64,000 nt of DNA from Bacillota bacterium (lineage in GTDB: Bacteria; Bacillota; Sulfobacillia; JAJZYS01; JAJZLH01). Both the position numbers and the translations under genes were made by a program. Shown here piece after piece: positions 1 to 64,000 of the stretch. Below the pieces are notes generated by a model that was not told the origin of the DNA, did not search any database, and saw only the letters and a program-made list of their open reading frames with translations. The stretch's first letter is position 1, and every line of letters starts with the position of its first letter. The stretch is taken from NCBI GenBank assembly GCA_021850485.1, contig JAJZLY010000008.1:1-64000 (forward strand). Reading direction: 5' to 3'.

Positions 1-154
1 AGCCCATGGCCCCGATCAGACTGTTTCTGAGAAACTTGCGCCGGCTGAGCTCCTTCTCCACCCGCCCGTCGGCGATGCAGTCGGCACAGACCTCACCGTC
101 TCCGTCCACCGGATTCCCGCAGATGCTGCAGCGCAACCTCGAGTCCACCGTCAC
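1..154 (-). CDS. N-terminus of a Tat-exported protein with a zinc ribbon (partial)
   Basis: Only the first 51 codons lie in the window; the gene runs off the left edge. The chosen GTG start is preceded by a GGGGGG Shine-Dalgarno about 8 bases upstream. Residues 9-27 hold two pairs, C-x2-C and C-x2-C, that look like a small zinc ribbon. They are followed by a twin-arginine motif (SRRKFL) and the start of a hydrophobic stretch, so the protein probably crosses the membrane through the Tat system encoded nearby. Such a start fits a Rieske iron-sulfur protein or a molybdopterin oxidoreductase subunit; the visible part cannot decide between them. Confidence 0.6.
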   Translation of the reverse strand, partial: MTVDSRLRCSICGNPVDGDGEVCADCIADGRVEKELSRRKFLRNSLIGAMG

Positions 155-222
155 CGCGCGATCCCCCCGATGTCTCTCCAAGACGCGCTATCGCCTACAA
201 CGGGACCGTTCAAAACATCCCG

Positions 223-251
223 ATTGTAGCCTGCGCCCTTGGGTGCGTCAA
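223..251 (-). promoter_or_regulatory. Sigma-A-type promoter for the left-edge Tat protein gene
   Basis: On the minus strand a -35 box TTGACG (246-251) and a -10 box TACAAT (223-228) are separated by exactly 17 bases. Transcription would start near 216, giving a leader of about 60 bases before the GTG at 154. The rest of the 155-329 gap shows nothing else recognisable. Confidence 0.7.
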
Positions 252-329
252 TCGCGCATCGATTCCTGCAAGCGGCTGTGGGTGCGTCTTTCTGCCGTTT
301 GAAGAAATCTTTCACAACAGGCACCAGAC

Positions 330-1415
330 TCACGATACAGCGGTCGTAACCTGCCACGAGGCTGCCTCCACCGCCTCTGCCACCTGCCGAAAGACCGCGG
401 CCGACTCACTGTCCGGGTGGGTCCACACCACCGGTCGGCCGAGATCTCCGCCCTCTGAAATCGCCGGCTCTACCGGAATCTTGCCGAGTAGCGGTGCGCC
501 CAGCGCCTGGGCCAGCTCCTGGCCGCCCTGGCCACTAAACAGCGGCGTCTGCTCGCCGCACGACGGGCAGCGCAGGTAGGACATGTTCTCAACCACACCG
601 AGCAATCCCTGACCGACTTTCTTGGCCATCTCTCCGACCCGCACCGCCACCTTGGCGGCCGCAACCTGAGGCGTCGTGACGAGAAGGACCTGTCCCTGGT
701 GCAGACGCTGGGCGAGCGTAATGGCGACATCTCCGGTCCCCGGCGGCGAATCCACCACTAGGTAGTCGAGGTCTCCCCACATCACGTCACCCATGAATTG
801 CTCCAACAATTTGGTCAGCATCGGCCCTCGCCACATCACCGGTGTGCCCTCGTCGACCAGCATGCCCATCGAGATGACTTGAACCCCGAGCGCCTCCACT
901 GGCAGGATCATGTCATCTGCCAGCACCACCGGCTTGCGGTCGACCCCAATCATCCGCGGCACCGAGAAGCCGTAGATGTCGGCGTCCAGAAGTCCCACCG
1001 CCCGGCCCCTTTGACTCAAGGCCACCGCCAGATTTACGGCCACGGTCGATTTGCCGACACCGCCCTTGCCAGATCCAACGATCAGCACCCGCACCCGCGA
1101 GCCATCCTTGGTCACTGATGAGTGGCGCACCGGTCTCAGTTCCTGAGTCAGCTTTTGGCGCTCGTCTGGCGTCATCACCGAGGTGACAACGGTCACCTCG
1201 GTGATGCCTTCCACGCCGGCCAAAGCCGTCGTGACATCACCCTCGATCCGTCCCTTGAGCGGGCAGCCAGCCGTCGTCAGCTTGACCGTCACGGTCACCT
1301 GCTGGCGACGGACCTTGACGGCTTCCACCATGCCCAGTTCAGTCAGTGGGCGGTGTAGTTCCGGGTCCATGACCTGGGCCAGCCGCCGCCAGATCTCCTG
1401 CTCCAGGTCGCTCAT
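330..1415 (-). CDS. mrp: Mrp/ApbC-family iron-sulfur cluster carrier ATPase
   Basis: 361 residues. An N-terminal DUF59/MIP18-like domain (about 4-80) is joined to a ParA/MinD-type P-loop ATPase. The deviant Walker A motif GKGGVGKST lies at about 116-124. Further on are the DSPPGTGD switch and a C-x2-C pair (C284, C287) that in this family bridges a [4Fe-4S] cluster at the dimer interface. The family scaffolds or delivers Fe-S clusters to apoproteins in the cytoplasm. The ATG overlaps the stop of the DUF502 gene by four bases, so the two are translationally coupled. Its likely clients are the Fe-S and respiratory enzymes of this organism, which is inference. Confidence 0.93.
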   Translation of the reverse strand: MSDLEQEIWRRLAQVMDPELHRPLTELGMVEAVKVRRQQVTVTVKLTTAGCPLKGRIEGDVTTALAGVEGITEVTVVTSVMTPDERQKLTQELRPVRHSSVTKDGSRVRVLIVGSGKGGVGKSTVAVNLAVALSQRGRAVGLLDADIYGFSVPRMIGVDRKPVVLADDMILPVEALGVQVISMGMLVDEGTPVMWRGPMLTKLLEQFMGDVMWGDLDYLVVDSPPGTGDVAITLAQRLHQGQVLLVTTPQVAAAKVAVRVGEMAKKVGQGLLGVVENMSYLRCPSCGEQTPLFSGQGGQELAQALGAPLLGKIPVEPAISEGGDLGRPVVWTHPDSESAAVFRQVAEAVEAASWQVTTAVS

Positions 1416-2023
1416 GAACGCTGCCTCCTCGTCGCACTTCTGGGGCTCGGAGTCGGTGCCAGCATACCCCCGGAAAGCAGCATTTTCATCGCCGCCTCGA
1501 CGGTCATGTCGGCTGGCTTCAGATCGTCGGCCGAGTAGAAGAGCAACACTCCGCCTGTGGGTGGCGCAAACGGGATGAACACACCCACCCGACCAGCCAC
1601 CACCTCATCGCTCACCACGAAGCCGATCACCAACGATGCCGGCCCCGGGTACGGGGCTAAGACCACGGCCCGAAACGCACTGTTGGCATCAGGATCGAAC
1701 AGCACCTTCAGGACCTGTTTGGATCCTTCGTAGACCACCCGAATCACCGGCACCCGGCTGAGCACCATCTCCATCACCCGCACCAATTGCTGCCCCAGGA
1801 TGTTGCTGACCAGCAATCCGAACAAGGTGATCACCAGCAGGGTCAGGATCAGCCCCAACCCCGGGAAGCGGATGGAAGATGGCAATAGCAGGCCCAGTCC
1901 GTTGAAAAAGACCAAGATCTTGTCGGCCACATACAGAGCCAAGGCCACCGGCAAAATGGCCGCCAAGCCGGTCAGAAAATAGTGCCTGATCTGGCGCCAG
2001 ACGTGGCGGCTATGGTCTTGCAT
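1412..2023 (-). CDS. DUF502 family membrane protein
   Basis: 203 residues with two hydrophobic segments near the N-terminus (about 14-38 and 53-77) and a polar C-terminal domain. The pattern, including a PGLG stretch before the second helix and a V-Y-E-G-S-K-Q segment after it, matches the DUF502 family. That family has no established biochemical role. The gene lies between selC and mrp on the minus strand and its stop overlaps the mrp start. The ATG at 2023 follows GAAGCGAGGAGTGGGCC, which contains a usable Shine-Dalgarno. Confidence 0.85.
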   Translation of the reverse strand: MQDHSRHVWRQIRHYFLTGLAAILPVALALYVADKILVFFNGLGLLLPSSIRFPGLGLILTLLVITLFGLLVSNILGQQLVRVMEMVLSRVPVIRVVYEGSKQVLKVLFDPDANSAFRAVVLAPYPGPASLVIGFVVSDEVVAGRVGVFIPFAPPTGGVLLFYSADDLKPADMTVEAAMKMLLSGGMLAPTPSPRSATRRQRS

Positions 2024-2076
2024 GGCCCACTCCTCGCTTCAGGCTGGCAAAATTGGGGCCGAACCGATGGCGTGGT

Positions 2077-2172
2077 TGGCGGGAGCAGGTAGGAATCGAA
2101 CCTACCGCGGACGCGACGCGCCCGCCATTGGATTTGAAGTCCAAGGGGGACACCAGCCCCACCTCTGCCCCC
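2077..2172 (-). tRNA. selC: tRNA-Sec (anticodon UCA)
   Basis: A 96-base gene with the diagnostic architecture of bacterial selenocysteine tRNA. It has an 8-bp acceptor stem (GGGGGCAG with CTGCTCCC, one G-U pair) and a 5-bp T stem (GTAGG/CCTAC) around TTCGATT. The anticodon arm reads TTGGACTTCAAATCCAA with anticodon TCA, and the long variable arm is closed by GCGGGCGC/GCGTCCGC. Discriminator G and an encoded CCA complete the 3' end. It lies between tatC and the DUF502 gene in the same direction. Its presence means the organism decodes some UGA codons as selenocysteine; selA, selB and selD must lie elsewhere. Confidence 0.96.
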
Positions 2173-2204
2173 GCAGTGCGGGGCACCTGGCCAACCGCCA
2201 GTTC

Positions 2205-2213
2205 AGTGTAGCA
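2205..2213 (-). promoter_or_regulatory. Possible extended -10 promoter for selC
   Basis: On the minus strand TGC directly precedes TACACT, an extended -10 element, and would start transcription about 26 bases before the tRNA. No good -35 box is visible. The selenoprotein gene at 11466 has the same kind of promoter (TGT-TATACT). Confidence 0.35.
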
Positions 2214-2223
2214 GACACAGCCG

Positions 2224-2248
2224 CGGCCGGGGCCTCAGTCCCCGGCCG
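2224..2248 (-). terminator. Hairpin across the tatC stop codon
   Basis: CGGCCGGGG and CCCCGGCCG form a perfect 9-bp stem with a 7-base loop containing the tatC stop codon. There is no U-run after it on the minus strand. It may slow or end part of the upstream transcription, or protect the 3' end before selC processing. Confidence 0.4.
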
Positions 2249-2996
2249 TCGGCCCGCCTTCCGAGTCGTCGCCGGTCCGGCTGCGCCGCCGCTGGCGCTC
2301 GGCAAGTGCCGACAGCCACACGCCGATCTCGTAAAGGACCAGCATTGGGCTCGCCAAGACCAGCATCGACATCAGGTCAGGCGGTGCAAAGGCGGCGGCG
2401 ATCACGAAGATGATGAAGATGGCCATCCGCCTTTTCTGGCGCAGCCAGCTTGAGGAGATGAGTCCTAGCCGAGTCAGCGCCATCACGACCAGGGGATATT
2501 CGAACACCACCGCCAGTGGCACCATCAGGCCGATGATGAAGTCGACATAGCTGCTATAGGTGATCATTGGGCGCACCACCGGCCCAGAGAAGGAAAATAA
2601 GAAGCGAAAGACGACCGGCACGAACACAAAGAAGGCAAACGCCGCCCCGGCCCAGAGCAAAACCAGGGCAGCCGGCGCATAAGAGAGAACCAGCCGGCGC
2701 TCTTGGCTGGTCAGCCCGGGCCAGACGAAGGCTGCGATCTGATAGATCAGTAGCGGTGAGGTCACGATCAGCGAGGCGACCAATGAGGCCTTGATGTACG
2801 TAAAAAAGAGCTCTGATGGGCCGATGAAGATCAATTCTTTAAGCCGGCCGCCGCTGGCCAGCAGCATGAACTGAGTGAGCGCTGTGGCGTGGAAGAAAAA
2901 CCATACCGCCACCGGCAGGAAGATGACCAGATAGGTGATGATCCGGCTGCGTAGTTCCCCTAAATGGCCCTCCAAACGCAGCGGTTTCCTGGTCAT
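2235..2996 (-). CDS. tatC: Twin-arginine translocase subunit TatC
   Basis: 253 residues with six hydrophobic helices and the family's N-terminal cytoplasmic signature (H-L-x-E-L-R-x-R). TatC recognises twin-arginine signal peptides and, with TatA oligomers, moves folded proteins across the membrane. The ATG at 2996 was chosen because it overlaps the mobB stop as ATGA and places the signature at residues 11-17; longer readings run into mobB. Its position next to molybdenum-cofactor genes fits the many Tat substrates that carry Moco. TatA is encoded at 8458-8655. Confidence 0.95.
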   Translation of the reverse strand: MTRKPLRLEGHLGELRSRIITYLVIFLPVAVWFFFHATALTQFMLLASGGRLKELIFIGPSELFFTYIKASLVASLIVTSPLLIYQIAAFVWPGLTSQERRLVLSYAPAALVLLWAGAAFAFFVFVPVVFRFLFSFSGPVVRPMITYSSYVDFIIGLMVPLAVVFEYPLVVMALTRLGLISSSWLRQKRRMAIFIIFVIAAAFAPPDLMSMLVLASPMLVLYEIGVWLSALAERQRRRSRTGDDSEGGPTAGD

Positions 2997-3457
2997 CGGC
3001 CAGTCGCCGCGGCCAGAAGCGGCTTGACGACCTGGCGGTAAACCGCCTCGGGATCCCGGTCGGGAATATGCAGGCAAGGTGCCGGTGCCGGGCCCGACAC
3101 CACCGCCAATAGGCCCGGCAGATCGGCAGGGCAACCGGGGCCGACCCATACCTTGGCACCGGGGTACTCTTTAATCCCCTCCACCAGCAGCAAGCGGGTG
3201 GCCCTGGGCAACCGGCGCTTGGCATCGTCCAGAGTAGGGGAAACGGCCATCTCTAGCACGCCGTCGGCGGCCAAGAGTACCGTCGGCGTGCCAGTCGCAA
3301 ACAGTCGGGCCGAGTCCTTGCGCTCGGGGCTGAGGTCGCCGTGATGGTGCTTGATGGCTGCGACCGAAACATGGTCCCGCTGCAACAGCGCAATCAGCCC
3401 CAAGATCAAGGTTGTCTTGCCGGCCCCAGATGGGCCAACGAAATGGACTTCGGTCAT
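2993..3457 (-). CDS. mobB: Molybdopterin-guanine dinucleotide biosynthesis adaptor MobB
   Basis: 154 residues with Walker A GPSGAGKTT at about residues 8-16 and a following K-H-H-H stretch typical of MobB. MobB is a GTP-binding protein that assists MobA in forming the guanine dinucleotide form of Moco. The ATG at 3457 overlaps the moeA stop (ATGA), and its own stop overlaps tatC in the same way. The gene therefore sits inside a coupled mobA, MoeA-like, moeA, mobB, tatC series. Confidence 0.9.
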   Translation of the reverse strand: MTEVHFVGPSGAGKTTLILGLIALLQRDHVSVAAIKHHHGDLSPERKDSARLFATGTPTVLLAADGVLEMAVSPTLDDAKRRLPRATRLLLVEGIKEYPGAKVWVGPGCPADLPGLLAVVSGPAPAPCLHIPDRDPEAVYRQVVKPLLAAATGR

Positions 3458-4653
3458 CTGCCGCCCCAGGCCGTCATCCACACCTGGACCACTGATCCGG
3501 CTCTGATCCGCTCTTGGCCCGCTTCCGAGCGCACCCAGGCGTCCAATTGGCGGAGCGCACTGACGGCTCCAGATCCGCCGTAGGGGGCCGGACGCACCTG
3601 CACTTTGCCTCCCTCCAGCCGCAGCGCAGCCGGCCAAAAGCGCGCCACGTTGGACCGGTTCGGCGGCAAGGCAGCCTCCAGATACGCCTGTCCGGATGCC
3701 GCCTCACAGGCTCGGCTCTCCATCACCGCCAGCAGGGGTCGCACCAGGCGATCGAAACCGAGGGCAGTGGCCAGCGGGTTGCCCGGAAGCGCGATCCAGA
3801 GGGCATGGCCGCCGGCAAGCACCTGTAGCGGCTGTCCCGGGCGCATCTTCAGGCCGTCGATCAAGGTGCGCCGGCCCAGCCGCTCGGAGACCCGGCGCAC
3901 AAAGTCGCGCGGACCGCGTGAGGCCCCACCTGTGCTCAGCAACAGATCGCAGGCCAGATCCAGCCTGCGCACCTCCGACTCAAACCGGTTTTCGTCGTCA
4001 CCTAAGGTCAGGCCGATCACCGTACAGCCCAGCGCTGTCAACTGCTGAGTTAGCCACGGCCCATTGGTATTGCGGACCATGCCCAAGCCGGACCCACCGT
4101 CTTCCACCAACTCGGAGCCCACTGACAACACTCCGACTGTGACCCGCTGTCGCACGCTGACTTGACGCACACCGGTAGCGCGCAGCAAGGCCATCTGGCC
4201 GGGACCCAGTCGCTCGCCGCGGCGCAAGATGCTCGCTCCCTTGCGAATTTCCTCCCCGACATGGCGCACATTATCCCCAGCCCTCGGCCAGTGCCGCAAA
4301 GCGACCAGTTGTCCTTGGGTCGAGACCTCTTCTTGCCAGGCGATGCCGGCACCGGCCGGCACCATGGCACCGGTAGCTACGAAGAGGGCTTGGCCAGGAG
4401 CCAAACTCGGAGCAGGACCGTCTCCGGCATACACTCGGCCGATCAAGGCGCACGGTTGATGATGGTCGCCGACGACGGCGAAGCCATCGACCGCCGACGT
4501 GTCAAACGCCGGCAGCGGCGAGGCGGCCCGCATCCCTTGGGCAGCCACCCGGCCCAGCGCCTGAGCCAAGTCCACCCGCTCTACGCCCTGTCTGCGGGCG
4601 TGGCTGGCCAGAACTTGCTCGGCTGCCTCGGGACTCAGGCGTTCCATCGCCAC
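3454..4653 (-). CDS. moeA: Molybdopterin molybdenumtransferase MoeA
   Basis: 399 residues. MoeA inserts molybdate into adenylated molybdopterin in the cytoplasm. The first half carries the family segment P-x-F-D-T-S-A-V-D-G-F-A. The MoCF-biosynthesis domain has S-T-G-G-A-S and the L-P-G-N-P loop near residue 300. The GTG at 4653 is preferred because GGAGGAGG lies 10 bases upstream; an ATG at 4647 is two codons inside. The start overlaps the end of the neighbouring MoeA-like gene by 19 bases. The common G-D near the first conserved loop of the MoCF domain is replaced by S-R-G-P-R-D. Confidence 0.92.
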   Translation of the reverse strand: MAMERLSPEAAEQVLASHARRQGVERVDLAQALGRVAAQGMRAASPLPAFDTSAVDGFAVVGDHHQPCALIGRVYAGDGPAPSLAPGQALFVATGAMVPAGAGIAWQEEVSTQGQLVALRHWPRAGDNVRHVGEEIRKGASILRRGERLGPGQMALLRATGVRQVSVRQRVTVGVLSVGSELVEDGGSGLGMVRNTNGPWLTQQLTALGCTVIGLTLGDDENRFESEVRRLDLACDLLLSTGGASRGPRDFVRRVSERLGRRTLIDGLKMRPGQPLQVLAGGHALWIALPGNPLATALGFDRLVRPLLAVMESRACEAASGQAYLEAALPPNRSNVARFWPAALRLEGGKVQVRPAPYGGSGAVSALRQLDAWVRSEAGQERIRAGSVVQVWMTAWGGR

Positions 4654-5648
4654 GGACTTGCGCCCTCCTCCAGTACCAGCCATTCCAGCAGTCCGCCCAC
4701 ACCCATCGCCGCAACTTGATCGGCGGTCGGGATCTCGCCGGCCAGTACCCGCGGCAAGAGCAGGTCAAATACCGTGACCGGATCGGCGATCACGCAGGCC
4801 GGCAACCCTAACACCGGCTTTTGGCCATGCCTGGCCACAATCGCCATCGACCCTGGCAGCACCGGCGTGCCATGGCACACCAGCTGGGCCCCGCTATCTT
4901 GAATTGCACCGGGAGTGCGGTCATCGGGATCCACAGACATGCCTCCGGTGACCAGGATCAGATCGACCTCAGGATCAGCCGTGGCCTGGGCGATGGCCGT
5001 GGCAATCATGGACCGGTCATCGGGCAAGATGGCATGACGCACGATGTGGGCGCCAAATGGCTGGAGTTTGGCCTCCACTCTCGGCCGAAAGGCGTCTGCA
5101 ACTCGACCGCTATAAACTTCTTGTCCGGTGGTCAACAGGGCGACGCGAAGCCGATCGAAGGCCTGCACCCGGAGCAGGGGCCCTTGGCTGAGAGCTGACT
5201 TTACCGCTGCCTCAGGGACAGCCAGCGGCACGCACTTGACGGCTGCCACCCGGTCTCCTTGGTGGACCCCCATCCGGTCTGGTCTGGTCACCACCAGGAG
5301 CTGGCCGCGGCCGTTAAGCGCCCTGACGGCGTCAGCGTCCACCTGCAGCAACCCATCGTATGCCGCCCGCAGGGTCACCTTGCCCTCCTCTGGCCCTTCG
5401 GCGATCAGGCCGTCACCGGCCAGTCCGGCAGCTGTGCGGCTGGCTGCCTCTTGTTCGTGCACGAATCCCGCTTCTAACTCCCAGACGAACAGGTGTTCCT
5501 TGCCCATAGCCCGCAAGACGGGCAGATCTGCCTCTTCGATGATGTGGCCGCGCCCAAAGCGCACCCCTTTGAACTGGCCGGGAACGACCTGGGTCAGGTC
5601 GTGGCCGAGGACCAAGCCCACCGCCTCGGAAAGGGGCACCTCACGCAT
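4635..5648 (-). CDS. MoeA/MoaB-like molybdopterin-binding protein
   Basis: 337 residues, a second molybdopterin-binding protein directly upstream of moeA. The C-terminal half (about 165-310) is a MoCF-biosynthesis fold with T-T-G-Q-E-V-Y-S-G and T-G-G-M-S-V-D-P-D-D. The N-terminal half is distinct and begins with R-E-V-P-L-S-E-A-V-G, resembling the start of MoeA without its full central domain. Proteins of this type are common beside moeA and mobA in Firmicutes but their exact step is not settled. The ATG at 5648 overlaps the mobA stop by eight bases. Confidence 0.78.
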   Translation of the reverse strand: MREVPLSEAVGLVLGHDLTQVVPGQFKGVRFGRGHIIEEADLPVLRAMGKEHLFVWELEAGFVHEQEAASRTAAGLAGDGLIAEGPEEGKVTLRAAYDGLLQVDADAVRALNGRGQLLVVTRPDRMGVHQGDRVAAVKCVPLAVPEAAVKSALSQGPLLRVQAFDRLRVALLTTGQEVYSGRVADAFRPRVEAKLQPFGAHIVRHAILPDDRSMIATAIAQATADPEVDLILVTGGMSVDPDDRTPGAIQDSGAQLVCHGTPVLPGSMAIVARHGQKPVLGLPACVIADPVTVFDLLLPRVLAGEIPTADQVAAMGVGGLLEWLVLEEGASPWRWNA

Positions 5649-6246
5649 GGTCCAACTCCTTTCCGACAAGTCGCCGATAGTCGTCTGGGTGATTGACGTT
5701 GGTGAAGATGGTCGCATCCAAGCCCAGCCTGGTCAGGTCCTCGTCGTCCAGGCGCCGCACACTGATCTGGCTGACGAAGGCTTCCATGCTCGGCCGGTCG
5801 GAATGGACCGTCATTTCCGCCACGGCCAGAGCGGACTGGCGGTAGAGAGCGACCAAGGGCTGTATGCCGGCAGTCCGTCCCAGGTACAAGGCGCCGTCGA
5901 GCCCGCTGCGGGTCGTCAGTAGCTCCTGCAAAAAGCGCTGCGGAACGTGAGGTAGGTCGCAGGCCATGACCAGCACGTCGCCTTCGCGCAGCGCTGCCGC
6001 CACCCCGGCCAAGGGACCCCGTCCCGACGCGATGTCCGCCACGTGGCGGCCTGGCCAGGATGTTTCCGGGCCGCCGATGAACAGCACCTCTCTGGTCAAA
6101 GGCGCCAGCCGGTCGGCTGCAGCTTCGGCCAGCGTCTTGCCGCCATATGGTAACGTCGCCTTGTCCTGGCCCATGCGTACACTCTGCCCGCCGACCAAGA
6201 CCGCGCCCAACGGTCGCAACTCGATGGCTGACTGACTGGTATTCAT
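5641..6246 (-). CDS. mobA: Molybdenum cofactor guanylyltransferase MobA
   Basis: 201 residues. MobA links GMP from GTP to molybdopterin, giving the bis-MGD or MGD cofactor used by DMSO-reductase-type enzymes such as formate dehydrogenases. The nucleotide-binding motif L-V-G-G-Q-S-V-R-M-G-x-D-K lies at about residues 16-28 and M-A-C-D-L-P near residue 100. The ATG at 6246 has GGGGAGGG six bases upstream. It is the first gene of the minus-strand Moco/Tat series that leads to selC. Confidence 0.92.
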   Translation of the reverse strand: MNTSQSAIELRPLGAVLVGGQSVRMGQDKATLPYGGKTLAEAAADRLAPLTREVLFIGGPETSWPGRHVADIASGRGPLAGVAAALREGDVLVMACDLPHVPQRFLQELLTTRSGLDGALYLGRTAGIQPLVALYRQSALAVAEMTVHSDRPSMEAFVSQISVRRLDDEDLTRLGLDATIFTNVNHPDDYRRLVGKELDHA

Positions 6247-6300
6247 CGCCGACCCTCCCCGCCGCGTCAGTGTAATGCAATCTTCACCGCAAACGCACAG

Positions 6301-6326
6301 CGAGCCCCGCCAGTTGGCGGGGCTCG
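6301..6326 (-). terminator. Terminator hairpin after groEL
   Basis: CGAGCCCCGCC and GGCGGGGCTCG form a perfect 11-bp stem with an AGTT loop, 18 bases past the groEL stop. The U-tract is weak. It separates the groESL operon from the mobA series. Confidence 0.7.
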
Positions 6327-6343
6327 GCTGAGCAGGAGCGAGA

Positions 6344-7987
<1,644 letters not shown>

Positions 7988-8007
7988 TTAGCTTCTCTTG
8001 GTCGACC

Positions 8008-8292
8008 CTAGCGGATCGCCAGGAGGTCGCTCTCGCGCACGATCAGGTACTCCACCTCGTCAACCTTGATCTCAGTACCGCCGTACTTGGAGAAGATCAC
8101 CTTGTCGCCAGCCTTGACCTCCAGCGGCACCCGCTGACCATTGTCGAGCACCCGGCCCGGGCCGACGGCCACCACTTCGCCCTCCTGCGGGCGCTCCTTG
8201 GCCGTGTCCGGAATGATGATGCCACCCTTCGTCTTCTCCTCGGCCTCCGACACCTTGACCACTACACGATCACCTAGCGGCTTCAGCAACAC
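8008..8292 (-). CDS. groES: Co-chaperonin GroES
   Basis: 94 residues. GroES caps the GroEL cavity; the mobile-loop region [10 protein letters not shown] lies at about 21-30. The start is taken as the GTG at 8292, giving an N-terminus [11 protein letters not shown] like that of other GroES proteins, with a GGGGG Shine-Dalgarno about five bases before it. A TTG one codon later is the alternative. groEL follows 32 bases downstream. Confidence 0.95.
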
Positions 8293-8329
8293 ACCAACCC
8301 CCTGTCCTTTGTGACTACACCCCATATTG

Positions 8330-8356
8330 TTAGCACTCTCTCGAGGTGAGTGCTAG
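8330..8356 (-). promoter_or_regulatory. CIRCE operator (HrcA binding site)
   Basis: TTAGCACTC, nine bases, GAGTGCTAG: the CIRCE inverted repeat with its exact 9-base spacer and one mismatch in 18 arm positions. It lies just downstream of the groES promoter, within the first 35 transcribed bases. Heat-shock repression by HrcA is therefore expected. Confidence 0.95.
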
Positions 8357-8368
8357 CCTCCATCGCTC

Positions 8369-8396
8369 ATTGTATGAAGGATTTCGACTTCGTCAA
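8369..8396 (-). promoter_or_regulatory. groESL promoter
   Basis: The minus strand carries TTGACG (8391-8396) and TACAAT (8369-8374) separated by 16 bases. Predicted transcription starts near 8362, immediately before CIRCE. The same pair of hexamers is seen at 223-251. Confidence 0.75.
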
Positions 8397-8408
8397 GAGC
8401 CAAAACGC

Positions 8409-8442
8409 GTCCAGAGCCGGACCCGTTGGCCCGGCTCTGGAC
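8409..8442 (-). terminator. Rho-independent terminator after tatA
   Basis: GTCCAGAGCCGG and CCGGCTCTGGAC form a perfect 12-bp stem with a 10-base loop, followed on the minus strand by GCGTTTTGGC. It insulates tatA from the groESL promoter. Confidence 0.8.
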
Positions 8443-8457
8443 GTAAGCTGCTTCCGA

Positions 8458-8655
8458 TCAATGGGTGCGGGGCGTGGTTTCCTCGCCGGGAGCGATGGTC
8501 GGAGTGTCCTTTGCCATTTCGCCCTCCATCGAGGCCTTGAAGGCCCGGATACTTTTCCCCAACCCGCTGCCAATCTCGGGCAGGCGCTTGGGGCCAAAGA
8601 TCAGTAGTGCGACCACCAGCAATACGATCAAGTGAATGGGCGACAACAGGTCCAT
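8458..8655 (-). CDS. tatA: Twin-arginine translocase subunit TatA
   Basis: 65 residues: one N-terminal transmembrane helix, the family hinge [10 protein letters not shown], then an amphipathic helix and a short charged tail. TatA multimers form the conducting part of the Tat pathway with TatC (2235-2996). The ATG at 8655 follows GAGGGTGACCCTTG; a TTG one codon earlier is possible. It has its own terminator and lies apart from tatC. Confidence 0.92.
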
Positions 8656-8706
8656 CAAGGGTCACCCTCTTTCGCGGCCCAAGTGTATGCCTGACACCTG
8701 GCCTTG

Positions 8707-9303
8707 TCAAAGCGGCGTGCGCCGCCTTTGGCGCAACCAGTAGATCAGATAGACCAGCCCAGCTAGGGCTAGTCCAGCCAAGATCCAGGGCCCCGTACCG
8801 ATGATGGTGTCGACCACTTGGTCCCAGTACTGGCCGAGCACCCGTCCGGCCTCCACGGCCAGGATCGGCCAGGCTAAGGCGCCGATCACCGTGGCGATCA
8901 GGAAGCGGGGAAAGGGCATCTCAAAAAAACCGGCCGGGTAGGAGATCAGCAGGCGCACGCCGGATAAGATCCGCCCGACGATCACCGCACCCATGCCATA
9001 GCGGGTGAACAGTTTCTCGACGCGTTCCAGGCGCTGGTCGGTGATGCCAACGCGCTTGCCGTACAGCAAGATCAGTGTGCGACCGCCACGCAGACCGATC
9101 AGATACGACACCATGGCGCCACCGGTGGAACCACAGGCGGCGACCAAAATCGCCACAGGGGCGGACAGCTGCCCCTGTGCCGCCATCACCCCGGCCGTGA
9201 CCAGCGTGATCTCGGACGGGGCTGGGATCCCCACAGCCTCCAAGAAGAGGACCAAGAAGATGGCCGCATAGCCGTACTGGTGGAGGAGCGGAACCAGATT
9301 CAA
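8707..9303 (-). CDS. DedA family membrane protein
   Basis: 198 residues with four to five hydrophobic segments. It carries the DedA/SNARE-associated pattern F-L-E-A-V-G-I-P-A-P-S-E near the N-terminus and a later G-R-x-x-x-G-V-R segment. DedA proteins move or flip undecaprenyl phosphate or phospholipids in bacterial membranes; which substrate this one uses is unknown. The start is a TTG that overlaps the stop of the CoA-transferase gene (TTGA), so it is probably translated by coupling. Confidence 0.88.
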   Translation of the reverse strand: MNLVPLLHQYGYAAIFLVLFLEAVGIPAPSEITLVTAGVMAAQGQLSAPVAILVAACGSTGGAMVSYLIGLRGGRTLILLYGKRVGITDQRLERVEKLFTRYGMGAVIVGRILSGVRLLISYPAGFFEMPFPRFLIATVIGALAWPILAVEAGRVLGQYWDQVVDTIIGTGPWILAGLALAGLVYLIYWLRQRRRTPL

Positions 9304-10520
9304 GTCACCACCGTGTCCTCTCGCATCCTGCGAATCTCCTGATCAGTGTAGCCGAGATCCGCCAGCACCTGGTCGGTGTCCTGGCCGAGCTTTGGTGGTG
9401 TGGTGCCGAGCCGGGGCGGCGTACGGCTCATCTCCAGAGGCGACCCCACGGTACGCCACGGTCCGTGCGGGCCGGCAAGCTCCCAGATCAATCCCATGGC
9501 CTGCAGTTGCGGGTGGGCCAGTACCTCCTCCGCCCGCAAGATGTCGGCAGCAGGTACCTCGGCCTGGCGGCACTGGCGGACCCAGTAGTCGGCTGTGTTG
9601 GTCTGGAAGATCTGTTCCAACTGCTCGATCACCAGGTATCGGTTGGTGACGCGGTCGCGATTTCTCGCAAACCGCTGATCGGTGGCCCACTGAGGCTGTC
9701 CCAGCACCGCACACAGGCGCTGCCACTGCGCATCGTTGGCCACGGCCAGGTTGAAGGCCCGGTCTTGAGCCATAAAGCGCTGGTAGGGCACGATCGAGGC
9801 ATGCGCGGAGCCGAGCCGATTGGGCGCGACCTGCGCGGACAACACCGCCTGGGAGATGTGTGCCTGCCAGCTGACCAGCCCGCCCAGCAGGGTGGTTGCC
9901 ACCACCTGGCCGCGGCCGCTGCGGGTGCGCTCCAAGAGTGCCGCTAAGATCCCAATGGCGGTCCACATCCCGGCGCCGATATCGCCGACTGAAAAAGCTG
10001 CCTTGGTCGGCGGACCGTCTGGCTCACCGCTGGCCGCCATCAGGCCAGACATGCCCTGTGCAATCACGTCGTATCCGGGGGTGGTGCGTTCGGGCCCGCT
10101 CTGCCCGAAGCCACTCATCCGGGCATAGACCAGCCCAGGTTGTCTGGCCAGGCAAACGTCTGGCCCGAAGCCAAGGCTCTCCATGGTCCCGGGTCGGAAA
10201 TTCTCGACCAGCACATCGGCCCGGTCGATCAGGCGCCACAACACCTCGGCCCCAGCTGGCTGGGCGAGATCAAGAGCGATGCTGGCCTTGCTGCGGTTGA
10301 CCGACTGGAAATAGGTGCTCTCGCCGTCGACAAAGGGCGGGCCGAAGGCACGGGCATCATCCCCACTCGGCGGCCGCTCCACCTTGATCACCTCGGCGCC
10401 GAGGTCAGCGAGTATCATGGTGCAGTAGGGTCCGCTCAGGACCCGGCTCAGATCCACAACCCGCACGCCGGCCAACACCCCTGGCGGCTGAGCGGGGTGC
10501 GAAGAGGAGTACGACACCAT
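9300..10520 (-). CDS. CaiB/BaiF family (type III) CoA-transferase
   Basis: 406 residues. The first third has V-V-D-L-S-R-V-L-S-G-P-Y and L-A-D-L-G-A-E-V-I-K-V-E, both standard in this family. An Asp in the V-E-N-F-R-P-G-T region lies near the expected catalytic site. Members transfer CoA between carboxylic acids; the acid used here cannot be read from the sequence. The ATG at 10520 has GGGGGGTGG upstream. Its start codon interlocks with that of hslO on the other strand (CATG at 10518-10521). An acyl-CoA dehydrogenase at 13182-14375 and thl/hbd further on show other acyl-CoA chemistry. Confidence 0.9.
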   Translation of the reverse strand: MVSYSSSHPAQPPGVLAGVRVVDLSRVLSGPYCTMILADLGAEVIKVERPPSGDDARAFGPPFVDGESTYFQSVNRSKASIALDLAQPAGAEVLWRLIDRADVLVENFRPGTMESLGFGPDVCLARQPGLVYARMSGFGQSGPERTTPGYDVIAQGMSGLMAASGEPDGPPTKAAFSVGDIGAGMWTAIGILAALLERTRSGRGQVVATTLLGGLVSWQAHISQAVLSAQVAPNRLGSAHASIVPYQRFMAQDRAFNLAVANDAQWQRLCAVLGQPQWATDQRFARNRDRVTNRYLVIEQLEQIFQTNTADYWVRQCRQAEVPAADILRAEEVLAHPQLQAMGLIWELAGPHGPWRTVGSPLEMSRTPPRLGTTPPKLGQDTDQVLADLGYTDQEIRRMREDTVVT

Positions 10521-11400
10521 GCACCACCCCCCGGACGAGATCTTGCGGGCCAGCAGCGAAGATGGGTGGCTACGGCTGATCGCCGTCCGGACGACGACGC
10601 TGACCGAGTCGGCTCGGCGCCGCCACCACACCTCGCCAGTCGCCACAGCTGCCTTGGGCCGCACCTTGACGGGCTGCCTGATGCTCGGGGAGTTGTCCTT
10701 AGCTGCCGCCAGCAGCAGGCTCACCTTGCGCTTGATCGGCGATGGGCCGCTGGCGGCGGTGATCGCCGACTGCGACGGCCGCGGCCGGGTCCGTGGCTAC
10801 GTCTCTCGGCCGACCGTCGAGTTGCCGCTGCGGGCCGATGGCAAGCTGGCAGTCGGCCAAGCGCTGGGCCACGGACAATTGGTGGTCAGCCGGGACTTGG
10901 CTGACGGCCAGATCTACACGTCATCAGTGCCGATGCAAAGCGGCGAGATCGGAGAGGATCTGGCGGCATACTTAGACGCCTCGGACCAAATCCCCTCCGC
11001 GGTAGGCTTGGGCGTCCGGCTGGACCGATCTGGGCGGGTGGTCGGTGCAGGAGGCTGGCTGGTCCAGCTGATGCCGGGCGGCGAAGCTCATCTGGGCTTG
11101 ATCCAAAACAGCACCGCAAGCATGCCGCCGATCTCTCAGCTGATGGCAGACAGTACCGATCTGTCGGCGGTGCTGGCGCTCCTGGCTCCCGGTCTGAGTG
11201 TCCAGGAATCAAGCCGCCATTCGGTTTCTTTCCGCTGCACCTGTTCGCTCCGGCGGGCCCGGCGGGCGGTCGCCATGTTGGGACCAGACACGCTGGCCGA
11301 CCTGGTCGCAATCGGCCAAGACGTCGAGACCAGGTGCCATTTTTGTAACCGGTGCTTTCGTATTCCGGTCGCCGAGTTCAGCGCGCTGACCGCGCGCTGA
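10519..11400 (+). CDS. hslO: Redox-regulated chaperone Hsp33
   Basis: 293 residues. Hsp33 is a cytoplasmic holdase that unfolds and activates when its zinc-binding cysteines are oxidised. The C-terminal centre is intact: C240-x-C242 and C273-x2-C276, with an extra Cys at 279. The ATG at 10519 has GAAGAGGAGT about nine bases upstream, which lies within the divergent CoA-transferase gene. It is directly followed by the selenoprotein gene, another predicted thiol/selenol redox protein. Confidence 0.95.
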   Translation: MHHPPDEILRASSEDGWLRLIAVRTTTLTESARRRHHTSPVATAALGRTLTGCLMLGELSLAAASSRLTLRLIGDGPLAAVIADCDGRGRVRGYVSRPTVELPLRADGKLAVGQALGHGQLVVSRDLADGQIYTSSVPMQSGEIGEDLAAYLDASDQIPSAVGLGVRLDRSGRVVGAGGWLVQLMPGGEAHLGLIQNSTASMPPISQLMADSTDLSAVLALLAPGLSVQESSRHSVSFRCTCSLRRARRAVAMLGPDTLADLVAIGQDVETRCHFCNRCFRIPVAEFSALTAR

Positions 11401-11420
11401 GCCCGAGTCGGCTTGCGCCT

Positions 11421-11429
11421 TGTTATACT
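11421..11429 (+). promoter_or_regulatory. Extended -10 promoter of the selenoprotein gene
   Basis: TGT-TATACT is an extended -10 element just after the hslO stop, with transcription expected near 11436. No clear -35 box exists, as is usual for extended -10 promoters. It gives the selenoprotein gene a leader of about 30 bases. Confidence 0.5.
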
Positions 11430-11465
11430 GAGTCAATCCTCTACTAGTGCGATGGGAGCATCGGC

Positions 11466-11813
11466 GTGGTACTCTTCTTTCGCCCTGGCTGAACCGCATG
11501 TGATCAGGCGAGGGCGTGGCTCTCGCACAAGCAGGTGACGGTCACGCTCCGTCGCATCGACCTAGATCCGCCGACCGCTGCGCAGTGGGCCAAGGCTGCG
11601 GTCTGGCTCGGCAGTGCCAGGCCGCTTGTGTCAGGGCGTTCCCGGCGGGCACTGGCCCTAGGGATTGACCCCGGGACCCTGTCCGATGCCCAGTTGTTGG
11701 CGCTGTTGTCCCAGGAGCCGGCGCTGGCCCGCCGCCCCCTGCTGATCTCGGACCACGGTGCGGTTTCAGGCTTCAGTGCCGCAGCCTATGAGCGACTGGC
11801 CGCCCTCGGTTGA
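11466..11813 (+). CDS. ArsC/Spx-like selenoprotein (in-frame UGA read as Sec)
   Basis: Read through the TGA at 11490-11492, the frame gives a 115-residue protein, the normal length of the ArsC/Spx/YffB thioredoxin-fold family. Residues 1-12 read V-V-L-F-F-R-P-G-U-T-A-C, a beta strand followed by Sec9-x-x-Cys12 exactly where Spx-type proteins have Cys-x-x-Cys. The helix A-R-A-W-L and a second strand L-R-R-I-D-L follow. The C-terminal half has the family pattern L-L-S-Q-E-P-A-L-A-R-R-P-L-L-I and a later V-S-G-F. The GTG at 11466 has GGGAG seven bases upstream. Starting after the TGA (GTG 11535) would remove the first strand and the active site. Arsenate reductase, thiol reductase or Spx-like regulation are all possible; no partner gene decides. 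Confidence 0.88.
11496..11532 (+). promoter_or_regulatory. Bacterial SECIS-like hairpin after the UGA
   Basis: The lower stem pairs TGTG (11499-11502) with CACA (11526-11529), extended by GC/GC. Above a 6-base bulge is an apical stem CGAGGG/CTCTCG (11509-11514 with 11520-11525, one G-U pair). Its 5-base loop CGTGG contains a GU. The loop is about 24 bases past the UGA, within the distance used by SelB-dependent bacterial SECIS elements. Confidence 0.7.
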
Positions 11814-11922
11814 CCCATTTTCGGACCCATTGGCGCAGCCTTCGGGATCTGAGCCATAAGGACTAGAGCCATCGGCGAATGCCGTTGCCGCCAGGTTCAA
11901 CCAGCGCCCGGCCCGCAATCTG

Positions 11923-13176
11923 ATGGAGATGGGGTTTTCACTGCTCATGCGAACTGCCGCCAAGATCGTGATCTGGGTCGTGGTCGCCGCGCTGGTGGTG
12001 GGGGCAGGCAAACTTGCCTACGATCACTTCCGGGGCGCGAATGCGGGCCTCTCCCTGTCCACCCAGATCAAGACCGATCTGAGTACGGGCGTGCTGGGCA
12101 GTCAGCCGGTAAACATCTTGCTGATCGGCAACAATGCCAGAAACGCCACCTCACCACTGACGCCCGGGCAAGCGGACTTGATCATCGTCGCTCATGTTGA
12201 ACCCGCCCAGCACACAGTGGTGCTGATCACCGTGCCGCGAAACGTCATGGTCGCCTACCCCGGTTACCGGGACACCATCCCCAAATTGAAGTCCTCGTTC
12301 CTGATGGGTGGGCCAGCCCTCGCCGTCAAGTCGGTCAGCCAGGTGCTGGGCATGCCCATTCAGTTCTACGTGGTGTCCGACTTTCAGGGATTCATCGACG
12401 CCATCAACGCCATCGGCGGCGTCACTGTCGACATCCCGTGCAGAATCTACGACCCGCAACACAGCCACGCTGTATTCAACCCCGGTGTCCAGCTCTTGAA
12501 CGGCGCCCAGGCCCTGGCCTACATTCGGGTCCGTCAGAATCTCGCTGGCAGCGGCTGCCGGGTCAACGACTTCCAGCGGATGTCGGTGGCGGTCAGCTTC
12601 ATCAAACTGGTGGAGGCCCAGGCGGTGAAAAATCTCTCGCCCGGCGAGGTGCTCAACCTGATGGGCACCTGGAACAAAGATGTGGCAACCAACTTGAACC
12701 CGGTCCAGGAGGCAGCGATCGCAGCGGTCGCTGATCACGCCACGATTACCCACGTGACGGTTGGTGCCTTGGGCGATTCGATGGAAATTCGCTCGACGGC
12801 CTTTGCCGGCCTCAACCAAGAAGGCGCCATCACCGGCGCCTACTACGACATCTTGACCCCGCAAGAAATCTTGTCGGCGGTCGGGCCCTACGGCGCCAAG
12901 AATCCCACGACCGGATTGCCGGTGCTACCGGCTGCCAGCTCGCTCACCGTGTTTTTGACCAACGACGGCGGCGGTGCGCTCTCGGCTGCCCAATTGCAAA
13001 AATCGGGAATCACCACACACCTGTCCAATCTGGTGCCCCCGAGTACCGGCGTGACCGAGGTCATCTATCCCCCTGGCGAACTGTTGCAGGCCATGGTGGT
13101 CGGCCGGGCTCTTGGCTACAGTGATGAGATTTTAGCCCAGGGTAACGTCCCGGCCCTGGAAGTCATGTCTCGCTGA
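11923..13176 (+). CDS. LytR-CpsA-Psr (LCP) family cell-wall ligase with LytR_C domain
   Basis: 417 residues: an N-terminal membrane anchor (about 9-29), an extracytoplasmic LCP domain (about 60-230), and a C-terminal LytR_C-type domain (about 330-417). The LCP domain has L-I-G-x-N-A-R, A-D-L-I-I-V-A-H and V-P-R-N. LCP enzymes transfer polymers from undecaprenyl carriers to peptidoglycan, which fits a Gram-positive-type wall. The ATG at 11923 is used; the ATG at 11947, behind GATGGGG, gives a tidier N-terminus and is the main alternative. It ends five bases before the convergent acyl-CoA dehydrogenase. The 109 bases upstream show no clear promoter. Confidence 0.88.
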   Translation: MEMGFSLLMRTAAKIVIWVVVAALVVGAGKLAYDHFRGANAGLSLSTQIKTDLSTGVLGSQPVNILLIGNNARNATSPLTPGQADLIIVAHVEPAQHTVVLITVPRNVMVAYPGYRDTIPKLKSSFLMGGPALAVKSVSQVLGMPIQFYVVSDFQGFIDAINAIGGVTVDIPCRIYDPQHSHAVFNPGVQLLNGAQALAYIRVRQNLAGSGCRVNDFQRMSVAVSFIKLVEAQAVKNLSPGEVLNLMGTWNKDVATNLNPVQEAAIAAVADHATITHVTVGALGDSMEIRSTAFAGLNQEGAITGAYYDILTPQEILSAVGPYGAKNPTTGLPVLPAASSLTVFLTNDGGGALSAAQLQKSGITTHLSNLVPPSTGVTEVIYPPGELLQAMVVGRALGYSDEILAQGNVPALEVMSR

Positions 13177-13181
13177 GCTGC

Positions 13182-14375
13182 CTAGGCCCCTGAGTTCTGG
13201 GCGGGGGCGCTAAAAGCGTCCAGGCCGGTCAGGTCCCGTCCGATGATCAGGGTATGGATCTCATAAGTCCCTTCGTAGGTGTCGACCGTCTCCAGGTTGG
13301 CCATGTGGCGCATGGCCCGATATTCGGTGGTAATCCCGTTGCCTCCCAGTAGTTCCCGGCCCATGCGCGCCACTTCCAGAGCGGCCCGAGTGTTGTTGCG
13401 CTTGGCCAGCGACACCTGGGCGTAGCGCAACTCCCCGGCTTCCTTCAGCCGGCCCAGTTGGAGCGCTGTGAGTTGCGCTGCGGTCAAACGGCTGAGCATG
13501 TCGACCAGCCGCTCTTGCACCAGCTGCGTGCCAGCCAGCGGGTGGCCAAAGGCGGTCCGCTGTCCGGTGTAGGCCAGTGCTTCATTGAAGCAGTCCATGG
13601 CAGCTCCGACCACGCCGCAGGCGATGCCAAAGCGGGCTTGGGTGAGACAGGCGAGCGGTGCCCCCAGGCCCTTGGCCTCGGGCAGGCGGGCCTCGTCTGC
13701 GACCTTCACCCCGTCTAGCATCAGGTCAGAGGTATGAGATGCCCGCATCGAAGCCTTAGTGTGGACGTCTTTGGCCGTGAATCCGGCCGTTTCGCGCTCC
13801 ACCAGGAAGCCCAAGATGGCGCCGCCCTCCTCTCTGGCCCACACCACCGCCACATCGGCCAGGGTGCCGTTGGTGATCCAGCGTTTGACACCGTCCAGCA
13901 CCCAGCCAGAGCCATCGCGCCGAGCCCGGGTGCGCATGGCGCCGGGATCCGAACCGGCGTCTGGCTCGGTCAGCCCGAAGCAGCCGATGGCCTGGCCTTT
14001 TGCCATCTTGGGCAGCCAGCGCCGCCGCTGCACTTCCGAACCGAAGCGCCAGATGGCGTACATGCTGAGCGCACTTTGCACCGAAGCGAAGCTGCGCAGG
14101 CCGGAGTCGCCGCGTTCGAGTTCTTGCATAATCAGGCCATAGGCAACGTCCGAGATGCCGGCCCCGCCGTACTCTGGCGGCAAGGTCGGCCCGAAAATGC
14201 CCAGTTCACCCATCTTGGCCACGAGACCGATCGGGAAGGTTCCGTCTAGCCAGTGCTGGCCAATGGACGGAGCCACCTCAGCAGCCACAAACTCGGCGAC
14301 CACGTTGCGAATTGAGCGCTCCTCGTCGGTGAGCAGCCGCTCGATCTGCAGGTAGTCAGGGCCCGTCTCAGGCAC
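13182..14375 (-). CDS. Acyl-CoA dehydrogenase, glutaryl-CoA dehydrogenase-like
   Basis: 397 residues, FAD enzyme. The middle part carries C-F-G-L-T-E-P-D-A-G-S-D-P and K-R-W-I-T-N-G-T as in glutaryl-CoA dehydrogenases. The region D-T-Y-E-G-T-Y-E-I-H near residue 370 holds the catalytic-base glutamate of that subgroup. The likely reaction is alpha,beta-dehydrogenation of an acyl-CoA; glutaryl-CoA is the best guess by similarity only. The GTG at 14375 has GGGGAGGA five bases upstream. It diverges from the MFS exporter. Confidence 0.88.
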   Translation of the reverse strand: MPETGPDYLQIERLLTDEERSIRNVVAEFVAAEVAPSIGQHWLDGTFPIGLVAKMGELGIFGPTLPPEYGGAGISDVAYGLIMQELERGDSGLRSFASVQSALSMYAIWRFGSEVQRRRWLPKMAKGQAIGCFGLTEPDAGSDPGAMRTRARRDGSGWVLDGVKRWITNGTLADVAVVWAREEGGAILGFLVERETAGFTAKDVHTKASMRASHTSDLMLDGVKVADEARLPEAKGLGAPLACLTQARFGIACGVVGAAMDCFNEALAYTGQRTAFGHPLAGTQLVQERLVDMLSRLTAAQLTALQLGRLKEAGELRYAQVSLAKRNNTRAALEVARMGRELLGGNGITTEYRAMRHMANLETVDTYEGTYEIHTLIIGRDLTGLDAFSAPAQNSGA

Positions 14376-14409
14376 AGATGTCCTCCCCTTCGGCGTGAAA
14401 ATCTTCCTC

Positions 14410-14415
14410 ATTATA
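14410..14415 (-). promoter_or_regulatory. -10 box for the acyl-CoA dehydrogenase gene
   Basis: A perfect TATAAT on the minus strand lies 35 bases before the GTG start. No convincing -35 box is found 16-18 bases upstream, so an activator or a weak promoter is possible. Confidence 0.35.
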
Positions 14416-14491
14416 CCCGGCCCTGAGCCTCTGGCCGCACTGGCGTCTGTCACCTAGAGTAGGAAGTGCCCGCAATAAGGAGGCCAACTGC

Positions 14492-15811
14492 TTGCCCGCC
14501 GATCGCCGCTTCCTGTCGATCTACCTGTTCGGAGTGTTCATCGGAGCCCTGGACACCAACATCTTGGGACCAGCTCTACCGCTTGTCGCCCACACCTTTG
14601 CGACCACTTTGGCGTGGACCGCCTGGACCATCACCGCCTACACCGCTGCCTATATCGCCAGCACCGTACTGGCGGGACCGGGCGGGGACCGCATCGGGCG
14701 GCGCAGTTTCTTCGTGGCCGGCATCGGCCTGTTCGGCGCAGCGTCGCTCCTGGCGGCCTTGTCGCCAAACCTGCCGCTCTTCTTGGTGGCCCGGGTGTTG
14801 CAAGGGGCCGGCGCCGGTCTGGTCTACCCCAACGCCCAGGCCGAGGGGATGCGGTCTTTCCCTGAAGAAAGGCGGGGCATGGCGCTGGGACTATTCGGGG
14901 CCGTCTTTGGCTTGGCCGCCATCATCGGTCCCAATCTCGGTGGGCTTTTGGCCCAATCCTTCGGCTGGCCCTCCATCTTTTTGGTGAACGTCCCTCTGGC
15001 TGCGATCGTCTTGGTGCTCAGCCGCCGGCTTCCCAAATCAGAACGCCACCCGCAAGGTGGTGTTCCTGACGTCTGGGGCGGGGTGCTGTTCTCACTGACC
15101 CTGGTCTGCCTCCTGCTGGCGCTGAGTGCGGCATCCCTGATCAGCCTGATCTGGCTGGCAGCAGCCTTGCTGCTCGGTGCGACCTTTGCCCTGCGCCAGC
15201 GGCGGGCCTCGATCCCGTTCTTGGACACCAAACCGCTGCAGACGCCAGCTGGCGCCTTCATGATGGCGGCGGCTGCCATCATCGGCCTGGACCTGGCAGC
15301 CGCCGTCTTCGTGCCGGCCTTGGCGCAGCGCCAGCTGCACTTTTCGGTCCTGATGTCCGGTGTGGCCCTGATGCCGGCGGCCGTGGTTGGCGCAGTGCTG
15401 GCCGGGGCGGCCGGCGTGCTCGTCGATCGACTGGGCGCCCGGTTGGTGCTCCAGGTAGGATTGGCGGCAGCCGGTGTGGGTGGGGTGCTTCTCGCCCTGC
15501 CCGATCTTGGCGTCGCGCGCTTCATCGTGGCGATGGGTTTTTTTGGCTTCGGCACCGCCTTCACGCTGGGCGCACCGATCAACCGACTGGCCACGTTGCT
15601 CTATCGCAAGGAGCAACTTGGCGAGGCACTGTCCTTGGTGGCAGTGGCCCGGGCGGTGGGATTGATGGTTGGCCCGGTGGTGTTCGGCCTACTGATCACC
15701 GGTTCCGGTTTCGCTGCACCGTTTTGGCTGCTGGCCGCCGCCTCCGTGGTCGGAGTTGGCCTCTTGTTTCGCGTTGCCAACCATCGCCAGCCAGCTACCC
15801 CAGCCTCATGA
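14492..15811 (+). CDS. MFS transporter, DHA2-like drug exporter
   Basis: 439 residues with about 12-14 hydrophobic helices. The motif G-D-R-I-G-R-R-S between helices 2 and 3 and the later G-P-N-L-G-G mark a drug:proton antiporter of the major facilitator superfamily. The start is a TTG with AAGGAGG eight bases upstream; the protein then begins P-A-D-R-R-F-L-S-I-Y. The substrate is unknown. Its stop overlaps the convergent ctaA stop by six bases. Confidence 0.88.
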   Translation: MPADRRFLSIYLFGVFIGALDTNILGPALPLVAHTFATTLAWTAWTITAYTAAYIASTVLAGPGGDRIGRRSFFVAGIGLFGAASLLAALSPNLPLFLVARVLQGAGAGLVYPNAQAEGMRSFPEERRGMALGLFGAVFGLAAIIGPNLGGLLAQSFGWPSIFLVNVPLAAIVLVLSRRLPKSERHPQGGVPDVWGGVLFSLTLVCLLLALSAASLISLIWLAAALLLGATFALRQRRASIPFLDTKPLQTPAGAFMMAAAAIIGLDLAAAVFVPALAQRQLHFSVLMSGVALMPAAVVGAVLAGAAGVLVDRLGARLVLQVGLAAAGVGGVLLALPDLGVARFIVAMGFFGFGTAFTLGAPINRLATLLYRKEQLGEALSLVAVARAVGLMVGPVVFGLLITGSGFAAPFWLLAAASVVGVGLLFRVANHRQPATPAS

Positions 15812-16720
15812 GGTCTCCCGGACTCCGTCCGAGCCGCTGATCAGAGCGGCCACCAGCAGGTAGCCAATCGCCACAAACAGGATCGACACCAAGCCAACGT
15901 GGATCAACACCGCCCAGGTGGCGATGTGCGAGAGCACCAGCACCACGCCGCTCACGATCTGTAACAGCACCATGCCCAGAGCCACATGTGCGGCCCGGTA
16001 GGCGTCCGGTCGGGTGGCCCGGCTCCGCCGAGCCAAAAGCACCGTCAGCACGACCAGCACGAATAGTCCGATCGCCACCGCTCGGTGCACCTCATCGAGC
16101 TGGACCAGCGGCAATTGACTGGCCCTCGGTGTAACCGTGCACAACGGCCAGGTCAGGCAGGCCACGCCGGCGTTTTGATGGGCAACGAAGGCCCCGAGAT
16201 AGACCGCCAGATAGAGGTAGATGAAGAGCACTACAGACAGCCAGCGCAGTCCCAGCGGCAGCGCGCCGGTGGGGACTTGCCGCTGGCTGAGGGCCACCGC
16301 CAGCAAACTGGTGGCAGCCAGGGCGATCAGGGCGAAGCCGAAGTGCAGCGCCAAGACGGGGGCCGACTCTGGCGAGATCACATCGGCAGCGCCGATGGCG
16401 GCCTGCACCAAGATGAACAAGACAGCCACCGCCGCCAGATAACGTTCCACTGCAACCTGGCGCCGGCGCCAGACCCAAATGGCCAAGCCAACGACCAACA
16501 CCGAGATGATGGCCGCCAGGGCTCGGTGGCTAAACTCGATCAGCGGGTGAAAGGCGATGTCCGGGATGAACTGCCCCTTGCACAGCGGCCACGACCCGCC
16601 GCATCCTTGGCCAGAGTTGGTGAAGGTGACCACAAAGCCCATCTCCACCAGCAGCAGAGTGGCCACTGACGAGATCCAGGCCAAAAGCCGCATCGGCCGG
16701 GGAGCTGGCTGATCACGCAT
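15806..16720 (-). CDS. ctaA: Heme A synthase CtaA
   Basis: 304 residues, eight predicted helices in two four-helix halves. It converts heme O to heme A for the oxidase encoded upstream. Histidines expected to bind heme are visible in F-S-H-R and A-L-H-F in the first half and E-V-H-R and L-I-H-V in the second. A Cys pair in the first external loop (Q-G-C-G-G-S-W-P-L-C) is as in Bacillus-type CtaA. The ATG at 16720 has AGGTGA six bases upstream. It is the last gene of the oxidase operon; ctaB (heme O synthase) is not in the window. Confidence 0.93.
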   Translation of the reverse strand: MRDQPAPRPMRLLAWISSVATLLLVEMGFVVTFTNSGQGCGGSWPLCKGQFIPDIAFHPLIEFSHRALAAIISVLVVGLAIWVWRRRQVAVERYLAAVAVLFILVQAAIGAADVISPESAPVLALHFGFALIALAATSLLAVALSQRQVPTGALPLGLRWLSVVLFIYLYLAVYLGAFVAHQNAGVACLTWPLCTVTPRASQLPLVQLDEVHRAVAIGLFVLVVLTVLLARRSRATRPDAYRAAHVALGMVLLQIVSGVVLVLSHIATWAVLIHVGLVSILFVAIGYLLVAALISGSDGVRETS

Positions 16721-16741
16721 GATGGTCACCTGGCTTCCGGA

Positions 16742-17194
16742 TCAATGTCCGGTCAGGGCTTGCAGGACATTGGTGGTCGCGCCCGCTGGGAACACGATGT
16801 ACAGCAATAAGAACACCATCAGCCCAGAGCCAGCGGCGATCAGCCACAAGGTGGCGGTCCATGGTGCGACCCGGCGGTGGCGCCCAAAGCGGGCGGTCAG
16901 GGCTAGGCGCAGTGTGATGATGCCCAAAACGCCAGCCACCGTGGCCAAGGTGGCATGGGTCTGCAAAAAGACCTGGTAAAAGGTGCTCCAGGTGAGCGGG
17001 CCGCCGAAGCTAGTGTCTCCCACCAGCAGCGTCTTCACCACGTAGGTGACGAAGAACAGCCCACCCAGCCAGCTGGCCCAGATCATCAGCCGGCGGTGCA
17101 CGGCGATCTGGTGGCTCCGGATGGCCCGCCACCCGAAGGCCAAGCAGAGCGCCGATGAAATCATGAACGCTTCGTTCAAATAGGCTAGCCACAT
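16742..17194 (-). CDS. ctaM: DUF420 oxidase assembly protein CtaM-like
   Basis: 150 residues, four transmembrane helices. It matches the DUF420/YozB group, whose Bacillus and Staphylococcus members (CtaM) are needed to make active heme-A oxidases. Conserved histidines occur in H-R-R-L-M and in Q-T-H-A-T-L-A-T. It sits between ctaG and ctaA, which supports the assembly role. Confidence 0.85.
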   Translation of the reverse strand: MWLAYLNEAFMISSALCLAFGWRAIRSHQIAVHRRLMIWASWLGGLFFVTYVVKTLLVGDTSFGGPLTWSTFYQVFLQTHATLATVAGVLGIITLRLALTARFGRHRRVAPWTATLWLIAAGSGLMVFLLLYIVFPAGATTNVLQALTGH

Positions 17195-17195
17195 C

Positions 17196-18080
17196 TCAGG
17201 GCAACCTCCCGTTCAACGGTGCACCGGATGGTGGGTTCGACCGCCCAGGCCGCGGTTCCGGGCGGGGCAGCAGGCCGAACTCCTCTTTCATCCGCTCGCC
17301 CCGCACCCAGTGGAAAAACGCCCATACCGTAGCCGCGCCGTAGGCAGTCAGGGTCATGTAGTGCATGACCAGGCCGCCCAGCTGCTGGTCAAGTAGCGGG
17401 CTGACTCCGGGGATCAGGCGAGGTGCCGTCAGGTAGAACGTATAGATCGGAATCGGTGCAAAGGTGATGGTGGCAAAGGCCACCATCATCAGCAGCCCGT
17501 CCACAAACAGGTAGAGGATCTTCAGCGGATCGCTGAGGGCAGGCAGCTCAGGCAGCGGGCTGAACACGGGCCACCACATGAACATGCCAGTGACCAAGAT
17601 GACGGCATGTTCGATGAAGTGCACGGTCTCGTTCTTGAGAGACAGGTCGTAAAAACCAGGGAAATGCATGTAGGAAAATAGGATGTTGAAAACCAAGACC
17701 GCGACCAAGGGCCGGGTCAAGAAGGCGAGCACCTTGCCGACGGCTGGCATGCGGTAGATGGGGCGCCAAAACCAGTCTGGCGTTCCGATCAGGAGCAACG
17801 GCGCCACCACCACCGCCAGCAGCATGTGCTGCAACATGTGCGCACTGAACAGGTAGTGGTCGGAGATGACGTCGAGCGGCGACCCCACCGCCAGATAGAG
17901 CAGGGCCAGAGTCAGGTAAAAGGTGATCTGTTGGTTGCGGCGCACCGGTAGATGATTTGCGAGCCTGACCCGCAATGGGCCGACCACCCAGGCGTAGAGC
18001 GCTCCGATCACGACCAGACCGAGCGCGATGGGCGGGTTCCAGAGGGCTGAGAATCCCCAGCTGGCGAGCATGGCCGACAC
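17196..18080 (-). CDS. ctaG: Cytochrome c oxidase assembly factor CtaG (caa3 type)
   Basis: 294 residues, about seven helices. It belongs to the Bacillus CtaG family (caa3_CtaG), unrelated to the Cox11-type CtaG. Recognisable segments include S-A-H-M-L-Q-H-M-L-L, F-I-E-H-A-V and M-H-Y-M-T-L. The protein helps form the CuA centre or otherwise assembles the oxidase. The GTG at 18080 follows GAGGAGGGGTGA; an ATG three codons later is possible. It is 49 bases after ctaF. Confidence 0.9.
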   Translation of the reverse strand: MSAMLASWGFSALWNPPIALGLVVIGALYAWVVGPLRVRLANHLPVRRNQQITFYLTLALLYLAVGSPLDVISDHYLFSAHMLQHMLLAVVVAPLLLIGTPDWFWRPIYRMPAVGKVLAFLTRPLVAVLVFNILFSYMHFPGFYDLSLKNETVHFIEHAVILVTGMFMWWPVFSPLPELPALSDPLKILYLFVDGLLMMVAFATITFAPIPIYTFYLTAPRLIPGVSPLLDQQLGGLVMHYMTLTAYGAATVWAFFHWVRGERMKEEFGLLPRPEPRPGRSNPPSGAPLNGRLP

Positions 18081-18129
18081 GGCTCACCCCTCCTCTCGGA
18101 TGTGAAGGTTAGCCGCTTGCCCGATCAAC

Positions 18130-18435
18130 TCAGTATCGAAGCAACACAAACAGCGCCATCGAGATCAGCACGGCCACTCCGAGGCCCATGCCAAAGAACA
18201 TGCCATAAGCGCGCCGGCCCACGTTCAGGTGCATGAACAGATACACCTGGAGCACCACCTGAACGGCGGCAAAGGCGAGCAAGATGGCAGCGATGAACAC
18301 GCCTGGGAGCGCCCCGGTAATCACCAGGGCGAAGGCGATCACCGTCAGCACGACCATCGCCCACATCACCTGCCAGTAGCGGCGGCGGTGTTGGCGTTCT
18401 GCTGCCTGCGGGCTGCCTGTCACCTGATCGCTCAC
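18130..18435 (-). CDS. ctaF: Cytochrome c oxidase subunit IV
   Basis: 101 residues, three helices, with the prokaryotic subunit-IV pattern L-Q-V-Y-L-F-M-H-L. It is a small accessory membrane subunit. The start is a GTG five bases after the ctaE stop. It lies in the standard C-D-E-F order of Gram-positive aa3/caa3 operons. Confidence 0.9.
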   Translation of the reverse strand: MSDQVTGSPQAAERQHRRRYWQVMWAMVVLTVIAFALVITGALPGVFIAAILLAFAAVQVVLQVYLFMHLNVGRRAYGMFFGMGLGVAVLISMALFVLLRY

Positions 18436-18439
18436 CCTC

Positions 18440-19057
18440 TCAGTGCACCTTTTGCATCAGGTAGACCACCGTAAAGATGATCACCCATACCACGTCCACA
18501 AAGTGCCAGTACAGGCCGGCGATCCACACCTTGGAGGTGTTGGCCGGCGTGATCCCATCTTTGAAGGAATAGACCAGCAAGGAGATGATCCAGAACAGTC
18601 CAAAGGCGACGTGCAGTCCATGGAACCCAACTAGGGCGAAGAAGGCCGAGGCCGAGGCGCTGGATCCCATGGTGAAACCAGATGCCATGTAGTGTGTGAA
18701 TTCGAAGATCTGCAGGTCCAAGAAGATGGCGCCGAGCAGGGCGGTCACCCACAGCCAGATCTTCATGGCCTGCAGCTCGCCCTTGTTCATGGCCAAGAAG
18801 GCAAAGACCATGGTCAGGCTGCTGGAAAGCAACGACAGTGTCATCAGGCCCGTCAGCGGCAGGTCGATCAATGAGGCCAGGGTCACTGTGCCGACGGTGT
18901 GGGTGTCCAAGGACAGATAGGTACCGATCAGCGAGGCGAAGAAGGCGCATTCGCCAGAGAGGAAGATCCAAAATCCCAGCACCCGGTTGTCCTGCGCCTT
19001 GGCCTGTTCCGGCGACACCGGCGGGTGGGCAGCCGGCATCTCATGGCTGCCGATCAC
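18440..19057 (-). CDS. ctaE: Cytochrome c oxidase subunit III
   Basis: 205 residues with five helices, the short form found in Gram-positive oxidases. Signatures include G-F-W-I-F-L-S-G-E-C-A-F-F, G-F-H-G-L-H-V and Y-W-H-F-V-D-V-V-W. The GTG at 19057 overlaps the ctaD stop (GTGA), with GGGAGGTGA just upstream. Confidence 0.95.
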   Translation of the reverse strand: MIGSHEMPAAHPPVSPEQAKAQDNRVLGFWIFLSGECAFFASLIGTYLSLDTHTVGTVTLASLIDLPLTGLMTLSLLSSSLTMVFAFLAMNKGELQAMKIWLWVTALLGAIFLDLQIFEFTHYMASGFTMGSSASASAFFALVGFHGLHVAFGLFWIISLLVYSFKDGITPANTSKVWIAGLYWHFVDVVWVIIFTVVYLMQKVH

Positions 19058-20940
19058 TCGCCGTCACCTCCCACCGGTTGCACGATCTCGCCGGGGTCTT
19101 CATCGACGATCATGCGGTGAATGGAGAAAAAGGCCAGCACCAGACCGATTGCCACCAGCAGAAGCAGGCCGAAGATGGCGCCATAGCCAGCGATCATCAG
19201 GCCGAGGGCGATCAAGAACGGATAGATGGAACCGGTTGGCATGTGAATGCCGTGGTGGGCATGTTCCTCGTGAGGGTCTGCCTCAGGCTCAGCCGACCGC
19301 AGGTGGCCATCGCCCTCAGTCTTCTCCACCCACCAGGCATCACGACCGCGCACCAACGGTGTCTTGGCAAAGTTGTAGACCGGCGCAGGCGAACTGATCG
19401 CCCATTCCAAAGCCCTGGCGTCCCAAGGGTCAGGACCCGCCTGCTCGCCAGATCTGAGCGTCTTGAACAGGTTGTAGAAGAAGAACAGGAACGAAATCGC
19501 CAAGATAAAGGCCCCGATGGTCGCGACCAAATTCCAAAAGGCGACGGCTTGACCCATGGCCGCTGAATAGGTGGCCACCCGGCGGGGCATGCCAAGCAGT
19601 CCCAGAAAGTGCATCGGGAAAAAGGTGACGTTGAAGCCAATCATCAGCAACCAGAAGTGCCATTTGCCAAGGGTTTCATTCAGCAAGCGGCCAGTGATCT
19701 TGGGGAACCAGTAGTAGGCCCCGGCCAGCACGCCCATCAAAGATCCACCGATCAGGACGTAGTGCAGGTGGGCGACCACGAAGTAGGAGTCGTTGTACTG
19801 GAAGTCGGCCGGCGCCATGGCCAGCATCACGCCGCTGATGCCGCCGATCACGAACAGGGGGATGAAGCCGGTGGCGAAAAGCATGGCAGTGGTGAATTTG
19901 ATCTTGCCGCCCCACATGGTGAAGATCCAGTTGAAAATCTTCACTCCGGTCGGCACGGCGATGGCCATGGTGGTAATCGCGAACAGAGAGTTCACGTAGG
20001 GTCCAAATCCGTCGACGAACATGTGGTGCACCCACACCGTGAAGGCCAAAAAGCCGATGGCAATGGTCGCCAGCACCATCGAGTCGTAACCAAACAGGGT
20101 CTTTCGCGAGAAGGTGGCGATCACCTCAGAGATGATACCGAAGGCCGGAAGGATCAGGATGTAGACTTCAGGGTGTCCGAAGATCCAAAACAGGTGTTGC
20201 CACAGCAAGACGTTTCCGCCCTTGGCAATGTTGAAGAAGTTAGCACCCATCAATCGATCGAACATCAGCAAGAACAAGTTCACGGTGAACGGCGGAAAGG
20301 CGAATAAGATCAACACCGATGTGATGAACGTCGTCCAGGTGAAAAGCGGCATCCGCATCAGGCTCATGCCAGGTGCGCGCATGTTGATGATGGTGGCGAT
20401 GAAGTTGACTCCGGTCATCAGCGTGCCGATGCCAGCCAGCTGCAAACCGATGTCGTAGAAGTCAATGCCCGGTCCTGGATTGAACGGGGTGAGGCTGATC
20501 GGGGCGTAGTTGAACCAGCCGGCGTTGGGCGCTCCGCCCAGGAACCAGCTGGAGTTCAGCAAGATGCCTCCGAGCACGAACAGCCACAAGCTGAGTGCGT
20601 TCAGCCGCGGGAAGGCAACGTCTCTGGCCCCGATTTGCAGGGGCACGATACAGTTGATGAACCCAATGAACAGGGGCATCACGGCAAGAAAGATCATGGT
20701 GGTCCCGTGCATGGTAAAAAGCTGGTCGTACAACGCAGGGGTGACAAACGTGTTGCCCGGGGAGGAAAGCTGGATGCGAATCATCAGCGCTTCCAGGCCA
20801 CCCACCGCGAAGAAAAAGGTGGCGGCGAGCAGGTACATGATGCCGATCCGCTTGTGGTCAGCGGTCGTCAGCCACCCCATCAGGTAGCTCTGGCTGTGCC
20901 GTCGTGGCTCGGTCCCGACGACTTCAGCGATGGCTGCCAT
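19054..20940 (-). CDS. ctaD: Cytochrome c oxidase subunit I (A-type heme-copper oxidase)
   Basis: 628 residues with a long C-terminal extension bearing two extra helices, as in Bacillus CtaD. The active-site stretch F-G-H-P-E-V-Y has both the D-channel glutamate and the cross-linked His-Tyr, so it is an A1-type oxidase. V-W-V-H-H-M-F-V and A-H-L-H-Y-V supply CuB and heme ligands. It reduces oxygen to water and pumps protons in the membrane. It follows ctaC by 53 bases. Confidence 0.97.
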   Translation of the reverse strand: MAAIAEVVGTEPRRHSQSYLMGWLTTADHKRIGIMYLLAATFFFAVGGLEALMIRIQLSSPGNTFVTPALYDQLFTMHGTTMIFLAVMPLFIGFINCIVPLQIGARDVAFPRLNALSLWLFVLGGILLNSSWFLGGAPNAGWFNYAPISLTPFNPGPGIDFYDIGLQLAGIGTLMTGVNFIATIINMRAPGMSLMRMPLFTWTTFITSVLILFAFPPFTVNLFLLMFDRLMGANFFNIAKGGNVLLWQHLFWIFGHPEVYILILPAFGIISEVIATFSRKTLFGYDSMVLATIAIGFLAFTVWVHHMFVDGFGPYVNSLFAITTMAIAVPTGVKIFNWIFTMWGGKIKFTTAMLFATGFIPLFVIGGISGVMLAMAPADFQYNDSYFVVAHLHYVLIGGSLMGVLAGAYYWFPKITGRLLNETLGKWHFWLLMIGFNVTFFPMHFLGLLGMPRRVATYSAAMGQAVAFWNLVATIGAFILAISFLFFFYNLFKTLRSGEQAGPDPWDARALEWAISSPAPVYNFAKTPLVRGRDAWWVEKTEGDGHLRSAEPEADPHEEHAHHGIHMPTGSIYPFLIALGLMIAGYGAIFGLLLLVAIGLVLAFFSIHRMIVDEDPGEIVQPVGGDGE

Positions 20941-20993
20941 CTCGGCTCTCCCCTTTCCGGTTCACCTGAAGCGCTGCGGTGGTACCTGCCACC

Positions 20994-21788
20994 TCAGCTA
21001 GACACCGGTAGCGGGCCCCGCTCCAACGCCCAGGCTGTACCAGAGGCAGCGCCCTTCTTCTGCATGGACTTGACCCAGGTCTGAAACTGGGCCGGCGGCA
21101 GGGCGATCACCGTCATGTGCATATTGTAGTGGCCGACGCCGCAGAACTGCGCGCATTCTCCAAAGTAACTACCTGCACGGCTTGCCTCCAGCCACATGTA
21201 TGTGTGGTAGCCGGGAATGGCATCGGTCTTGCCAGCCAGCTCGGGCACCCAGAAGGAATGGATCACATCGGCAGAAGTCAGGGTGAGGTTCACCTTTTCC
21301 CCGACCGGGATATACAAGTTATGGATCGTGCTGATCCCCAATCCCGGGTAGTCGAACTGCCAGAAGAACTGATGTCCAGTCACGGACACCTGGAGACTGG
21401 TCGTCGGATTGGGCCGGCGGGTCAAGTAGAATTCAGTCTGCACCGTCAGGACTGTAAGGTAGATCACGATCAACAGCGGAACGACCGTCCACAAGATCTC
21501 CAGCCGGGTGTCGCCAGTCGACGCGCTCACCGCGCTCGTATCGTTGCGGCGAGCACGATAGCGGATCAGGGCAAAGCCCCATAGCCCCATCACCACGACA
21601 AAAATGACCAGCATGATGTAGAGGGAAATCTGAATCAGGCTCAACTCACGACTGGCCACTGGCCCCGCTGGGGCCAACACCGAAGCGCGCGAGCTGAAGT
21701 AGTTGCCGCACCCGCTCAACGCCACGGTCAGGATTCCCAGCACGGCTGGCCATTTTAAGCGAGACACAAACCGCTTCACAGGTCGCAC
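20994..21788 (-). CDS. ctaC: Cytochrome c oxidase subunit II (lipoprotein, no heme c domain)
   Basis: 264 residues. A lipobox L-S-G-C puts the mature N-terminus on a lipid; two helices follow, then the cupredoxin domain. CuA ligands are present in the G-E-C-A-Q-F-C-G-V-G-H and downstream M-H-M region. The chain ends about 30 residues after CuA without C-x2-C-H, so this is an aa3 rather than a caa3 subunit and needs a separate electron donor. The GTG at 21788 has GGGAGG six bases upstream. Confidence 0.95.
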   Translation of the reverse strand: MRPVKRFVSRLKWPAVLGILTVALSGCGNYFSSRASVLAPAGPVASRELSLIQISLYIMLVIFVVVMGLWGFALIRYRARRNDTSAVSASTGDTRLEILWTVVPLLIVIYLTVLTVQTEFYLTRRPNPTTSLQVSVTGHQFFWQFDYPGLGISTIHNLYIPVGEKVNLTLTSADVIHSFWVPELAGKTDAIPGYHTYMWLEASRAGSYFGECAQFCGVGHYNMHMTVIALPPAQFQTWVKSMQKKGAASGTAWALERGPLPVSS

Positions 21789-21802
21789 GTCGAACCTCCC
21801 TG

Positions 21803-21855
21803 AGTCAGCGCACGGCGAAATCGGCCGGCCCGGGCCGCTGACTGAGAAGATACCA
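21803..21855 (-). promoter_or_regulatory. Possible extended -10 promoter and leader hairpin of the ctaC operon
   Basis: On the minus strand TGG precedes TATCTT (21847-21852), a weak extended -10. Immediately downstream an 8-bp inverted repeat AGTCAGCG/CGCTGACT (21803-21810 and 21836-21843) encloses a GC-rich palindrome, so the ctaC leader could fold. Nothing else is evident in 21789-21923. Confidence 0.25.
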
Positions 21856-21923
21856 CATTTCCTCGATTCGGACCGGCGCCCGGATGACTATGCGAAAAAT
21901 TTCTCGAGTCCGCCGAGTCCCGT

Positions 21924-22790
21924 CTACCCTGCGCTTGAGGCTACCGAGGGGGCCACATCGAGCTCTCTGGCCAGGCGGGTCATGTAAGCATCGTGCAAGC
22001 GGCTGGTGACGACGCCGGGCCCAGGAGCCTGCCACTCCCCCTGAATCTCAGCGATCGGCAGCAGATGGCTGGTAGTTCCGGTCACGAAGATTTCGTCCGC
22101 CTGGCTGAGGTCGGCTCGTGCATAGGGCTCCAGCCGGATCGCCAGGCCCAGCCGCCTGGCCTCTTCTAGGACCACGTGCCTGGTGATCCCTGGCAACACC
22201 AGATGGTTCGCCGGGTGGGTCCACAACTCGCCCCGACGGACGACGAACAAATTGGTGGCTGCTCCCTCGGTCAGCATGTCATCTCGGACCAAGATGGCTT
22301 CCCTAGCTCCCTGGCGTCGGGCCTGCTCTCGAGCCAGCACATTGGGTAGCAAGTTGACCGACTTGATGTCGCAGCGAAGCCACCTCTGATCGGCCAACAG
22401 AATAGCCCGTACACCCTGGGCGATCCGGGGCTCAGGCTCGGCAGCCGGTTTCACGAAGGCGACGGTGGAGGGCTGAACGACCTCGGGGAAGTGGTGCTCC
22501 CGAGGTGCCACCCCACGACTCACTTCCAAGTACAGGGAGCCGGTCGTGCAGGCGGCGTCGTTCCACAGCTGCCTGGCCACGGACAGCCAGGTGGCGGAGT
22601 CCTGGAGTATGGGGATTTCCACCTCGGCCGAAGATCTGGCCAAGCGGGACATGTGGAGGTCCCAGAAGGCAAAGCGACCGGCTCGCCCGAAGATCACCTC
22701 ATAAACGCCATCGCCGAACAAAAACGCCCGATCGGTTACCGGGATCAGCGCGCTCTCTGGAGGGACGAATCGGCCGTTGACATACACCAC
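21924..22790 (-). CDS. dat: Class IV aminotransferase, D-amino-acid transaminase-like
   Basis: 288 residues, PLP enzyme of fold type IV. The PLP lysine is K143 in C-D-I-K-S-V-N-L-L-P-N, close to the D-alanine transaminase consensus. E175 in L-T-E-G-A-A-T-N supports the cofactor. The product is probably D-glutamate or D-alanine for the wall; branched-chain or aminodeoxychorismate lyase roles cannot be excluded. The ATG at 22790 has GAGGAATGAGG upstream. Its 5' end overlaps that of the divergent SDR by 14 bases. Confidence 0.85.
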   Translation of the reverse strand: MVYVNGRFVPPESALIPVTDRAFLFGDGVYEVIFGRAGRFAFWDLHMSRLARSSAEVEIPILQDSATWLSVARQLWNDAACTTGSLYLEVSRGVAPREHHFPEVVQPSTVAFVKPAAEPEPRIAQGVRAILLADQRWLRCDIKSVNLLPNVLAREQARRQGAREAILVRDDMLTEGAATNLFVVRRGELWTHPANHLVLPGITRHVVLEEARRLGLAIRLEPYARADLSQADEIFVTGTTSHLLPIAEIQGEWQAPGPGVVTSRLHDAYMTRLARELDVAPSVASSAG

Positions 22791-23544
22791 AAAGCCTCAT
22801 TCCTCTCTTCAGATCGTCCACCGTCCCCTGGTCGGCGAAGTCATCGCCGTACTCGGCGCCAGCGGGGCCCTGGGTCAAGCTCTGGTGCCGCTACTGGCCA
22901 AGCGAGGAGCGACGCTGATCTTATGTGGCCGCCGGCAGGTTGTCCTGAGCTCCTTGGCGGCCGACACGGGCGCCCATGTGGTGGCAGGAGACCTGACCGT
23001 TGCAGGCTGTCGCCAGCAAATATACGAGGTGGCCGACCGGCTCGGGCGCCTGGATGCCATCGCCGCGCTGACCGGTGAGGCCAGCTTCGGGGCTTTCGCC
23101 GCGACCTCCGACCGAGAAGTGCTGGCGGCCATCCAAGCCAATTTGGCCATTCCCATGCTGGCCGTCAAATCCCTGCTGCCGCTCATGATCCGCCGTCGGC
23201 GCGGCCGCATCTGCTTGGTTTCCTCGGTGTGGGCCCGGCTGCCGGCTGCCGGCGAGGTGGCGTACAGTGCCGCTAAGGCAGGACTGACCGGATTCGGGCT
23301 GGCGCTGGCCAGCGAATTGGCGCCGGACAACATCCAGGTCAACGTGCTTGCCCCGGCAGCCTTCCCCAGCCCCATGCTGGCACGGCTGAGTACGGAGGAG
23401 TTGCAAGATCTGGCCGCTCGCCAAGGCGGGCGACTGCTGTCGACCAAGCGAGTCGCTCATCGCGTCTTGTCGTTGCTAGATCCGGACTTAGATATGAGCG
23501 GACGGGTGCTGCGGATCGGTCGCATCCGCCGCTCCTCGGACTAG
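22777..23544 (+). CDS. Short-chain dehydrogenase/reductase
   Basis: 255 residues, Rossmann fold. The cofactor loop is V-L-G-A-S-G-A-L-G (about 25-33). The catalytic Ser is S149 or S150 and Y163-x3-K167 completes the active site, so it should be an active NAD(P)-dependent reductase of unknown substrate. No ATG or GTG lies before the cofactor loop, so a TTG at 22777, with GGAGGGA upstream, is taken. The stop codon interlocks with that of the diguanylate cyclase. Confidence 0.82.
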   Translation: MTYTTKPHSSLQIVHRPLVGEVIAVLGASGALGQALVPLLAKRGATLILCGRRQVVLSSLAADTGAHVVAGDLTVAGCRQQIYEVADRLGRLDAIAALTGEASFGAFAATSDREVLAAIQANLAIPMLAVKSLLPLMIRRRRGRICLVSSVWARLPAAGEVAYSAAKAGLTGFGLALASELAPDNIQVNVLAPAAFPSPMLARLSTEELQDLAARQGGRLLSTKRVAHRVLSLLDPDLDMSGRVLRIGRIRRSSD

Positions 23545-25064
23545 AGGGGAGATGCCCCCCGGCCAGCCACCGTCAGCCGGTTTTTGCCGGCCTCTTTGCT
23601 GGCGTACAGCGCCATGTCAGCGCCCTTGATCAGGTCCTGGGCCGTCTCGCCGTTGCCGTTTGAGGCGCACACGCCGATGCTGGCGCTAATCGGAATGTCG
23701 ATCCCCAAATCAAGATCCCAGATGGCCCGCCGCACCCGCTCGCCGACCATCGCTGCCTGCTCAACGTCTGTGTCCGGCAAGATCAGCATGAATTCGTCTC
23801 CAGCGTAGCGCACGGCTGCGTCCCCGATTCTGGTATGCGACTTCAGCACCTCAGCGATCGCCCGGATCATCCGGTCGCCGGTGTCGTGCCCATAACGGTC
23901 GTTGATCGATTTGAGCGTGTCCGAATCGAGCATCAGCAAGGACAGTGGCTGACCGACCCGCTCCGCACGCTCCACCTCCTGCGGCAACCTGTCTCCCAGG
24001 TAGCGCTGGTTGAACAGCCCCGTCATCGGATCGGTCATACTCAGCCAGCGAGTGCGCTCGTAAAGCTCCTTGGTCTCATCGTAGAGTCGGGAGTTTTGGA
24101 CGGCGACAGCTGCCTGCTGGGCGACCAACTCCGTCAATTCCAGATCGTGGGCGCCATATCGATTTGCACCGAGGCGGCTAATCCGCAAGATGCCGATCAG
24201 TTTTTCCTGGACTCTGAGCGGTACAAAAATCGCAGACACCTCAGTCGGCTCAGTGCCAGGGAGCGGTGACGCCAGCGGGTGCGCTTCCATGTTGCCGACA
24301 ATCAGGGGACGCCCCTCTTTGGCGACGGTGCCGGTCACGCCCTGGCCCACCGCGATCGGATAGGAGGCGAGGGCTCGGGCTTCCTCCGAAACCTCTCCCA
24401 TGCGGCTGTCCACGGCCACTGGATTGAGCACTTGGGTTTGGTCATCGAGCAGGTAGATGATGGCGTATTCAGATTCCGTGACCTGGCGTAACCCGCCGAC
24501 CAGGAGAGACAGTACCGAGGCCAGCGGCACATTGGTGGAAAGATCCCCCGCCTGGTTGATCGTCTCCATCACGCCGCGCACCCGGCGCTCGAAGCGGGCG
24601 CTCTCTCCGGCCCGGACCAAGACGGCTGCTACCAGGATGATCAGGGGCACGCGCAATAACTCATCTCGAATGAAGGCGTCGCTGAAACCTAGCACCAGCG
24701 GTGTCAGGCTGAGCAGGGCGTTGAAGGCTGCTACCTGATAGGCCCGCTTGGAATGCAACATAGACGCCGCGATGGCGGCGGACAGATAGAACAACGGAAA
24801 AAGCGGCGAGGCCTGCGCGCCAGAGCCCCAGACAGCAGCTGCCACGAGCAAGGCGGCAATATAGCCAAAGTTGAGCCGCTGAAACCAGCGCTCCGGCAAA
24901 AACCGGCTGAGGACGGCAACGGCTCCAGCCGCCAGCGCCACTGCGAACTCCAACGGCCAGTTGACGTGTGCGGCAACGCTGGGCACCACCAAGATGAGCA
25001 GGGACACCGCGGCCGCGATGGCGAAGGCAATAGAAATCAGGGGACGACGGCCGCGAGTGGTCAC
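23541..25064 (-). CDS. Membrane GAF-GGDEF diguanylate cyclase
   Basis: 507 residues. Five or six N-terminal helices (about 8-150) are followed by a GAF domain (about 180-325) and a GGDEF domain. The active motif is A-G-D-E-F at 421-425, an accepted active variant. An R-I-G-D inhibitory site lies five residues before it, so product feedback is likely. It should make c-di-GMP from GTP in response to a membrane or GAF signal. The GTG at 25064 follows AGGGAGGAATTCAGGG. It lies 117 bases downstream of purD in the same direction. Confidence 0.92.
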   Translation of the reverse strand: MTTRGRRPLISIAFAIAAAVSLLILVVPSVAAHVNWPLEFAVALAAGAVAVLSRFLPERWFQRLNFGYIAALLVAAAVWGSGAQASPLFPLFYLSAAIAASMLHSKRAYQVAAFNALLSLTPLVLGFSDAFIRDELLRVPLIILVAAVLVRAGESARFERRVRGVMETINQAGDLSTNVPLASVLSLLVGGLRQVTESEYAIIYLLDDQTQVLNPVAVDSRMGEVSEEARALASYPIAVGQGVTGTVAKEGRPLIVGNMEAHPLASPLPGTEPTEVSAIFVPLRVQEKLIGILRISRLGANRYGAHDLELTELVAQQAAVAVQNSRLYDETKELYERTRWLSMTDPMTGLFNQRYLGDRLPQEVERAERVGQPLSLLMLDSDTLKSINDRYGHDTGDRMIRAIAEVLKSHTRIGDAAVRYAGDEFMLILPDTDVEQAAMVGERVRRAIWDLDLGIDIPISASIGVCASNGNGETAQDLIKGADMALYASKEAGKNRLTVAGRGASPL

Positions 25065-25098
25065 CCCTGAATTCCTCCCTGCTCGTGATTCTCGCTGA

Positions 25099-25117
25099 CA
25101 GGCGCAAATTGCGCCTG
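25099..25117 (-). terminator. Hairpin downstream of purD
   Basis: CAGGCGC and GCGCCTG pair around AAATT between purD and the cyclase gene. There is no U-run, so read-through from the purine operon into the cyclase gene is possible. Confidence 0.3.
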
Positions 25118-25181
25118 GGCGGTCTCACATACTGAAGAAGAGGTTCTGGCCCACCCACTTCTTACCTGCACGCACGGCGCA

Positions 25182-26438
25182 TTAGGGCTGCGACGTCACC
25201 TGCGGTTCGGTGCCGATATCCCGGCGGTAGGCGGAACCAGAGAAGTGAATGGATTCGGCCAGCCGATAGGCGGCTGCCCTGGCCTCAGCGTGCGTAGGGC
25301 CAACGCCGACGGCGGTGGCCACACGCCCGCTGCCAGCCAATAAGTGGCGTTCGTCACCGGCCACACCACTCCAAAATAACAGTTCTCCCCTGCCCTGGGT
25401 GCGAAACGCGATCGGTTGCGGCGGTGCCTGTGCGGTCGGATAGCCATTGGCCACGACCACCACGCCAACGGCCTGATCCGTAGCCACAGGCAGTGGCCCT
25501 GCCTGCTCGAGCCGCCCGGTGGCCGCTGCCATCAGCCACTCCGGCGCATCGGGAGGTAGCAACGGTAGGAGCACTTCGGTCTCCGGGTCGCCAAAGCGGA
25601 CATTGTATTCCAACACCCGCGGGCCATCCGGCGTCAGCATGAGTCCTGCATAGAGGACGCCCTGGAAGGGAGATCCCTGAGCAGTCAGATGGCGGGCCAC
25701 CGGGGCGATGGCGAGGTCCACCAAGTCGGCTGCCGAAATGGAACTCGCCACTGGGGCCACCGCACCCATACCGCCGGTGTTCGGGCCGAGGTCCCGATCG
25801 AACCGGCGCTTGTAGTCGCGCGCCAGCGGCAAGGCGACCACCGCGTCGCCACAGACTAGGGCATGCACGGAAATTTCTGGTCCGGTCAGCCGCTCCTCCA
25901 CGACCAAGCTGCCGAAGGTTCCAAGCCAGCGCCCGCCCGCCTGTCTGGCGTCTTGCAGGTCGCTGGCGATCCACACACCTTTGCCCTGAGCCAATCCATC
26001 CGCTTTCAGGGCCACATTTCCCTGAAACCGGTCGATCGCCGCCTCTAGCGCCTGACTGCTGGAAACAGTCGCAAACCGGGCAGTCGGCACCCCGCAGGAC
26101 GCCATCACCGCCTTGGCGTATGCCTTGGATCCTTCCAGGCGAGCTGCCAAACGGCTGGGGCCCAATACCTGGTGGCCTCTGGCCCGCAGGTGATCAGCCA
26201 GCCCACCGACCAATGGTGCTTCCGGTCCGATCACGATCAGCGAGCAGGCCGCCTGGTCGGCAATCCGGCAAACGGCCTCCAGATCCGCCAGGTCGACGGG
26301 GATCGTTTCGACGCCTGCTTGCCGTATGCCCGGATTGCCTGGCACCACCACCACCCGGTTGATCCCGGACGCCCTTTGACACGCCCAGGCCAGCGCATGC
26401 TCGCGGCCGCCGCTGCCCACAATCAGGACGCTGAGCAT
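25182..26438 (-). CDS. purD: Phosphoribosylamine-glycine ligase PurD
   Basis: 418 residues, ATP-grasp enzyme of the second step of purine synthesis, making GAR from phosphoribosylamine, glycine and ATP. Visible are the N-terminal V-G-S-G-G-R-E-H-A-L, the ATP loop A-D-G-L-A-Q-G-K-G-V and D-L-G-P-N-T-G-G-M-G-A, and E-Y-N-V-R-F-G-D-P-E. The ATG at 26438 comes just after purH. It is the last gene of the pur operon. Confidence 0.97.
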   Translation of the reverse strand: MLSVLIVGSGGREHALAWACQRASGINRVVVVPGNPGIRQAGVETIPVDLADLEAVCRIADQAACSLIVIGPEAPLVGGLADHLRARGHQVLGPSRLAARLEGSKAYAKAVMASCGVPTARFATVSSSQALEAAIDRFQGNVALKADGLAQGKGVWIASDLQDARQAGGRWLGTFGSLVVEERLTGPEISVHALVCGDAVVALPLARDYKRRFDRDLGPNTGGMGAVAPVASSISAADLVDLAIAPVARHLTAQGSPFQGVLYAGLMLTPDGPRVLEYNVRFGDPETEVLLPLLPPDAPEWLMAAATGRLEQAGPLPVATDQAVGVVVVANGYPTAQAPPQPIAFRTQGRGELLFWSGVAGDERHLLAGSGRVATAVGVGPTHAEARAAAYRLAESIHFSGSAYRRDIGTEPQVTSQP

Positions 26439-26442
26439 CGCC

Positions 26443-27945
26443 TTAATGCCGGAAGTGGCGGATGCCGGTCAGGTACATAGTCATGTCCGCCCGCCTCGCC
26501 GCTTCGATCACCTCGGCGTCACCTTTGGAGCCGCCAGGCTGGACGATCGCACGCACGCCGGCGGCCTGGGCGGCGGTCACCAGGTCGGGAAAGGGGATAA
26601 AACCGTCGGATGCAGCCACTGACTCACGAGCCTGCTGCGCCGCCTGTGCAATCGCCTGCTCGGCCGCCCGCACCCGGCTCACCTGGCCACTTCCGATGCC
26701 GACGGTGGCGCCGTCCTTGACCAAGACCACGGCGTTTGACTTGGCCATCCGGGCAACCGACCACGCCAACTCCAAGTCGGCGAGCGCACTTCCAGTCAAG
26801 CCTTGGCCAGCCACCAGCTGCCAGGGCTCAACGGCGAGATCTGGGTCGTCCCAGTCTTCGACCAGCACCTGGCCTCCGACCGACCGCACTCGCTTGTGTG
26901 GTACTAGCCAGGGTCTCGGCACGACCAGCAAGCGCAGCCCCGCCCGATCGGCCAGCAACTCCTGGGCTTCGATACTGATCGAAGGCACCACCAAGACTTC
27001 GAGGAAGCGTTTGCGGACGATCTTGGCGGTTTCCAGGTCCAGTTCCTGATTGACTGCTGCCACGCCGCCGTAGGCTGCCTCCCAATCTGCCTCCAGAGCC
27101 CGTTGGTAGGCTGAGGCCAGTGTGCTGCCGCGGGCCACGCCGGCCGGCGTCTGATGCTTGATCACGGCCGCTGCCGGTTGGGGCAGGCCGGCGACCGTCC
27201 ACAGGGCGGCCTCGGCATCGAACAGATTGTTCGCCGACACCGGCTTGCCTTCTCGGACCAGCGCCGCCAGCAAGTCTGGCCCAGACTGCGGCCAGGGACC
27301 ATAGGCCACCGCCTGCTGGTGCGGATTCTCGCCGTAGCGCAGTTCGCGCCCGGCACTGAGATGCAACGCAAAACTGCGGCTCGACGATGCCGTCAAGAAG
27401 TCACTGACCTCCTGGTCATAGGCAGAGAGCGTGGCAAATACCTTGGCCGCCAGCGCTGGGCCAAGAGCGGTCAGAGTGCCGTCGTCGATGGCGGCGAGAA
27501 CCCTCGGGACGTCAGTGACATCGCACAGGGGAGTCACGCGCTGATGATTCTTGGCAGCTGCCCGCAACATGGCCGGACCACCGACATCAATCATCTCGAT
27601 CACGGCCTCAGGCGCAGCCCCCTGATCCCGCACCTCCGAAAATGGGTACAGCGACACCGCCAGCAGGTCAATCGGTTGGCCGCCCAGTTCCTGGACCACT
27701 GGCAGATCCTCCGGTCCACGCCAGAGCAACCCGGCGTGCACCGCCGGGTGCAGGGTCTTGACCCGGCCACCCATCAGCGAGCTGATCCCGGTCATGTTCT
27801 CCAAATGCGACACGGTCACACCTTGGCTCTCCAAGAACACCGCTGTGCCGTGCGTGGCCAGAACCTGCCACTGGCGGTCGCAAAGGCCCCGGGCCAGGGC
27901 CACCCAGCCGTCGCTCTTGTCGTAGGTCGAAATGAGCGCTCGCAT
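26443..27945 (-). CDS. purH: Bifunctional AICAR transformylase/IMP cyclohydrolase PurH
   Basis: 500 residues: an MGS-like IMP cyclohydrolase domain (about 1-140), then the AICARFT domain. R-Y-G-E-N-P-H-Q and the terminal T-G-I-R-H-F are canonical. The catalytic Lys-His pair is kept in K-H-Q-T-P-A-G, but the usual Asn-Pro-Cys that follows it reads Thr-Pro-Ala. The ATG at 27945 has GAAGGAGGAA upstream and overlaps the purN stop by one base (TGATG). Confidence 0.96.
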   Translation of the reverse strand: MRALISTYDKSDGWVALARGLCDRQWQVLATHGTAVFLESQGVTVSHLENMTGISSLMGGRVKTLHPAVHAGLLWRGPEDLPVVQELGGQPIDLLAVSLYPFSEVRDQGAAPEAVIEMIDVGGPAMLRAAAKNHQRVTPLCDVTDVPRVLAAIDDGTLTALGPALAAKVFATLSAYDQEVSDFLTASSSRSFALHLSAGRELRYGENPHQQAVAYGPWPQSGPDLLAALVREGKPVSANNLFDAEAALWTVAGLPQPAAAVIKHQTPAGVARGSTLASAYQRALEADWEAAYGGVAAVNQELDLETAKIVRKRFLEVLVVPSISIEAQELLADRAGLRLLVVPRPWLVPHKRVRSVGGQVLVEDWDDPDLAVEPWQLVAGQGLTGSALADLELAWSVARMAKSNAVVLVKDGATVGIGSGQVSRVRAAEQAIAQAAQQARESVAASDGFIPFPDLVTAAQAAGVRAIVQPGGSKGDAEVIEAARRADMTMYLTGIRHFRH

Positions 27946-28559
27946 CAGACTTCCTCCTTCGTACCGACGACCACCGTACGGCCCCTGACCGTCAGGCGCT
28001 CTCCCAACATCCAGCCCAGAGCTGTCTGCACACCCCGCTGCTCGAGCGGGGCGAGCCGCTGACGCAGGGCATGCCGGTCATCGTCGGGCCAGACCGACAC
28101 CGCTTCTTGCCAGACGATCGGGCCGCCGTCTATGGCCTCGCTCACCAAATGGACGGTGACCCCAGAGACCCGTACGCCATGGGCCAATGCTTGGCCGATC
28201 GCATCGAGACCGGGGAAGGCTGGCAACAGGGATGGATGGACGTTGAGGGCTCGCTCGGCGTAGCGGTGCACGAGCCCACTGCCCAGCCGGCTCAGATAGC
28301 CCGCCAAGAGCAGGTGGCTGATCTGGTGGCTCAGCACTGCCGCCTCTATCTGCACCTCCCGCTCCTCCCAGGGCGTCCCGGTCCTGTCCACAACGACTGT
28401 GGCGATGCCCTGGCCAGCCGCCCAGTCGGCCGCTGGGCACTGCCGGTCAGCCACCACCAAGGCCAGCTCGGCGTTGAGTTCCCCGGCTGCGATTGCGGCC
28501 GCCACCGCCTTCAGGATGCTGCCTTGCCCGGAGCACAACACCGCCAACCGGCCGATCAT
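27945..28559 (-). CDS. purN: Phosphoribosylglycinamide formyltransferase PurN
   Basis: 204 residues. It transfers a formyl group from 10-formyl-THF to GAR. L-C-S-G-Q-G-S at the N-terminus, N-V-H-P-S-L-L-P-A-F-P-G and the downstream D-G-G-P-I loop are those of the family. The ATG at 28559 overlaps the purM stop (ATGA); a GTG two codons upstream is the alternative. The C-terminal tail is slightly longer than usual. Confidence 0.94.
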   Translation of the reverse strand: MIGRLAVLCSGQGSILKAVAAAIAAGELNAELALVVADRQCPAADWAAGQGIATVVVDRTGTPWEEREVQIEAAVLSHQISHLLLAGYLSRLGSGLVHRYAERALNVHPSLLPAFPGLDAIGQALAHGVRVSGVTVHLVSEAIDGGPIVWQEAVSVWPDDDRHALRQRLAPLEQRGVQTALGWMLGERLTVRGRTVVVGTKEEV

Positions 28560-29575
28560 TGCCACAAGACAGCTCGCGCGCCGGCTTCGATCCAGCCCAC
28601 CTCGACCGCTGACTCGCCAGAGGCAACCAGCGTGGCGATCAAGTCTGCCGTCACCTCGGCCGGCGCCACCAGCAAGAAGCCAATGCCCAAGTTGAACACG
28701 TGACGCACCGCCTCTCGACTGAGGCCTGCGGTCTGACGGATGAACTGGCAGAGTTCAGGCTCTGCCCAGCTGGCCTGGTCGATCACTGCCCGGCAGTGAT
28801 CCGGCAAGATCCGGACCAGGTTGCCACCCAGGCCGCCTCCGGTCACATGCGCCAGGCCGCTCAACGGCAGGCCCAACACGTCGTGAACAGCGCCGACGTA
28901 AATGCGCGTTGGCACCAGCAGTTCGGCGCCCAAGGCCGGCAACCCCGGTGCGCGGGGCACCGCCAGGTCCAAGTTGAAGTCTTTTACAATCTTGCGGATC
29001 AGACTGTAGCCGTTGGCGTGAAATCCTTGACTGGCAATCCCCACCACCCGATGTCCGGGCCGGATGGCGTCGCCGGAGATGATCCGCTCTGACGCCACCG
29101 TCCCCACCGCGAAGCCGGCGAGGTCCAAGACCCCCGGCCGCAGCATATCTGGCAACTCGGCCGTTTCACCGCCGAGCAGAGCACACCCAGCCTCCCGGCA
29201 TCCCCTGGCCACACTGGCCACCACCTGACCGGCCTGCACCGGATCCAGCCGATCCACCGCCAAGTAATCCAGTACAAACAGCGGCCTCGCTCCCGCCGTG
29301 AGCACGTCATTCACGACCATCGCCACCAAATCGACACCGATGTCGTCGAAGGCATTGAGTTGGCTGGCCAAAAGCAGCTTGCTACCGACACCGTCGGCGC
29401 CAGCGACCAACACCTGGCCTGGGCCCCCGCCCAGGGCAAACAGGCCGGCAAAATGGCCGATGCCGCCCAACACTTCCGGCCGCCAGGCCAAGCCTGCCGC
29501 CTGCTGATAGCGGCGAACCGCCTCGTCGCCGGCACCCACGTCGACTCCAGCCTGCCGGTAGACGTCTTCGCTCAT
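28556..29575 (-). CDS. purM: Phosphoribosylformylglycinamidine cyclo-ligase PurM
   Basis: 339 residues. AIR synthetase, closing the imidazole ring with ATP. Signatures include A-G-A-D-G-V-G-S-K-L, N-D-V-L-T-A-G-A-R-P, L-L-G-G-E-T-A-E-L-P-D and H-V-T-G-G-G-L. The ATG at 29575 overlaps the purF stop by four bases. Confidence 0.97.
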   Translation of the reverse strand: MSEDVYRQAGVDVGAGDEAVRRYQQAAGLAWRPEVLGGIGHFAGLFALGGGPGQVLVAGADGVGSKLLLASQLNAFDDIGVDLVAMVVNDVLTAGARPLFVLDYLAVDRLDPVQAGQVVASVARGCREAGCALLGGETAELPDMLRPGVLDLAGFAVGTVASERIISGDAIRPGHRVVGIASQGFHANGYSLIRKIVKDFNLDLAVPRAPGLPALGAELLVPTRIYVGAVHDVLGLPLSGLAHVTGGGLGGNLVRILPDHCRAVIDQASWAEPELCQFIRQTAGLSREAVRHVFNLGIGFLLVAPAEVTADLIATLVASGESAVEVGWIEAGARAVLWQ

Positions 29576-30972
29576 GGACCAACCTCGGCCGCCCGCTTGG
29601 TGCCAGCCCCGACCACAGACAAGGGGTAGCGGCCGGTAAAGCAGGCCATACAACCGCTCTCACCGATCGCTCGACCGACGCCCTCGGCACTGAGAAAGGC
29701 CAAGCTGTCAGCTCCCACCCAGCGGGCGATGGTGGCCTCGTCGCGGCCGGTGGCCACCAGTTCCTCGCGGTTGGAGGTGTCAATGCCGTAGTGGCAGGGG
29801 TGGCGGTACGGCGGCGAGGCGATGCGCAGATGAACCTCACTGGCTCCCGCCTGTCTCAGTAGGCGTACCAGATGGGAGGCGGTGGTACCACGGACCAACG
29901 AATCATCGACCAGGGCCACCCGCTTGCCAGCGATCACCTCACCGACCGGCACCAGTTTCAGGCGCAGGGTCAACTCTCGCTCCCCCTGCGACGGTTGGAT
30001 GAAGGTGCGGCCGACGTAGCGATTTTTGGCCAGTCCCTGTTCTAGCGGCAATTTTAGGGTCCGGGCAAAGCCCTCGGCTGCCGGCAAAGACGAGTCGGGC
30101 ACCCCGACCACAATGTCGGCGTCGACCGGAGCCTCTTTGGCCAATTCCTCTCCCAGCCGGCGCCTGACCATCTGCACGGTGCGCCCGGCGATCACCGAGT
30201 CCGGCCTGGCGAAATAGATGTACTCGAAGCTGCACAGGCTGCGCGGGCCTTCTGGCAAAAACCCGGGCCGACGGTGAATTCTGGCCTGGGGGTCGATCGT
30301 GACCAGCTCTCCCCCAGCCACGTCCCCGTCCAAAGGCAAGTCCAGCGCGACTAAGGCGCAAGACTCCGAGACAGCGGCTGCTCTCCCTTCTCGCTGCCCG
30401 AACACCAGCGGTCTCAGCGCCAGCGGATCGCGCACCGCCAGCAGTCCGGCCTTAGAAAGCACCACCAAGGCGTAGCCGCCACGCACTTGCATCAGGGCCT
30501 CCTGCAGCGCCTCGACCAGCGTGTCGCGCCGGGAATGGGCGATCAGGTGAGCCACCACTTCAGTGTCGGTGGTGGTCTGGAAGATGGCTCCTTCCCCTTC
30601 CAGACGTCGGCGCAATTCCAGGGCGTTGACCAGGTTCCCGTTGTGGGCTAAGGCGAAGGTGCCATAGCGCGAGCGGAAGGTGAACGGTTGCGCATTTTCC
30701 AGAGAAGGCGAGCCGCTGGTCGAATAGCGCACGTGGCCCACGGCCATGGTGCCGGCAAGCGTCTCTGGCCGGCCGCTCGGAAAAACCTCAGACACCAGGC
30801 CCATGCCCCGTTCCAGCTGCAGCCCTTCGCCGTCGACGCTGGCCACCCCGGCGCTTTCCTGACCGCGGTGCTGAAGGCTGAACAAGGCTGCCACGGTCAA
30901 CTGCGGAGCACTCTCTTCCAGATCGGCGATCGCCACGACACCACAGGCCTCGTGGATCTCTCGTCCGTCCAC
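29572..30972 (-). CDS. purF: Amidophosphoribosyltransferase PurF (Fe-S type)
   Basis: 466 residues including a short propeptide: the chain starts M-D-G-R-E-I-H-E-A before the catalytic Cys, which must be exposed by cleavage. The PRPP loop V-D-D-S-L-V-R-G-T-T and the C-terminal C-M-A-C-F-T-G-R-Y-P place it in the [4Fe-4S] class of Bacillus PurF. The GTG at 30972 was chosen because GGAGGTGA, which contains the purL stop, lies five bases upstream; a GTG inside that Shine-Dalgarno (30981) is unlikely. It catalyses the committed step. Confidence 0.96.
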   Translation of the reverse strand: MDGREIHEACGVVAIADLEESAPQLTVAALFSLQHRGQESAGVASVDGEGLQLERGMGLVSEVFPSGRPETLAGTMAVGHVRYSTSGSPSLENAQPFTFRSRYGTFALAHNGNLVNALELRRRLEGEGAIFQTTTDTEVVAHLIAHSRRDTLVEALQEALMQVRGGYALVVLSKAGLLAVRDPLALRPLVFGQREGRAAAVSESCALVALDLPLDGDVAGGELVTIDPQARIHRRPGFLPEGPRSLCSFEYIYFARPDSVIAGRTVQMVRRRLGEELAKEAPVDADIVVGVPDSSLPAAEGFARTLKLPLEQGLAKNRYVGRTFIQPSQGERELTLRLKLVPVGEVIAGKRVALVDDSLVRGTTASHLVRLLRQAGASEVHLRIASPPYRHPCHYGIDTSNREELVATGRDEATIARWVGADSLAFLSAEGVGRAIGESGCMACFTGRYPLSVVGAGTKRAAEVGP

Positions 30973-30977
30973 TGCGC

Positions 30978-33080
30978 TCACCTCCAAAACCGCCGCTGGG
31001 CCGCGTCTTTCAGTTGAGAGAGGGGTGCGCGCCACAGAGCTGCCCGCGAGTCCGCACAGGTCATCTGATCTCCCGCCAGCTGACCGAGGAGGCAAAAGGG
31101 CACGCCCCGCCCTGTGGCCCAGTCGCCCGCCTGCTCAGGGTCGGTGGTCACCAGCAGGTAGCGGCTGCCGCCCTCTGCGCACCAGGCCTCCAGCCCATCG
31201 CCCTGGTCATCGGCGGTGTGAAAGTGACCGCCCAGATTCCAGCGGAGAGCTTGTTCCATCACCGCCTGCCAGAGGCCGCCGTCACCCACATCCTCCACGG
31301 CCACGGAAAACGGCAGGGTAAGGAGCTCGATCACGGCCTCCGCCATCTCGGTTTCCAGGGCATAGTCCGGGTCGGGTAGCGCCCAGGGGTCACCCACGGC
31401 CGCTCGACTGCCGACCAGCGCCAGCCAGAGCCGGCCGTTGTCCACCGCCACCCGGTCTGGAATGCCGTCTGCTCGCAACCCCACCGTGCCCAGTACGGGC
31501 GTCGGTAGGATCGGCCGGGCCCCTTCGCCGTTGTAAAAACTCACATTGCCGCCGATCACCGGAATAGCCATGGCAGCCGCAGCCTCTGCCAGCCCGCCGA
31601 CCGTCTCCAAAAAGCTCCAAGCCACCTCCGGCTGATCGGGGTCCCCGAAGTTCAAGCAGTCGGTCAGGGCAATGGCCCGCGCTCCGGCGGCCGCCAGATT
31701 GCGAACCCCTTCCAGCACCAACTCCCGACCAGCCTGGCGCGCCCTGGTGGCGCTCAGCCAGGGCCGGCTGTCCACGCTCAAAGCGAGCGTGGACAGCGCC
31801 TCCGGCACCTTGACCCAGGCAGCACCGGTTCCTGGCAGCCGGGTCGTGCGCAGTCCCACCCGATCGTCATAGCGCTCGAACACTTGGCGGCGGTCGGCCA
31901 AAGCCCAGCCACCGAGGCGGCCTCTGGCCCACTCGGCGAGCGTGGCCGGCTGCGTGCGTCCGGCTACCACCGGGGGCTTGGCCAGGCTGGACAGGTCGAA
32001 CAACTGGGCGCCCTCGGCCAAAACTTCGACCGGCAAGTCCGCCACCGTCTGCGCTCCGAGCAGAGCGGTAAACTGCTGCCTCGCGGTCACCTGGCCAATC
32101 GCTGCTGCCGCCAGCGAGAAGTGTTGGGCGACCGCCAGCACCTGGGGCAGATCTTGCGGCCGGATCACCAGCAGCATCCGCTCTTGGCTCTCGGACAACA
32201 AAATCTCCGCTGGCCCCATGGCCATCTCGCGCAAGGGCACCTGGGCCAAGTCCAAGGTCATGCCCCGGTGGCCGCGCTGCGCCATCTCGGCGGCAGCTGA
32301 GGTGATGCCCGCTGCCCCCAGGTCGCCCAGGCCGCTGAGCAGTCCTCGCTCCACAAGCACCTGCACCGCTTCGATCAGCAGCTTGCCGCGAAAGGGGTCT
32401 CCGACTTGTACCTGCGGCCGATCTCCGAGGTCCTGGGAGGTGTCTCTGGATGCGAAACTGGCGCCCGCGATGCCGTCTCGGCCGGTGGTCGAGCCCAACA
32501 ACACCACCAGTTCACCGGCGGTGCGAGCGGCGCTTGGCAAGAGATGGCTTTCCGGAAGCAGCCCGACGCACATCGCGTTGACCAGCGGAGACTGGGCGTA
32601 CGCCGGATCGACCGTCACCTCGCCGCCCACCGTCGGGACACCGACGGCGTTTGCGTAGTGGGCAACTCCCTCCACCACGCCTTGAGCCAAGCGTTCGTCC
32701 GCAGCCACACCGGGGGGCCCGAAGAACAAGGCGTCTAAGAACGCGATCGGCCGTGCGCCGGTGGCCAGCACATCGCGCATGATCCCGCCCAGCCCTGTGG
32801 CGGCGCCTTCCACCGGTTCCACGGCCGACGGGTGGTTGTGAGACTCAATTTTTGCAGCCAGCAGGTAGCCCTGGCCAATGTCCACTACACCGGCGTTCTC
32901 ACCAGGTCCGACCCGCACCCGCGGGCCTCGGCTGGCAAATTGTCTCAGGGCCAGTTTGGAATGCCCGTAGCTGCAGTGCTCGCTCCACAGGACCGAGACC
33001 ATGGCAGCCTCGGTGTCGGTCGCGGCCCGACCGAGCGCGCTCTCCAGTCGCCTTCGCACACTCAGCTCAGCTGGTGCCAC
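30978..33080 (-). CDS. purL: Phosphoribosylformylglycinamidine synthase large subunit PurL
   Basis: About 700 residues, the small PurL form that works with PurS and PurQ. W-S-E-H-C-S-Y-G-H-S-K near the N-terminus, K-I-E-S-H-N-H-P-S-A-V and G-G-E-V-T-V-D are conserved ATP and FGAR sites. The start is uncertain: GTG 33080 (AGGGG five bases upstream) is used. GTG 33086, or ATG 33146 inside purQ, would add residues, and B. subtilis PurL does have a longer N-terminus. Confidence 0.95.
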   Translation of the reverse strand: MAPAELSVRRRLESALGRAATDTEAAMVSVLWSEHCSYGHSKLALRQFASRGPRVRVGPGENAGVVDIGQGYLLAAKIESHNHPSAVEPVEGAATGLGGIMRDVLATGARPIAFLDALFFGPPGVAADERLAQGVVEGVAHYANAVGVPTVGGEVTVDPAYAQSPLVNAMCVGLLPESHLLPSAARTAGELVVLLGSTTGRDGIAGASFASRDTSQDLGDRPQVQVGDPFRGKLLIEAVQVLVERGLLSGLGDLGAAGITSAAAEMAQRGHRGMTLDLAQVPLREMAMGPAEILLSESQERMLLVIRPQDLPQVLAVAQHFSLAAAAIGQVTARQQFTALLGAQTVADLPVEVLAEGAQLFDLSSLAKPPVVAGRTQPATLAEWARGRLGGWALADRRQVFERYDDRVGLRTTRLPGTGAAWVKVPEALSTLALSVDSRPWLSATRARQAGRELVLEGVRNLAAAGARAIALTDCLNFGDPDQPEVAWSFLETVGGLAEAAAAMAIPVIGGNVSFYNGEGARPILPTPVLGTVGLRADGIPDRVAVDNGRLWLALVGSRAAVGDPWALPDPDYALETEMAEAVIELLTLPFSVAVEDVGDGGLWQAVMEQALRWNLGGHFHTADDQGDGLEAWCAEGGSRYLLVTTDPEQAGDWATGRGVPFCLLGQLAGDQMTCADSRAALWRAPLSQLKDAAQRRFWR

Positions 33081-33093
33081 GCGCACCCCTGGC

Positions 33094-33789
33094 TCAGCCA
33101 AGGTGGCTGACCGCCTGCAGGGCCGAGCGAAATAGCCGTCCGCCATGGCCGGATCCGAGCGCTGGGTCAGCGTTTCGCTCCGGATGGGGCATCAGACCGA
33201 AGATACGGCCGGTCTGATCAAGCAGGCCTGCCACGTTGCCGATGGCACCGTTGGGATTGGCGGCAGCGCTCACCGCACCATCTTGGTTGCAGTAGCGAAG
33301 CGCCACCCGACCGTCGCTGTCCGGATGTGACTGGTCCGGCTGGTAGGCACCTTCGGCGTGGGCGATCGGCAAGTCGATCACCTCACCGCAAGCAAAGTCA
33401 GCCAGAAACGGCGAATCGTTTGCCTCGACCCGCAGCGATACGTCTTGCGACAAGAAGTGCAGGCAGTGATTCCGGGCAAAGGCACCAGGCAACAGGCCGG
33501 CCTCGGTCAGGATTTGAAATCCGTTGCAGATGCCCAGCACCAGCCCACCCCGCCGGTGGTGTTCACGCAGCGCATCCAGGGCCGGTGAACGGGCAGCGAT
33601 CGCTCCGGCCCGCAGGTAGTCGCCATAGGAAAAGCCACCCGGCAAAATGGCCAAAGGAGCCTGGTGCGCCGAGAACTCGGTGTGCCATACCAGTTCTGCC
33701 TGCTGGCCAGTGGCTGCCGCAAAGGCAGCGGCCACGTCTTGGTCGCAGTTGGATCCGGGGAACACAATCACCACCGCCTTACGGCTCAT
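33094..33789 (-). CDS. purQ: FGAM synthase glutaminase subunit PurQ
   Basis: 231 residues, class I glutamine amidotransferase. F-P-G-S-N-C-D near the start, L-G-I-C-N-G-F-Q with the nucleophile Cys, and P-H-P-E-R near the end complete the triad. It supplies ammonia to PurL. The ATG overlaps the purS stop. Confidence 0.97.
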   Translation of the reverse strand: MSRKAVVIVFPGSNCDQDVAAAFAAATGQQAELVWHTEFSAHQAPLAILPGGFSYGDYLRAGAIAARSPALDALREHHRRGGLVLGICNGFQILTEAGLLPGAFARNHCLHFLSQDVSLRVEANDSPFLADFACGEVIDLPIAHAEGAYQPDQSHPDSDGRVALRYCNQDGAVSAAANPNGAIGNVAGLLDQTGRIFGLMPHPERNADPALGSGHGGRLFRSALQAVSHLG

Positions 33790-34037
33790 GTGGCGTGGAC
33801 CGCCAACCGGTAGGTCTCCATCACGGGATTGGCCAGCAGGGCGTTTGCCATCTGCTCGCCCAGCTGCACCGCCTGGTCGGCACTGGCCGCTTGCACGGTC
33901 AGGCTGATCAGGCGGCCAACGCGCACGGCACTGGCCTGGTCAAAGCCCAAGGCGGCCAGCGACGCTTGGACGGCGTCGCCCTGAGGGTCCAGCATGCCGT
34001 CTTTGGGCAAGACCTCCACCACCAGGTGATAGGTCAT
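33786..34037 (-). CDS. purS: FGAM synthase subunit PurS
   Basis: 83 residues, the small bridging subunit joining PurL and PurQ. L-P-K-D-G-M-L-D-P-Q-G and V-R-V-G-R are characteristic. The ATG at 34037 overlaps the purC stop (ATGA), and the S-Q-L order matches Bacillus. Confidence 0.95.
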   Translation of the reverse strand: MTYHLVVEVLPKDGMLDPQGDAVQASLAALGFDQASAVRVGRLISLTVQAASADQAVQLGEQMANALLANPVMETYRLAVHAT

Positions 34038-34738
34038 GCCTGCTGCAGCCGGGCCAGGACCTCCTGGTAGGCCTCCTCGAGTCCGCCCAGATCCCGGCGG
34101 AAGCGATCCTTGTCCATCTTCTCTCCAGTCTTCGTGTCCCACAGGCGGCAGGTGTCGGGGGAAATCTCGTCCCCCAGCATGATCTGGCCGTGGCGCCGTC
34201 CGAATTCCAGCTTGAAGTCGACCAGGGTGATGCCGTGGCTGGCCAGGGCGTCTTTGAGGATCTCATTGACCCGCCTGGTCAGGCGACGAATCTCGGCCAG
34301 CTCATCAGCGGTTGCCAAGCCGAGGGCCAAGACGTGGTCCTCAGCCAGCATCGGATCTCCCAGGGCGTCGTCCTTCAGGTAGAACTCGACCACGGCAAAC
34401 GGGAGCACCTGGCCCTCGGGTCGGCCCAGGCGTCTGGCCAACGACCCCGCCAGAACATTTCTGAGCACAACCTCGATGCCCATCATGTCCAAGGCATCGA
34501 CCTCCAAGGTGGTCTCATCGACCTGAGCGCGCAGATGGGTGGGCACCCCGCCGGCGGCGACCAAGCCGAGCAGCAAAGCCGTGATCTTGGTATTGAGCGC
34601 CCCCTTGCCCGAGATGGTTGCCCGCTTCTTGCCGTCCAGGGCAGTGGCGTCATCTTTGAACCGCATCCACAGCCGATCCGCCGACTCCGTGGTCAGCATC
34701 ACCTTAGCCTTACCTTCGTAGCGCCTCTCTCCTACCAT
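34034..34738 (-). CDS. purC: SAICAR synthetase PurC
   Basis: 234 residues. It joins aspartate to CAIR with ATP. Y-E-G-K-A-K-V near the start, K-G-A-L-N-T-K, and V-D-F-K-L-E-F-G are standard. The ATG at 34738 overlaps the purB stop by one base (TGATG) and has GAGGAGGTG five bases upstream. Confidence 0.97.
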   Translation of the reverse strand: MVGERRYEGKAKVMLTTESADRLWMRFKDDATALDGKKRATISGKGALNTKITALLLGLVAAGGVPTHLRAQVDETTLEVDALDMMGIEVVLRNVLAGSLARRLGRPEGQVLPFAVVEFYLKDDALGDPMLAEDHVLALGLATADELAEIRRLTRRVNEILKDALASHGITLVDFKLEFGRRHGQIMLGDEISPDTCRLWDTKTGEKMDKDRFRRDLGGLEEAYQEVLARLQQA

Positions 34739-36039
34739 CACGACACCTCCTCAGTCAGTGCTCGGTCAATGATCTCGGGTATGCGCTGTAATGACGGAGC
34801 CAGGTCGAACAGCTGATCCCACTCGGCGGTGCGCAGCGTCGGTGGCAGTCTTTTGTCTGCCGCCAGCAGCGTCCGAAAATCCCCGCCCGCCAGAGCTGAG
34901 AACGCCGCTTCTTGCACCAGTTGGTAGGCGGCCTCACGGCTCATCCCGTGGCGGACGAGAGCCAAAAGCACGCGCTGCGAAGACACCAGGCCGCCGCTAG
35001 CCGAAAGATTTTCGGCCATGCGCGCCCGGTCCAGCACCAACCCCTCGATCAGCCAAGCCGCTTCGGCCAGCATGAAGTCGCTGAGGATGCTGGCGTCAGC
35101 CAAGGCCACCCGCTCGGTGGAGGAGTGGGAGATGTCTCGCTCGTGCCAAAGGGCGATGTCCTCCATCCCGGCTTGGGCGTATGCCCGCACCAATCTGGCC
35201 AGACCGCAGATCCGCTCTGAAACCACCGGGTTGCGCTTATGCGGCATCGCAGATGAGCCCTTTTGGCCGACTGCGAACGGTTCTTGCACTTCTCGCACTT
35301 CCGAGCGCTGCAACAAGCGCACCTCCAGCGCCAGCCGCTCCAAGTTGCCAGCCAAGATGGCGAGCGTGCTGAGGTACTGGGCGTGGCGGTCTCGGTCCAA
35401 GACTTGGGAGCTGACTTGGGCCGGACGAAGGCCCAGCCGGCCAAGCGCTGAGCGCTCCACCTCGGGCGTGACCTCGAGGTAGGTACCGATCGCCCCAGAC
35501 AGCTTGCCCACGGCCAGTTCGTGCTGGCAGGCGATAAGCCGCCTGCGGTCTCTGGTGAGCGCCTGATAATAGAGCGCAAACTTGTGGCCGAGCGTAGTCG
35601 GCTCGGCGATCATGCCGTGGGTGCGGCCGGCAATCGGCGTTGTCGCCTCCGCTCTGGCTCTTTTGGATAGCGCCTGGCGCAGCCTGTCAACGCCCGAGAT
35701 AAGCTGCTCCGTGGCCGCTTGCAGGGTGAGCATCAAGGCGGTGTCTGTGACGTCAGAAGAGGTCAGCCCGTAGTGGAAGAAGCGGCTTTCGGCACCGACC
35801 TGCTCGCTCACGGCCTGGGTGAAGGCGATCACATCATGGCGGACGGTGGCCTCGATTTCCTCGACCCGGGCCGGATCGATGTGCACCCGCTGCGAGATGG
35901 TGGCCACCGCCGTAGCGGGGATCACGCCAGCCTCGGCCCAGGCCTCCATCACCGCCAGCTCCACCCGTAGCCAGCTGTCGTAGCGAGCCTGGTCTTCGAA
36001 CAGCCCCGCCATCTGGGGTCGGCTGTAGCGCCTGATCAC
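34738..36039 (-). CDS. purB: Adenylosuccinate lyase PurB
   Basis: 433 residues, fumarase/aspartase superfamily. The signature [11 protein letters not shown] lies near residue 262, with the catalytic His in R-T-H-G-M and T-S-S-D-V-T-D. It acts twice: on SAICAR and, in AMP synthesis, on adenylosuccinate. The GTG at 36039 overlaps the purE stop. Confidence 0.97.
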
Positions 36040-36506
36040 GAGGATGCCGACGCCCTTTGCGCTCGCTCCGTCTCGCGCTGTGCCACAAGAGCCTGGCGGC
36101 GCTCAGCCGAGCCGACCGCCAAGATCTGCAGGGCCAGCACGGCGGCGTTTTCGGCCTGGTCCACGCCCACGGTCGCCACCGGTACGCCGCGGGGCATCTG
36201 CACCGTGCTGAGCAGGGCGTCCCATCCGTTCAGGGCGCTGCCAGACAGCGGCACGCCGATCACCGGCCGCACGCATCTGGCTGCAACGGCACCGGCCAGA
36301 TGGGCCGCCATCCCGGCGGCGCAGATCACCACCTGAACCCCGTCTTGATCCAAGTTGGCGATGCGGCTGTCCAGCAGTTGGGGGTCACGATGGGCAGAGA
36401 TCACCGCCAGCTCACAGCCAACGCCACTCTTTTCAAGGCGCGCTAGGGCGCCGTCCATCTTGGGCCGGTCGGACACGGAGCCGACCAGGATCAACACCTC
36501 ACTCAC
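36036..36506 (-). CDS. purE: N5-CAIR mutase PurE
   Basis: 156 residues. [15 protein letters not shown] and A-G-M-A-A-H-L-A-G are typical of bacterial PurE. The start is a GTG at 36506 with GGAGAGGTGA seven bases upstream. It is the first gene of the operon. No purK follows, unlike the purE-K-B order of Bacillus, so the partner that makes N5-CAIR must be elsewhere, or this PurE may use AIR and CO2 directly. Confidence 0.96.
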
Positions 36507-36560
36507 TCGCCGATCACCTCTCCGCTTCAGCCTACCGCCGGCGATCGGTGAGCGCAAGGA

Positions 36561-36606
36561 AAAATCCGAACTTTTTGGCTCGTTTCAGTGTTTATGTTCG
36601 GCTTAT
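36561..36606 (-). promoter_or_regulatory. Pair of PurR boxes
   Basis: AAAATCCGAACTTT (36561-36574) and, inverted, TATGTTCGGCTTAT (36593-36606) each carry the CCGAAC core with AT-rich flanks, as in Bacillus-type PurR operators. They are arranged as inverted repeats about 18 bases apart. They sit over the predicted pur promoter and about 115 bases upstream of the divergent cytochrome operon. Confidence 0.82.
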
Positions 36607-36616
36607 CCGCCGGCAA
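36589..36616 (-). promoter_or_regulatory. Predicted pur operon promoter
   Basis: Minus-strand TTGCCG (36611-36616) and TAAACA (36589-36594) are spaced by 16 bases. One PurR box lies between and over them, so bound PurR would block polymerase. Confidence 0.4.
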
Positions 36617-36698
36617 AAATTTCAGGCGTCACCTGATGCAGTCGTGGCCAAGAGGTGCCATCATTTGCCTAGGCGTTTCTTAATGCCACTGACCAGGG

Positions 36699-36727
36699 TT
36701 GCGTCCCCGGGTTGGCGAATTTATCCA
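36699..36727 (+). promoter_or_regulatory. Predicted promoter of the cytochrome b operon
   Basis: TTGCGT (36699-36704) and TATCCA (36722-36727) are 17 bases apart, about 50 bases before the first ATG of the plus-strand operon. The -10 box is weak. Confidence 0.35.
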
Positions 36728-36779
36728 ACTCTGGGCTCGATCCGGTCTCATCTACCACGGGCCAAAGGAGCAGACAACG

Positions 36780-36929
36780 ATGTTCTCCCTGCTGACCAAC
36801 CATCCGTTCGAGATCTTCGACCTGACCGGCTCGGACATGATCATCGTCATCTTGATGATCATCGTGTTTATTTTGGCGCTGGTGGTGCCCCACCCGGACA
36901 GTCGGCCTTCGAAGCGGGGACAGCCATGA
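36780..36929 (+). CDS. Small single-helix membrane protein of the cytochrome b operon
   Basis: 49 residues with one hydrophobic helix (about 20-37) and a charged C-terminus. The ATG at 36780 has AAAGGAG nine bases upstream, and the stop overlaps the cytochrome b start as ATGA, so it is translated with it. I do not recognise the family. Small one-helix subunits are common in b6f-like complexes, so an accessory subunit is the likely role. Confidence 0.7.
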   Translation: MFSLLTNHPFEIFDLTGSDMIIVILMIIVFILALVVPHPDSRPSKRGQP

Positions 36930-37549
36930 ATTGGACGACTTGGATCCGGCGGTGGCTGCTGCGCGAGATCCCGATGGAGGACCTGCTGCCAGACGAGCTC
37001 CCAGCCTACGTGCACTCCTATGTCTATTACTTCGGCGTGCTGACCCTGGCCAGCTTCCTGATGCTGGTGGTCTCGGGCGTCATCTTGGTCATCTTCGGTC
37101 CCCAGTGGTGGCACGTATCTGCCGCTGGTCTGTTCGTGAACAGCATCCACTTTTGGTCCGTACAAGCCTTCTTTTTCTTCATGGTGTTGCACCTGTGGGC
37201 ACAGTTCTTCATGGCCGCCTGGCGGGGCGGCCGCGGGCTGAACTGGGTGACCGGCGTTGTGTTGTTTTTGGTCTCGATCCTGACTGCCTTCACCGGCTTT
37301 CTATCGCAGCAAAACTTCGACTCGCAGTGGATCGCGCTGCAAGGCAAGGACGCCTTCAACGCGCTGGGCGTGGGCGGCTTTTTCAACATCTTGAACTTCG
37401 GTCAGATCTACGGTCTGCACATCGTGGTGCTGCCACTGGTGCTGGCCCTTCTGATCGGCGTCCACCTGTACCTGGTCCGTTCCAAGGGCGTGGTGACGCC
37501 GCTTTTAGATCAGGCGGCGCCGAACAAGGAGGCGCACCACGATGAGTGA
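36926..37549 (+). CDS. Cytochrome b6-type subunit of a quinol oxidoreductase
   Basis: 207 residues, four helices. Two histidine pairs for the two b hemes are visible: I-H-F-W...V-L-H in helix B, 14 residues apart, and L-H-I-V...V-H-L in helix D, 15 apart. The 15-residue spacing is that of the b6 (plastid/Firmicute) type. It is the N-terminal half of a split cytochrome b and should oxidise quinol. The GGGGAC sequence just upstream serves as the Shine-Dalgarno. The next gene supplies the missing half in an unusual form. Confidence 0.88.
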   Translation: MNWTTWIRRWLLREIPMEDLLPDELPAYVHSYVYYFGVLTLASFLMLVVSGVILVIFGPQWWHVSAAGLFVNSIHFWSVQAFFFFMVLHLWAQFFMAAWRGGRGLNWVTGVVLFLVSILTAFTGFLSQQNFDSQWIALQGKDAFNALGVGGFFNILNFGQIYGLHIVVLPLVLALLIGVHLYLVRSKGVVTPLLDQAAPNKEAHHDE

Positions 37550-38480
37550 GCGTGCCCGCCAGCAGTACCGCGGCTATCGGATGGTCCAGGCCGACCTGGT
37601 CAAGGAGCTGGCGATCGCCTTTGCCGTGATCGCCGGCTTGGTCGTGGTGCTGGCCATCCTCTTTTCCAGCCCGGACCAGCCCACACTCACCGCCCAGCAG
37701 GTGGCCACGGCGCACCCGGCGGAACTCGAGGCCACCGCCATCCACATCCTCGACGGCCAGAATCTGATCGCCGCGTATGGCCCGCCGTATAACCATGGCT
37801 CCGGATCGGTGCAAAAGATCGGTTTCTTCTCGCCGCAGACTTGGGCCGGCGTCACCTTGCCGCTGGACGCACCCGATGTGTTTATCCTGTCCCCACTCAG
37901 CCGAGTGGCGCCGCTTGATCCGGCGCTTGGCGTAGCCCTCTCGACGTTCCGGGCCGCCTCTCCCAGTCAAAAGGCGACCTGGGAGACCAGTTACCAGGGT
38001 GCCCTAGACCACGCCCGGGTGGTCAATGGCCAGTTGCTGATGCCGCCGTCTCACAGCGGGCCGCTGCCTGTCATCCTGGGAGCGTATCTGAACCTGGCCA
38101 AAAGCGGTGCTCTTGAGGCCATCATCAATCTGAACGGGCGCACCTATCAGACAGACTTCACGCGGGCGCTGCTCGTCCTGCAGGGCGCTCCCCTCACCCG
38201 GGTGGCGGCGGGCCAGGAGCTTTTAGGCCCTGAGTGGGGCCAGATGAAGGAGCCGGGAAACTACCCTGGTGCCGTCTGGCTGTGGTTCTACACGCTGCTC
38301 TATCAGATCCCGCCGTACGCTACATCGTCGGTCGCCGACCTGCTGGCTGGCGCTACGGTCGGAGTCGTCACCTTGCTGTTCATGTTCATCCCGTGGATCC
38401 CAGGGCTGCGCGATATTCCGCGCAAAGTGAAGATCTATCGGTTGATCTGGAGGGAACACTATGCCCGGCACAAGAAGTAG
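37542..38480 (+). CDS. Membrane subunit with large external domain, subunit IV-like
   Basis: 312 residues: one helix at about 22-42, a polar region of about 200 residues predicted outside, then two helices (about 246-292) and a basic tail. Placed after cytochrome b6, it occupies the slot of subunit IV, and its last 60 residues resemble the end of such subunits. The external region has no C-x2-C-H heme site and no Rieske motif. I do not recognise it. The ATG at 37542 overlaps the cytochrome b stop by eight bases. Confidence 0.65.
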   Translation: MSERARQQYRGYRMVQADLVKELAIAFAVIAGLVVVLAILFSSPDQPTLTAQQVATAHPAELEATAIHILDGQNLIAAYGPPYNHGSGSVQKIGFFSPQTWAGVTLPLDAPDVFILSPLSRVAPLDPALGVALSTFRAASPSQKATWETSYQGALDHARVVNGQLLMPPSHSGPLPVILGAYLNLAKSGALEAIINLNGRTYQTDFTRALLVLQGAPLTRVAAGQELLGPEWGQMKEPGNYPGAVWLWFYTLLYQIPPYATSSVADLLAGATVGVVTLLFMFIPWIPGLRDIPRKVKIYRLIWREHYARHKK

Positions 38481-38754
38481 GCGCACCCTGCCGGTGCCGG
38501 CCAGACCCCGTCTGTACCTGCTCCTTCCCGCCCTGGTGGCAGGTGTGGTTGGTACGTCTTTGCTCTATAACGGCGGCGTATCCGCCAATCTTGGCGATCT
38601 GGCGGCTGGGGTGCCTTTGTTCGGACTAGGTCTGTGGGGGGCGGGTTGGCCCTTCGTTCAGGCCATGGCCCTGACCAAGGCTGCCGGCCAGCGCCGCAGG
38701 AGACTCGCTGCTGGGCGACACCAGCCGGGTCCATCAGGTCCTGGTGGGGTCTGA
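38461..38754 (+). CDS. Small membrane protein, last gene of the cytochrome b operon
   Basis: 97 residues with two hydrophobic segments (about 18-36 and 48-68) and a basic tail. The ATG overlaps the end of the upstream gene by 20 bases and has GGAGGGAA before it, so it belongs to the same transcript. No known family is recognised. Confidence 0.55.
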   Translation: MPGTRSRRTLPVPARPRLYLLLPALVAGVVGTSLLYNGGVSANLGDLAAGVPLFGLGLWGAGWPFVQAMALTKAAGQRRRRLAAGRHQPGPSGPGGV

Positions 38755-38809
38755 CGCTCGAGAAGGAGGCCCTGTCTCCGATCCCTAATTTTCTCCTCAT
38801 CACGTGTGC

Positions 38810-38843
38810 ACAGCCCGCAACTTGCAGGCTGTCTGGTGGTTTT
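38810..38843 (+). terminator. Probable terminator of the cytochrome b operon
   Basis: ACAGCC-c-GCAA and TTGC-a-GGCTGT form an 11-position stem with one mismatch and a minimal loop, followed after seven bases by TTTT. It lies 55 bases past the last operon gene and before the aldo/keto reductase. Confidence 0.4.
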
Positions 38844-38907
38844 CCGTCGGCGGCCAGAAGATCAGGCAGCCGCTGCAGGTTCGACGATGACGAAGGAGGA
38901 CGCGGCA

Positions 38908-39906
38908 ATGGAGTACAGACTTCTGGGCAAGACGGGCCTCAAGGTATCGCCTTGGTGTCTTGGCACCATGACCTTCGGCGAGAGCCAGTGGAAACTGGGC
39001 GGTGTTGACCAAAAGACAGCCACCACCATGGTGGGGATGGCGCTGGACCGGGGCATCAACTTCTTTGACACGGCCGACATCTACAGCGCTGGCGCTGCGG
39101 AACAGATGCTGGGCGTGGCCGTCAAGGGACACCGCCAGCAGGCAGTGATCGCCACCAAGGCCCGCGGCACCATGGGCGAAGGGCCAAACGACAGCGGTCT
39201 CTCGCGAAAACACTTGATCGACGCCCTAGAGGGCAGTCTGCGCCGGCTGGGTACCGACTACATCGACCTCTACCAGGTGCATGGAATAGACGCCGCGACG
39301 CCGATCGAAGAGACCATGCAGACCCTGAACTCCTTCGTCGAACAGGGAAAAGTGCGCTACCTGGGGCTGTCCAATTTCCCGGCTTGGCAGATCGTCAAGT
39401 CTCACCTTCTGGCCGAGCACCGTGGCTGGGAGCCCTTTGTCTCCGCACAGATGCACTACTCGCTGGTCAATCGAGACATCGAGTACGAGGTCATCCCGGC
39501 ATGCCTGGACCAGGGGCTCGGCATCTTGGTGTGGAGTCCTTTATCCGGTGGCTTCCTAAGCGGCAAATACCACGCCGGAAAAGCGCCGGCCGGAACCAGG
39601 TTCGGAGATCGCGACCTGTGGTTTCCTCCCTTTGACCGCGCCCTGGGTGAGCGCGTGCTGGGCCCGCTTGAGCAGGCGGCCAAGGCGCACGGCTCATCCA
39701 TGGCCGCCATCTCGCTGGCCTGGCTGAAAAATCGGCCAGGCGTTACGTCCGTCCTGATCGGGGCCAGGAACCTGGAGCAGTTGAAGGCGAACCTGGCTGC
39801 CCTCGACCTCGAGGTCCGGGCCGACACATTGGCCGAACTCGATGACGCCAGCCGGCCCGCCGCCATGTACCCAGGCTGGATGGTCGCCACCCAAAGCGGG
39901 CGCTAG
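38908..39906 (+). CDS. Aldo/keto reductase
   Basis: 332 residues, NADPH-dependent TIM-barrel reductase. The catalytic residues are present: F-D-T-A-D-I-Y (Asp, Tyr), A-T-K-A (Lys) and Y-Q-V-H-G (His). The YajO/general-stress-type pattern L-G-T-M-T-F-G-E is at the start. The ATG at 38908 has GAAGGAGGA seven bases upstream. Substrate unknown; an SDR follows two bases later and is probably co-transcribed. Confidence 0.9.
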   Translation: MEYRLLGKTGLKVSPWCLGTMTFGESQWKLGGVDQKTATTMVGMALDRGINFFDTADIYSAGAAEQMLGVAVKGHRQQAVIATKARGTMGEGPNDSGLSRKHLIDALEGSLRRLGTDYIDLYQVHGIDAATPIEETMQTLNSFVEQGKVRYLGLSNFPAWQIVKSHLLAEHRGWEPFVSAQMHYSLVNRDIEYEVIPACLDQGLGILVWSPLSGGFLSGKYHAGKAPAGTRFGDRDLWFPPFDRALGERVLGPLEQAAKAHGSSMAAISLAWLKNRPGVTSVLIGARNLEQLKANLAALDLEVRADTLAELDDASRPAAMYPGWMVATQSGR

Positions 39907-39908
39907 CC

Positions 39909-40709
39909 GTGTGTGCGGACCAGCTGCCGCTGGTTGGCAAGTCGGCGCTGGTCACCGGTGCCAGCAGCGGCCTTGGCTTGGCCATGGCCGAGGCGTTGCT
40001 GAGGGCAGGTGCCAAGGTGGCAGTTGCGGCCCGAGCCGGTCCCCGGCTGGATTTTGTGATGGACACTTGGCACAAGGCCGCACTCCCAGCCGAGCGACTG
40101 GCCATCGACGTTCGGGATGCCGCCTCGGTGGCCGCCGCAGCACAGTGGATCGGATCGCACTGGGACCACCTCGATCTGGTCGTGAACAATGCTGGTATTG
40201 GCATGCGCACGGTGAACCCGGCTTTCATGAGCGAGCCGATGCCGTTTCATCTGATTGCGGTTGAGAAATTCCAAGATCTGATCGCCACCAACCTAACCGG
40301 CTACTTCCATGTCGCCCGCGCCTTTGCGCCACTATTCATCGCCCAGGGCCACGGTTCTTTTGTGAACATCACCATGAACCACTCCACCATGCGCCGGGCC
40401 GGCTTCATCCCCTACGGACCGTCCCGGGCCGCCACCGAGTCCTTGAGCCTGATCATGGCCGAGGATTTGAAGCCATATGGCATCGATGTGAACATGTTGT
40501 TGCCCGGCGGTGCCACCCGTACGGGCATGATTCCGGACGAGGCGGCGCCTGGCGGTCTGATCGACCCGGCGGTGATGGGTCCGCCGATTGTGTTTTTGGC
40601 GTCAGACCAGGCCCGCGGCATCACCGGCCAACGCATCGTGGCCAACGACTGGGAGCGCTGGCGGTCCGACTGGCAGGCAGGTACGATTGCACGGGGTAGT
40701 CCTGGGTGA
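39909..40709 (+). CDS. SDR-family protein with altered catalytic residues
   Basis: 266 residues. The cofactor loop V-T-G-A-S-S-G-L-G and N-N-A-G-I-G are intact, so NAD(P) binding is likely. The active-site Tyr169 is followed by Arg173 in place of the usual Lys, and the position 13 residues before the Tyr is Met156, next to Thr155, instead of Ser. The protein may be inactive as a dehydrogenase or use different chemistry. The start is a GTG two bases after the aldo/keto reductase stop. Confidence 0.85.
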   Translation: MCADQLPLVGKSALVTGASSGLGLAMAEALLRAGAKVAVAARAGPRLDFVMDTWHKAALPAERLAIDVRDAASVAAAAQWIGSHWDHLDLVVNNAGIGMRTVNPAFMSEPMPFHLIAVEKFQDLIATNLTGYFHVARAFAPLFIAQGHGSFVNITMNHSTMRRAGFIPYGPSRAATESLSLIMAEDLKPYGIDVNMLLPGGATRTGMIPDEAAPGGLIDPAVMGPPIVFLASDQARGITGQRIVANDWERWRSDWQAGTIARGSPG

Positions 40710-40766
40710 GCCAAGGTTTATCCGCTAGCAGCTGCGGTTCGTGCCAATGTTTTGGAGGTGTCGGTG

Positions 40767-41564
40767 ATGCGCGATGAGCAGGTCAGTTTCGTCGGCTCTT
40801 TGGGTCAGACCATTCCCGCCTTCGTGGCCGTCCCGGACGATTCAGCCACCGCCTACCCGGCGGTCATCGTTATCCATGAGATCTGGGGGCTGGACGACCA
40901 TATCAAAGGCGTAGCGCGGCGTCTTGCCCAGGAGGGCTATCTGGCCCTCGCCCCCCAGCTTTACGTCGGTGAATTCGAACAGGCGATGCGCCCGGAGCGG
41001 ATTATGGCCGGTATGCAGGTGATGCGTTCCGCGCCTGCGGAGGTGCAGCGTGACCCCAGGCTGTTGGAGCAGTCCCTGGCAGATCGCCCGGCAGACGAGC
41101 GGGCGGCGATCATGACGTTGGTCAAGGTGATGTCAGCTGAGACGCGCAAGCGCTTTCGGGATGACCTCTTAGGCGCCGTTTCCTACTTGGAGCAGCGGCC
41201 GGATGTTGATCCCGACAAGATCGCCAGTCTGGGCTTTTGCATGGGCGGCGGACTGGCCGTAGCGCTGGCGACCCAGGCATCTAACTTGTGGAAGACGGTC
41301 ATCTTCTACGGCGACCACCCCCCCTTGGAGGATGTGCCCGCCATCCACGCTCAGGTGTTGGGGCTCTATGGCGGCACCGACGCCCGCATCACCGACAATG
41401 TGCCCGCCTTCTCAGCAGCGATGGCCCAAGCTGGGCGGTCTTTCACCTCTCACGTCTATCCCGGTGCCGGCCACGCCTTCTTCAACGACTCCCGGCCCGC
41501 CGCCTATCACCAAGAAGCGGCCCACGACGCCTGGCTGAAGGTGAAGGCGTTTTTGGCCAGTTGA
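40767..41564 (+). CDS. Dienelactone hydrolase family protein
   Basis: 265 residues, alpha/beta hydrolase. The nucleophile is Cys in G-F-C-M-G-G-G, with Asp in G-G-T-D-A-R and His in G-A-G-H-A-F-F-N, the carboxymethylenebutenolidase-type triad. The true substrate is unknown; no other ring-cleavage genes are near. The ATG at 40767 has GGAGGTG six bases upstream; a GTG one codon earlier is possible. Confidence 0.9.
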   Translation: MRDEQVSFVGSLGQTIPAFVAVPDDSATAYPAVIVIHEIWGLDDHIKGVARRLAQEGYLALAPQLYVGEFEQAMRPERIMAGMQVMRSAPAEVQRDPRLLEQSLADRPADERAAIMTLVKVMSAETRKRFRDDLLGAVSYLEQRPDVDPDKIASLGFCMGGGLAVALATQASNLWKTVIFYGDHPPLEDVPAIHAQVLGLYGGTDARITDNVPAFSAAMAQAGRSFTSHVYPGAGHAFFNDSRPAAYHQEAAHDAWLKVKAFLAS

Positions 41565-41586
41565 CCTCCGCTGGCCCTCCCTACAC

Positions 41587-43005
41587 CTAATCGGCGGTAG
41601 GCCGCACCGCTGGCCCCAGGGTCAGACACCGGTTCGCCACTTGGGTTCTGAAGTGGCGGTCGTGTGACACGAACAACACGGCACCAGGGAAGGCACAAAG
41701 CGCCAGCGCCAGAGCCTGACGACCCTCCAGGTCGAGATGGTTGGTCGGCTCGTCGAGAAGGAGCAGGTCGGGGCCACCGACCAGCGCCAGGCAAAATCCC
41801 AGCCGCACCCGTTCACCGGGGCTGAGCGTTTTGGCTGGCCGCAGTGCGCTGTCCGCACCGAGCCGGAAGTGTCCCAGCAGGCTGCGGGCCATAGAAGCGT
41901 CTGGAGCGCCGGCGTCCAACAGCTGGCGCAAAGGGGTCCGGATCGGATCAACCCCGCCCTCCTGACGGAAGAGCAAGATCTTGGCCGCCGGATGCACAGC
42001 GAGTTTTCCGTCCATCGTGCCGACCGCTGCCGATCCGGTATCCGTTTGCCTCGACGCGGCGATCAAGTTGAGCAGTGTCGTTTTGCCGCTGCCGTTTACC
42101 CCAATCACACCCACCTTTTCGCCGCGGCCAATCTCAAGTCTGGCCAGCTCGAGGGCTGGTGCCAATCCGCCGCTGTACGTGTAGGTGACGCCCTGGGCGC
42201 TGACCACCAACGGTGGCAGGCGGCTAGGTGGCAAGAAGGCGAACGAGAGGCCATGTTCTTGCCACGGCTTGGCGACCTTGTCCTGCTCCAACCGACCCAG
42301 CCGCCGCTCGGTGGCGATCGCCTGCTTCATGGCCTTGGCCGCTCTCTTCTTGCCGTAGGGATTTCGCTCGCCAGCGTCTCGATGGGCCTTTTCCGCCCAC
42401 TGCCGCCGGCGCTGGGCCGCCTGTGCCACATGGTCGCGCTGACGCTGCCAGGATTGGTGCGCTCGTATCGCGGACGTCTGCTCTGTGGCTCGGGCCTCCA
42501 GATAACCGGCGAATCCACCACCGTAGCTGCGCAGTTCGCCGCGCTCTAGGTGCAACACTCTGGTGGCGACCGCCGCTACGAAGGCTTGGTCATGGCAGGC
42601 GAACAAGAGGGCACCGGAAAACGCCTTCAGCCGCCGCTCCAACCAGTCCATGTGCTGCTCGTCAAGATGGTTGGTGGGCTCGTCGAGAAGCAACAGCCGC
42701 GGCCGGTTGCCGAGGGCGGCGGCCAGTTGACGGTACATGCGCTCGCCGCCGCTGAGCGGATCGTCCAGGTCCTCGGCGGCCTCTTGGGCCACGTACGCCA
42801 CGGCTGAAGGCTCCGGTGCCTGCAGGGTGGCCCCCTTGGCCAGCTCCATCTCGCCGGCGATCAGCCGCAGCAGCGTGGATTTTCCGCACCCGTTGGGGCC
42901 GAGCAACGCCACGCGTTCGCCCTTGGCGACACTCAGCGACAGATTTTCAAATAGGGGATTGGTGGCAAAGGTGACCGTGACGCAGCGCAACTCCAACAAC
43001 CGCAT
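41587..43005 (-). CDS. ABC-F family ATPase (ribosome protection or translation factor)
   Basis: 472 residues, two ATPase domains and no membrane helices. Walker A motifs are G-P-N-G-C-G-K-S-T and G-V-N-G-S-G-K-T-T. Both signature/Walker B regions are present (L-S-G-G-E-R, L-S-P-G-E-R, and L-L-L-L-D-E-P-T-N-H-L-D twice). The linker between domains (about 185-255) is basic and coiled-coil-like, as in ABC-F proteins that enter the ribosomal E site. The second domain reads L-S-P-G-E rather than L-S-G-G-E. The ATG at 43005 follows GGGAGGGCGA. The leader (43006-43124) looks like an attenuator, which favours an antibiotic-resistance role. Confidence 0.9.
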   Translation of the reverse strand: MRLLELRCVTVTFATNPLFENLSLSVAKGERVALLGPNGCGKSTLLRLIAGEMELAKGATLQAPEPSAVAYVAQEAAEDLDDPLSGGERMYRQLAAALGNRPRLLLLDEPTNHLDEQHMDWLERRLKAFSGALLFACHDQAFVAAVATRVLHLERGELRSYGGGFAGYLEARATEQTSAIRAHQSWQRQRDHVAQAAQRRRQWAEKAHRDAGERNPYGKKRAAKAMKQAIATERRLGRLEQDKVAKPWQEHGLSFAFLPPSRLPPLVVSAQGVTYTYSGGLAPALELARLEIGRGEKVGVIGVNGSGKTTLLNLIAASRQTDTGSAAVGTMDGKLAVHPAAKILLFRQEGGVDPIRTPLRQLLDAGAPDASMARSLLGHFRLGADSALRPAKTLSPGERVRLGFCLALVGGPDLLLLDEPTNHLDLEGRQALALALCAFPGAVLFVSHDRHFRTQVANRCLTLGPAVRPTAD

Positions 43006-43018
43006 TCGCCCTCCCGGG

Positions 43019-43042
43019 CAGGCCACCAAAAAGGGTGTCCTG
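43019..43042 (-). promoter_or_regulatory. Second leader hairpin before the ABC-F gene
   Basis: On the minus strand CAGGACACC and GGTGGCCTG pair, with one mismatch, around CTTTTT, 13 bases before the ATG. It could act with the upstream hairpin in an attenuation switch. Confidence 0.4.
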
Positions 43043-43050
43043 GTAGGCTG

Positions 43051-43073
43051 CCCCGGGCCAGGTGGGCCCGAGG
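43051..43073 (-). promoter_or_regulatory. First leader hairpin before the ABC-F gene
   Basis: CCTCGGGCC and GGCCCGGGG form a 9-bp stem (one G-U) with a 5-base loop, starting two bases after the leader-peptide stop. A ribosome stalled on the leader peptide would cover this stem. Confidence 0.5.
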
Positions 43074-43075
43074 TG

Positions 43076-43102
43076 CTAGGCCGAAACCGCGGTTGCCTTC
43101 AT
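43076..43102 (-). CDS. Eight-residue leader peptide of the ABC-F gene
   Basis: ATG at 43102 opens M-K-A-T-A-V-S-A followed by TAG, with a perfect AGGAGG five bases upstream, in the leader of the ABC-F gene. A short, strongly translatable peptide before an ABC-F gene is the layout of antibiotic-sensing attenuators. The assignment rests on position and Shine-Dalgarno only. Confidence 0.5.
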   Translation of the reverse strand: MKATAVSA

Positions 43103-43130
43103 GTCATCCTCCTGATGGCTAACTAGTGGG

Positions 43131-43159
43131 AGTCTATCAGGCGCTGGAAATGCCGACAA
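43131..43159 (-). promoter_or_regulatory. Promoter of the ABC-F gene
   Basis: Minus-strand TTGTCG (43154-43159) and TAGACT (43131-43136) with a 17-base spacer. Transcription from about 43124 gives a leader of about 119 bases. Confidence 0.55.
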
Positions 43160-43184
43160 GACTGGGATCGAGATCACCGCCCCT

Positions 43185-43757
43185 TCAGCTCGACCCCTGA
43201 GATGGCAGCAGTGTGAAGCCTGGCACCGTCACGCTGGGAATGTTGAGCAGTTGCCAGGGGCCGTTTGCCCCACCTTGCTGCGCCACCGTGACCACAAACG
43301 GCGAAGCACGCGTGATCTGGGCAGCTGGGCCGTAAGCGCCCATCACGTACACATAGAGCCACACGTCAAACTGGTAGGAAGTCACAGAGGGCCGGGCGAT
43401 CCCGATGACCTCGTAACTCACATTGGAACCACCCGCCATGCCGAACAAGGCTTGGCCTGAGAAGCTACGCAAGGAAGGGCGCTGACTGGGAACCAGCAAA
43501 GACGCGGCAGCGGTGGCGTTGTTGGCCTGCCAGTCCTGAAGGAAGCGGTCGACAGCGGCTAACGCGTCCTGGTAGCTCTGCGGCGTCTTGTCCAGCGCCC
43601 CGATCGAGATTTGACCTGCCGGCGCATCCGCCTCGTCCGCTGTTCGCTTGTGCGCTGCCTGATTGGCGGCTCCCGGCGACGACGCCGGTGGAGCTGTCCC
43701 ACATCCGGCCAGGAGTAGGCCAATGACGACCCAGCAGGCTACTAAAGCTTGCTTCAC
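43185..43757 (-). CDS. Predicted lipoprotein of unknown function
   Basis: 190 residues. A signal peptide ends in the lipobox L-L-A-G-C. A low-complexity linker follows, then a domain (about 60-190) with no motif I recognise, which has the look of a small NTF2/DUF-type extracellular fold. The GTG at 43757 has GGAGGTGC upstream; an ATG six codons earlier is less likely. It diverges from the S41-like gene across the pseudogene region. Confidence 0.7.
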   Translation of the reverse strand: MKQALVACWVVIGLLLAGCGTAPPASSPGAANQAAHKRTADEADAPAGQISIGALDKTPQSYQDALAAVDRFLQDWQANNATAAASLLVPSQRPSLRSFSGQALFGMAGGSNVSYEVIGIARPSVTSYQFDVWLYVYVMGAYGPAAQITRASPFVVTVAQQGGANGPWQLLNIPSVTVPGFTLLPSQGSS

Positions 43758-43861
43758 AGCGCACCTCCATCCCACGTCGCAGCCGGCACCGGTGTGGCCT
43801 GTGGCAGACGCCGCTGCCAGTCATCAGATGCCAAGATCTACCCTTGGGGTTCCGACGTAGG

Positions 43862-44064
43862 CTACAGCACGGCGAGCACTTGATGGTCATTCCATTCGCC
43901 CTTCACCTACTCAATCTGCTGAAGGGAGACTTCAGGTGCGTCCCAATTCGTTCCACGAGCCTGGCGGATGGCCTGTTTCTGGCCGTCATCCGGGCGATGA
44001 CGCAGTGCATAGCCAAGTTATCGAAACCGGGTTTCCACGACGCCCGGCCCGCTTCCGTGGCAAC
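43862..44064 (-). pseudogene. Decayed GNAT acetyltransferase fragment, paralog of 45616-46194
   Basis: Translating the minus strand gives V-A-T-E-A-G-R-A...G-F-D-N-L-A...A-R-N-R-P-S-A...L-V-E-R-I-G and, after a frameshift and an in-frame TAG, V-K-G-E-W-N-D-H-Q-V. These match in order the C-terminal half of the intact GNAT protein (A-T-E-A-A-R, G-F-D-R-F-G, A-R-N-R-P-S-A, V-L-E-R-L-G, V-K-G-E-W-N-D-E-Q-V). The Trp codon of the intact gene is a stop here. The N-terminal half is missing or unrecognisable. The flanking parts, 43758-43861 and 44065-44205, hold no gene I can support; a small CTGAC/GTCAG inverted repeat lies at 44084-44097. Confidence 0.8.
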
Positions 44065-44205
44065 GCTCTGGCCCGGGGCCCTGACTCGGGTCAGAAGGAC
44101 ATCCGATAGGGAAGGTGGGCGCACCGTGAAACTCGTACCAACAGGGAAAGTGTTCGTGCCTCGCCACCTTGGCATCTAGGCGTCACAACCGAGGAGGACC
44201 AACTA

Positions 44206-44247
44206 GTGCGATCGAGGGCAGATGGCGGACCCAGATGGGCAAGCTGA
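44206..44247 (+). CDS. Possible 13-codon leader ORF overlapping the S41-like gene
   Basis: GTG at 44206 has a strong GAGGAGGA seven bases upstream and opens M-R-S-R-A-D-G-G-P-R-W-A-S before a TGA at 44245. It overlaps the S41-like ATG in another frame. It may couple translation, or mark a frameshift at the true start of that gene. Confidence 0.3.
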   Translation: MRSRADGGPRWAS

Positions 44248-45551
44248 GACTGCCGAGGGCCTGGCCAGTGGGTCTTGCCATCGTCATTGTCTGCGCCGTC
44301 TCGCTGGTGGCCAACCGGCAGCCGACGCAGCCAAACCCACCGGCGGTGCGCGAATTGGCATCTTTGGCACGGGTCCTCATGGCCAAGGACCCGATCCTCG
44401 CCCAGCCGGTTCAGCGCCAGCAGTTCGAACAGCTCGTCAGCAGACTTGAGACGCAAGCTCGCAACGACCCCAACGCCCCCTATTGGCTGACCTGGCAGCG
44501 ACTCAATGACCTGACCGTGTTCTTGCACAGCCCGGACACGAACGCGTATTTCTCGACAGCCTCGCCCACCGAATTTCCGCTGGCCTTCGTCTGGACAGCA
44601 GATGGGATCGCCGTCTCTCCGGCTGCCGCCGACATCGCACTGTTCCCTGCGGACTCCCAGCTGGTGTCCTTAGGCGGCCTCAGCCCACAACAGCTTCTCT
44701 CTCGGCTGCAAGTCGTACTGCCAGGCAACCCCTATTGGGTCAGACGGCTCGGGCAGAGTTTATTGCCGTTCCCATACCTGTTGCACTGGATTGGTGCGCT
44801 TGGTCCAAGCGGACAGCTCAGCCTGACGGTGCAAGAGCCAAGCGGGCGCTTGGTCACGCGTTCGCTGACCGCAGTGAAGGTGCCCGCCCAGCCCCACCTT
44901 GCCACCAGCACGGTGGCCCGTTGGTCGATTGATACTGTCCACGGCTACGGCCTGCTTTGCATCTACACCATGGCCTTTAACCGCACCATGCTCAGCGACC
45001 TCAAGGCCTTCTTCGCGGCGGTCAAGCAGTCCGGGGTTAAGCGGATCCTGATCGATGTACGCTCGAACACTGGTGGCAATAGCTGTGTCACCAACGCCGT
45101 GTTGGTCTACCTACCGAACCCTGCAGGCGTCTCTCAGTGCGGCCTTCTCACCATGGTCCCGGATCAAGCCCTCATGTTCCACGGGCAGGTCATCGTCGCC
45201 CAGGGGTGGGCAACGTCAGGTTCTGCGGCGAGCTTTACGAGCGGACTCAGCGCCCTGCCCGAGGTGACAATCGTCGGGGCGCCCACCGGTGGCAACCCCA
45301 GCGGAGACATCGGCAATGTGGTTCCGTTCCAGATTGCCGGGTCATCTCCGCTGCTGCGCGGACAGGTCGGCACCCAGCAGTTCTGCCTGCCCCCGGCACC
45401 ACAGTGGTCTCCGAATCGTACCCTGCCCACGCTGGCAGGCGGATGCCTATTGATTGAGAGCGTCTTGCCCCAGGTCTCCTTGCCGCTCACCTTGCAAGAC
45501 CTCAGGAGCCATACGGACCCGGTCATCCAGTGGATGAACGCCCAGCCGTAG
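44235..45551 (+). CDS. Exported S41-like (C-terminal processing) peptidase
   Basis: 438 residues with an N-terminal signal or anchor helix (about 9-26). The C-terminal half resembles S41 tail-specific peptidases: I-L-I-D-V-R-S-N-T-G-G-N-S, then T-S-G-S-A-A-S-F with the candidate serine, and G-A-P-T-G-G-N-P-S-G-D. The expected Lys of the Ser-Lys dyad cannot be assigned with confidence, and a PDZ domain is not obvious. It should act outside the cell. The ATG at 44235 lacks a good Shine-Dalgarno of its own. It lies between a decayed and an intact GNAT gene. Confidence 0.72.
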   Translation: MGKLRLPRAWPVGLAIVIVCAVSLVANRQPTQPNPPAVRELASLARVLMAKDPILAQPVQRQQFEQLVSRLETQARNDPNAPYWLTWQRLNDLTVFLHSPDTNAYFSTASPTEFPLAFVWTADGIAVSPAAADIALFPADSQLVSLGGLSPQQLLSRLQVVLPGNPYWVRRLGQSLLPFPYLLHWIGALGPSGQLSLTVQEPSGRLVTRSLTAVKVPAQPHLATSTVARWSIDTVHGYGLLCIYTMAFNRTMLSDLKAFFAAVKQSGVKRILIDVRSNTGGNSCVTNAVLVYLPNPAGVSQCGLLTMVPDQALMFHGQVIVAQGWATSGSAASFTSGLSALPEVTIVGAPTGGNPSGDIGNVVPFQIAGSSPLLRGQVGTQQFCLPPAPQWSPNRTLPTLAGGCLLIESVLPQVSLPLTLQDLRSHTDPVIQWMNAQP

Positions 45552-45615
45552 GCGAGCCGGTACGACGCTGGACTCATCCCTGCGGCCTGCCGTGGCGGCG
45601 CTCGCCGCTCTGGGC

Positions 45616-46194
45616 CTAGTCCTTGTCGATGGCGTCCCACTCTGCGTGCAAGATGGCGTACACCTGCTCGTCATTCCACTCGCCTTTGACCCACTCGTTT
45701 TCCCGCAGGTGCGCCTCCAGGCGCATCCCCAGCCGCTCCAAGACCGCAGCCGATGGCCTGTTTCTGGCCTCCAGGCGACCGACGATGCGGTGCAGGCCGA
45801 AGCGATCGAAGCCGAGTTCGAGCAGCGCGCGCGCCGCCTCGGTGGCAAAGCCGTGACCATGGTGATCGGGATGAAGCATGAAACCGATCTCACCCTGGCT
45901 GTGGACTTCACTGAGCCACCGCAGCATGACCTCGCCGATGAGCTGGCCGGAGTCGCGCCGGCAGATCGCCAGGCTGATCGCATCTCCCTCCTCGTCGAGG
46001 CCCACCTGGGCGATCCAGCGGCTGAGCAGGTCGCGGGTCTCGTCGCGGCCCAATACTGGCCAGTACAGATAGCGAGTGACATCTTGGCGCGAGAAGATGG
46101 CGAACAGATCCGCCAAGTCGTCTTTTTGAAATTGGCGCAATGACAGGCGGTCGGTTTCGATCGGATAGCTGGGGTGCAGGCTGGGCATGTCCAT
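45616..46194 (-). CDS. GNAT acetyltransferase, RimJ/RimL-like
   Basis: 192 residues. The acetyl-CoA loop H-H-G-H-G-F-A-T-E-A and A-R-N-R-P-S-A-A-V-L-E-R-L-G are those of the RimJ/RimL group, which acetylates protein N-termini or small amines. The substrate is unknown. It is the last gene of the minus-strand run that includes guaA and the zinc alcohol dehydrogenase. Confidence 0.88.
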   Translation of the reverse strand: MDMPSLHPSYPIETDRLSLRQFQKDDLADLFAIFSRQDVTRYLYWPVLGRDETRDLLSRWIAQVGLDEEGDAISLAICRRDSGQLIGEVMLRWLSEVHSQGEIGFMLHPDHHGHGFATEAARALLELGFDRFGLHRIVGRLEARNRPSAAVLERLGMRLEAHLRENEWVKGEWNDEQVYAILHAEWDAIDKD

Positions 46195-46218
46195 TATCTC
46201 CTGTGTCCGAAGTGCGCC

Positions 46219-47250
46219 CTAGGCCGGGATCTCCAAAACCACCTTGCCAACCGCCCGCCGCTCTTCCAGATGCTGATGGGCGGCTTGCGCCTCAGCCAGC
46301 GGGAAGGTGCGGTCGATCACCGGCAAGATGCGGCCGTCCTCCACCCAGCGCCAGGCCTCGTGCAGTTCGCCCTTCGATCCCATGTAGTCGCCAAAGATCG
46401 ACAGCTGGCGGCTATACAGGTAGCGCAAATCCGTCATTGCCTGGTGGCCAGTGGTGGAACCGCAGGTGACCAGCCGGCCGCCGGGCCTAAGACTCTTCAA
46501 GCTGGCCTCCCAGGTAGCCTCTCCGACGTGCTCGAACACGATGTCCACGCCTCTTTTTTGGGTCAGCTCTCGCACCCGCTGGGCGATGTCCTCTTGGCTG
46601 TGGTCAATCACCAAATCGGCACCGATTGTCCGTGCCTGGTCCAGCTTTGCGCTTTGAGCGGTGGCGATCACCTGGGCGCCAAACAGCTTGGCCACCTGCA
46701 CCGCCATCGAGCCCACGCCGCTGGTGCCGCCCAGCACCAACACGGTCTCCCCGGGGCGGATTTTGGCCAAGCCGACCAGCATATGCCAGGCCGTGACCAG
46801 CACTAGGGGCAGGGCTGCCGCCTGCAGCGCGCTGAGCCGAGCAGGCAACCCCAGCAGATTGGCCTCTGGCACCGCCACCTGCTGGGCGTAGGTCCCGTCT
46901 GGGCCGGCACCGATGATCACGTACTGAGGGCACAGGTTGTCCCGACCGCTCAGGCACTCTCGGCACACGCCACAAGACAGGCCCGGGCTGATCGCCACCT
47001 GGTCGCCTTCCTTGGCCCGGCGCACCCCTGGTCCGACCTTCGCCACCACACCGGCGCCGTCTGAACCGCCGATGTGCGGCATGGTCACCCGAGCGCCGTA
47101 GACGCCTTCTCTGACCCAGACATCGAGGTGATTGATTCCAGCGGCGGCCAACTGGACCACCACCTGACCCGGTCCGGCCTCCGGCGCTGGAGCGTCCTCG
47201 AAGCTAAGGACGCTGCGGTCGCCGTATGCGTGGTAGCGGATCGCCTTCAT
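46219..47250 (-). CDS. Zinc-type alcohol dehydrogenase/quinone oxidoreductase (MDR family)
   Basis: 343 residues. A GroES-like N-terminal domain carries a structural-zinc cluster C-G-V-C-R-E-C...C (about 95-108), and G-G-T-S-G-V-G-S-M forms the NADPH loop near residue 170. The catalytic zinc ligands are partly replaced (D-V-W where Cys is usual), so it may act more like a quinone reductase. The ATG at 47250 has GGAGGGAG upstream; it follows guaA by 19 bases. Confidence 0.88.
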   Translation of the reverse strand: MKAIRYHAYGDRSVLSFEDAPAPEAGPGQVVVQLAAAGINHLDVWVREGVYGARVTMPHIGGSDGAGVVAKVGPGVRRAKEGDQVAISPGLSCGVCRECLSGRDNLCPQYVIIGAGPDGTYAQQVAVPEANLLGLPARLSALQAAALPLVLVTAWHMLVGLAKIRPGETVLVLGGTSGVGSMAVQVAKLFGAQVIATAQSAKLDQARTIGADLVIDHSQEDIAQRVRELTQKRGVDIVFEHVGEATWEASLKSLRPGGRLVTCGSTTGHQAMTDLRYLYSRQLSIFGDYMGSKGELHEAWRWVEDGRILPVIDRTFPLAEAQAAHQHLEERRAVGKVVLEIPA

Positions 47251-47269
47251 CCAGACTCCCTCCCCCAGC

Positions 47270-48796
47270 TCACTCCCACTCGATGGTGCCAGGTGGCTTC
47301 GAGGTGATGTCGTAGACCACCCGGCCCACTCCTGCCACCTCGCTCACGATGCGGTTGGCCATCTTCTCCAAAAGGTCGTGCGGCAGTCGTCCCCAGTCGG
47401 CGGTCATGCCGTCCGCCGAGGTGACTGCGCGAATCGCCACCACCTCATGGTAGGTGCGTCCGTCTCCCATCACACCGACCGATCGAGCCCCGGTCAGCAC
47501 TGCGAAGTATTGCCAGAGCTTTTGGCTGGCGCCAGCCTGTTCGATCTCGGCAGTCACGATGGCGTCTGCCGCCCTGGCGATCTCCAGGCGGCCGGCATCG
47601 ATTTCGCCCACCACCCGCACCGCCAAGCCCGGTCCGGGAAAGGGCTGACGGTCCACCAGCCGGGCCGGCAGCCCCAGTTCGCGCCCGATCGCGCGCACTT
47701 CGTCCTTGAACAGGTCGCGCAGCGGTTCGACCAGCTCAAACCCAATCTCCGCAGGCAGTCCACCGACGTTGTGGTGACTCTTGATCACCGCCGCCTGGCC
47801 ACTGCCCGACTCGATCACGTCCGGGTACAGGGTGCCTTGCACCAAGAAACTGTAGCCGCTGAGCGTGGCGGCCTCCTTGCGGAAGGTGTCGATGAACATC
47901 CGCCCGATCTCTTTTCGCTTGAGCTCGGGGTCAGTGACCCCTTTGAGCCCGGCTAAAAACACGTCCTTGGCGTCCACCTTGCGAAACGGCAGCGGATAGT
48001 CGGTGGTGAATCCTGCTTCCACCAACTCAGCCTCGCCCTGGCGGAGCAGCCCATGGTCTACAAACACGGCCAGCAGCCGGCTGCCGATCGCCCGGTGGAC
48101 CAAAGCTGCCGCCACTGCCGAGTCGACGCCCCCCGACAAGGCGACGATCGCCCGGCCATCGCCGACCTGTTGGCGCACCCGCGCCACAGCCAGCGAGATG
48201 GCATCGCCTGTCGTCCAGTCCGGAGTCAGTCCGGCCCCAGAGTGCAGAAAATTTGCAAGCATGTCCGTTCCCCGATCGGTGTGCGCCACCTCCGGATGAA
48301 ATTGCACGGCAAATAACCGCCGCTGTTTGTCTTCCATTGCCGCCACCGGCACGGCTCGGGTCCGGCCCACGGCCCGAAAGCCGGCCGGGGGCGCACTCAC
48401 AGTGTCGCCGTGGCTCATCCAGACGGTCAGGTAGCGGGGCAGGCCCGTGAACAGCACAGACGGTTCGGTGGAGAGATCGGCCCGCCCGTACTCTCTGGTC
48501 TCACCGCTGCTCAAGGTGCCTCCCAGAGCATGGGCCAGCAGATGCATGCCGTAACAAATACCCAAGGTGGGCAGGCCGCTTTGCAAAACGGCTGCCGGCA
48601 GGGCCTTGGCGCCAGGGGCCACCACGCTGTCTGGTCCGCCGGTCAAGATCAGGGCCTGCGGATTGCGCTCCAAGATGGCCTGGTCGGCCTGGGTGTGCGC
48701 TACGATCTCCGAATAAAATCCCAGTTCGCGCACCCGACGGGCGATCAGCTGGGCGTATTGGGCACCGAAATCGATGACCAGTACTGGACGGCTCAC
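47270..48796 (-). CDS. guaA: GMP synthase (glutamine-hydrolysing)
   Basis: 508 residues. The glutaminase domain has C81 in G-I-C-Y-G-M and F-H-P-E-V. The ATP pyrophosphatase loop L-S-G-G-V-D-S-A lies near residue 220. The C-terminal dimerisation domain ends P-P-G-T-I-E-W-E. It converts XMP to GMP, completing the route from guaB. The GTG at 48796 overlaps the hpt stop (GTGA). Confidence 0.98.
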   Translation of the reverse strand: MSRPVLVIDFGAQYAQLIARRVRELGFYSEIVAHTQADQAILERNPQALILTGGPDSVVAPGAKALPAAVLQSGLPTLGICYGMHLLAHALGGTLSSGETREYGRADLSTEPSVLFTGLPRYLTVWMSHGDTVSAPPAGFRAVGRTRAVPVAAMEDKQRRLFAVQFHPEVAHTDRGTDMLANFLHSGAGLTPDWTTGDAISLAVARVRQQVGDGRAIVALSGGVDSAVAAALVHRAIGSRLLAVFVDHGLLRQGEAELVEAGFTTDYPLPFRKVDAKDVFLAGLKGVTDPELKRKEIGRMFIDTFRKEAATLSGYSFLVQGTLYPDVIESGSGQAAVIKSHHNVGGLPAEIGFELVEPLRDLFKDEVRAIGRELGLPARLVDRQPFPGPGLAVRVVGEIDAGRLEIARAADAIVTAEIEQAGASQKLWQYFAVLTGARSVGVMGDGRTYHEVVAIRAVTSADGMTADWGRLPHDLLEKMANRIVSEVAGVGRVVYDITSKPPGTIEWE

Positions 48797-49329
48797 GAGG
48801 CATCCTCGCCCAGCACCATCAGGTCCGGCAGGTTGCGGTACAGTCCAGAATAGTCCAGACCATAGCCGACCACGAAGGCATCGGGGATCACAAATCCGGT
48901 GTAGTCGACGGTCACATCCACCTGACGGTGGCTGATCTTGTCCAGCAACACGGCGACTTCCAGCGAAGCGGGCTTTTTGCCGAGCAGATGGGACTGCAAG
49001 TAGCGCAAGGTGAGGCCGGTGTCCACGATATCCTCGACTAGCAGCACGTGCCGGCCGTCCAGGTCCTCGCTCACGTCGCGGGTGATGTTCACGATCCCGG
49101 AAGAGCGGGTGCTGGTGCCGTAGCTCTCGACCGCCACAAATTCGACAGACAGCGGCAGTCGCAGTTCGCGCATCAGATCAGAGGCAAAGATCACGGCTCC
49201 TCGCAGCACCGTCACCACCAGCAGCGGGTCCGGATGGTGGTGGCGAGTCTCGATGGCCCGGGCCATCTCTTGGACCTTGGCAGCGATCTCCTGGCGGTCA
49301 ATCAGCACGCGTTGCGGCGTCAAGGACAC
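48793..49329 (-). CDS. hpt: Hypoxanthine phosphoribosyltransferase
   Basis: 178 residues. The PRPP site V-E-D-I-V-D-T-G-L-T and the base-binding segment F-V-V-G-Y-G-L-D-Y are those of bacterial HPRT. It salvages hypoxanthine or guanine. The GTG at 49329 comes directly after the moaC stop. Its pairing with guaA fits purine salvage to GMP. Confidence 0.96.
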   Translation of the reverse strand: MSLTPQRVLIDRQEIAAKVQEMARAIETRHHHPDPLLVVTVLRGAVIFASDLMRELRLPLSVEFVAVESYGTSTRSSGIVNITRDVSEDLDGRHVLLVEDIVDTGLTLRYLQSHLLGKKPASLEVAVLLDKISHRQVDVTVDYTGFVIPDAFVVGYGLDYSGLYRNLPDLMVLGEDAS

Positions 49330-49833
49330 CTAGACATCCTCCTCTTCGTGTCCTGGCCGCACGTAGGTGCCGCTCTTGCCGCCCTCTTTGCGAATCAGGC
49401 GGACGCCGCCCAAGATGGCGCTGCGATCCACGCCCTTCACCATGTCGTACAGCGCCAGACCGCTGACCGTGACCGCGACCAGGGCCTCCATTTCAGCTCC
49501 GGTGCGGGCCGTGGTCTGCACCCGGGCGCGAATGCGCACCCCTTCCGCTTCCAGGCCAAGGGTCACCTCGACGGCATCCAGGGCCAAGGGATGGCACAGC
49601 GGGATCAACTCCGCCGTCCGCTTGGCTGCCATGATCCCGGCCAGCCGACCCACGGCCAAGGCATCTCCTTTGGCCAGTCCACCTTGCCGCAGCAAGGCCA
49701 AGGTCTCCGGCTCCAGCGCCAAAAACGCCTCGGCAACAGCCAGCCGCCGGCTGACCTCTTTTTGGCCAACGTCCACCATGTGCATCTCGCCACTGGCAGT
49801 GAGGTGGGTCAGCCGTCGATCGCCACTGGTCAC
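49330..49833 (-). CDS. moaC: Cyclic pyranopterin monophosphate synthase MoaC
   Basis: 167 residues. It makes cPMP in the first phase of Moco synthesis. L-T-H...M-V-D-V at the start and K-R-T-A-E-L-I-P-L-C-H-P-L hold the family's active residues. The start is a GTG at 49833, chosen so that the L-T-H segment is included. It is far from the mobA/moeA block, inside a purine and acyl-CoA gene run; moaA is not in the window. Confidence 0.94.
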   Translation of the reverse strand: MTSGDRRLTHLTASGEMHMVDVGQKEVSRRLAVAEAFLALEPETLALLRQGGLAKGDALAVGRLAGIMAAKRTAELIPLCHPLALDAVEVTLGLEAEGVRIRARVQTTARTGAEMEALVAVTVSGLALYDMVKGVDRSAILGGVRLIRKEGGKSGTYVRPGHEEEDV

Positions 49834-49870
49834 GGCGCCACCGGTCCTTTCTGCCGTCTGCTCGAGCCCA

Positions 49871-50749
49871 TCATGATCTGGCCGTCTGGCTCTGGGAAGC
49901 CTCCGCATAGGTGTAAAAGCCCCTACCGCTCTTCTTCCCCAGGTAGCCAGCTTGCACATAGCTGCGCAGCAGCGGACACGGACGGTACTTGGGGTCGCCC
50001 AGTTCGCGGTGCAAGATCTCCATGATGGCGAGACAGGTGTCCAGCCCAATCAGGTCGGCTAGGGCCAGCGGCCCCATCGGGTGGTTCATGCCAAGCTTCA
50101 TCACCGTGTCGACACCGGATGGATCGCTAACACCTTCCAGCACGCAGTACATGGCCTCGTTCAGCATCGGCATCAGCACCCGGTTCGACACAAAGCCGGC
50201 CATGTCCCGTACCCGCACTGGCGTCTTGCCATAGGCCAAACATTCTGCCCACACCGCTTGAACGGTCTGTTCGGAGGTGGCCAGGCCGGCCACCACCTCG
50301 ATCAGGGCCATCATCGGTGGCGGATTCATGAAGTGCATGCCGCAGACCCGGTCCGGTCGGCCGGTGGCGGCGGCCAGATCCGTGATCGGCAACGTCGAGG
50401 TGTTGGAGGCCAAGATGCTGTCTTGGGGCAACATCGCATCCAGGTTGGCCAGCAACTGACGCTTGGCCAGGCGATCTTCAACGATCGCCTCGATCGCCAG
50501 ATCGGCCTGTTTCCCTGCCTCCAGTTCGGCGCTAAAGGTGAGGCGGGCGAGTGCCGCCGCCGCATCTGCTGCACTGATGGTCTCTTTTTTGACCATCCGC
50601 TCCAAAGAGCGGTCGATCTGACCACGCCCGCGCTGGAGGGCGCCGGCCGCGAGATCGGTCAAGACTACCTGGCGGCCGCCAAGCGCTGCCACCTGGGCAA
50701 TGCCGGCCCCCATCTGACCGGCCCCAGCCACCAGCACCTGCTTGATCAC
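49871..50749 (-). CDS. hbd: 3-hydroxybutyryl-CoA dehydrogenase
   Basis: 292 residues. G-A-G-Q-M-G-A-G-I-A binds NAD; N-T-S-T-L-P, G-M-H-F-M-N-P and N-H-P-M-G-P-L mark the family, with the catalytic His in H-F-M-N-P. It interconverts acetoacetyl-CoA and 3-hydroxybutyryl-CoA. The GTG overlaps the thl stop, so the two enzymes are made together. Confidence 0.95.
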   Translation of the reverse strand: MIKQVLVAGAGQMGAGIAQVAALGGRQVVLTDLAAGALQRGRGQIDRSLERMVKKETISAADAAAALARLTFSAELEAGKQADLAIEAIVEDRLAKRQLLANLDAMLPQDSILASNTSTLPITDLAAATGRPDRVCGMHFMNPPPMMALIEVVAGLATSEQTVQAVWAECLAYGKTPVRVRDMAGFVSNRVLMPMLNEAMYCVLEGVSDPSGVDTVMKLGMNHPMGPLALADLIGLDTCLAIMEILHRELGDPKYRPCPLLRSYVQAGYLGKKSGRGFYTYAEASQSQTARS

Positions 50750-51918
50750 GCCGACACCTCGACCACGGTCGCCTCGCCCTGCCCGCCGCCCGAGCAGATG
50801 GCCGCCACGCCGATGCCACCGCCTTGTCGCCGCAAGGCGTAGATCAAGGTCAGCAGAATGCGACCGCCAGAGGCGCCTATCGGGTGGCCAAAGGCGATCG
50901 CACCACCGTTGGGATTGACCCGGTCGATGTCGATGCCCAGCCGACGCTGCGAGATCAAGGTGACCGAGGCGAAGGCCTCATTGATCTCCCACAGATCGAC
51001 GTCCTTGGGCGTCATCTTGAGTTTGGTCAAGGCCGCCTCGGCGGCCTGGGCCGGCACCGTGGCCAAAAGCCGGGGGTGATCTGAGACTTGCCCACTGGCC
51101 AGGATCTTGGCCAAGACCGGCCGTCCTTCGGCTAGAGCGCGCTGCTCGCTCATGAGCAGCAGGGCGCTGGCCCCATCATTCAGTCCGGGGGCGTTGCCGG
51201 CTGTGACGGTGCCCTCTTGGCCGAACACTGGCCGTAGCTTGGCTAGGCGTTCTAGGGAAGTGTCCGCTCGGATCGCCTCGTCGCGCCGCACCACCTGCCC
51301 GTCAGCCAGCTCGACCGCAACGATCTCCTCGGCCAGCACGCCCTGATCGGTGGCCTGGCTGGCCAGTTGGTGGCTGCGCAGGGCAAAGGCGTCTTGATCT
51401 TGGCGGCTGCAGCCAAATTCGGCGGCCACCTCCGACCCGTACACCCCCATGTGCACGTCGCCGAAGCTACACCACAGCCCATCGTGCACCACGGCATCGA
51501 CCAGCTTGCTGTCGCCCATCCGATAGCCAAAGCGCGCTCCCGGGAGCAGATACGGCGCCTGCGACATGCTCTCCATGCCGCCTGCCACCACCACTTGGCG
51601 CTCGCCCAAGCGGATCCAAGCATCAGCCAGGTTCACCGCGTGCAAAGATGAGGCGCAGACCTTGTTGACGGTGGTGGACGGCACCTTGTGCGGAATTCCC
51701 GCCGCCATCGCCGCCTGACGCGACGGGATCTGGCCGGCACCGGCTTGCACCACCATGCCGAAGATCACCTCGTCCACCTCTGCGCCGTCTTGGCCAACGG
51801 CCTGCAAGGTCTGGCGGATGGCGTGGGCGCCCAGATCGGTGGCCGATAGCTTGTGCAAGGCGCCGCCCAACTTGCCAAACGGTGTGCGCTTGGCGCTCAC
51901 CACCACCGTTTGATTCAC
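50746..51918 (-). CDS. thlA: Acetyl-CoA acetyltransferase (thiolase)
   Basis: 390 residues. Both catalytic cysteines are present, in N-K-V-C-A-S-S and C-S-G-G-G-Q-G, with the His in G-H-P-I-G-A-S-G. It joins two acetyl-CoA or cleaves acetoacetyl-CoA. The GTG overlaps the murA stop (GTGA). With hbd it provides C4 metabolism or a step of fatty-acid breakdown. Confidence 0.95.
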   Translation of the reverse strand: MNQTVVVSAKRTPFGKLGGALHKLSATDLGAHAIRQTLQAVGQDGAEVDEVIFGMVVQAGAGQIPSRQAAMAAGIPHKVPSTTVNKVCASSLHAVNLADAWIRLGERQVVVAGGMESMSQAPYLLPGARFGYRMGDSKLVDAVVHDGLWCSFGDVHMGVYGSEVAAEFGCSRQDQDAFALRSHQLASQATDQGVLAEEIVAVELADGQVVRRDEAIRADTSLERLAKLRPVFGQEGTVTAGNAPGLNDGASALLLMSEQRALAEGRPVLAKILASGQVSDHPRLLATVPAQAAEAALTKLKMTPKDVDLWEINEAFASVTLISQRRLGIDIDRVNPNGGAIAFGHPIGASGGRILLTLIYALRRQGGGIGVAAICSGGGQGEATVVEVSA

Positions 51919-53201
51919 GAAGCCTGGCCCTCGGTGGAGATGGCGCGTCCATCTCTGGACACTTCGGCGCCGAGTTGGCAGAGCTTGCCCTCCAAGTCCT
52001 CGTAGCCTCGCTCCACGTACTGCACGCCGCTGACTGTGGTCTGGCCCTCCGCCGCCAAGGCGGCGATCACCAAGGCGGCACCGCCGCGGATGTCCGGCGC
52101 CTCCACCGGCGCCCCGGACAGCCGCCGTTGTCCGCGCACGATCGCCGTGTCTCGATCGACCCGCACACTGGCCCCCATCCGAGCCAGTTCGTTCACATAG
52201 TGGAACCGGTTTTCGAACACGGTCTCTTGCACCAAGCTGATCCCATTGGCCCGGGCCAAGGTCGCCACCATCGGCGGATGGAGATCGGTCGGAAAGCCCG
52301 GGTGCGGCTGGGTCTGAACATCGACGGCCGTGAGCGTCTTGGGGGATTTCAGCCGGATCGAGTCTGGGCCTATGTCCAGTACCGCACCGACTTCTTCTAG
52401 TTTGGAGCAGACGGTGGCGAGATGCTCGGGAATCACGCCCTTGACCTCGACCTCACCCCCCGACGCCAGGCCGGCCATCAGGTAGGTCCCGGCTTCCAAG
52501 CGGTCTGGAATGATCTCGTGGCGGCCGCCGTGCAGGCGTCGGCTGCCCTCGATCCGGATCGTGCTGGTGCCGGCGCCGCGGATGGTGACGCCCAGTCCAG
52601 TCAGGAAGTTGGCCAGGTCGACGATCTCTGGCTCGCGGGCCGCGTTCTCCAAATGCGTGGTGCCATGGCCCAAAGAGGCGGCGATCATCAGGTTGATGGT
52701 GGCGCCAAACGATGCCCGGTCGATGAACAAATCGGTGCCGCGCAATCCGCCCGGTGCCTCAGCCAGGATCGAGCCGTGCTCTACCCAGGCCCGGGCGCCG
52801 AGGGCTTCAAACCCCTTCAGATGGAAGTCGATGGGGCGAGCCCCGATATCGCAGCCGCCAGGCATGGCGACCTCCGCCTTGCCCAGGCGAGCCAGCAACA
52901 AACCCACGATGTAGGTCGAGCCGCGCAACTTGCGCGCCTTCTCATAGGGCGCGACATAGTTGCTGAGATGAGCGGCCTCGATTTTCAGCACCCGGCGGTC
53001 TACGAAGGTGACCTCGGCCCCCAGCGCCCGCAGGATCTCGCACAGATCCAAGATGTCGGTGTATAGCGGTACGTTTTCCAGATAGGTCGCACCGTCTTGA
53101 GCCAACGCAGCCGCCGAGATGATGGCCAAGGCCGAGTTCTTGGCGCCGTTGACCGTGACCGACCCGCGAAGCCGGGTGCCGCCGGTGATGGTGAAATGCA
53201 T
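51915..53201 (-). CDS. murA: UDP-N-acetylglucosamine 1-carboxyvinyltransferase MurA
   Basis: 428 residues. It catalyses the first committed step of peptidoglycan synthesis. N-G-A-K-N-S-A near the start and P-G-G-C-D-I-G-A-R-P-I-D carry the family motifs; the active-site Cys is kept, so fosfomycin sensitivity is expected. The ATG at 53201 has AGGAGA seven bases upstream. It lies between guaB and thl. Confidence 0.96.
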   Translation of the reverse strand: MHFTITGGTRLRGSVTVNGAKNSALAIISAAALAQDGATYLENVPLYTDILDLCEILRALGAEVTFVDRRVLKIEAAHLSNYVAPYEKARKLRGSTYIVGLLLARLGKAEVAMPGGCDIGARPIDFHLKGFEALGARAWVEHGSILAEAPGGLRGTDLFIDRASFGATINLMIAASLGHGTTHLENAAREPEIVDLANFLTGLGVTIRGAGTSTIRIEGSRRLHGGRHEIIPDRLEAGTYLMAGLASGGEVEVKGVIPEHLATVCSKLEEVGAVLDIGPDSIRLKSPKTLTAVDVQTQPHPGFPTDLHPPMVATLARANGISLVQETVFENRFHYVNELARMGASVRVDRDTAIVRGQRRLSGAPVEAPDIRGGAALVIAALAAEGQTTVSGVQYVERGYEDLEGKLCQLGAEVSRDGRAISTEGQAS

Positions 53202-53214
53202 ACCCCGTCTCCTC

Positions 53215-54705
<1,491 letters not shown>

Positions 54706-54733
54706 TTAAGGTTAGCACGCCACCTAGGGGGGT

Positions 54734-56119
54734 TCAATTTTGCGCCCCGTGTGCGCTGGCCAAACGAACCGCCAGCTGGTGCGCCCAGTGGCTGATGTCG
54801 CCCGCCCCCAGGGCCACCAGCAGATCACCTCGGCGCAATTCCGCCGCCATCTGGCCAAGGGTGCTGACATCTGCCAGATAACGGACCGGCAGTGGATGGC
54901 TGTGCCCAATCGCCGTCGCCAAGTCCTGCCCGCTCACGCCTGAGACCTGTTGCGCACCCACAGGACCGTAGACATCGAAGACCCACACTTCGTCAGCCGC
55001 CGCCACCGCCTGCACAAAATCGGCAAACAGCCGCCCCAGCCGCTCGTAGCGGTGAGGTTGCAGCGCAGCGATCAGGCGCTTGGGCCGCCAGCTACGCAAT
55101 GTTTCCAGCACGACGCGAATCTCGGTCGGGTGCACCGCGTAGTCGTCGACCAGGCGCACACCCTTGCCTTGATACAACACCTCCAACCGGCGGTGCGCAT
55201 TGTGGAATCCGGTCATCACCGGCGCCAGGCGTAGCGGCTCCACTCCGGCAGCCACACAGGCGGCTGCGGCAGCCAGCGTGTTGAGCATGTTGTGCCGACC
55301 CGACAAAGGACTATGCACCCGCCCCTGACTCTCGCCTCGCCAGTGCAGATCGAATGCCTGTCCTTGGGCCGTAGCGCGCAGCCCAACGGCATCCATCTGG
55401 GCCCCCCGCCCGTAGGTGAGGCGCCTGACGCCGACCGGCACCGCCAGTGCGGCCACCAGGTCGTCCTCAGCGCACAGGACCGCTGAGCCGCCCTCTTGCA
55501 CCGAGGAGACAAACTGGCGGACGGCCGCTTGCAGCCGGCCGAAGTCGCCCTCGTAGTGCTCCAGGTGCTCCGGCTCCAGGTTGGTCACCACCACCACCTC
55601 CGGAGTCAGGCGCAAGATCGAGCGGTCGGACTCATCTCCTTCCACGACCGCCCACTGGCCCTGCCCAGGCCGCAGGCCACCCAGCCAGCCCTCCACCTCA
55701 CCGCCGGTGAAGACCAGCGGATCAAAGCCGCACTGCTCCAGCAGGTATCCGATCAGGGTGGTGGTGGTGGTCTTACCATGAGTACCGGTGACGGCGATCA
55801 GCCGAAATCCCTCTAACACCTCGGTCAGGATTTCTGAACGGTGCGCCAGCCGGGCGCCCCGGGCTCGGGCCGCGCTCAACTCCGGGTTGTCGGCGGGGAC
55901 ATCGGTGGAGTAGACGACCACCGCCGCTCCCTCCTGTAACGCTGCGTCGTGGCCGATGGTGACGGGGATGCCGGCCTGGGTCAGGCGGTCGGTGCGGGCA
56001 GATGCCCGGGCATCTGACCCAGAGACCAGTTCTCCGGCAAGGTACAGGTAGTGGGCGAGGGCACTCATCGAGATGCCACCCACGCCGACAAAGTGGACTC
56101 GGCCGTCGTAGCGGCTCAC
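54734..56119 (-). CDS. murC: UDP-N-acetylmuramate-L-alanine ligase MurC
   Basis: 461 residues. V-G-V-G-G-I-S-M-S-A-L-A at the start, ATP loop G-T-H-G-K-T-T-T near residue 110, and D-D-Y-A-V-H-P-T-E-I, where the usual second His is Val. It adds L-alanine to UDP-MurNAc. The GTG at 56119 overlaps the tsaD stop (GTGA). It is separate from any mur/div cluster. Confidence 0.96.
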   Translation of the reverse strand: MSRYDGRVHFVGVGGISMSALAHYLYLAGELVSGSDARASARTDRLTQAGIPVTIGHDAALQEGAAVVVYSTDVPADNPELSAARARGARLAHRSEILTEVLEGFRLIAVTGTHGKTTTTTLIGYLLEQCGFDPLVFTGGEVEGWLGGLRPGQGQWAVVEGDESDRSILRLTPEVVVVTNLEPEHLEHYEGDFGRLQAAVRQFVSSVQEGGSAVLCAEDDLVAALAVPVGVRRLTYGRGAQMDAVGLRATAQGQAFDLHWRGESQGRVHSPLSGRHNMLNTLAAAAACVAAGVEPLRLAPVMTGFHNAHRRLEVLYQGKGVRLVDDYAVHPTEIRVVLETLRSWRPKRLIAALQPHRYERLGRLFADFVQAVAAADEVWVFDVYGPVGAQQVSGVSGQDLATAIGHSHPLPVRYLADVSTLGQMAAELRRGDLLVALGAGDISHWAHQLAVRLASAHGAQN

Positions 56120-57090
56120 GTCAGTGTGTCCAGCCGGGAAGAGGCGGCCGTTCCTAGTGGCGTCTTGATCCCGGCCAGCAACATCTCCCAGCCCAGACGG
56201 CCAATCATGGCGGCGTTGTCGGAGCAAAGCCGCAGCGGTGCAAACAGCACCGGCCGCGACCGCACCCGCTCTTGAAAGGCCCGGCGCAACGCCTGATTGG
56301 CGCTCACGCCGCCGCCTACCACCAGCATCCGATCGCTCGCCAGTAGGGCCTGACAGGTGGTCTCGACCAACTGGCTGACCACCGCCTGCTGAAAGCCACA
56401 GGCCACCGCCGCTGGCTTAGCGCCGGCGGCGATCGCCTGCCGGGCCGCCGTCTTCACGCCGCTGAAACTGAAGTCGGGGCGCCCTCCGCTCAGCCGGACC
56501 CGCGGGAACTGCCAAGCCTCCGTTGGTTCGGATGCAGCCAGCTGTTCCAAGGCGGCGCCACCGGGATAGCCCAGCCCCAACAACCGGGCCACCTTGTCCA
56601 AGGCTTCACCTGCCGCGTCGTCACGGGTCTCGCCGATCAATTCGGCCATGATCGGTGCGCTGAACCTATAGAGCGAGGTGTGGCCGCCGGAGACGACCAG
56701 CGCCAGCAGCGGGAAGATGGCATCTTGGTCGATGAAGGCGGCGTGGATGTGCGCCAGCACGTGGTTCACGCCCACTGCAGGAATGCCCAAAGACATGGCC
56801 AGTCCCTGGCTGAACGAACTGCCCACCAGCAGGCAGCCCAGCAGACCGGGGCCCCTGGTGTAGGCGACGGCATCCAAGTCGCGGGCAGTTAGACCCGCCT
56901 CGAGCAGAGCCTGCTCCGTCTGCTCACGGATCACTTCCAGATGCCGCCTGGCAGCGGTCTCTGGGACGACGCCGCCCGTCGCACTGTGCAGGGGGGCCTG
57001 AGAGGCGATGCGTAAGGAGACAATGGCGCCGTCTGCCATGACGGCCACGCTCGTCTCGTCACAGCTGGTCTCAACGCCGAGCACCAGCAT
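56116..57090 (-). CDS. tsaD: tRNA t6A37 threonylcarbamoyltransferase TsaD
   Basis: 324 residues. E-T-S-C-D-E-T at the start and H-V-L-A-H-I-H give the metal-binding histidines; V-S-G-G-H-T and V-G-G-G-V-S-A-N are ATP-site motifs. It transfers threonylcarbamoyl to A37 with TsaB and TsaE, both encoded just upstream. The ATG at 57090 overlaps the rimI stop by one base. Confidence 0.97.
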   Translation of the reverse strand: MLVLGVETSCDETSVAVMADGAIVSLRIASQAPLHSATGGVVPETAARRHLEVIREQTEQALLEAGLTARDLDAVAYTRGPGLLGCLLVGSSFSQGLAMSLGIPAVGVNHVLAHIHAAFIDQDAIFPLLALVVSGGHTSLYRFSAPIMAELIGETRDDAAGEALDKVARLLGLGYPGGAALEQLAASEPTEAWQFPRVRLSGGRPDFSFSGVKTAARQAIAAGAKPAAVACGFQQAVVSQLVETTCQALLASDRMLVVGGGVSANQALRRAFQERVRSRPVLFAPLRLCSDNAAMIGRLGWEMLLAGIKTPLGTAASSRLDTLT

Positions 57091-57572
57091 CAGGCTCCAG
57101 CCGGCTCTGGCAGCTTTTCCCGGACCATGATCAGCGCGTCCTCGCCGTTGTCCGTGTAGTAACCCTTGCGCACCCCTGTCATCTGAAAACCCAAAGAGCG
57201 GTACAGCGTCTGGGCCACCTGGTTGGTGCGCCGCACCTCGAGTGTGATGGTCCGACAGCCGTGCTCTTCGGTCAGGGCAATGGCGGTTTCCATCAGCAAT
57301 CGGCCCACCCCTTGGTGTCGGACCGTCGGGTGGACGGCGACGTTGGTGATGTGCGCTTCGTCCAGCACCAGCCACATCCCGACGTAGCCCACCAGCCGCG
57401 AACCCGATTTGGCGGCCAGATAGTGGGCATAGGCATTCTCGGTCAGCTCCGAGACAAAGGCTCGCCGCGACCACGGGGTGGGGTAGGACAGGTGTTCGAT
57501 CTCCAGCACCTGTGGCAAGTCGGCCAGAGCCATCCGCACCACCTGCAGGTCGTCGGCCAGCTGACTAGACAT
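57090..57572 (-). CDS. rimI: Ribosomal protein S18-alanine N-acetyltransferase RimI
   Basis: 160 residues, GNAT fold. P-W-S-R-R-A-F near residue 35, the acetyl-CoA loop R-H-Q-G-V-G-R-L-L and N-Q-V-A-Q-T-L-Y-R-S-L-G-F. The ATG at 57572 lies just before the tsaB stop, suggesting re-initiation. An ATG at 57638, behind GAGGAGA, would add 22 residues and a 74-base overlap with tsaB and cannot be excluded. Confidence 0.92.
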   Translation of the reverse strand: MSSQLADDLQVVRMALADLPQVLEIEHLSYPTPWSRRAFVSELTENAYAHYLAAKSGSRLVGYVGMWLVLDEAHITNVAVHPTVRHQGVGRLLMETAIALTEEHGCRTITLEVRRTNQVAQTLYRSLGFQMTGVRKGYYTDNGEDALIMVREKLPEPAGA

Positions 57573-58209
57573 GATCGTCGGCGGTTGGGCTGTCGCCAGC
57601 GGCAGTGGGCCGAAGATAGATCGGAACAAACGGCGCATCTTTCAGATCTCCTCTGTGCCGCCGGGCCGACCATGCCACAGCCAGTGCACCCGGTGCGGCA
57701 AGCGGCGGCTGCTCGGCTACGAACTCCACGGGCAGGTCTGCGGCGATCAGCCGAGCACCCAGCCGGCGCACCTCTTCGACAACCGCCGGGGGCTCTCCCC
57801 TGCGCAGCGGCCCGATCGCCCGCTGGAGTCCCCGGTCAGCGGCAAAGGCCTGCCACAAAACCCCACCGCGGCCATCGCCACGGGCGGCGATTGCCGCCCC
57901 AGAAACAGGCGCCGACTCCGCCCAGGCAAGGAAGGTGGGCACGGCCACGCGCGCCACCGCCCAGCCTAAGGACATCCCCTCGCCAGCGGCCAGGCCGATG
58001 CGAGTTCCGGTGTAGGAGCCGGGTCCGGCCGACACCGCAACTAGGTCTGGCCGAGCGCCTGCCTCATGAAGACAGGTGTCGATCAGTTGCCACAGGGCCT
58101 GGTCCCGGCTCGTGCCTACCGCCTGGTGTTCGCCTTGAGCGCTGCCTTGGAGCCAGGCCACCTGAGTGATCGGCCCCGTGGTGTCGATGGCCAAGATCAG
58201 GGCTGTCAT
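57565..58209 (-). CDS. tsaB: t6A biosynthesis protein TsaB
   Basis: 214 residues. L-A-I-D-T-T-G and S-A-G-P-G-S-Y-T-G-T-R-I-G are the ASKHA-fold motifs of TsaB, and the end P-I-Y-L-R-P is typical. It is the non-catalytic partner of TsaD. The ATG overlaps the tsaE stop. Confidence 0.94.
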   Translation of the reverse strand: MTALILAIDTTGPITQVAWLQGSAQGEHQAVGTSRDQALWQLIDTCLHEAGARPDLVAVSAGPGSYTGTRIGLAAGEGMSLGWAVARVAVPTFLAWAESAPVSGAAIAARGDGRGGVLWQAFAADRGLQRAIGPLRRGEPPAVVEEVRRLGARLIAADLPVEFVAEQPPLAAPGALAVAWSARRHRGDLKDAPFVPIYLRPTAAGDSPTADDHV

Positions 58210-58661
58210 GAGCGCTTCCAGGCCTGCTCGACAAGGTGCAGCGCACGGCGGGCATTGGGACCTCCGGCGGCCAGCTGAGCCGTCCGTCCTCCGTTGGCGG
58301 TCTGCAGATGCACGGTCAATGCGTCAGCGGGCAAGAGACCTGGTGCCCGATCTGCCCACTCCACCACGGCCCGCGCCGATCCGGTCCACAGCTCGTCCAG
58401 GCCCAGATCGGCCACCTGGGCTTCGTCTAGGCGGTATAAGTCGACGTGGTAGATCTCATGCGGATAGGTATGAATCAGGGTGTAGGTGGGGCTGGCCGCC
58501 GTGCCGACCACCTGCCACGCCGCCAGCACGGCCTGGGCCAAGGTGGTCTTGCCACTTCCCACCTCGCCGATCAGGCCGATCACGCTCCCGGACATCGTAG
58601 CCTGGCCGATCACCCAGCCCAGGCGGACCGTTTGCTCCTCGGCCGCCAGCATCACCCTCAT
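58206..58661 (-). CDS. tsaE: t6A biosynthesis ATPase TsaE
   Basis: 151 residues. Walker A G-E-V-G-S-G-K-T-T-L, then S-P-T-Y-T-L-I and H-V-D-L-Y-R-L are diagnostic. It supports TsaB-TsaD turnover. The ATG at 58661 overlaps the thiL stop (ATGA). Confidence 0.95.
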   Translation of the reverse strand: MRVMLAAEEQTVRLGWVIGQATMSGSVIGLIGEVGSGKTTLAQAVLAAWQVVGTAASPTYTLIHTYPHEIYHVDLYRLDEAQVADLGLDELWTGSARAVVEWADRAPGLLPADALTVHLQTANGGRTAQLAAGGPNARRALHLVEQAWKRS

Positions 58662-59620
58662 CCCCCACCACCGCCGAAATGGTCGTACCCGGTGGCCGAG
58701 AGCACTTGGCCGCCCAGCCGTAACCCGGACTCGGCGCTGAGCCGCCCGATCGGGAAGCAGTCCAGGCCAGCCGCCCTGAACGCTGCCGCCAGGCGCGGCC
58801 ACACCCGCTCTGGCAGGGCGGCCAGAAGGCAGTAGTCGTCACCGCCATACAGGGCCCGCTGCACATCGGCAGCCTGGTCGCCGCTTTCAGCCAGTGGCAG
58901 CGCCTCTGGCACCAGGTCGGCGCCCGCTGCGGCCGGGTGCAAGAGGCGGCTGAGATCAAGGGCCAACCCGTCGGTCACATCGATCATGGCGCTGGCGCCG
59001 CCATCTGCCAGCAGGGCGGCTGCAGCCCAGGCTGGCTGGGGTCGCAAAAAGGCCCGGCTGGCCCGTTCCGGAGCTGACCGGCCAGCCAGGATCAACTCTC
59101 GGCCCCAAGCCGCCAGGCCGATTTGGCCACTGACCACCAGGCGATCACCGGCCTGGCCGCCATGTCGGGCCACTGGCTGGTTAGCCTGGCCAATGACGGT
59201 GGCGGTGATCGTGACCTGATCGGCCTGGGCCAAGTTCCCGCCGACCAGCGCGCTGCCACTTGCGGCCGCGGCTTCGGCCAGCCCTGCCACCAGTGCATCG
59301 AAATCCGACTCCAGCAAGGATGCTGGCATGCTGATCGCCAGCAGATGGGCCAAGGCCCCCCCGCCCATCGCCGCTATGTCTGAGAGAGCTGCAGCGAGGG
59401 CCCGCCAGCCGATGTCGGTCCAAGTCATGCAACTGGCGTCGAAGTGACGGCCCTGGACAGAACTGTCCACCGAGACCAGACTGCCAGCCCCCAGCGAGAG
59501 CACTGCCGCGTCGTCGCCGATACCTTGGCGGACCAGCTGTGAGCTCTCGCTCTGACCGCCTTTCAGGCGCGCAATCAGTTCCGCCTCTGTGAGCTGCCCG
59601 ACCGTCCTGAGCTCAGGCAT
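58658..59620 (-). CDS. thiL: Thiamine-monophosphate kinase ThiL
   Basis: 320 residues. G-D-D-A-A-V-L near residue 30, the D-S-S-V-Q-G-R-H-F segment and I-D-V-T-D-G-L are of the ThiL/PurM superfamily in its ThiL branch. It phosphorylates thiamine monophosphate to the active diphosphate. The ATG at 59620 overlaps the udg stop by eight bases. Confidence 0.94.
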   Translation of the reverse strand: MPELRTVGQLTEAELIARLKGGQSESSQLVRQGIGDDAAVLSLGAGSLVSVDSSVQGRHFDASCMTWTDIGWRALAAALSDIAAMGGGALAHLLAISMPASLLESDFDALVAGLAEAAAASGSALVGGNLAQADQVTITATVIGQANQPVARHGGQAGDRLVVSGQIGLAAWGRELILAGRSAPERASRAFLRPQPAWAAAALLADGGASAMIDVTDGLALDLSRLLHPAAAGADLVPEALPLAESGDQAADVQRALYGGDDYCLLAALPERVWPRLAAAFRAAGLDCFPIGRLSAESGLRLGGQVLSATGYDHFGGGGG

Positions 59621-60197
59621 CGGGTTCCAACTCCAGTCCAGCCTGCAGGCGGTCATAGTCCCGCCTGATTCGCTTGAAGTCCTCCCACACCGGCCGCTTC
59701 TTCTCTGGGTCACGGAGCAGGGCGGCCGGATGGAAGGTCGGATAATAGTAGCGCCCTTGGCGCAGATGACGGCTTCCTCGCAGCCGAGTGATGGCGGCAT
59801 GCGGGTCTTCCAGCAGCGCCTTGGTGGCAACCGCGCCCAGTGTCACCACCATCTTGGGTTCGATCGCCGCCAGCTTGGCCTCCAGAAAGGGACGGCAGCT
59901 TTGCTGCTCGTCCGGCTCAGGCGGGCGATTGTTGGGTGGACGACACATCACCGTGTTGGTGATGAACACGTCGTCCCGGCTCAGTGCGACGGCGGCCAGG
60001 ATGCGGGTGAGCAACTCGCCGGCCCGGCCCACAAACGGCTCACCGGCCAAGTCCTCGTCGTGACCGGGGGCTTCGCCCACCAACATCAGCAGCGCCTTCG
60101 GGTTGCCGGCTCCAAACACCACGCGGTGTCGGCCTTGAGCCAGGCGACAAGCGACGCAGCCCTGCGCCCGCTCCACAAGCTCTGGCCACGACTCCAT
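59613..60197 (-). CDS. Family 4 uracil-DNA glycosylase (Fe-S)
   Basis: 194 residues. C-V-A-C near the N-terminus and later cysteines bind a [4Fe-4S] cluster; G-E-A-P-G-H-D-E-D and T-F-H-P-A-A-L-L-R-D-P hold the active-site loops of family 4. It removes uracil from DNA and is common in thermophiles and high-GC bacteria. The ATG at 60197 has GGGGGAGGG upstream. A CCCGCC/GGCGGG hairpin lies in the leader; the remaining 144-base gap holds nothing else. Confidence 0.94.
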   Translation of the reverse strand: MESWPELVERAQGCVACRLAQGRHRVVFGAGNPKALLMLVGEAPGHDEDLAGEPFVGRAGELLTRILAAVALSRDDVFITNTVMCRPPNNRPPEPDEQQSCRPFLEAKLAAIEPKMVVTLGAVATKALLEDPHAAITRLRGSRHLRQGRYYYPTFHPAALLRDPEKKRPVWEDFKRIRRDYDRLQAGLELEPDA

Positions 60198-60341
60198 CCA
60201 TATCCCTCCCCCGCCGCTGCGGGCGGGCCGGCAACTGCAGTGTGCGGTCTTGGCCCCGGTCTCAGGCCAACCGCCTGCGCTGGTGTTCCACAGCCGGAGC
60301 CACCGGCGATTCGATGGTCCGAAACGAACCGGGAAATCGGC

Positions 60342-61316
60342 TCAGGGCAACACCGCGACCAGTTCGCCCACGACCCGGCCGGCGACGTTGGTGACAGGTG
60401 GCTGGCGGTGCGACGCCAAGCGCTGGCTGGCCTGTGCATCGAGCAGGTGGAACTGATCCAGCACGGCCATGGCGGCTACATCCAGAGCTCGGGCAGAGCC
60501 GTCCACCACCTTCAGTGCGATTCCGAGCTGGCGGTCTCTGACGCCGATGCCAAGCAGCCCCTCGGCGCCGCCCTTGGCCACGATCTGGCCATGGCCGGCC
60601 GCCATCAGGTCGGAGCCAAACACACCGCTGCCGCCCACCAGCCGCGGATGGCTGGTCATCGCATGGCAGATCCGTCCCGCTGCTTCAGCCATGCCGCCAT
60701 CTTGGCCGGCGGGGTGCACCAGGCTTAAGAAGGCCTGGGCGATGGCGGTCAAGGGCAGGCGGAAGGTCGGCACACCACAACCGTCGACGCCAAGCTCGAT
60801 GCTGGAGGGCAAGACGCCTGAGAAGGCGGCCACCGTATCCAAGTTTCGCTGCTGCAACGGGTGGTCGATCGGCAGATACTCCAAGTCCCACCCGGCCTGC
60901 ACGCACTGCGCCAGCATCGCCGCGTGCTTGCCCGAGCAATTGGAATGGAGCGCGCTGGGGGGACCGACCAGTGCGGCGGCAGCCTGCTTGTCGTAGGGCG
61001 CATGGGCACCGCAACGCAGGGCGTCCTTGGAAAGATGGATCTTCTCCAGCATGCCGGACACCACCCGGGTGTGCACCGGTTCCCCATAGTGGCTGGCCGC
61101 CGCCAGCGCCAATTCCTCGTCTGCGAAGTGGAAGTGGTCGGCGGCACCGCTGGTGATCAGGCCGATCGCCTGAAACGGTTTGGCCGCCGAGCGCATGAAT
61201 GTGACGCAGCCAGCGGCTCCGGCCGTCGCCCAGGCCACACCGTCGCTCCCGACCACGGCCGCTTCGACCTGGTGCACACTCTCCAGATATCCGCCCCTGC
61301 GCAATTCAACCCTCAT
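60342..61316 (-). CDS. Asparaginase II (thermolabile L-asparaginase family)
   Basis: 324 residues of the Rhizobium-type asparaginase family, unrelated to the E. coli AnsA/B fold. R-S-A-A-K-P-F-Q carries the Ser-Lys pair, and H-S-N-C-S-G-K-H is the family's central motif. It hydrolyses asparagine to aspartate and ammonia. The ATG overlaps the stop of the upstream amidase (ATGA). Confidence 0.92.
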   Translation of the reverse strand: MRVELRRGGYLESVHQVEAAVVGSDGVAWATAGAAGCVTFMRSAAKPFQAIGLITSGAADHFHFADEELALAAASHYGEPVHTRVVSGMLEKIHLSKDALRCGAHAPYDKQAAAALVGPPSALHSNCSGKHAAMLAQCVQAGWDLEYLPIDHPLQQRNLDTVAAFSGVLPSSIELGVDGCGVPTFRLPLTAIAQAFLSLVHPAGQDGGMAEAAGRICHAMTSHPRLVGGSGVFGSDLMAAGHGQIVAKGGAEGLLGIGVRDRQLGIALKVVDGSARALDVAAMAVLDQFHLLDAQASQRLASHRQPPVTNVAGRVVGELVAVLP

Positions 61317-62032
61317 CTGGCCGCCGCCTCAATCAGGGCGCCAAACAGGCGGGCGGCGGCTACATCGTGCTGCCAGAGATGCTCCGGATGCCACTGCACG
61401 CCCAGGAAAAACCGCCGGTCAGGCGCCTCCACGGCCTCCACCCAGCCGTCTTCGGAGCGTCCGGCCAGCACCAGTGGAGCGGGAATTGGCTCTGCCACCA
61501 CCTGATGGTGAAAGCTGTTCACGGCGATCTGCTCGGCCCCCAGCAGCACTTGAAGCCGGCTGCGGGGCTCTAGGCGCACCAGATGTGCGGCCTGCTCCCG
61601 CGGTGTCTTGCCGTGGCGGTCGTGACGCTCTCCCGCCAGTTCCGACTCGCTTCCCAGGTCCTGGATCAGGCCGCCGCCGAGGGCTACCGCCATCACCTGG
61701 ATGCCCCGGCACACGCCCAAGGTCGGCAGGTCCTCATCATAGGCCCGCTCAACCAGGCGGATCTCCACCTCGTCGCGCTCTGGCGTCACCCTGCCCAGCT
61801 GTGGGTGGGCCGCCTGGCCAAAACGCGCAGGAGCGATATCACCGCCGCCGGTGACCAGCAAGGCGTCGAGCCCGCCGATCAGATCCGCGGCCGCGTCCGC
61901 CGCCTCGACCGGGATCAATACTGGCAGACCTCCGGCCTGCCACACTGCGGCGCAATAGGCGCGGTTCACGCCCTCTCGCTCAGCACCCGGTTCGCCCCAC
62001 AGATCGCAGGTTACGCCCACCAGCGGCCTCAT
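61313..62032 (-). CDS. Gamma-glutamyl-gamma-aminobutyrate hydrolase-like (peptidase C26)
   Basis: 239 residues, class I glutaminase-like. Nucleophile Cys in G-V-C-R-G, and W-H-P-E gives His and Glu; G-G-G-D-I near residue 63 shapes the oxyanion hole. Members cleave gamma-glutamyl amides such as gamma-Glu-GABA in putrescine use. It is paired with asparaginase, so amide-nitrogen scavenging is a fair guess. The ATG at 62032 has GGAGG 11 bases upstream. Confidence 0.9.
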   Translation of the reverse strand: MRPLVGVTCDLWGEPGAEREGVNRAYCAAVWQAGGLPVLIPVEAADAAADLIGGLDALLVTGGGDIAPARFGQAAHPQLGRVTPERDEVEIRLVERAYDEDLPTLGVCRGIQVMAVALGGGLIQDLGSESELAGERHDRHGKTPREQAAHLVRLEPRSRLQVLLGAEQIAVNSFHHQVVAEPIPAPLVLAGRSEDGWVEAVEAPDRRFFLGVQWHPEHLWQHDVAAARLFGALIEAAAR

Positions 62033-62098
62033 CCGTCACGTCGCCTCCAAGCTGATTTCCGTGGTCTGACCCTTCCCTGCGTCAGGTCGCAGTTCCTT

Positions 62099-62118
62099 GT
62101 CCGTCAGGAGGGACGGAC
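62099..62118 (+). other. Hairpin in the leader of the potassium importer gene
   Basis: GTCCGTC and GACGGAC form a perfect 7-bp stem with AGGAGG in the loop, in the 149-base space between the divergent amidase and importer genes. Its role is unknown. Confidence 0.3.
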
Positions 62119-62181
62119 TCAGGAGAAACAGAAGCCTGTACTGCATATAGCCGCTTCGGCGTTGCACCGGGAGGTGTCACT

Positions 62182-63999
62182 CTGAGCCTGCGTCGCCTGC
62201 TGCTGGGCCGCCCGCTTCGCACGGATGAGTCTGGCGCCCAGCGGATTGGCGTCATCGGCGCTTTGCCGTTGCTCTGTCCGGACGCTCTTTCGTCCGTCGC
62301 CTATGGTACGCAGGCCATTCTGGTCGTGTTGGCCTCGGCCGGCACCCTGGCACTTTGGTACTCGCTGCCAATCTCCGCCATGATCGTGCTGCTGCTGACC
62401 GTGCTGGTGATCAGTTACCGCCAGGTGATCACCGCCTACCCCGGTGGCGGTGGCGCCTACGTGGTCGGCCGCGAGACTCTGGGTCCGGTGGCCAGCCTGG
62501 TGGCTGGCGCCTCGCTGCTGATCGACTACACGCTGAACATCGCGGTCAGCGCCGCTGCTGGTGTCGCCGCCGTGATCGCTGCCCTGCCGGCTCTGCTGGC
62601 CTGGCGGGTAGAGCTGTGCGTCCTGGTGGTGGTTCTGATGACAGCCGTCAATTTGCGCGGTACGCGCGAGTCCTCGCTCACCTTCGGACCGCCCACCTAC
62701 CTCTTCATTGCGATGGTGCTGATCATGATCGCCGTGGCGTTCTTCCAGGGCAAAATGTTCGCCCATCCAGCCCACGCCCTGCTGCCCGCTCCCGTGGTGC
62801 CCGGGCTGGCGTTGTTCGTCGTGCTGCGTGCCTTCAGTTCCGGATCGACCGCCCTGACCGGCATCGAGGCCATCTCCAACGGCGTGCCGTTGTTTAAACC
62901 AGACTCCGTGATCCGGGCCCGCACCACCATGGTGGTGCTGGGATTGCTCCTGGGCGTGATGTTCCTCGGCACGTCCTTGGCTGCTTTCTCCTATGGCATC
63001 GTGCCAAACGCCCAGAGCACGGTGCTGCAGCAGCTGGCGGCCGCCATCTTCGGCCAAGGCGTGTTCTTCTATCTGCTGGCCTTCGTCACCATGGGCATTT
63101 TGATGGTCTCCGCCAACACCAGTTTCGCCGGCTTCCCGCAACTGGCGAGTCTGATGGCCCGCGACGGCTGGATGCCCCGCATGTTCGCAAGCCGCGGCGA
63201 CCGACTGGTCTATCAAAATGGCATCTTGGTGATTGGCCTGGCCGCAGCTCTGTTGCTGCTCATCTTTCAGGGCAGCGTGATCCGGCTGATCCCGCTGTTC
63301 GCCATCGGCGTCTACATCGGCTTCACCATCACCCAAGTTGGGCTGATCAAGAAGAATCTGTCAGAACGCAGTGGCAAGTGGCTGGTGATGGTGGCCATGG
63401 CCGGCGGTGCTCTGCTCACAGCCACCGTGGTGGTGGTCGCCCTGGCAACCAAGTTCCTGGAAGGCGCTTGGATCGTCGCCCTGATCTTGCCCCTGATGGT
63501 GATCGCCTTCTTGCGCATCCAGCGCCACTACAAGGCCATGAGCCAGGAACTGCGTCTGCCTGACTCCGAAGTTCGCCCCAGCGGCAAGGCGGTGGTGGCG
63601 GTGGTGCCCTTCAGCGGCATCAGCCGAATCAGCCAGTCCAGCCTCTCCTACGCCCTGTCCATCTCGGCGAATGTGGTGGCGGTTAACGTCTCCTTCACGG
63701 ACCAGGCGGAGGCCGCCATCCGCGACGCATGGCAGGCCTGGGCGCCGGATCCGTCGATCCGCCTGGTGGTGTTACGAAGTCCCTACCGCTCTGTCACCGG
63801 GCCGGTCTTGGCCTATATTGACCGCCTGCAAGAGGAGTTTGGCGAGGGGCATGTCTTGGTCCTGATCCCGGAGTTCGTGGTCGGAAAGTGGTGGCAGTAC
63901 CTGTTGCACAATCAAATCGGCCTGCTGTTGCAGGCCAATTTGGTGTTTCGCAAAGACATCGTCGTGGCCATGGTGCCGTTTCGACTTTCCGGACGCTAG
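62182..63999 (+). CDS. KimA-like APC-superfamily potassium importer (apparent CTG start)
   Basis: 605 residues, 11-12 helices and a cytoplasmic C-terminal domain, close in size to Bacillus KimA. D-A-L-S-S-V-A-Y-G-T, S-Y-R-Q-V, A-Y-P-G-G-G-G-A-Y and N-L-R-G-T-R-E-S match KimA, a proton-coupled K+ importer inhibited by c-di-AMP. In-frame codons before the first conventional start (TTG 62263) read R-R-L-L-L-G-R-P-L-R, like the KimA N-terminus. The only codon suitably placed after GGGAGGTG (five-base spacing) is CTG at 62182. Potassium and c-di-AMP roles are inferred from the family. Confidence 0.85.
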   Translation: MSLRRLLLGRPLRTDESGAQRIGVIGALPLLCPDALSSVAYGTQAILVVLASAGTLALWYSLPISAMIVLLLTVLVISYRQVITAYPGGGGAYVVGRETLGPVASLVAGASLLIDYTLNIAVSAAAGVAAVIAALPALLAWRVELCVLVVVLMTAVNLRGTRESSLTFGPPTYLFIAMVLIMIAVAFFQGKMFAHPAHALLPAPVVPGLALFVVLRAFSSGSTALTGIEAISNGVPLFKPDSVIRARTTMVVLGLLLGVMFLGTSLAAFSYGIVPNAQSTVLQQLAAAIFGQGVFFYLLAFVTMGILMVSANTSFAGFPQLASLMARDGWMPRMFASRGDRLVYQNGILVIGLAAALLLLIFQGSVIRLIPLFAIGVYIGFTITQVGLIKKNLSERSGKWLVMVAMAGGALLTATVVVVALATKFLEGAWIVALILPLMVIAFLRIQRHYKAMSQELRLPDSEVRPSGKAVVAVVPFSGISRISQSSLSYALSISANVVAVNVSFTDQAEAAIRDAWQAWAPDPSIRLVVLRSPYRSVTGPVLAYIDRLQEEFGEGHVLVLIPEFVVGKWWQYLLHNQIGLLLQANLVFRKDIVVAMVPFRLSGR

Positions 64000-64000
64000 C

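Follow-up and report, generated by a model that had tools for sequence, protein, structure and literature searches.

An in-frame UGA codon that very probably encodes the active-site selenocysteine of an ArsC/Spx-fold protein in a class of Bacillota

Selenocysteine (Sec)-containing Spx-type proteins with a UxxC motif are already known in outline, and the protein described here adds a member. One such group falls in cd03032, which we take to be the Spx subfamily. Named "arsenate reductase 2" in a 2008 GOS survey, it has Sec in a UxxC motif, as the present protein does, and was likened to it here by description; it was predicted from marine metagenome sequences that carry no assigned function (PMC2398784). 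ArsC selenoproteins with UxxS had been predicted from the Sargasso Sea in 2005 and named arsenate reductases (PMC1088965), and a 2026 review places this group under TIGR00014 (PMC13188914). They share the ArsC fold and Sec with the present family, which differs in being mostly UxxC and Spx-like. The same review lists NF041106 (ArsC_rel_Se_1), a Sec/Cys family of ArsC-like proteins, with UxxC (PMC13188914), but the protein described here scores 21.8 bits against that model, under its cut-off of 85; the best E-value over 19 members of the present family is 8.8e-15. An earlier note on this DNA had mentioned ArsC-like selenoproteins from metagenomic surveys, and the kind proves to be better known than it stated (PMC2398784; PMC13188914). 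This protein is absent from the selenoproteins listed for Symbiobacterium thermophilum in 2006 (PMC1794560), and a literature search, which most subscription papers lay outside, returned no paper on a Sec-containing Spx-type protein in this class. For Spx itself, CxxC, Gly52, and R-P-[ILV] serve as identifiers (PMC12822559), and roles of G52, R60, and K62 have been described (PMC2801614).

An in-frame UGA and its relatives

The window analyzed is a stretch of 64,000 nucleotides from a Bacillota bacterium of the class Sulfobacillia (contig JAJZLY010000008.1). The gene lies at 11466..11813 on the + strand and starts with GTG, and direct reading bears out the claim of the earlier note that its frame is broken solely by a TGA at codon 9 (11490..11492). 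If this UGA is an amino acid, the sense frame (11466-11810) encodes 115 residues before a terminal TGA at 11811-11813. The codon-9 UGA aligns with Cys10 of Spx, and the TGT of Cys12 (11499..11501) supplies the U-x-x-C partner, so the TGA does stand at the first Cys of C-x-x-C, as had been proposed; among the 45 Sec forms in the alignment, 40 have Cys and 5 have Ser at position 12. Codon-position GC of the frame (0.71/0.57/0.76) follows the same pattern as that of the upstream neighbor hslO (0.67/0.54/0.80).

Local signals agree in part with those listed earlier. A Shine-Dalgarno-like GGGAG (11454..11458) is present 7 nt upstream of the GTG. An extended -10-like TGTTATACT at 11421..11429 on the + strand, between hslO and the selenoprotein gene, is the sole TGNTATAMT in the window (0.21 expected). 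Because no -35 partner was found, the promoter claimed for this element is tentative; no terminator was found at the locus. A standard gene finder would truncate the gene at the UGA, and the corrected reading holds for an entire class within the Bacillota.

The same codon was followed in 154 genomes of the same class, counting the best full-length match per genome. Matches occurred in 80 genomes, with an in-frame TGA in 66, a full-length stop-free frame in 12, and a weak or partial match in 2; an earlier search of 61 genomes had found homologues in 21, mostly with one TGA. The codon was read in 54 distinct sequences, 46 Sec and 8 Cys. In every Sec sequence read, the UGA occupies the codon that corresponds to Spx Cys10, and all 11 of the 12 stop-free genomes in which the codon was read have Cys there. 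Three stop-free loci beyond the 54 (L116, L118, and L120) also encode Cys at this site, followed by different letters. The check for Cys or UGA in relatives thus returned one or the other in every relative read. A DNA pattern combining the UGA with the hairpin described below, run over named genomes, identified 23 loci, all encoding this protein and one cut by a contig end; they lie in metagenome-assembled genomes labelled Bacillota, Clostridia, Chloroflexi, Dehalococcoidia, and, in one case, Thermoflexus hugenholtzii.

TGT and TGC are one base from TGA, and a sequencing or assembly error could in principle turn a Cys codon into the TGA seen here. The identical TGA is present in many independently assembled genomes, including G121 and G123, where the UGA-form gene is on a chromosome-sized contig. 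Recurrence of the UGA with a covarying hairpin in dozens of independent genomes refutes error as the family-wide cause, and we give this explanation next to no chance.

In a phylum-level search, UGA homologues were also seen outside the class (e.g., in G434, G214, and G242), intermixed with Cys-type Spx relatives. One genome holds a second, more distant paralogue (L134, G106:C7:31300-32300), which reads MAWTFYHKHGUGACESVKAWLSQHE.

Hairpin and selenocysteine machinery

A SECIS-like hairpin had been proposed for this gene, and the element at 11508..11526 on the + strand both folds and covaries across genomes. Its arms, GCGAGGGC (11508-11515) and GCTCTCGC (11519-11526), form a perfect 8-bp stem 15 nt downstream of the UGA around a 3-nt loop that begins with G (GTG, 11516-11518), with a fold z of -3.2. 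No Rfam SECIS family matched it. Covariation was assessed in 16 sequences taken from the protein search and not selected for a stem; the 23 pattern loci were left out because the selection pattern itself included the hairpin. In this set 95.3% of cells were paired, three pairs had changed on both sides, and the stem covariation score was 0.287 versus 0.128 in shuffles (0/500), with all slid controls lower. In Sec forms collected without use of the pattern, the best stem had on average 7.0 of 8 pairs, versus 3.8 in Cys forms. Among 35 Sec family members likewise not pattern-chosen, 24 had all 8 pairs and the 3-nt loop; the remaining 11 were lower in this simple pair count, some of them apparently having another loop size or a bulge. 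Residues encoded over the 3' arm are mostly L-S-[QH] in Sec forms and variable in Cys forms, as if the RNA hairpin had left its mark on the protein sequence.

These data bear on whether the gene is a pseudogene or the UGA an ordinary stop, in which case the largest possible product would start at GTG 11535 and be 92 aa long. A broken remnant at the same site in a sister species (G001) and the long branch of the window protein are compatible with decay, but the 115-codon frame is intact with a coding-type base composition, the 8-bp SECIS is perfect, and dozens of relatives have both the UGA and the covarying hairpin. A product starting at 11535 would also be without the first strand and active site, as had been pointed out for the downstream frame. 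Termination at this UGA is therefore considered very unlikely.

The machinery needed to read the codon was sought in the window and in the rest of its genome. The tRNA-Sec gene selC (anticodon TCA) is in the window, as the earlier note had it, at 2077..2172 on the - strand; its score with the Rfam tRNA-Sec model is 72.7 bits, above the cut-off of 47. The search for selA, selB, and selD located all three: selB at G000:C15:212-2038, selD at G000:C20:57266-58189, and, adjoining it, selA at G000:C20:58236-59534. The selD gene is itself Sec-containing, with its own in-frame TGA, and the pair spans G000:C20:57266-59534 on the - strand. Across the class, SelB was above cut-off in 62 of the 66 UGA-form genomes; the other four comprise G010, with a split SelB, and G119, G137, and G142, with SelA. 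SelB was missing in 8 of the 12 stop-free genomes (Fisher p 8e-6, a value that ignores kinship and is inflated by it, since seven of these eight genomes are one family), and one genome without SelB, G046, is missing SelD and SelA too.

SelB, Sec-tRNA(Sec), and the post-UGA hairpin would together help the ribosome insert Sec at position 9, and translation would then run on as far as the terminal UGA, which is also the end of the family alignment. Dozens of related bacteria share this in-frame UGA together with the RNA hairpin, so the gene is real, and it is very likely that the window protein is a selenoprotein with Sec9 in its active site. UGA conservation, Cys replacement, the SECIS, the machinery, and the predicted fold all give comparative support, and Sec insertion in this organism, which we infer, is as well supported as sequence permits.

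Other frames were observed along with the machinery. Near selC, those at window positions 3454-6360 appear molybdenum cofactor-like (MoeA-like and MobA-like) as judged by eye. A glutaredoxin-like frame with an in-frame TGA (L144, G000:C15:42843-43043, - strand; VTVYHSPGUGSCHQAM) resembles UXX-star selenoproteins and is also present in G001 and G002, and two more glutaredoxin-like frames, at G000:C25:87121-87312 and G000:C19:39017-39190 (both +), have one TGA each.

Predicted fold and candidate role

All profile scores for the window protein were obtained with Cys substituted at the UGA codon. Pfam ArsC (PF03960) matched residues 7-110, a span that crosses the UGA, at 1.6e-9 and 38.4 bits, above its gathering cut-off of 24. 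The top NCBIfam models were Spx-type, PRK01655 (1e-12) and TIGR01617 (2e-12), with scores under both curated cut-offs (48.2 bits versus 123 and 47.3 versus 75.05, respectively); a match in 5 of 24 genomes searched exceeded the TIGR01617 cut-off. The nearest solved structures by sequence are Spx chains, and the family profile scores Spx at 120 bits, YffB at 78, and E. coli ArsC at 57. AlphaFold2 gave a pLDDT of 95.3 with 22 aligned sequences and 51 in a single-sequence run. Foldseek and VIA-align both place the former model with Spx, YffB, and ArsC, Bacillus subtilis Spx (1z3e/3gfk) giving the best Foldseek match (3gfk, E 1.2e-8, TM 0.85) and a VIA Z of 17.0. Two short ArsC-related proteins of equal length, 3gkx from Bacteroides fragilis and YffB (1rw1), had VIA Z scores of 17.8 and 16.0; these differ in being Cys proteins, and YffB falls below Spx in the profile search. 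The predicted fold is thus the thioredoxin-like fold of Spx, YffB, and ArsC, and reading the UGA as Sec restores it at full length, as the earlier note had argued.

Resemblance to Spx extends to individual residues. The redox pair is at equal positions, with Sec replacing the first Cys, and 40 of the 45 Sec forms, the window protein among them, have UxxC, a motif that corresponds to the Spx CxxC if Sec is taken as the first Cys. The Spx R-P-I motif is R90-P91-L92 in the window protein (Arg90-Pro91 codons, 11733..11738, + strand; Spx R92-P93), with R-P invariant across the aligned family and I, L, or V as the third residue. R60 of Spx is retained in 35 of 45 Sec forms; K62 is not conserved. At the site of Spx Gly52, an alpha-CTD contact, 35 of 45 Sec forms have Gly, and the window protein has Ser.

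The selenol of Sec9 and the thiol of Cys12 would act as a redox pair where helix 1 begins, probably near the invariant Arg90-Pro91, by analogy with Spx R92-P93. Sec9 would act as the nucleophile on a disulfide or other oxidized substrate, and Cys12 would resolve the intermediate, a step that could fall to an outside thiol in UxxS relatives. This chemistry would suit a small cytosolic selenol/thiol oxidoreductase, similar to glutaredoxin or YffB, which we favor with modest confidence as the role of the protein. Two points speak for it: 5 of the 45 Sec forms carry UxxS, a motif that fits a mono-selenol enzyme but not an internal switch, and the window protein is without Gly52; counted against it is that the family is nearest in sequence to Spx regulators and not to characterized reductases.

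That proximity suggests, more tentatively, a Sec version of Spx, which would bind the alpha-CTD of RNA polymerase and use a Sec9-Cys12 selenenylsulfide to switch transcription of thiol-stress genes. Consistent with such a regulator are the family profile scores, the three Spx identifiers being mostly retained across the 45 forms (R-P-[ILV] in all of them), the frequent R60, and the alpha-CTD site of Y263, a Spx contact, which is Y or F in six genomes checked and Y in the window's genome. Moreover, most of these genomes yielded no other full-length protein of Spx/ArsC type. However, the window copy has Ser at Gly52 and falls under the TIGR01617 cut-off (47 versus 75 bits), K62 is unconserved, an internal switch would be impossible in the UxxS forms, and the protein stops near Spx residue 115, without the Spx C-terminal tail. 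A regulator of this type is a possibility of lower standing, though if it were true, selenium would enter transcription control. Somewhat less likely still is that, throughout this class, the sole Spx-type protein uses Sec as its redox switch and acts on RNA polymerase, so that selenium status would directly influence thiol-stress gene control.

An arsenate reductase, in which Sec9 would attack arsenate directly, would share the ArsC fold and the conserved Arg-Pro by the active site, and Sec homologues were so named in metagenomic surveys (PMC1088965, PMC2398784). The window protein scores 28.1 bits against TIGR00014 (NCBIfam arsC; cut-off 106), Spx-type models score higher, and no adjacent arsenic gene was noticed; arsenate reduction is accordingly rated quite improbable. 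Roles other than enzyme or regulator are unlikely.

Neighborhood and evolution

The upstream neighbor of the gene is hslO (Hsp33; 10519..11400, + strand), and the earlier note implied a tie between the two. Direct adjacency was seen in this genus alone. In family f4, hslO is ~1.8-2.7 kb from the selenoprotein gene, and the remaining loci, many of which are short, showed no hslO close to it. In the sister species G001, whose hslO is 70% identical, the hslO-lytR gap contains "VVLFFRP" and then a disrupted frame that lacks the Sec codon, indicating that this species has lost the selenoprotein gene and kept a remnant; searches of G002 found neither hslO nor the selenoprotein gene. A functional link to hslO was dropped, since G001 has only the remnant and the synteny test shows that the neighborhood is not generally conserved.

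The branch of the window protein is long, at 1.61 changes per column, and weakly placed in the tree, and the protein deviates at several otherwise conserved residues. Together with the loss in G001, this suggests that the window copy may be under weak selection.

In the 53-row tree, Sec and Cys states need six changes. For example, the Cys form L013 (G035) is sister to the Sec form L089 of the same genus with support of 100/89, and natural Cys/Sec pairs of this kind provide a way to ask what advantage Sec has over Cys.
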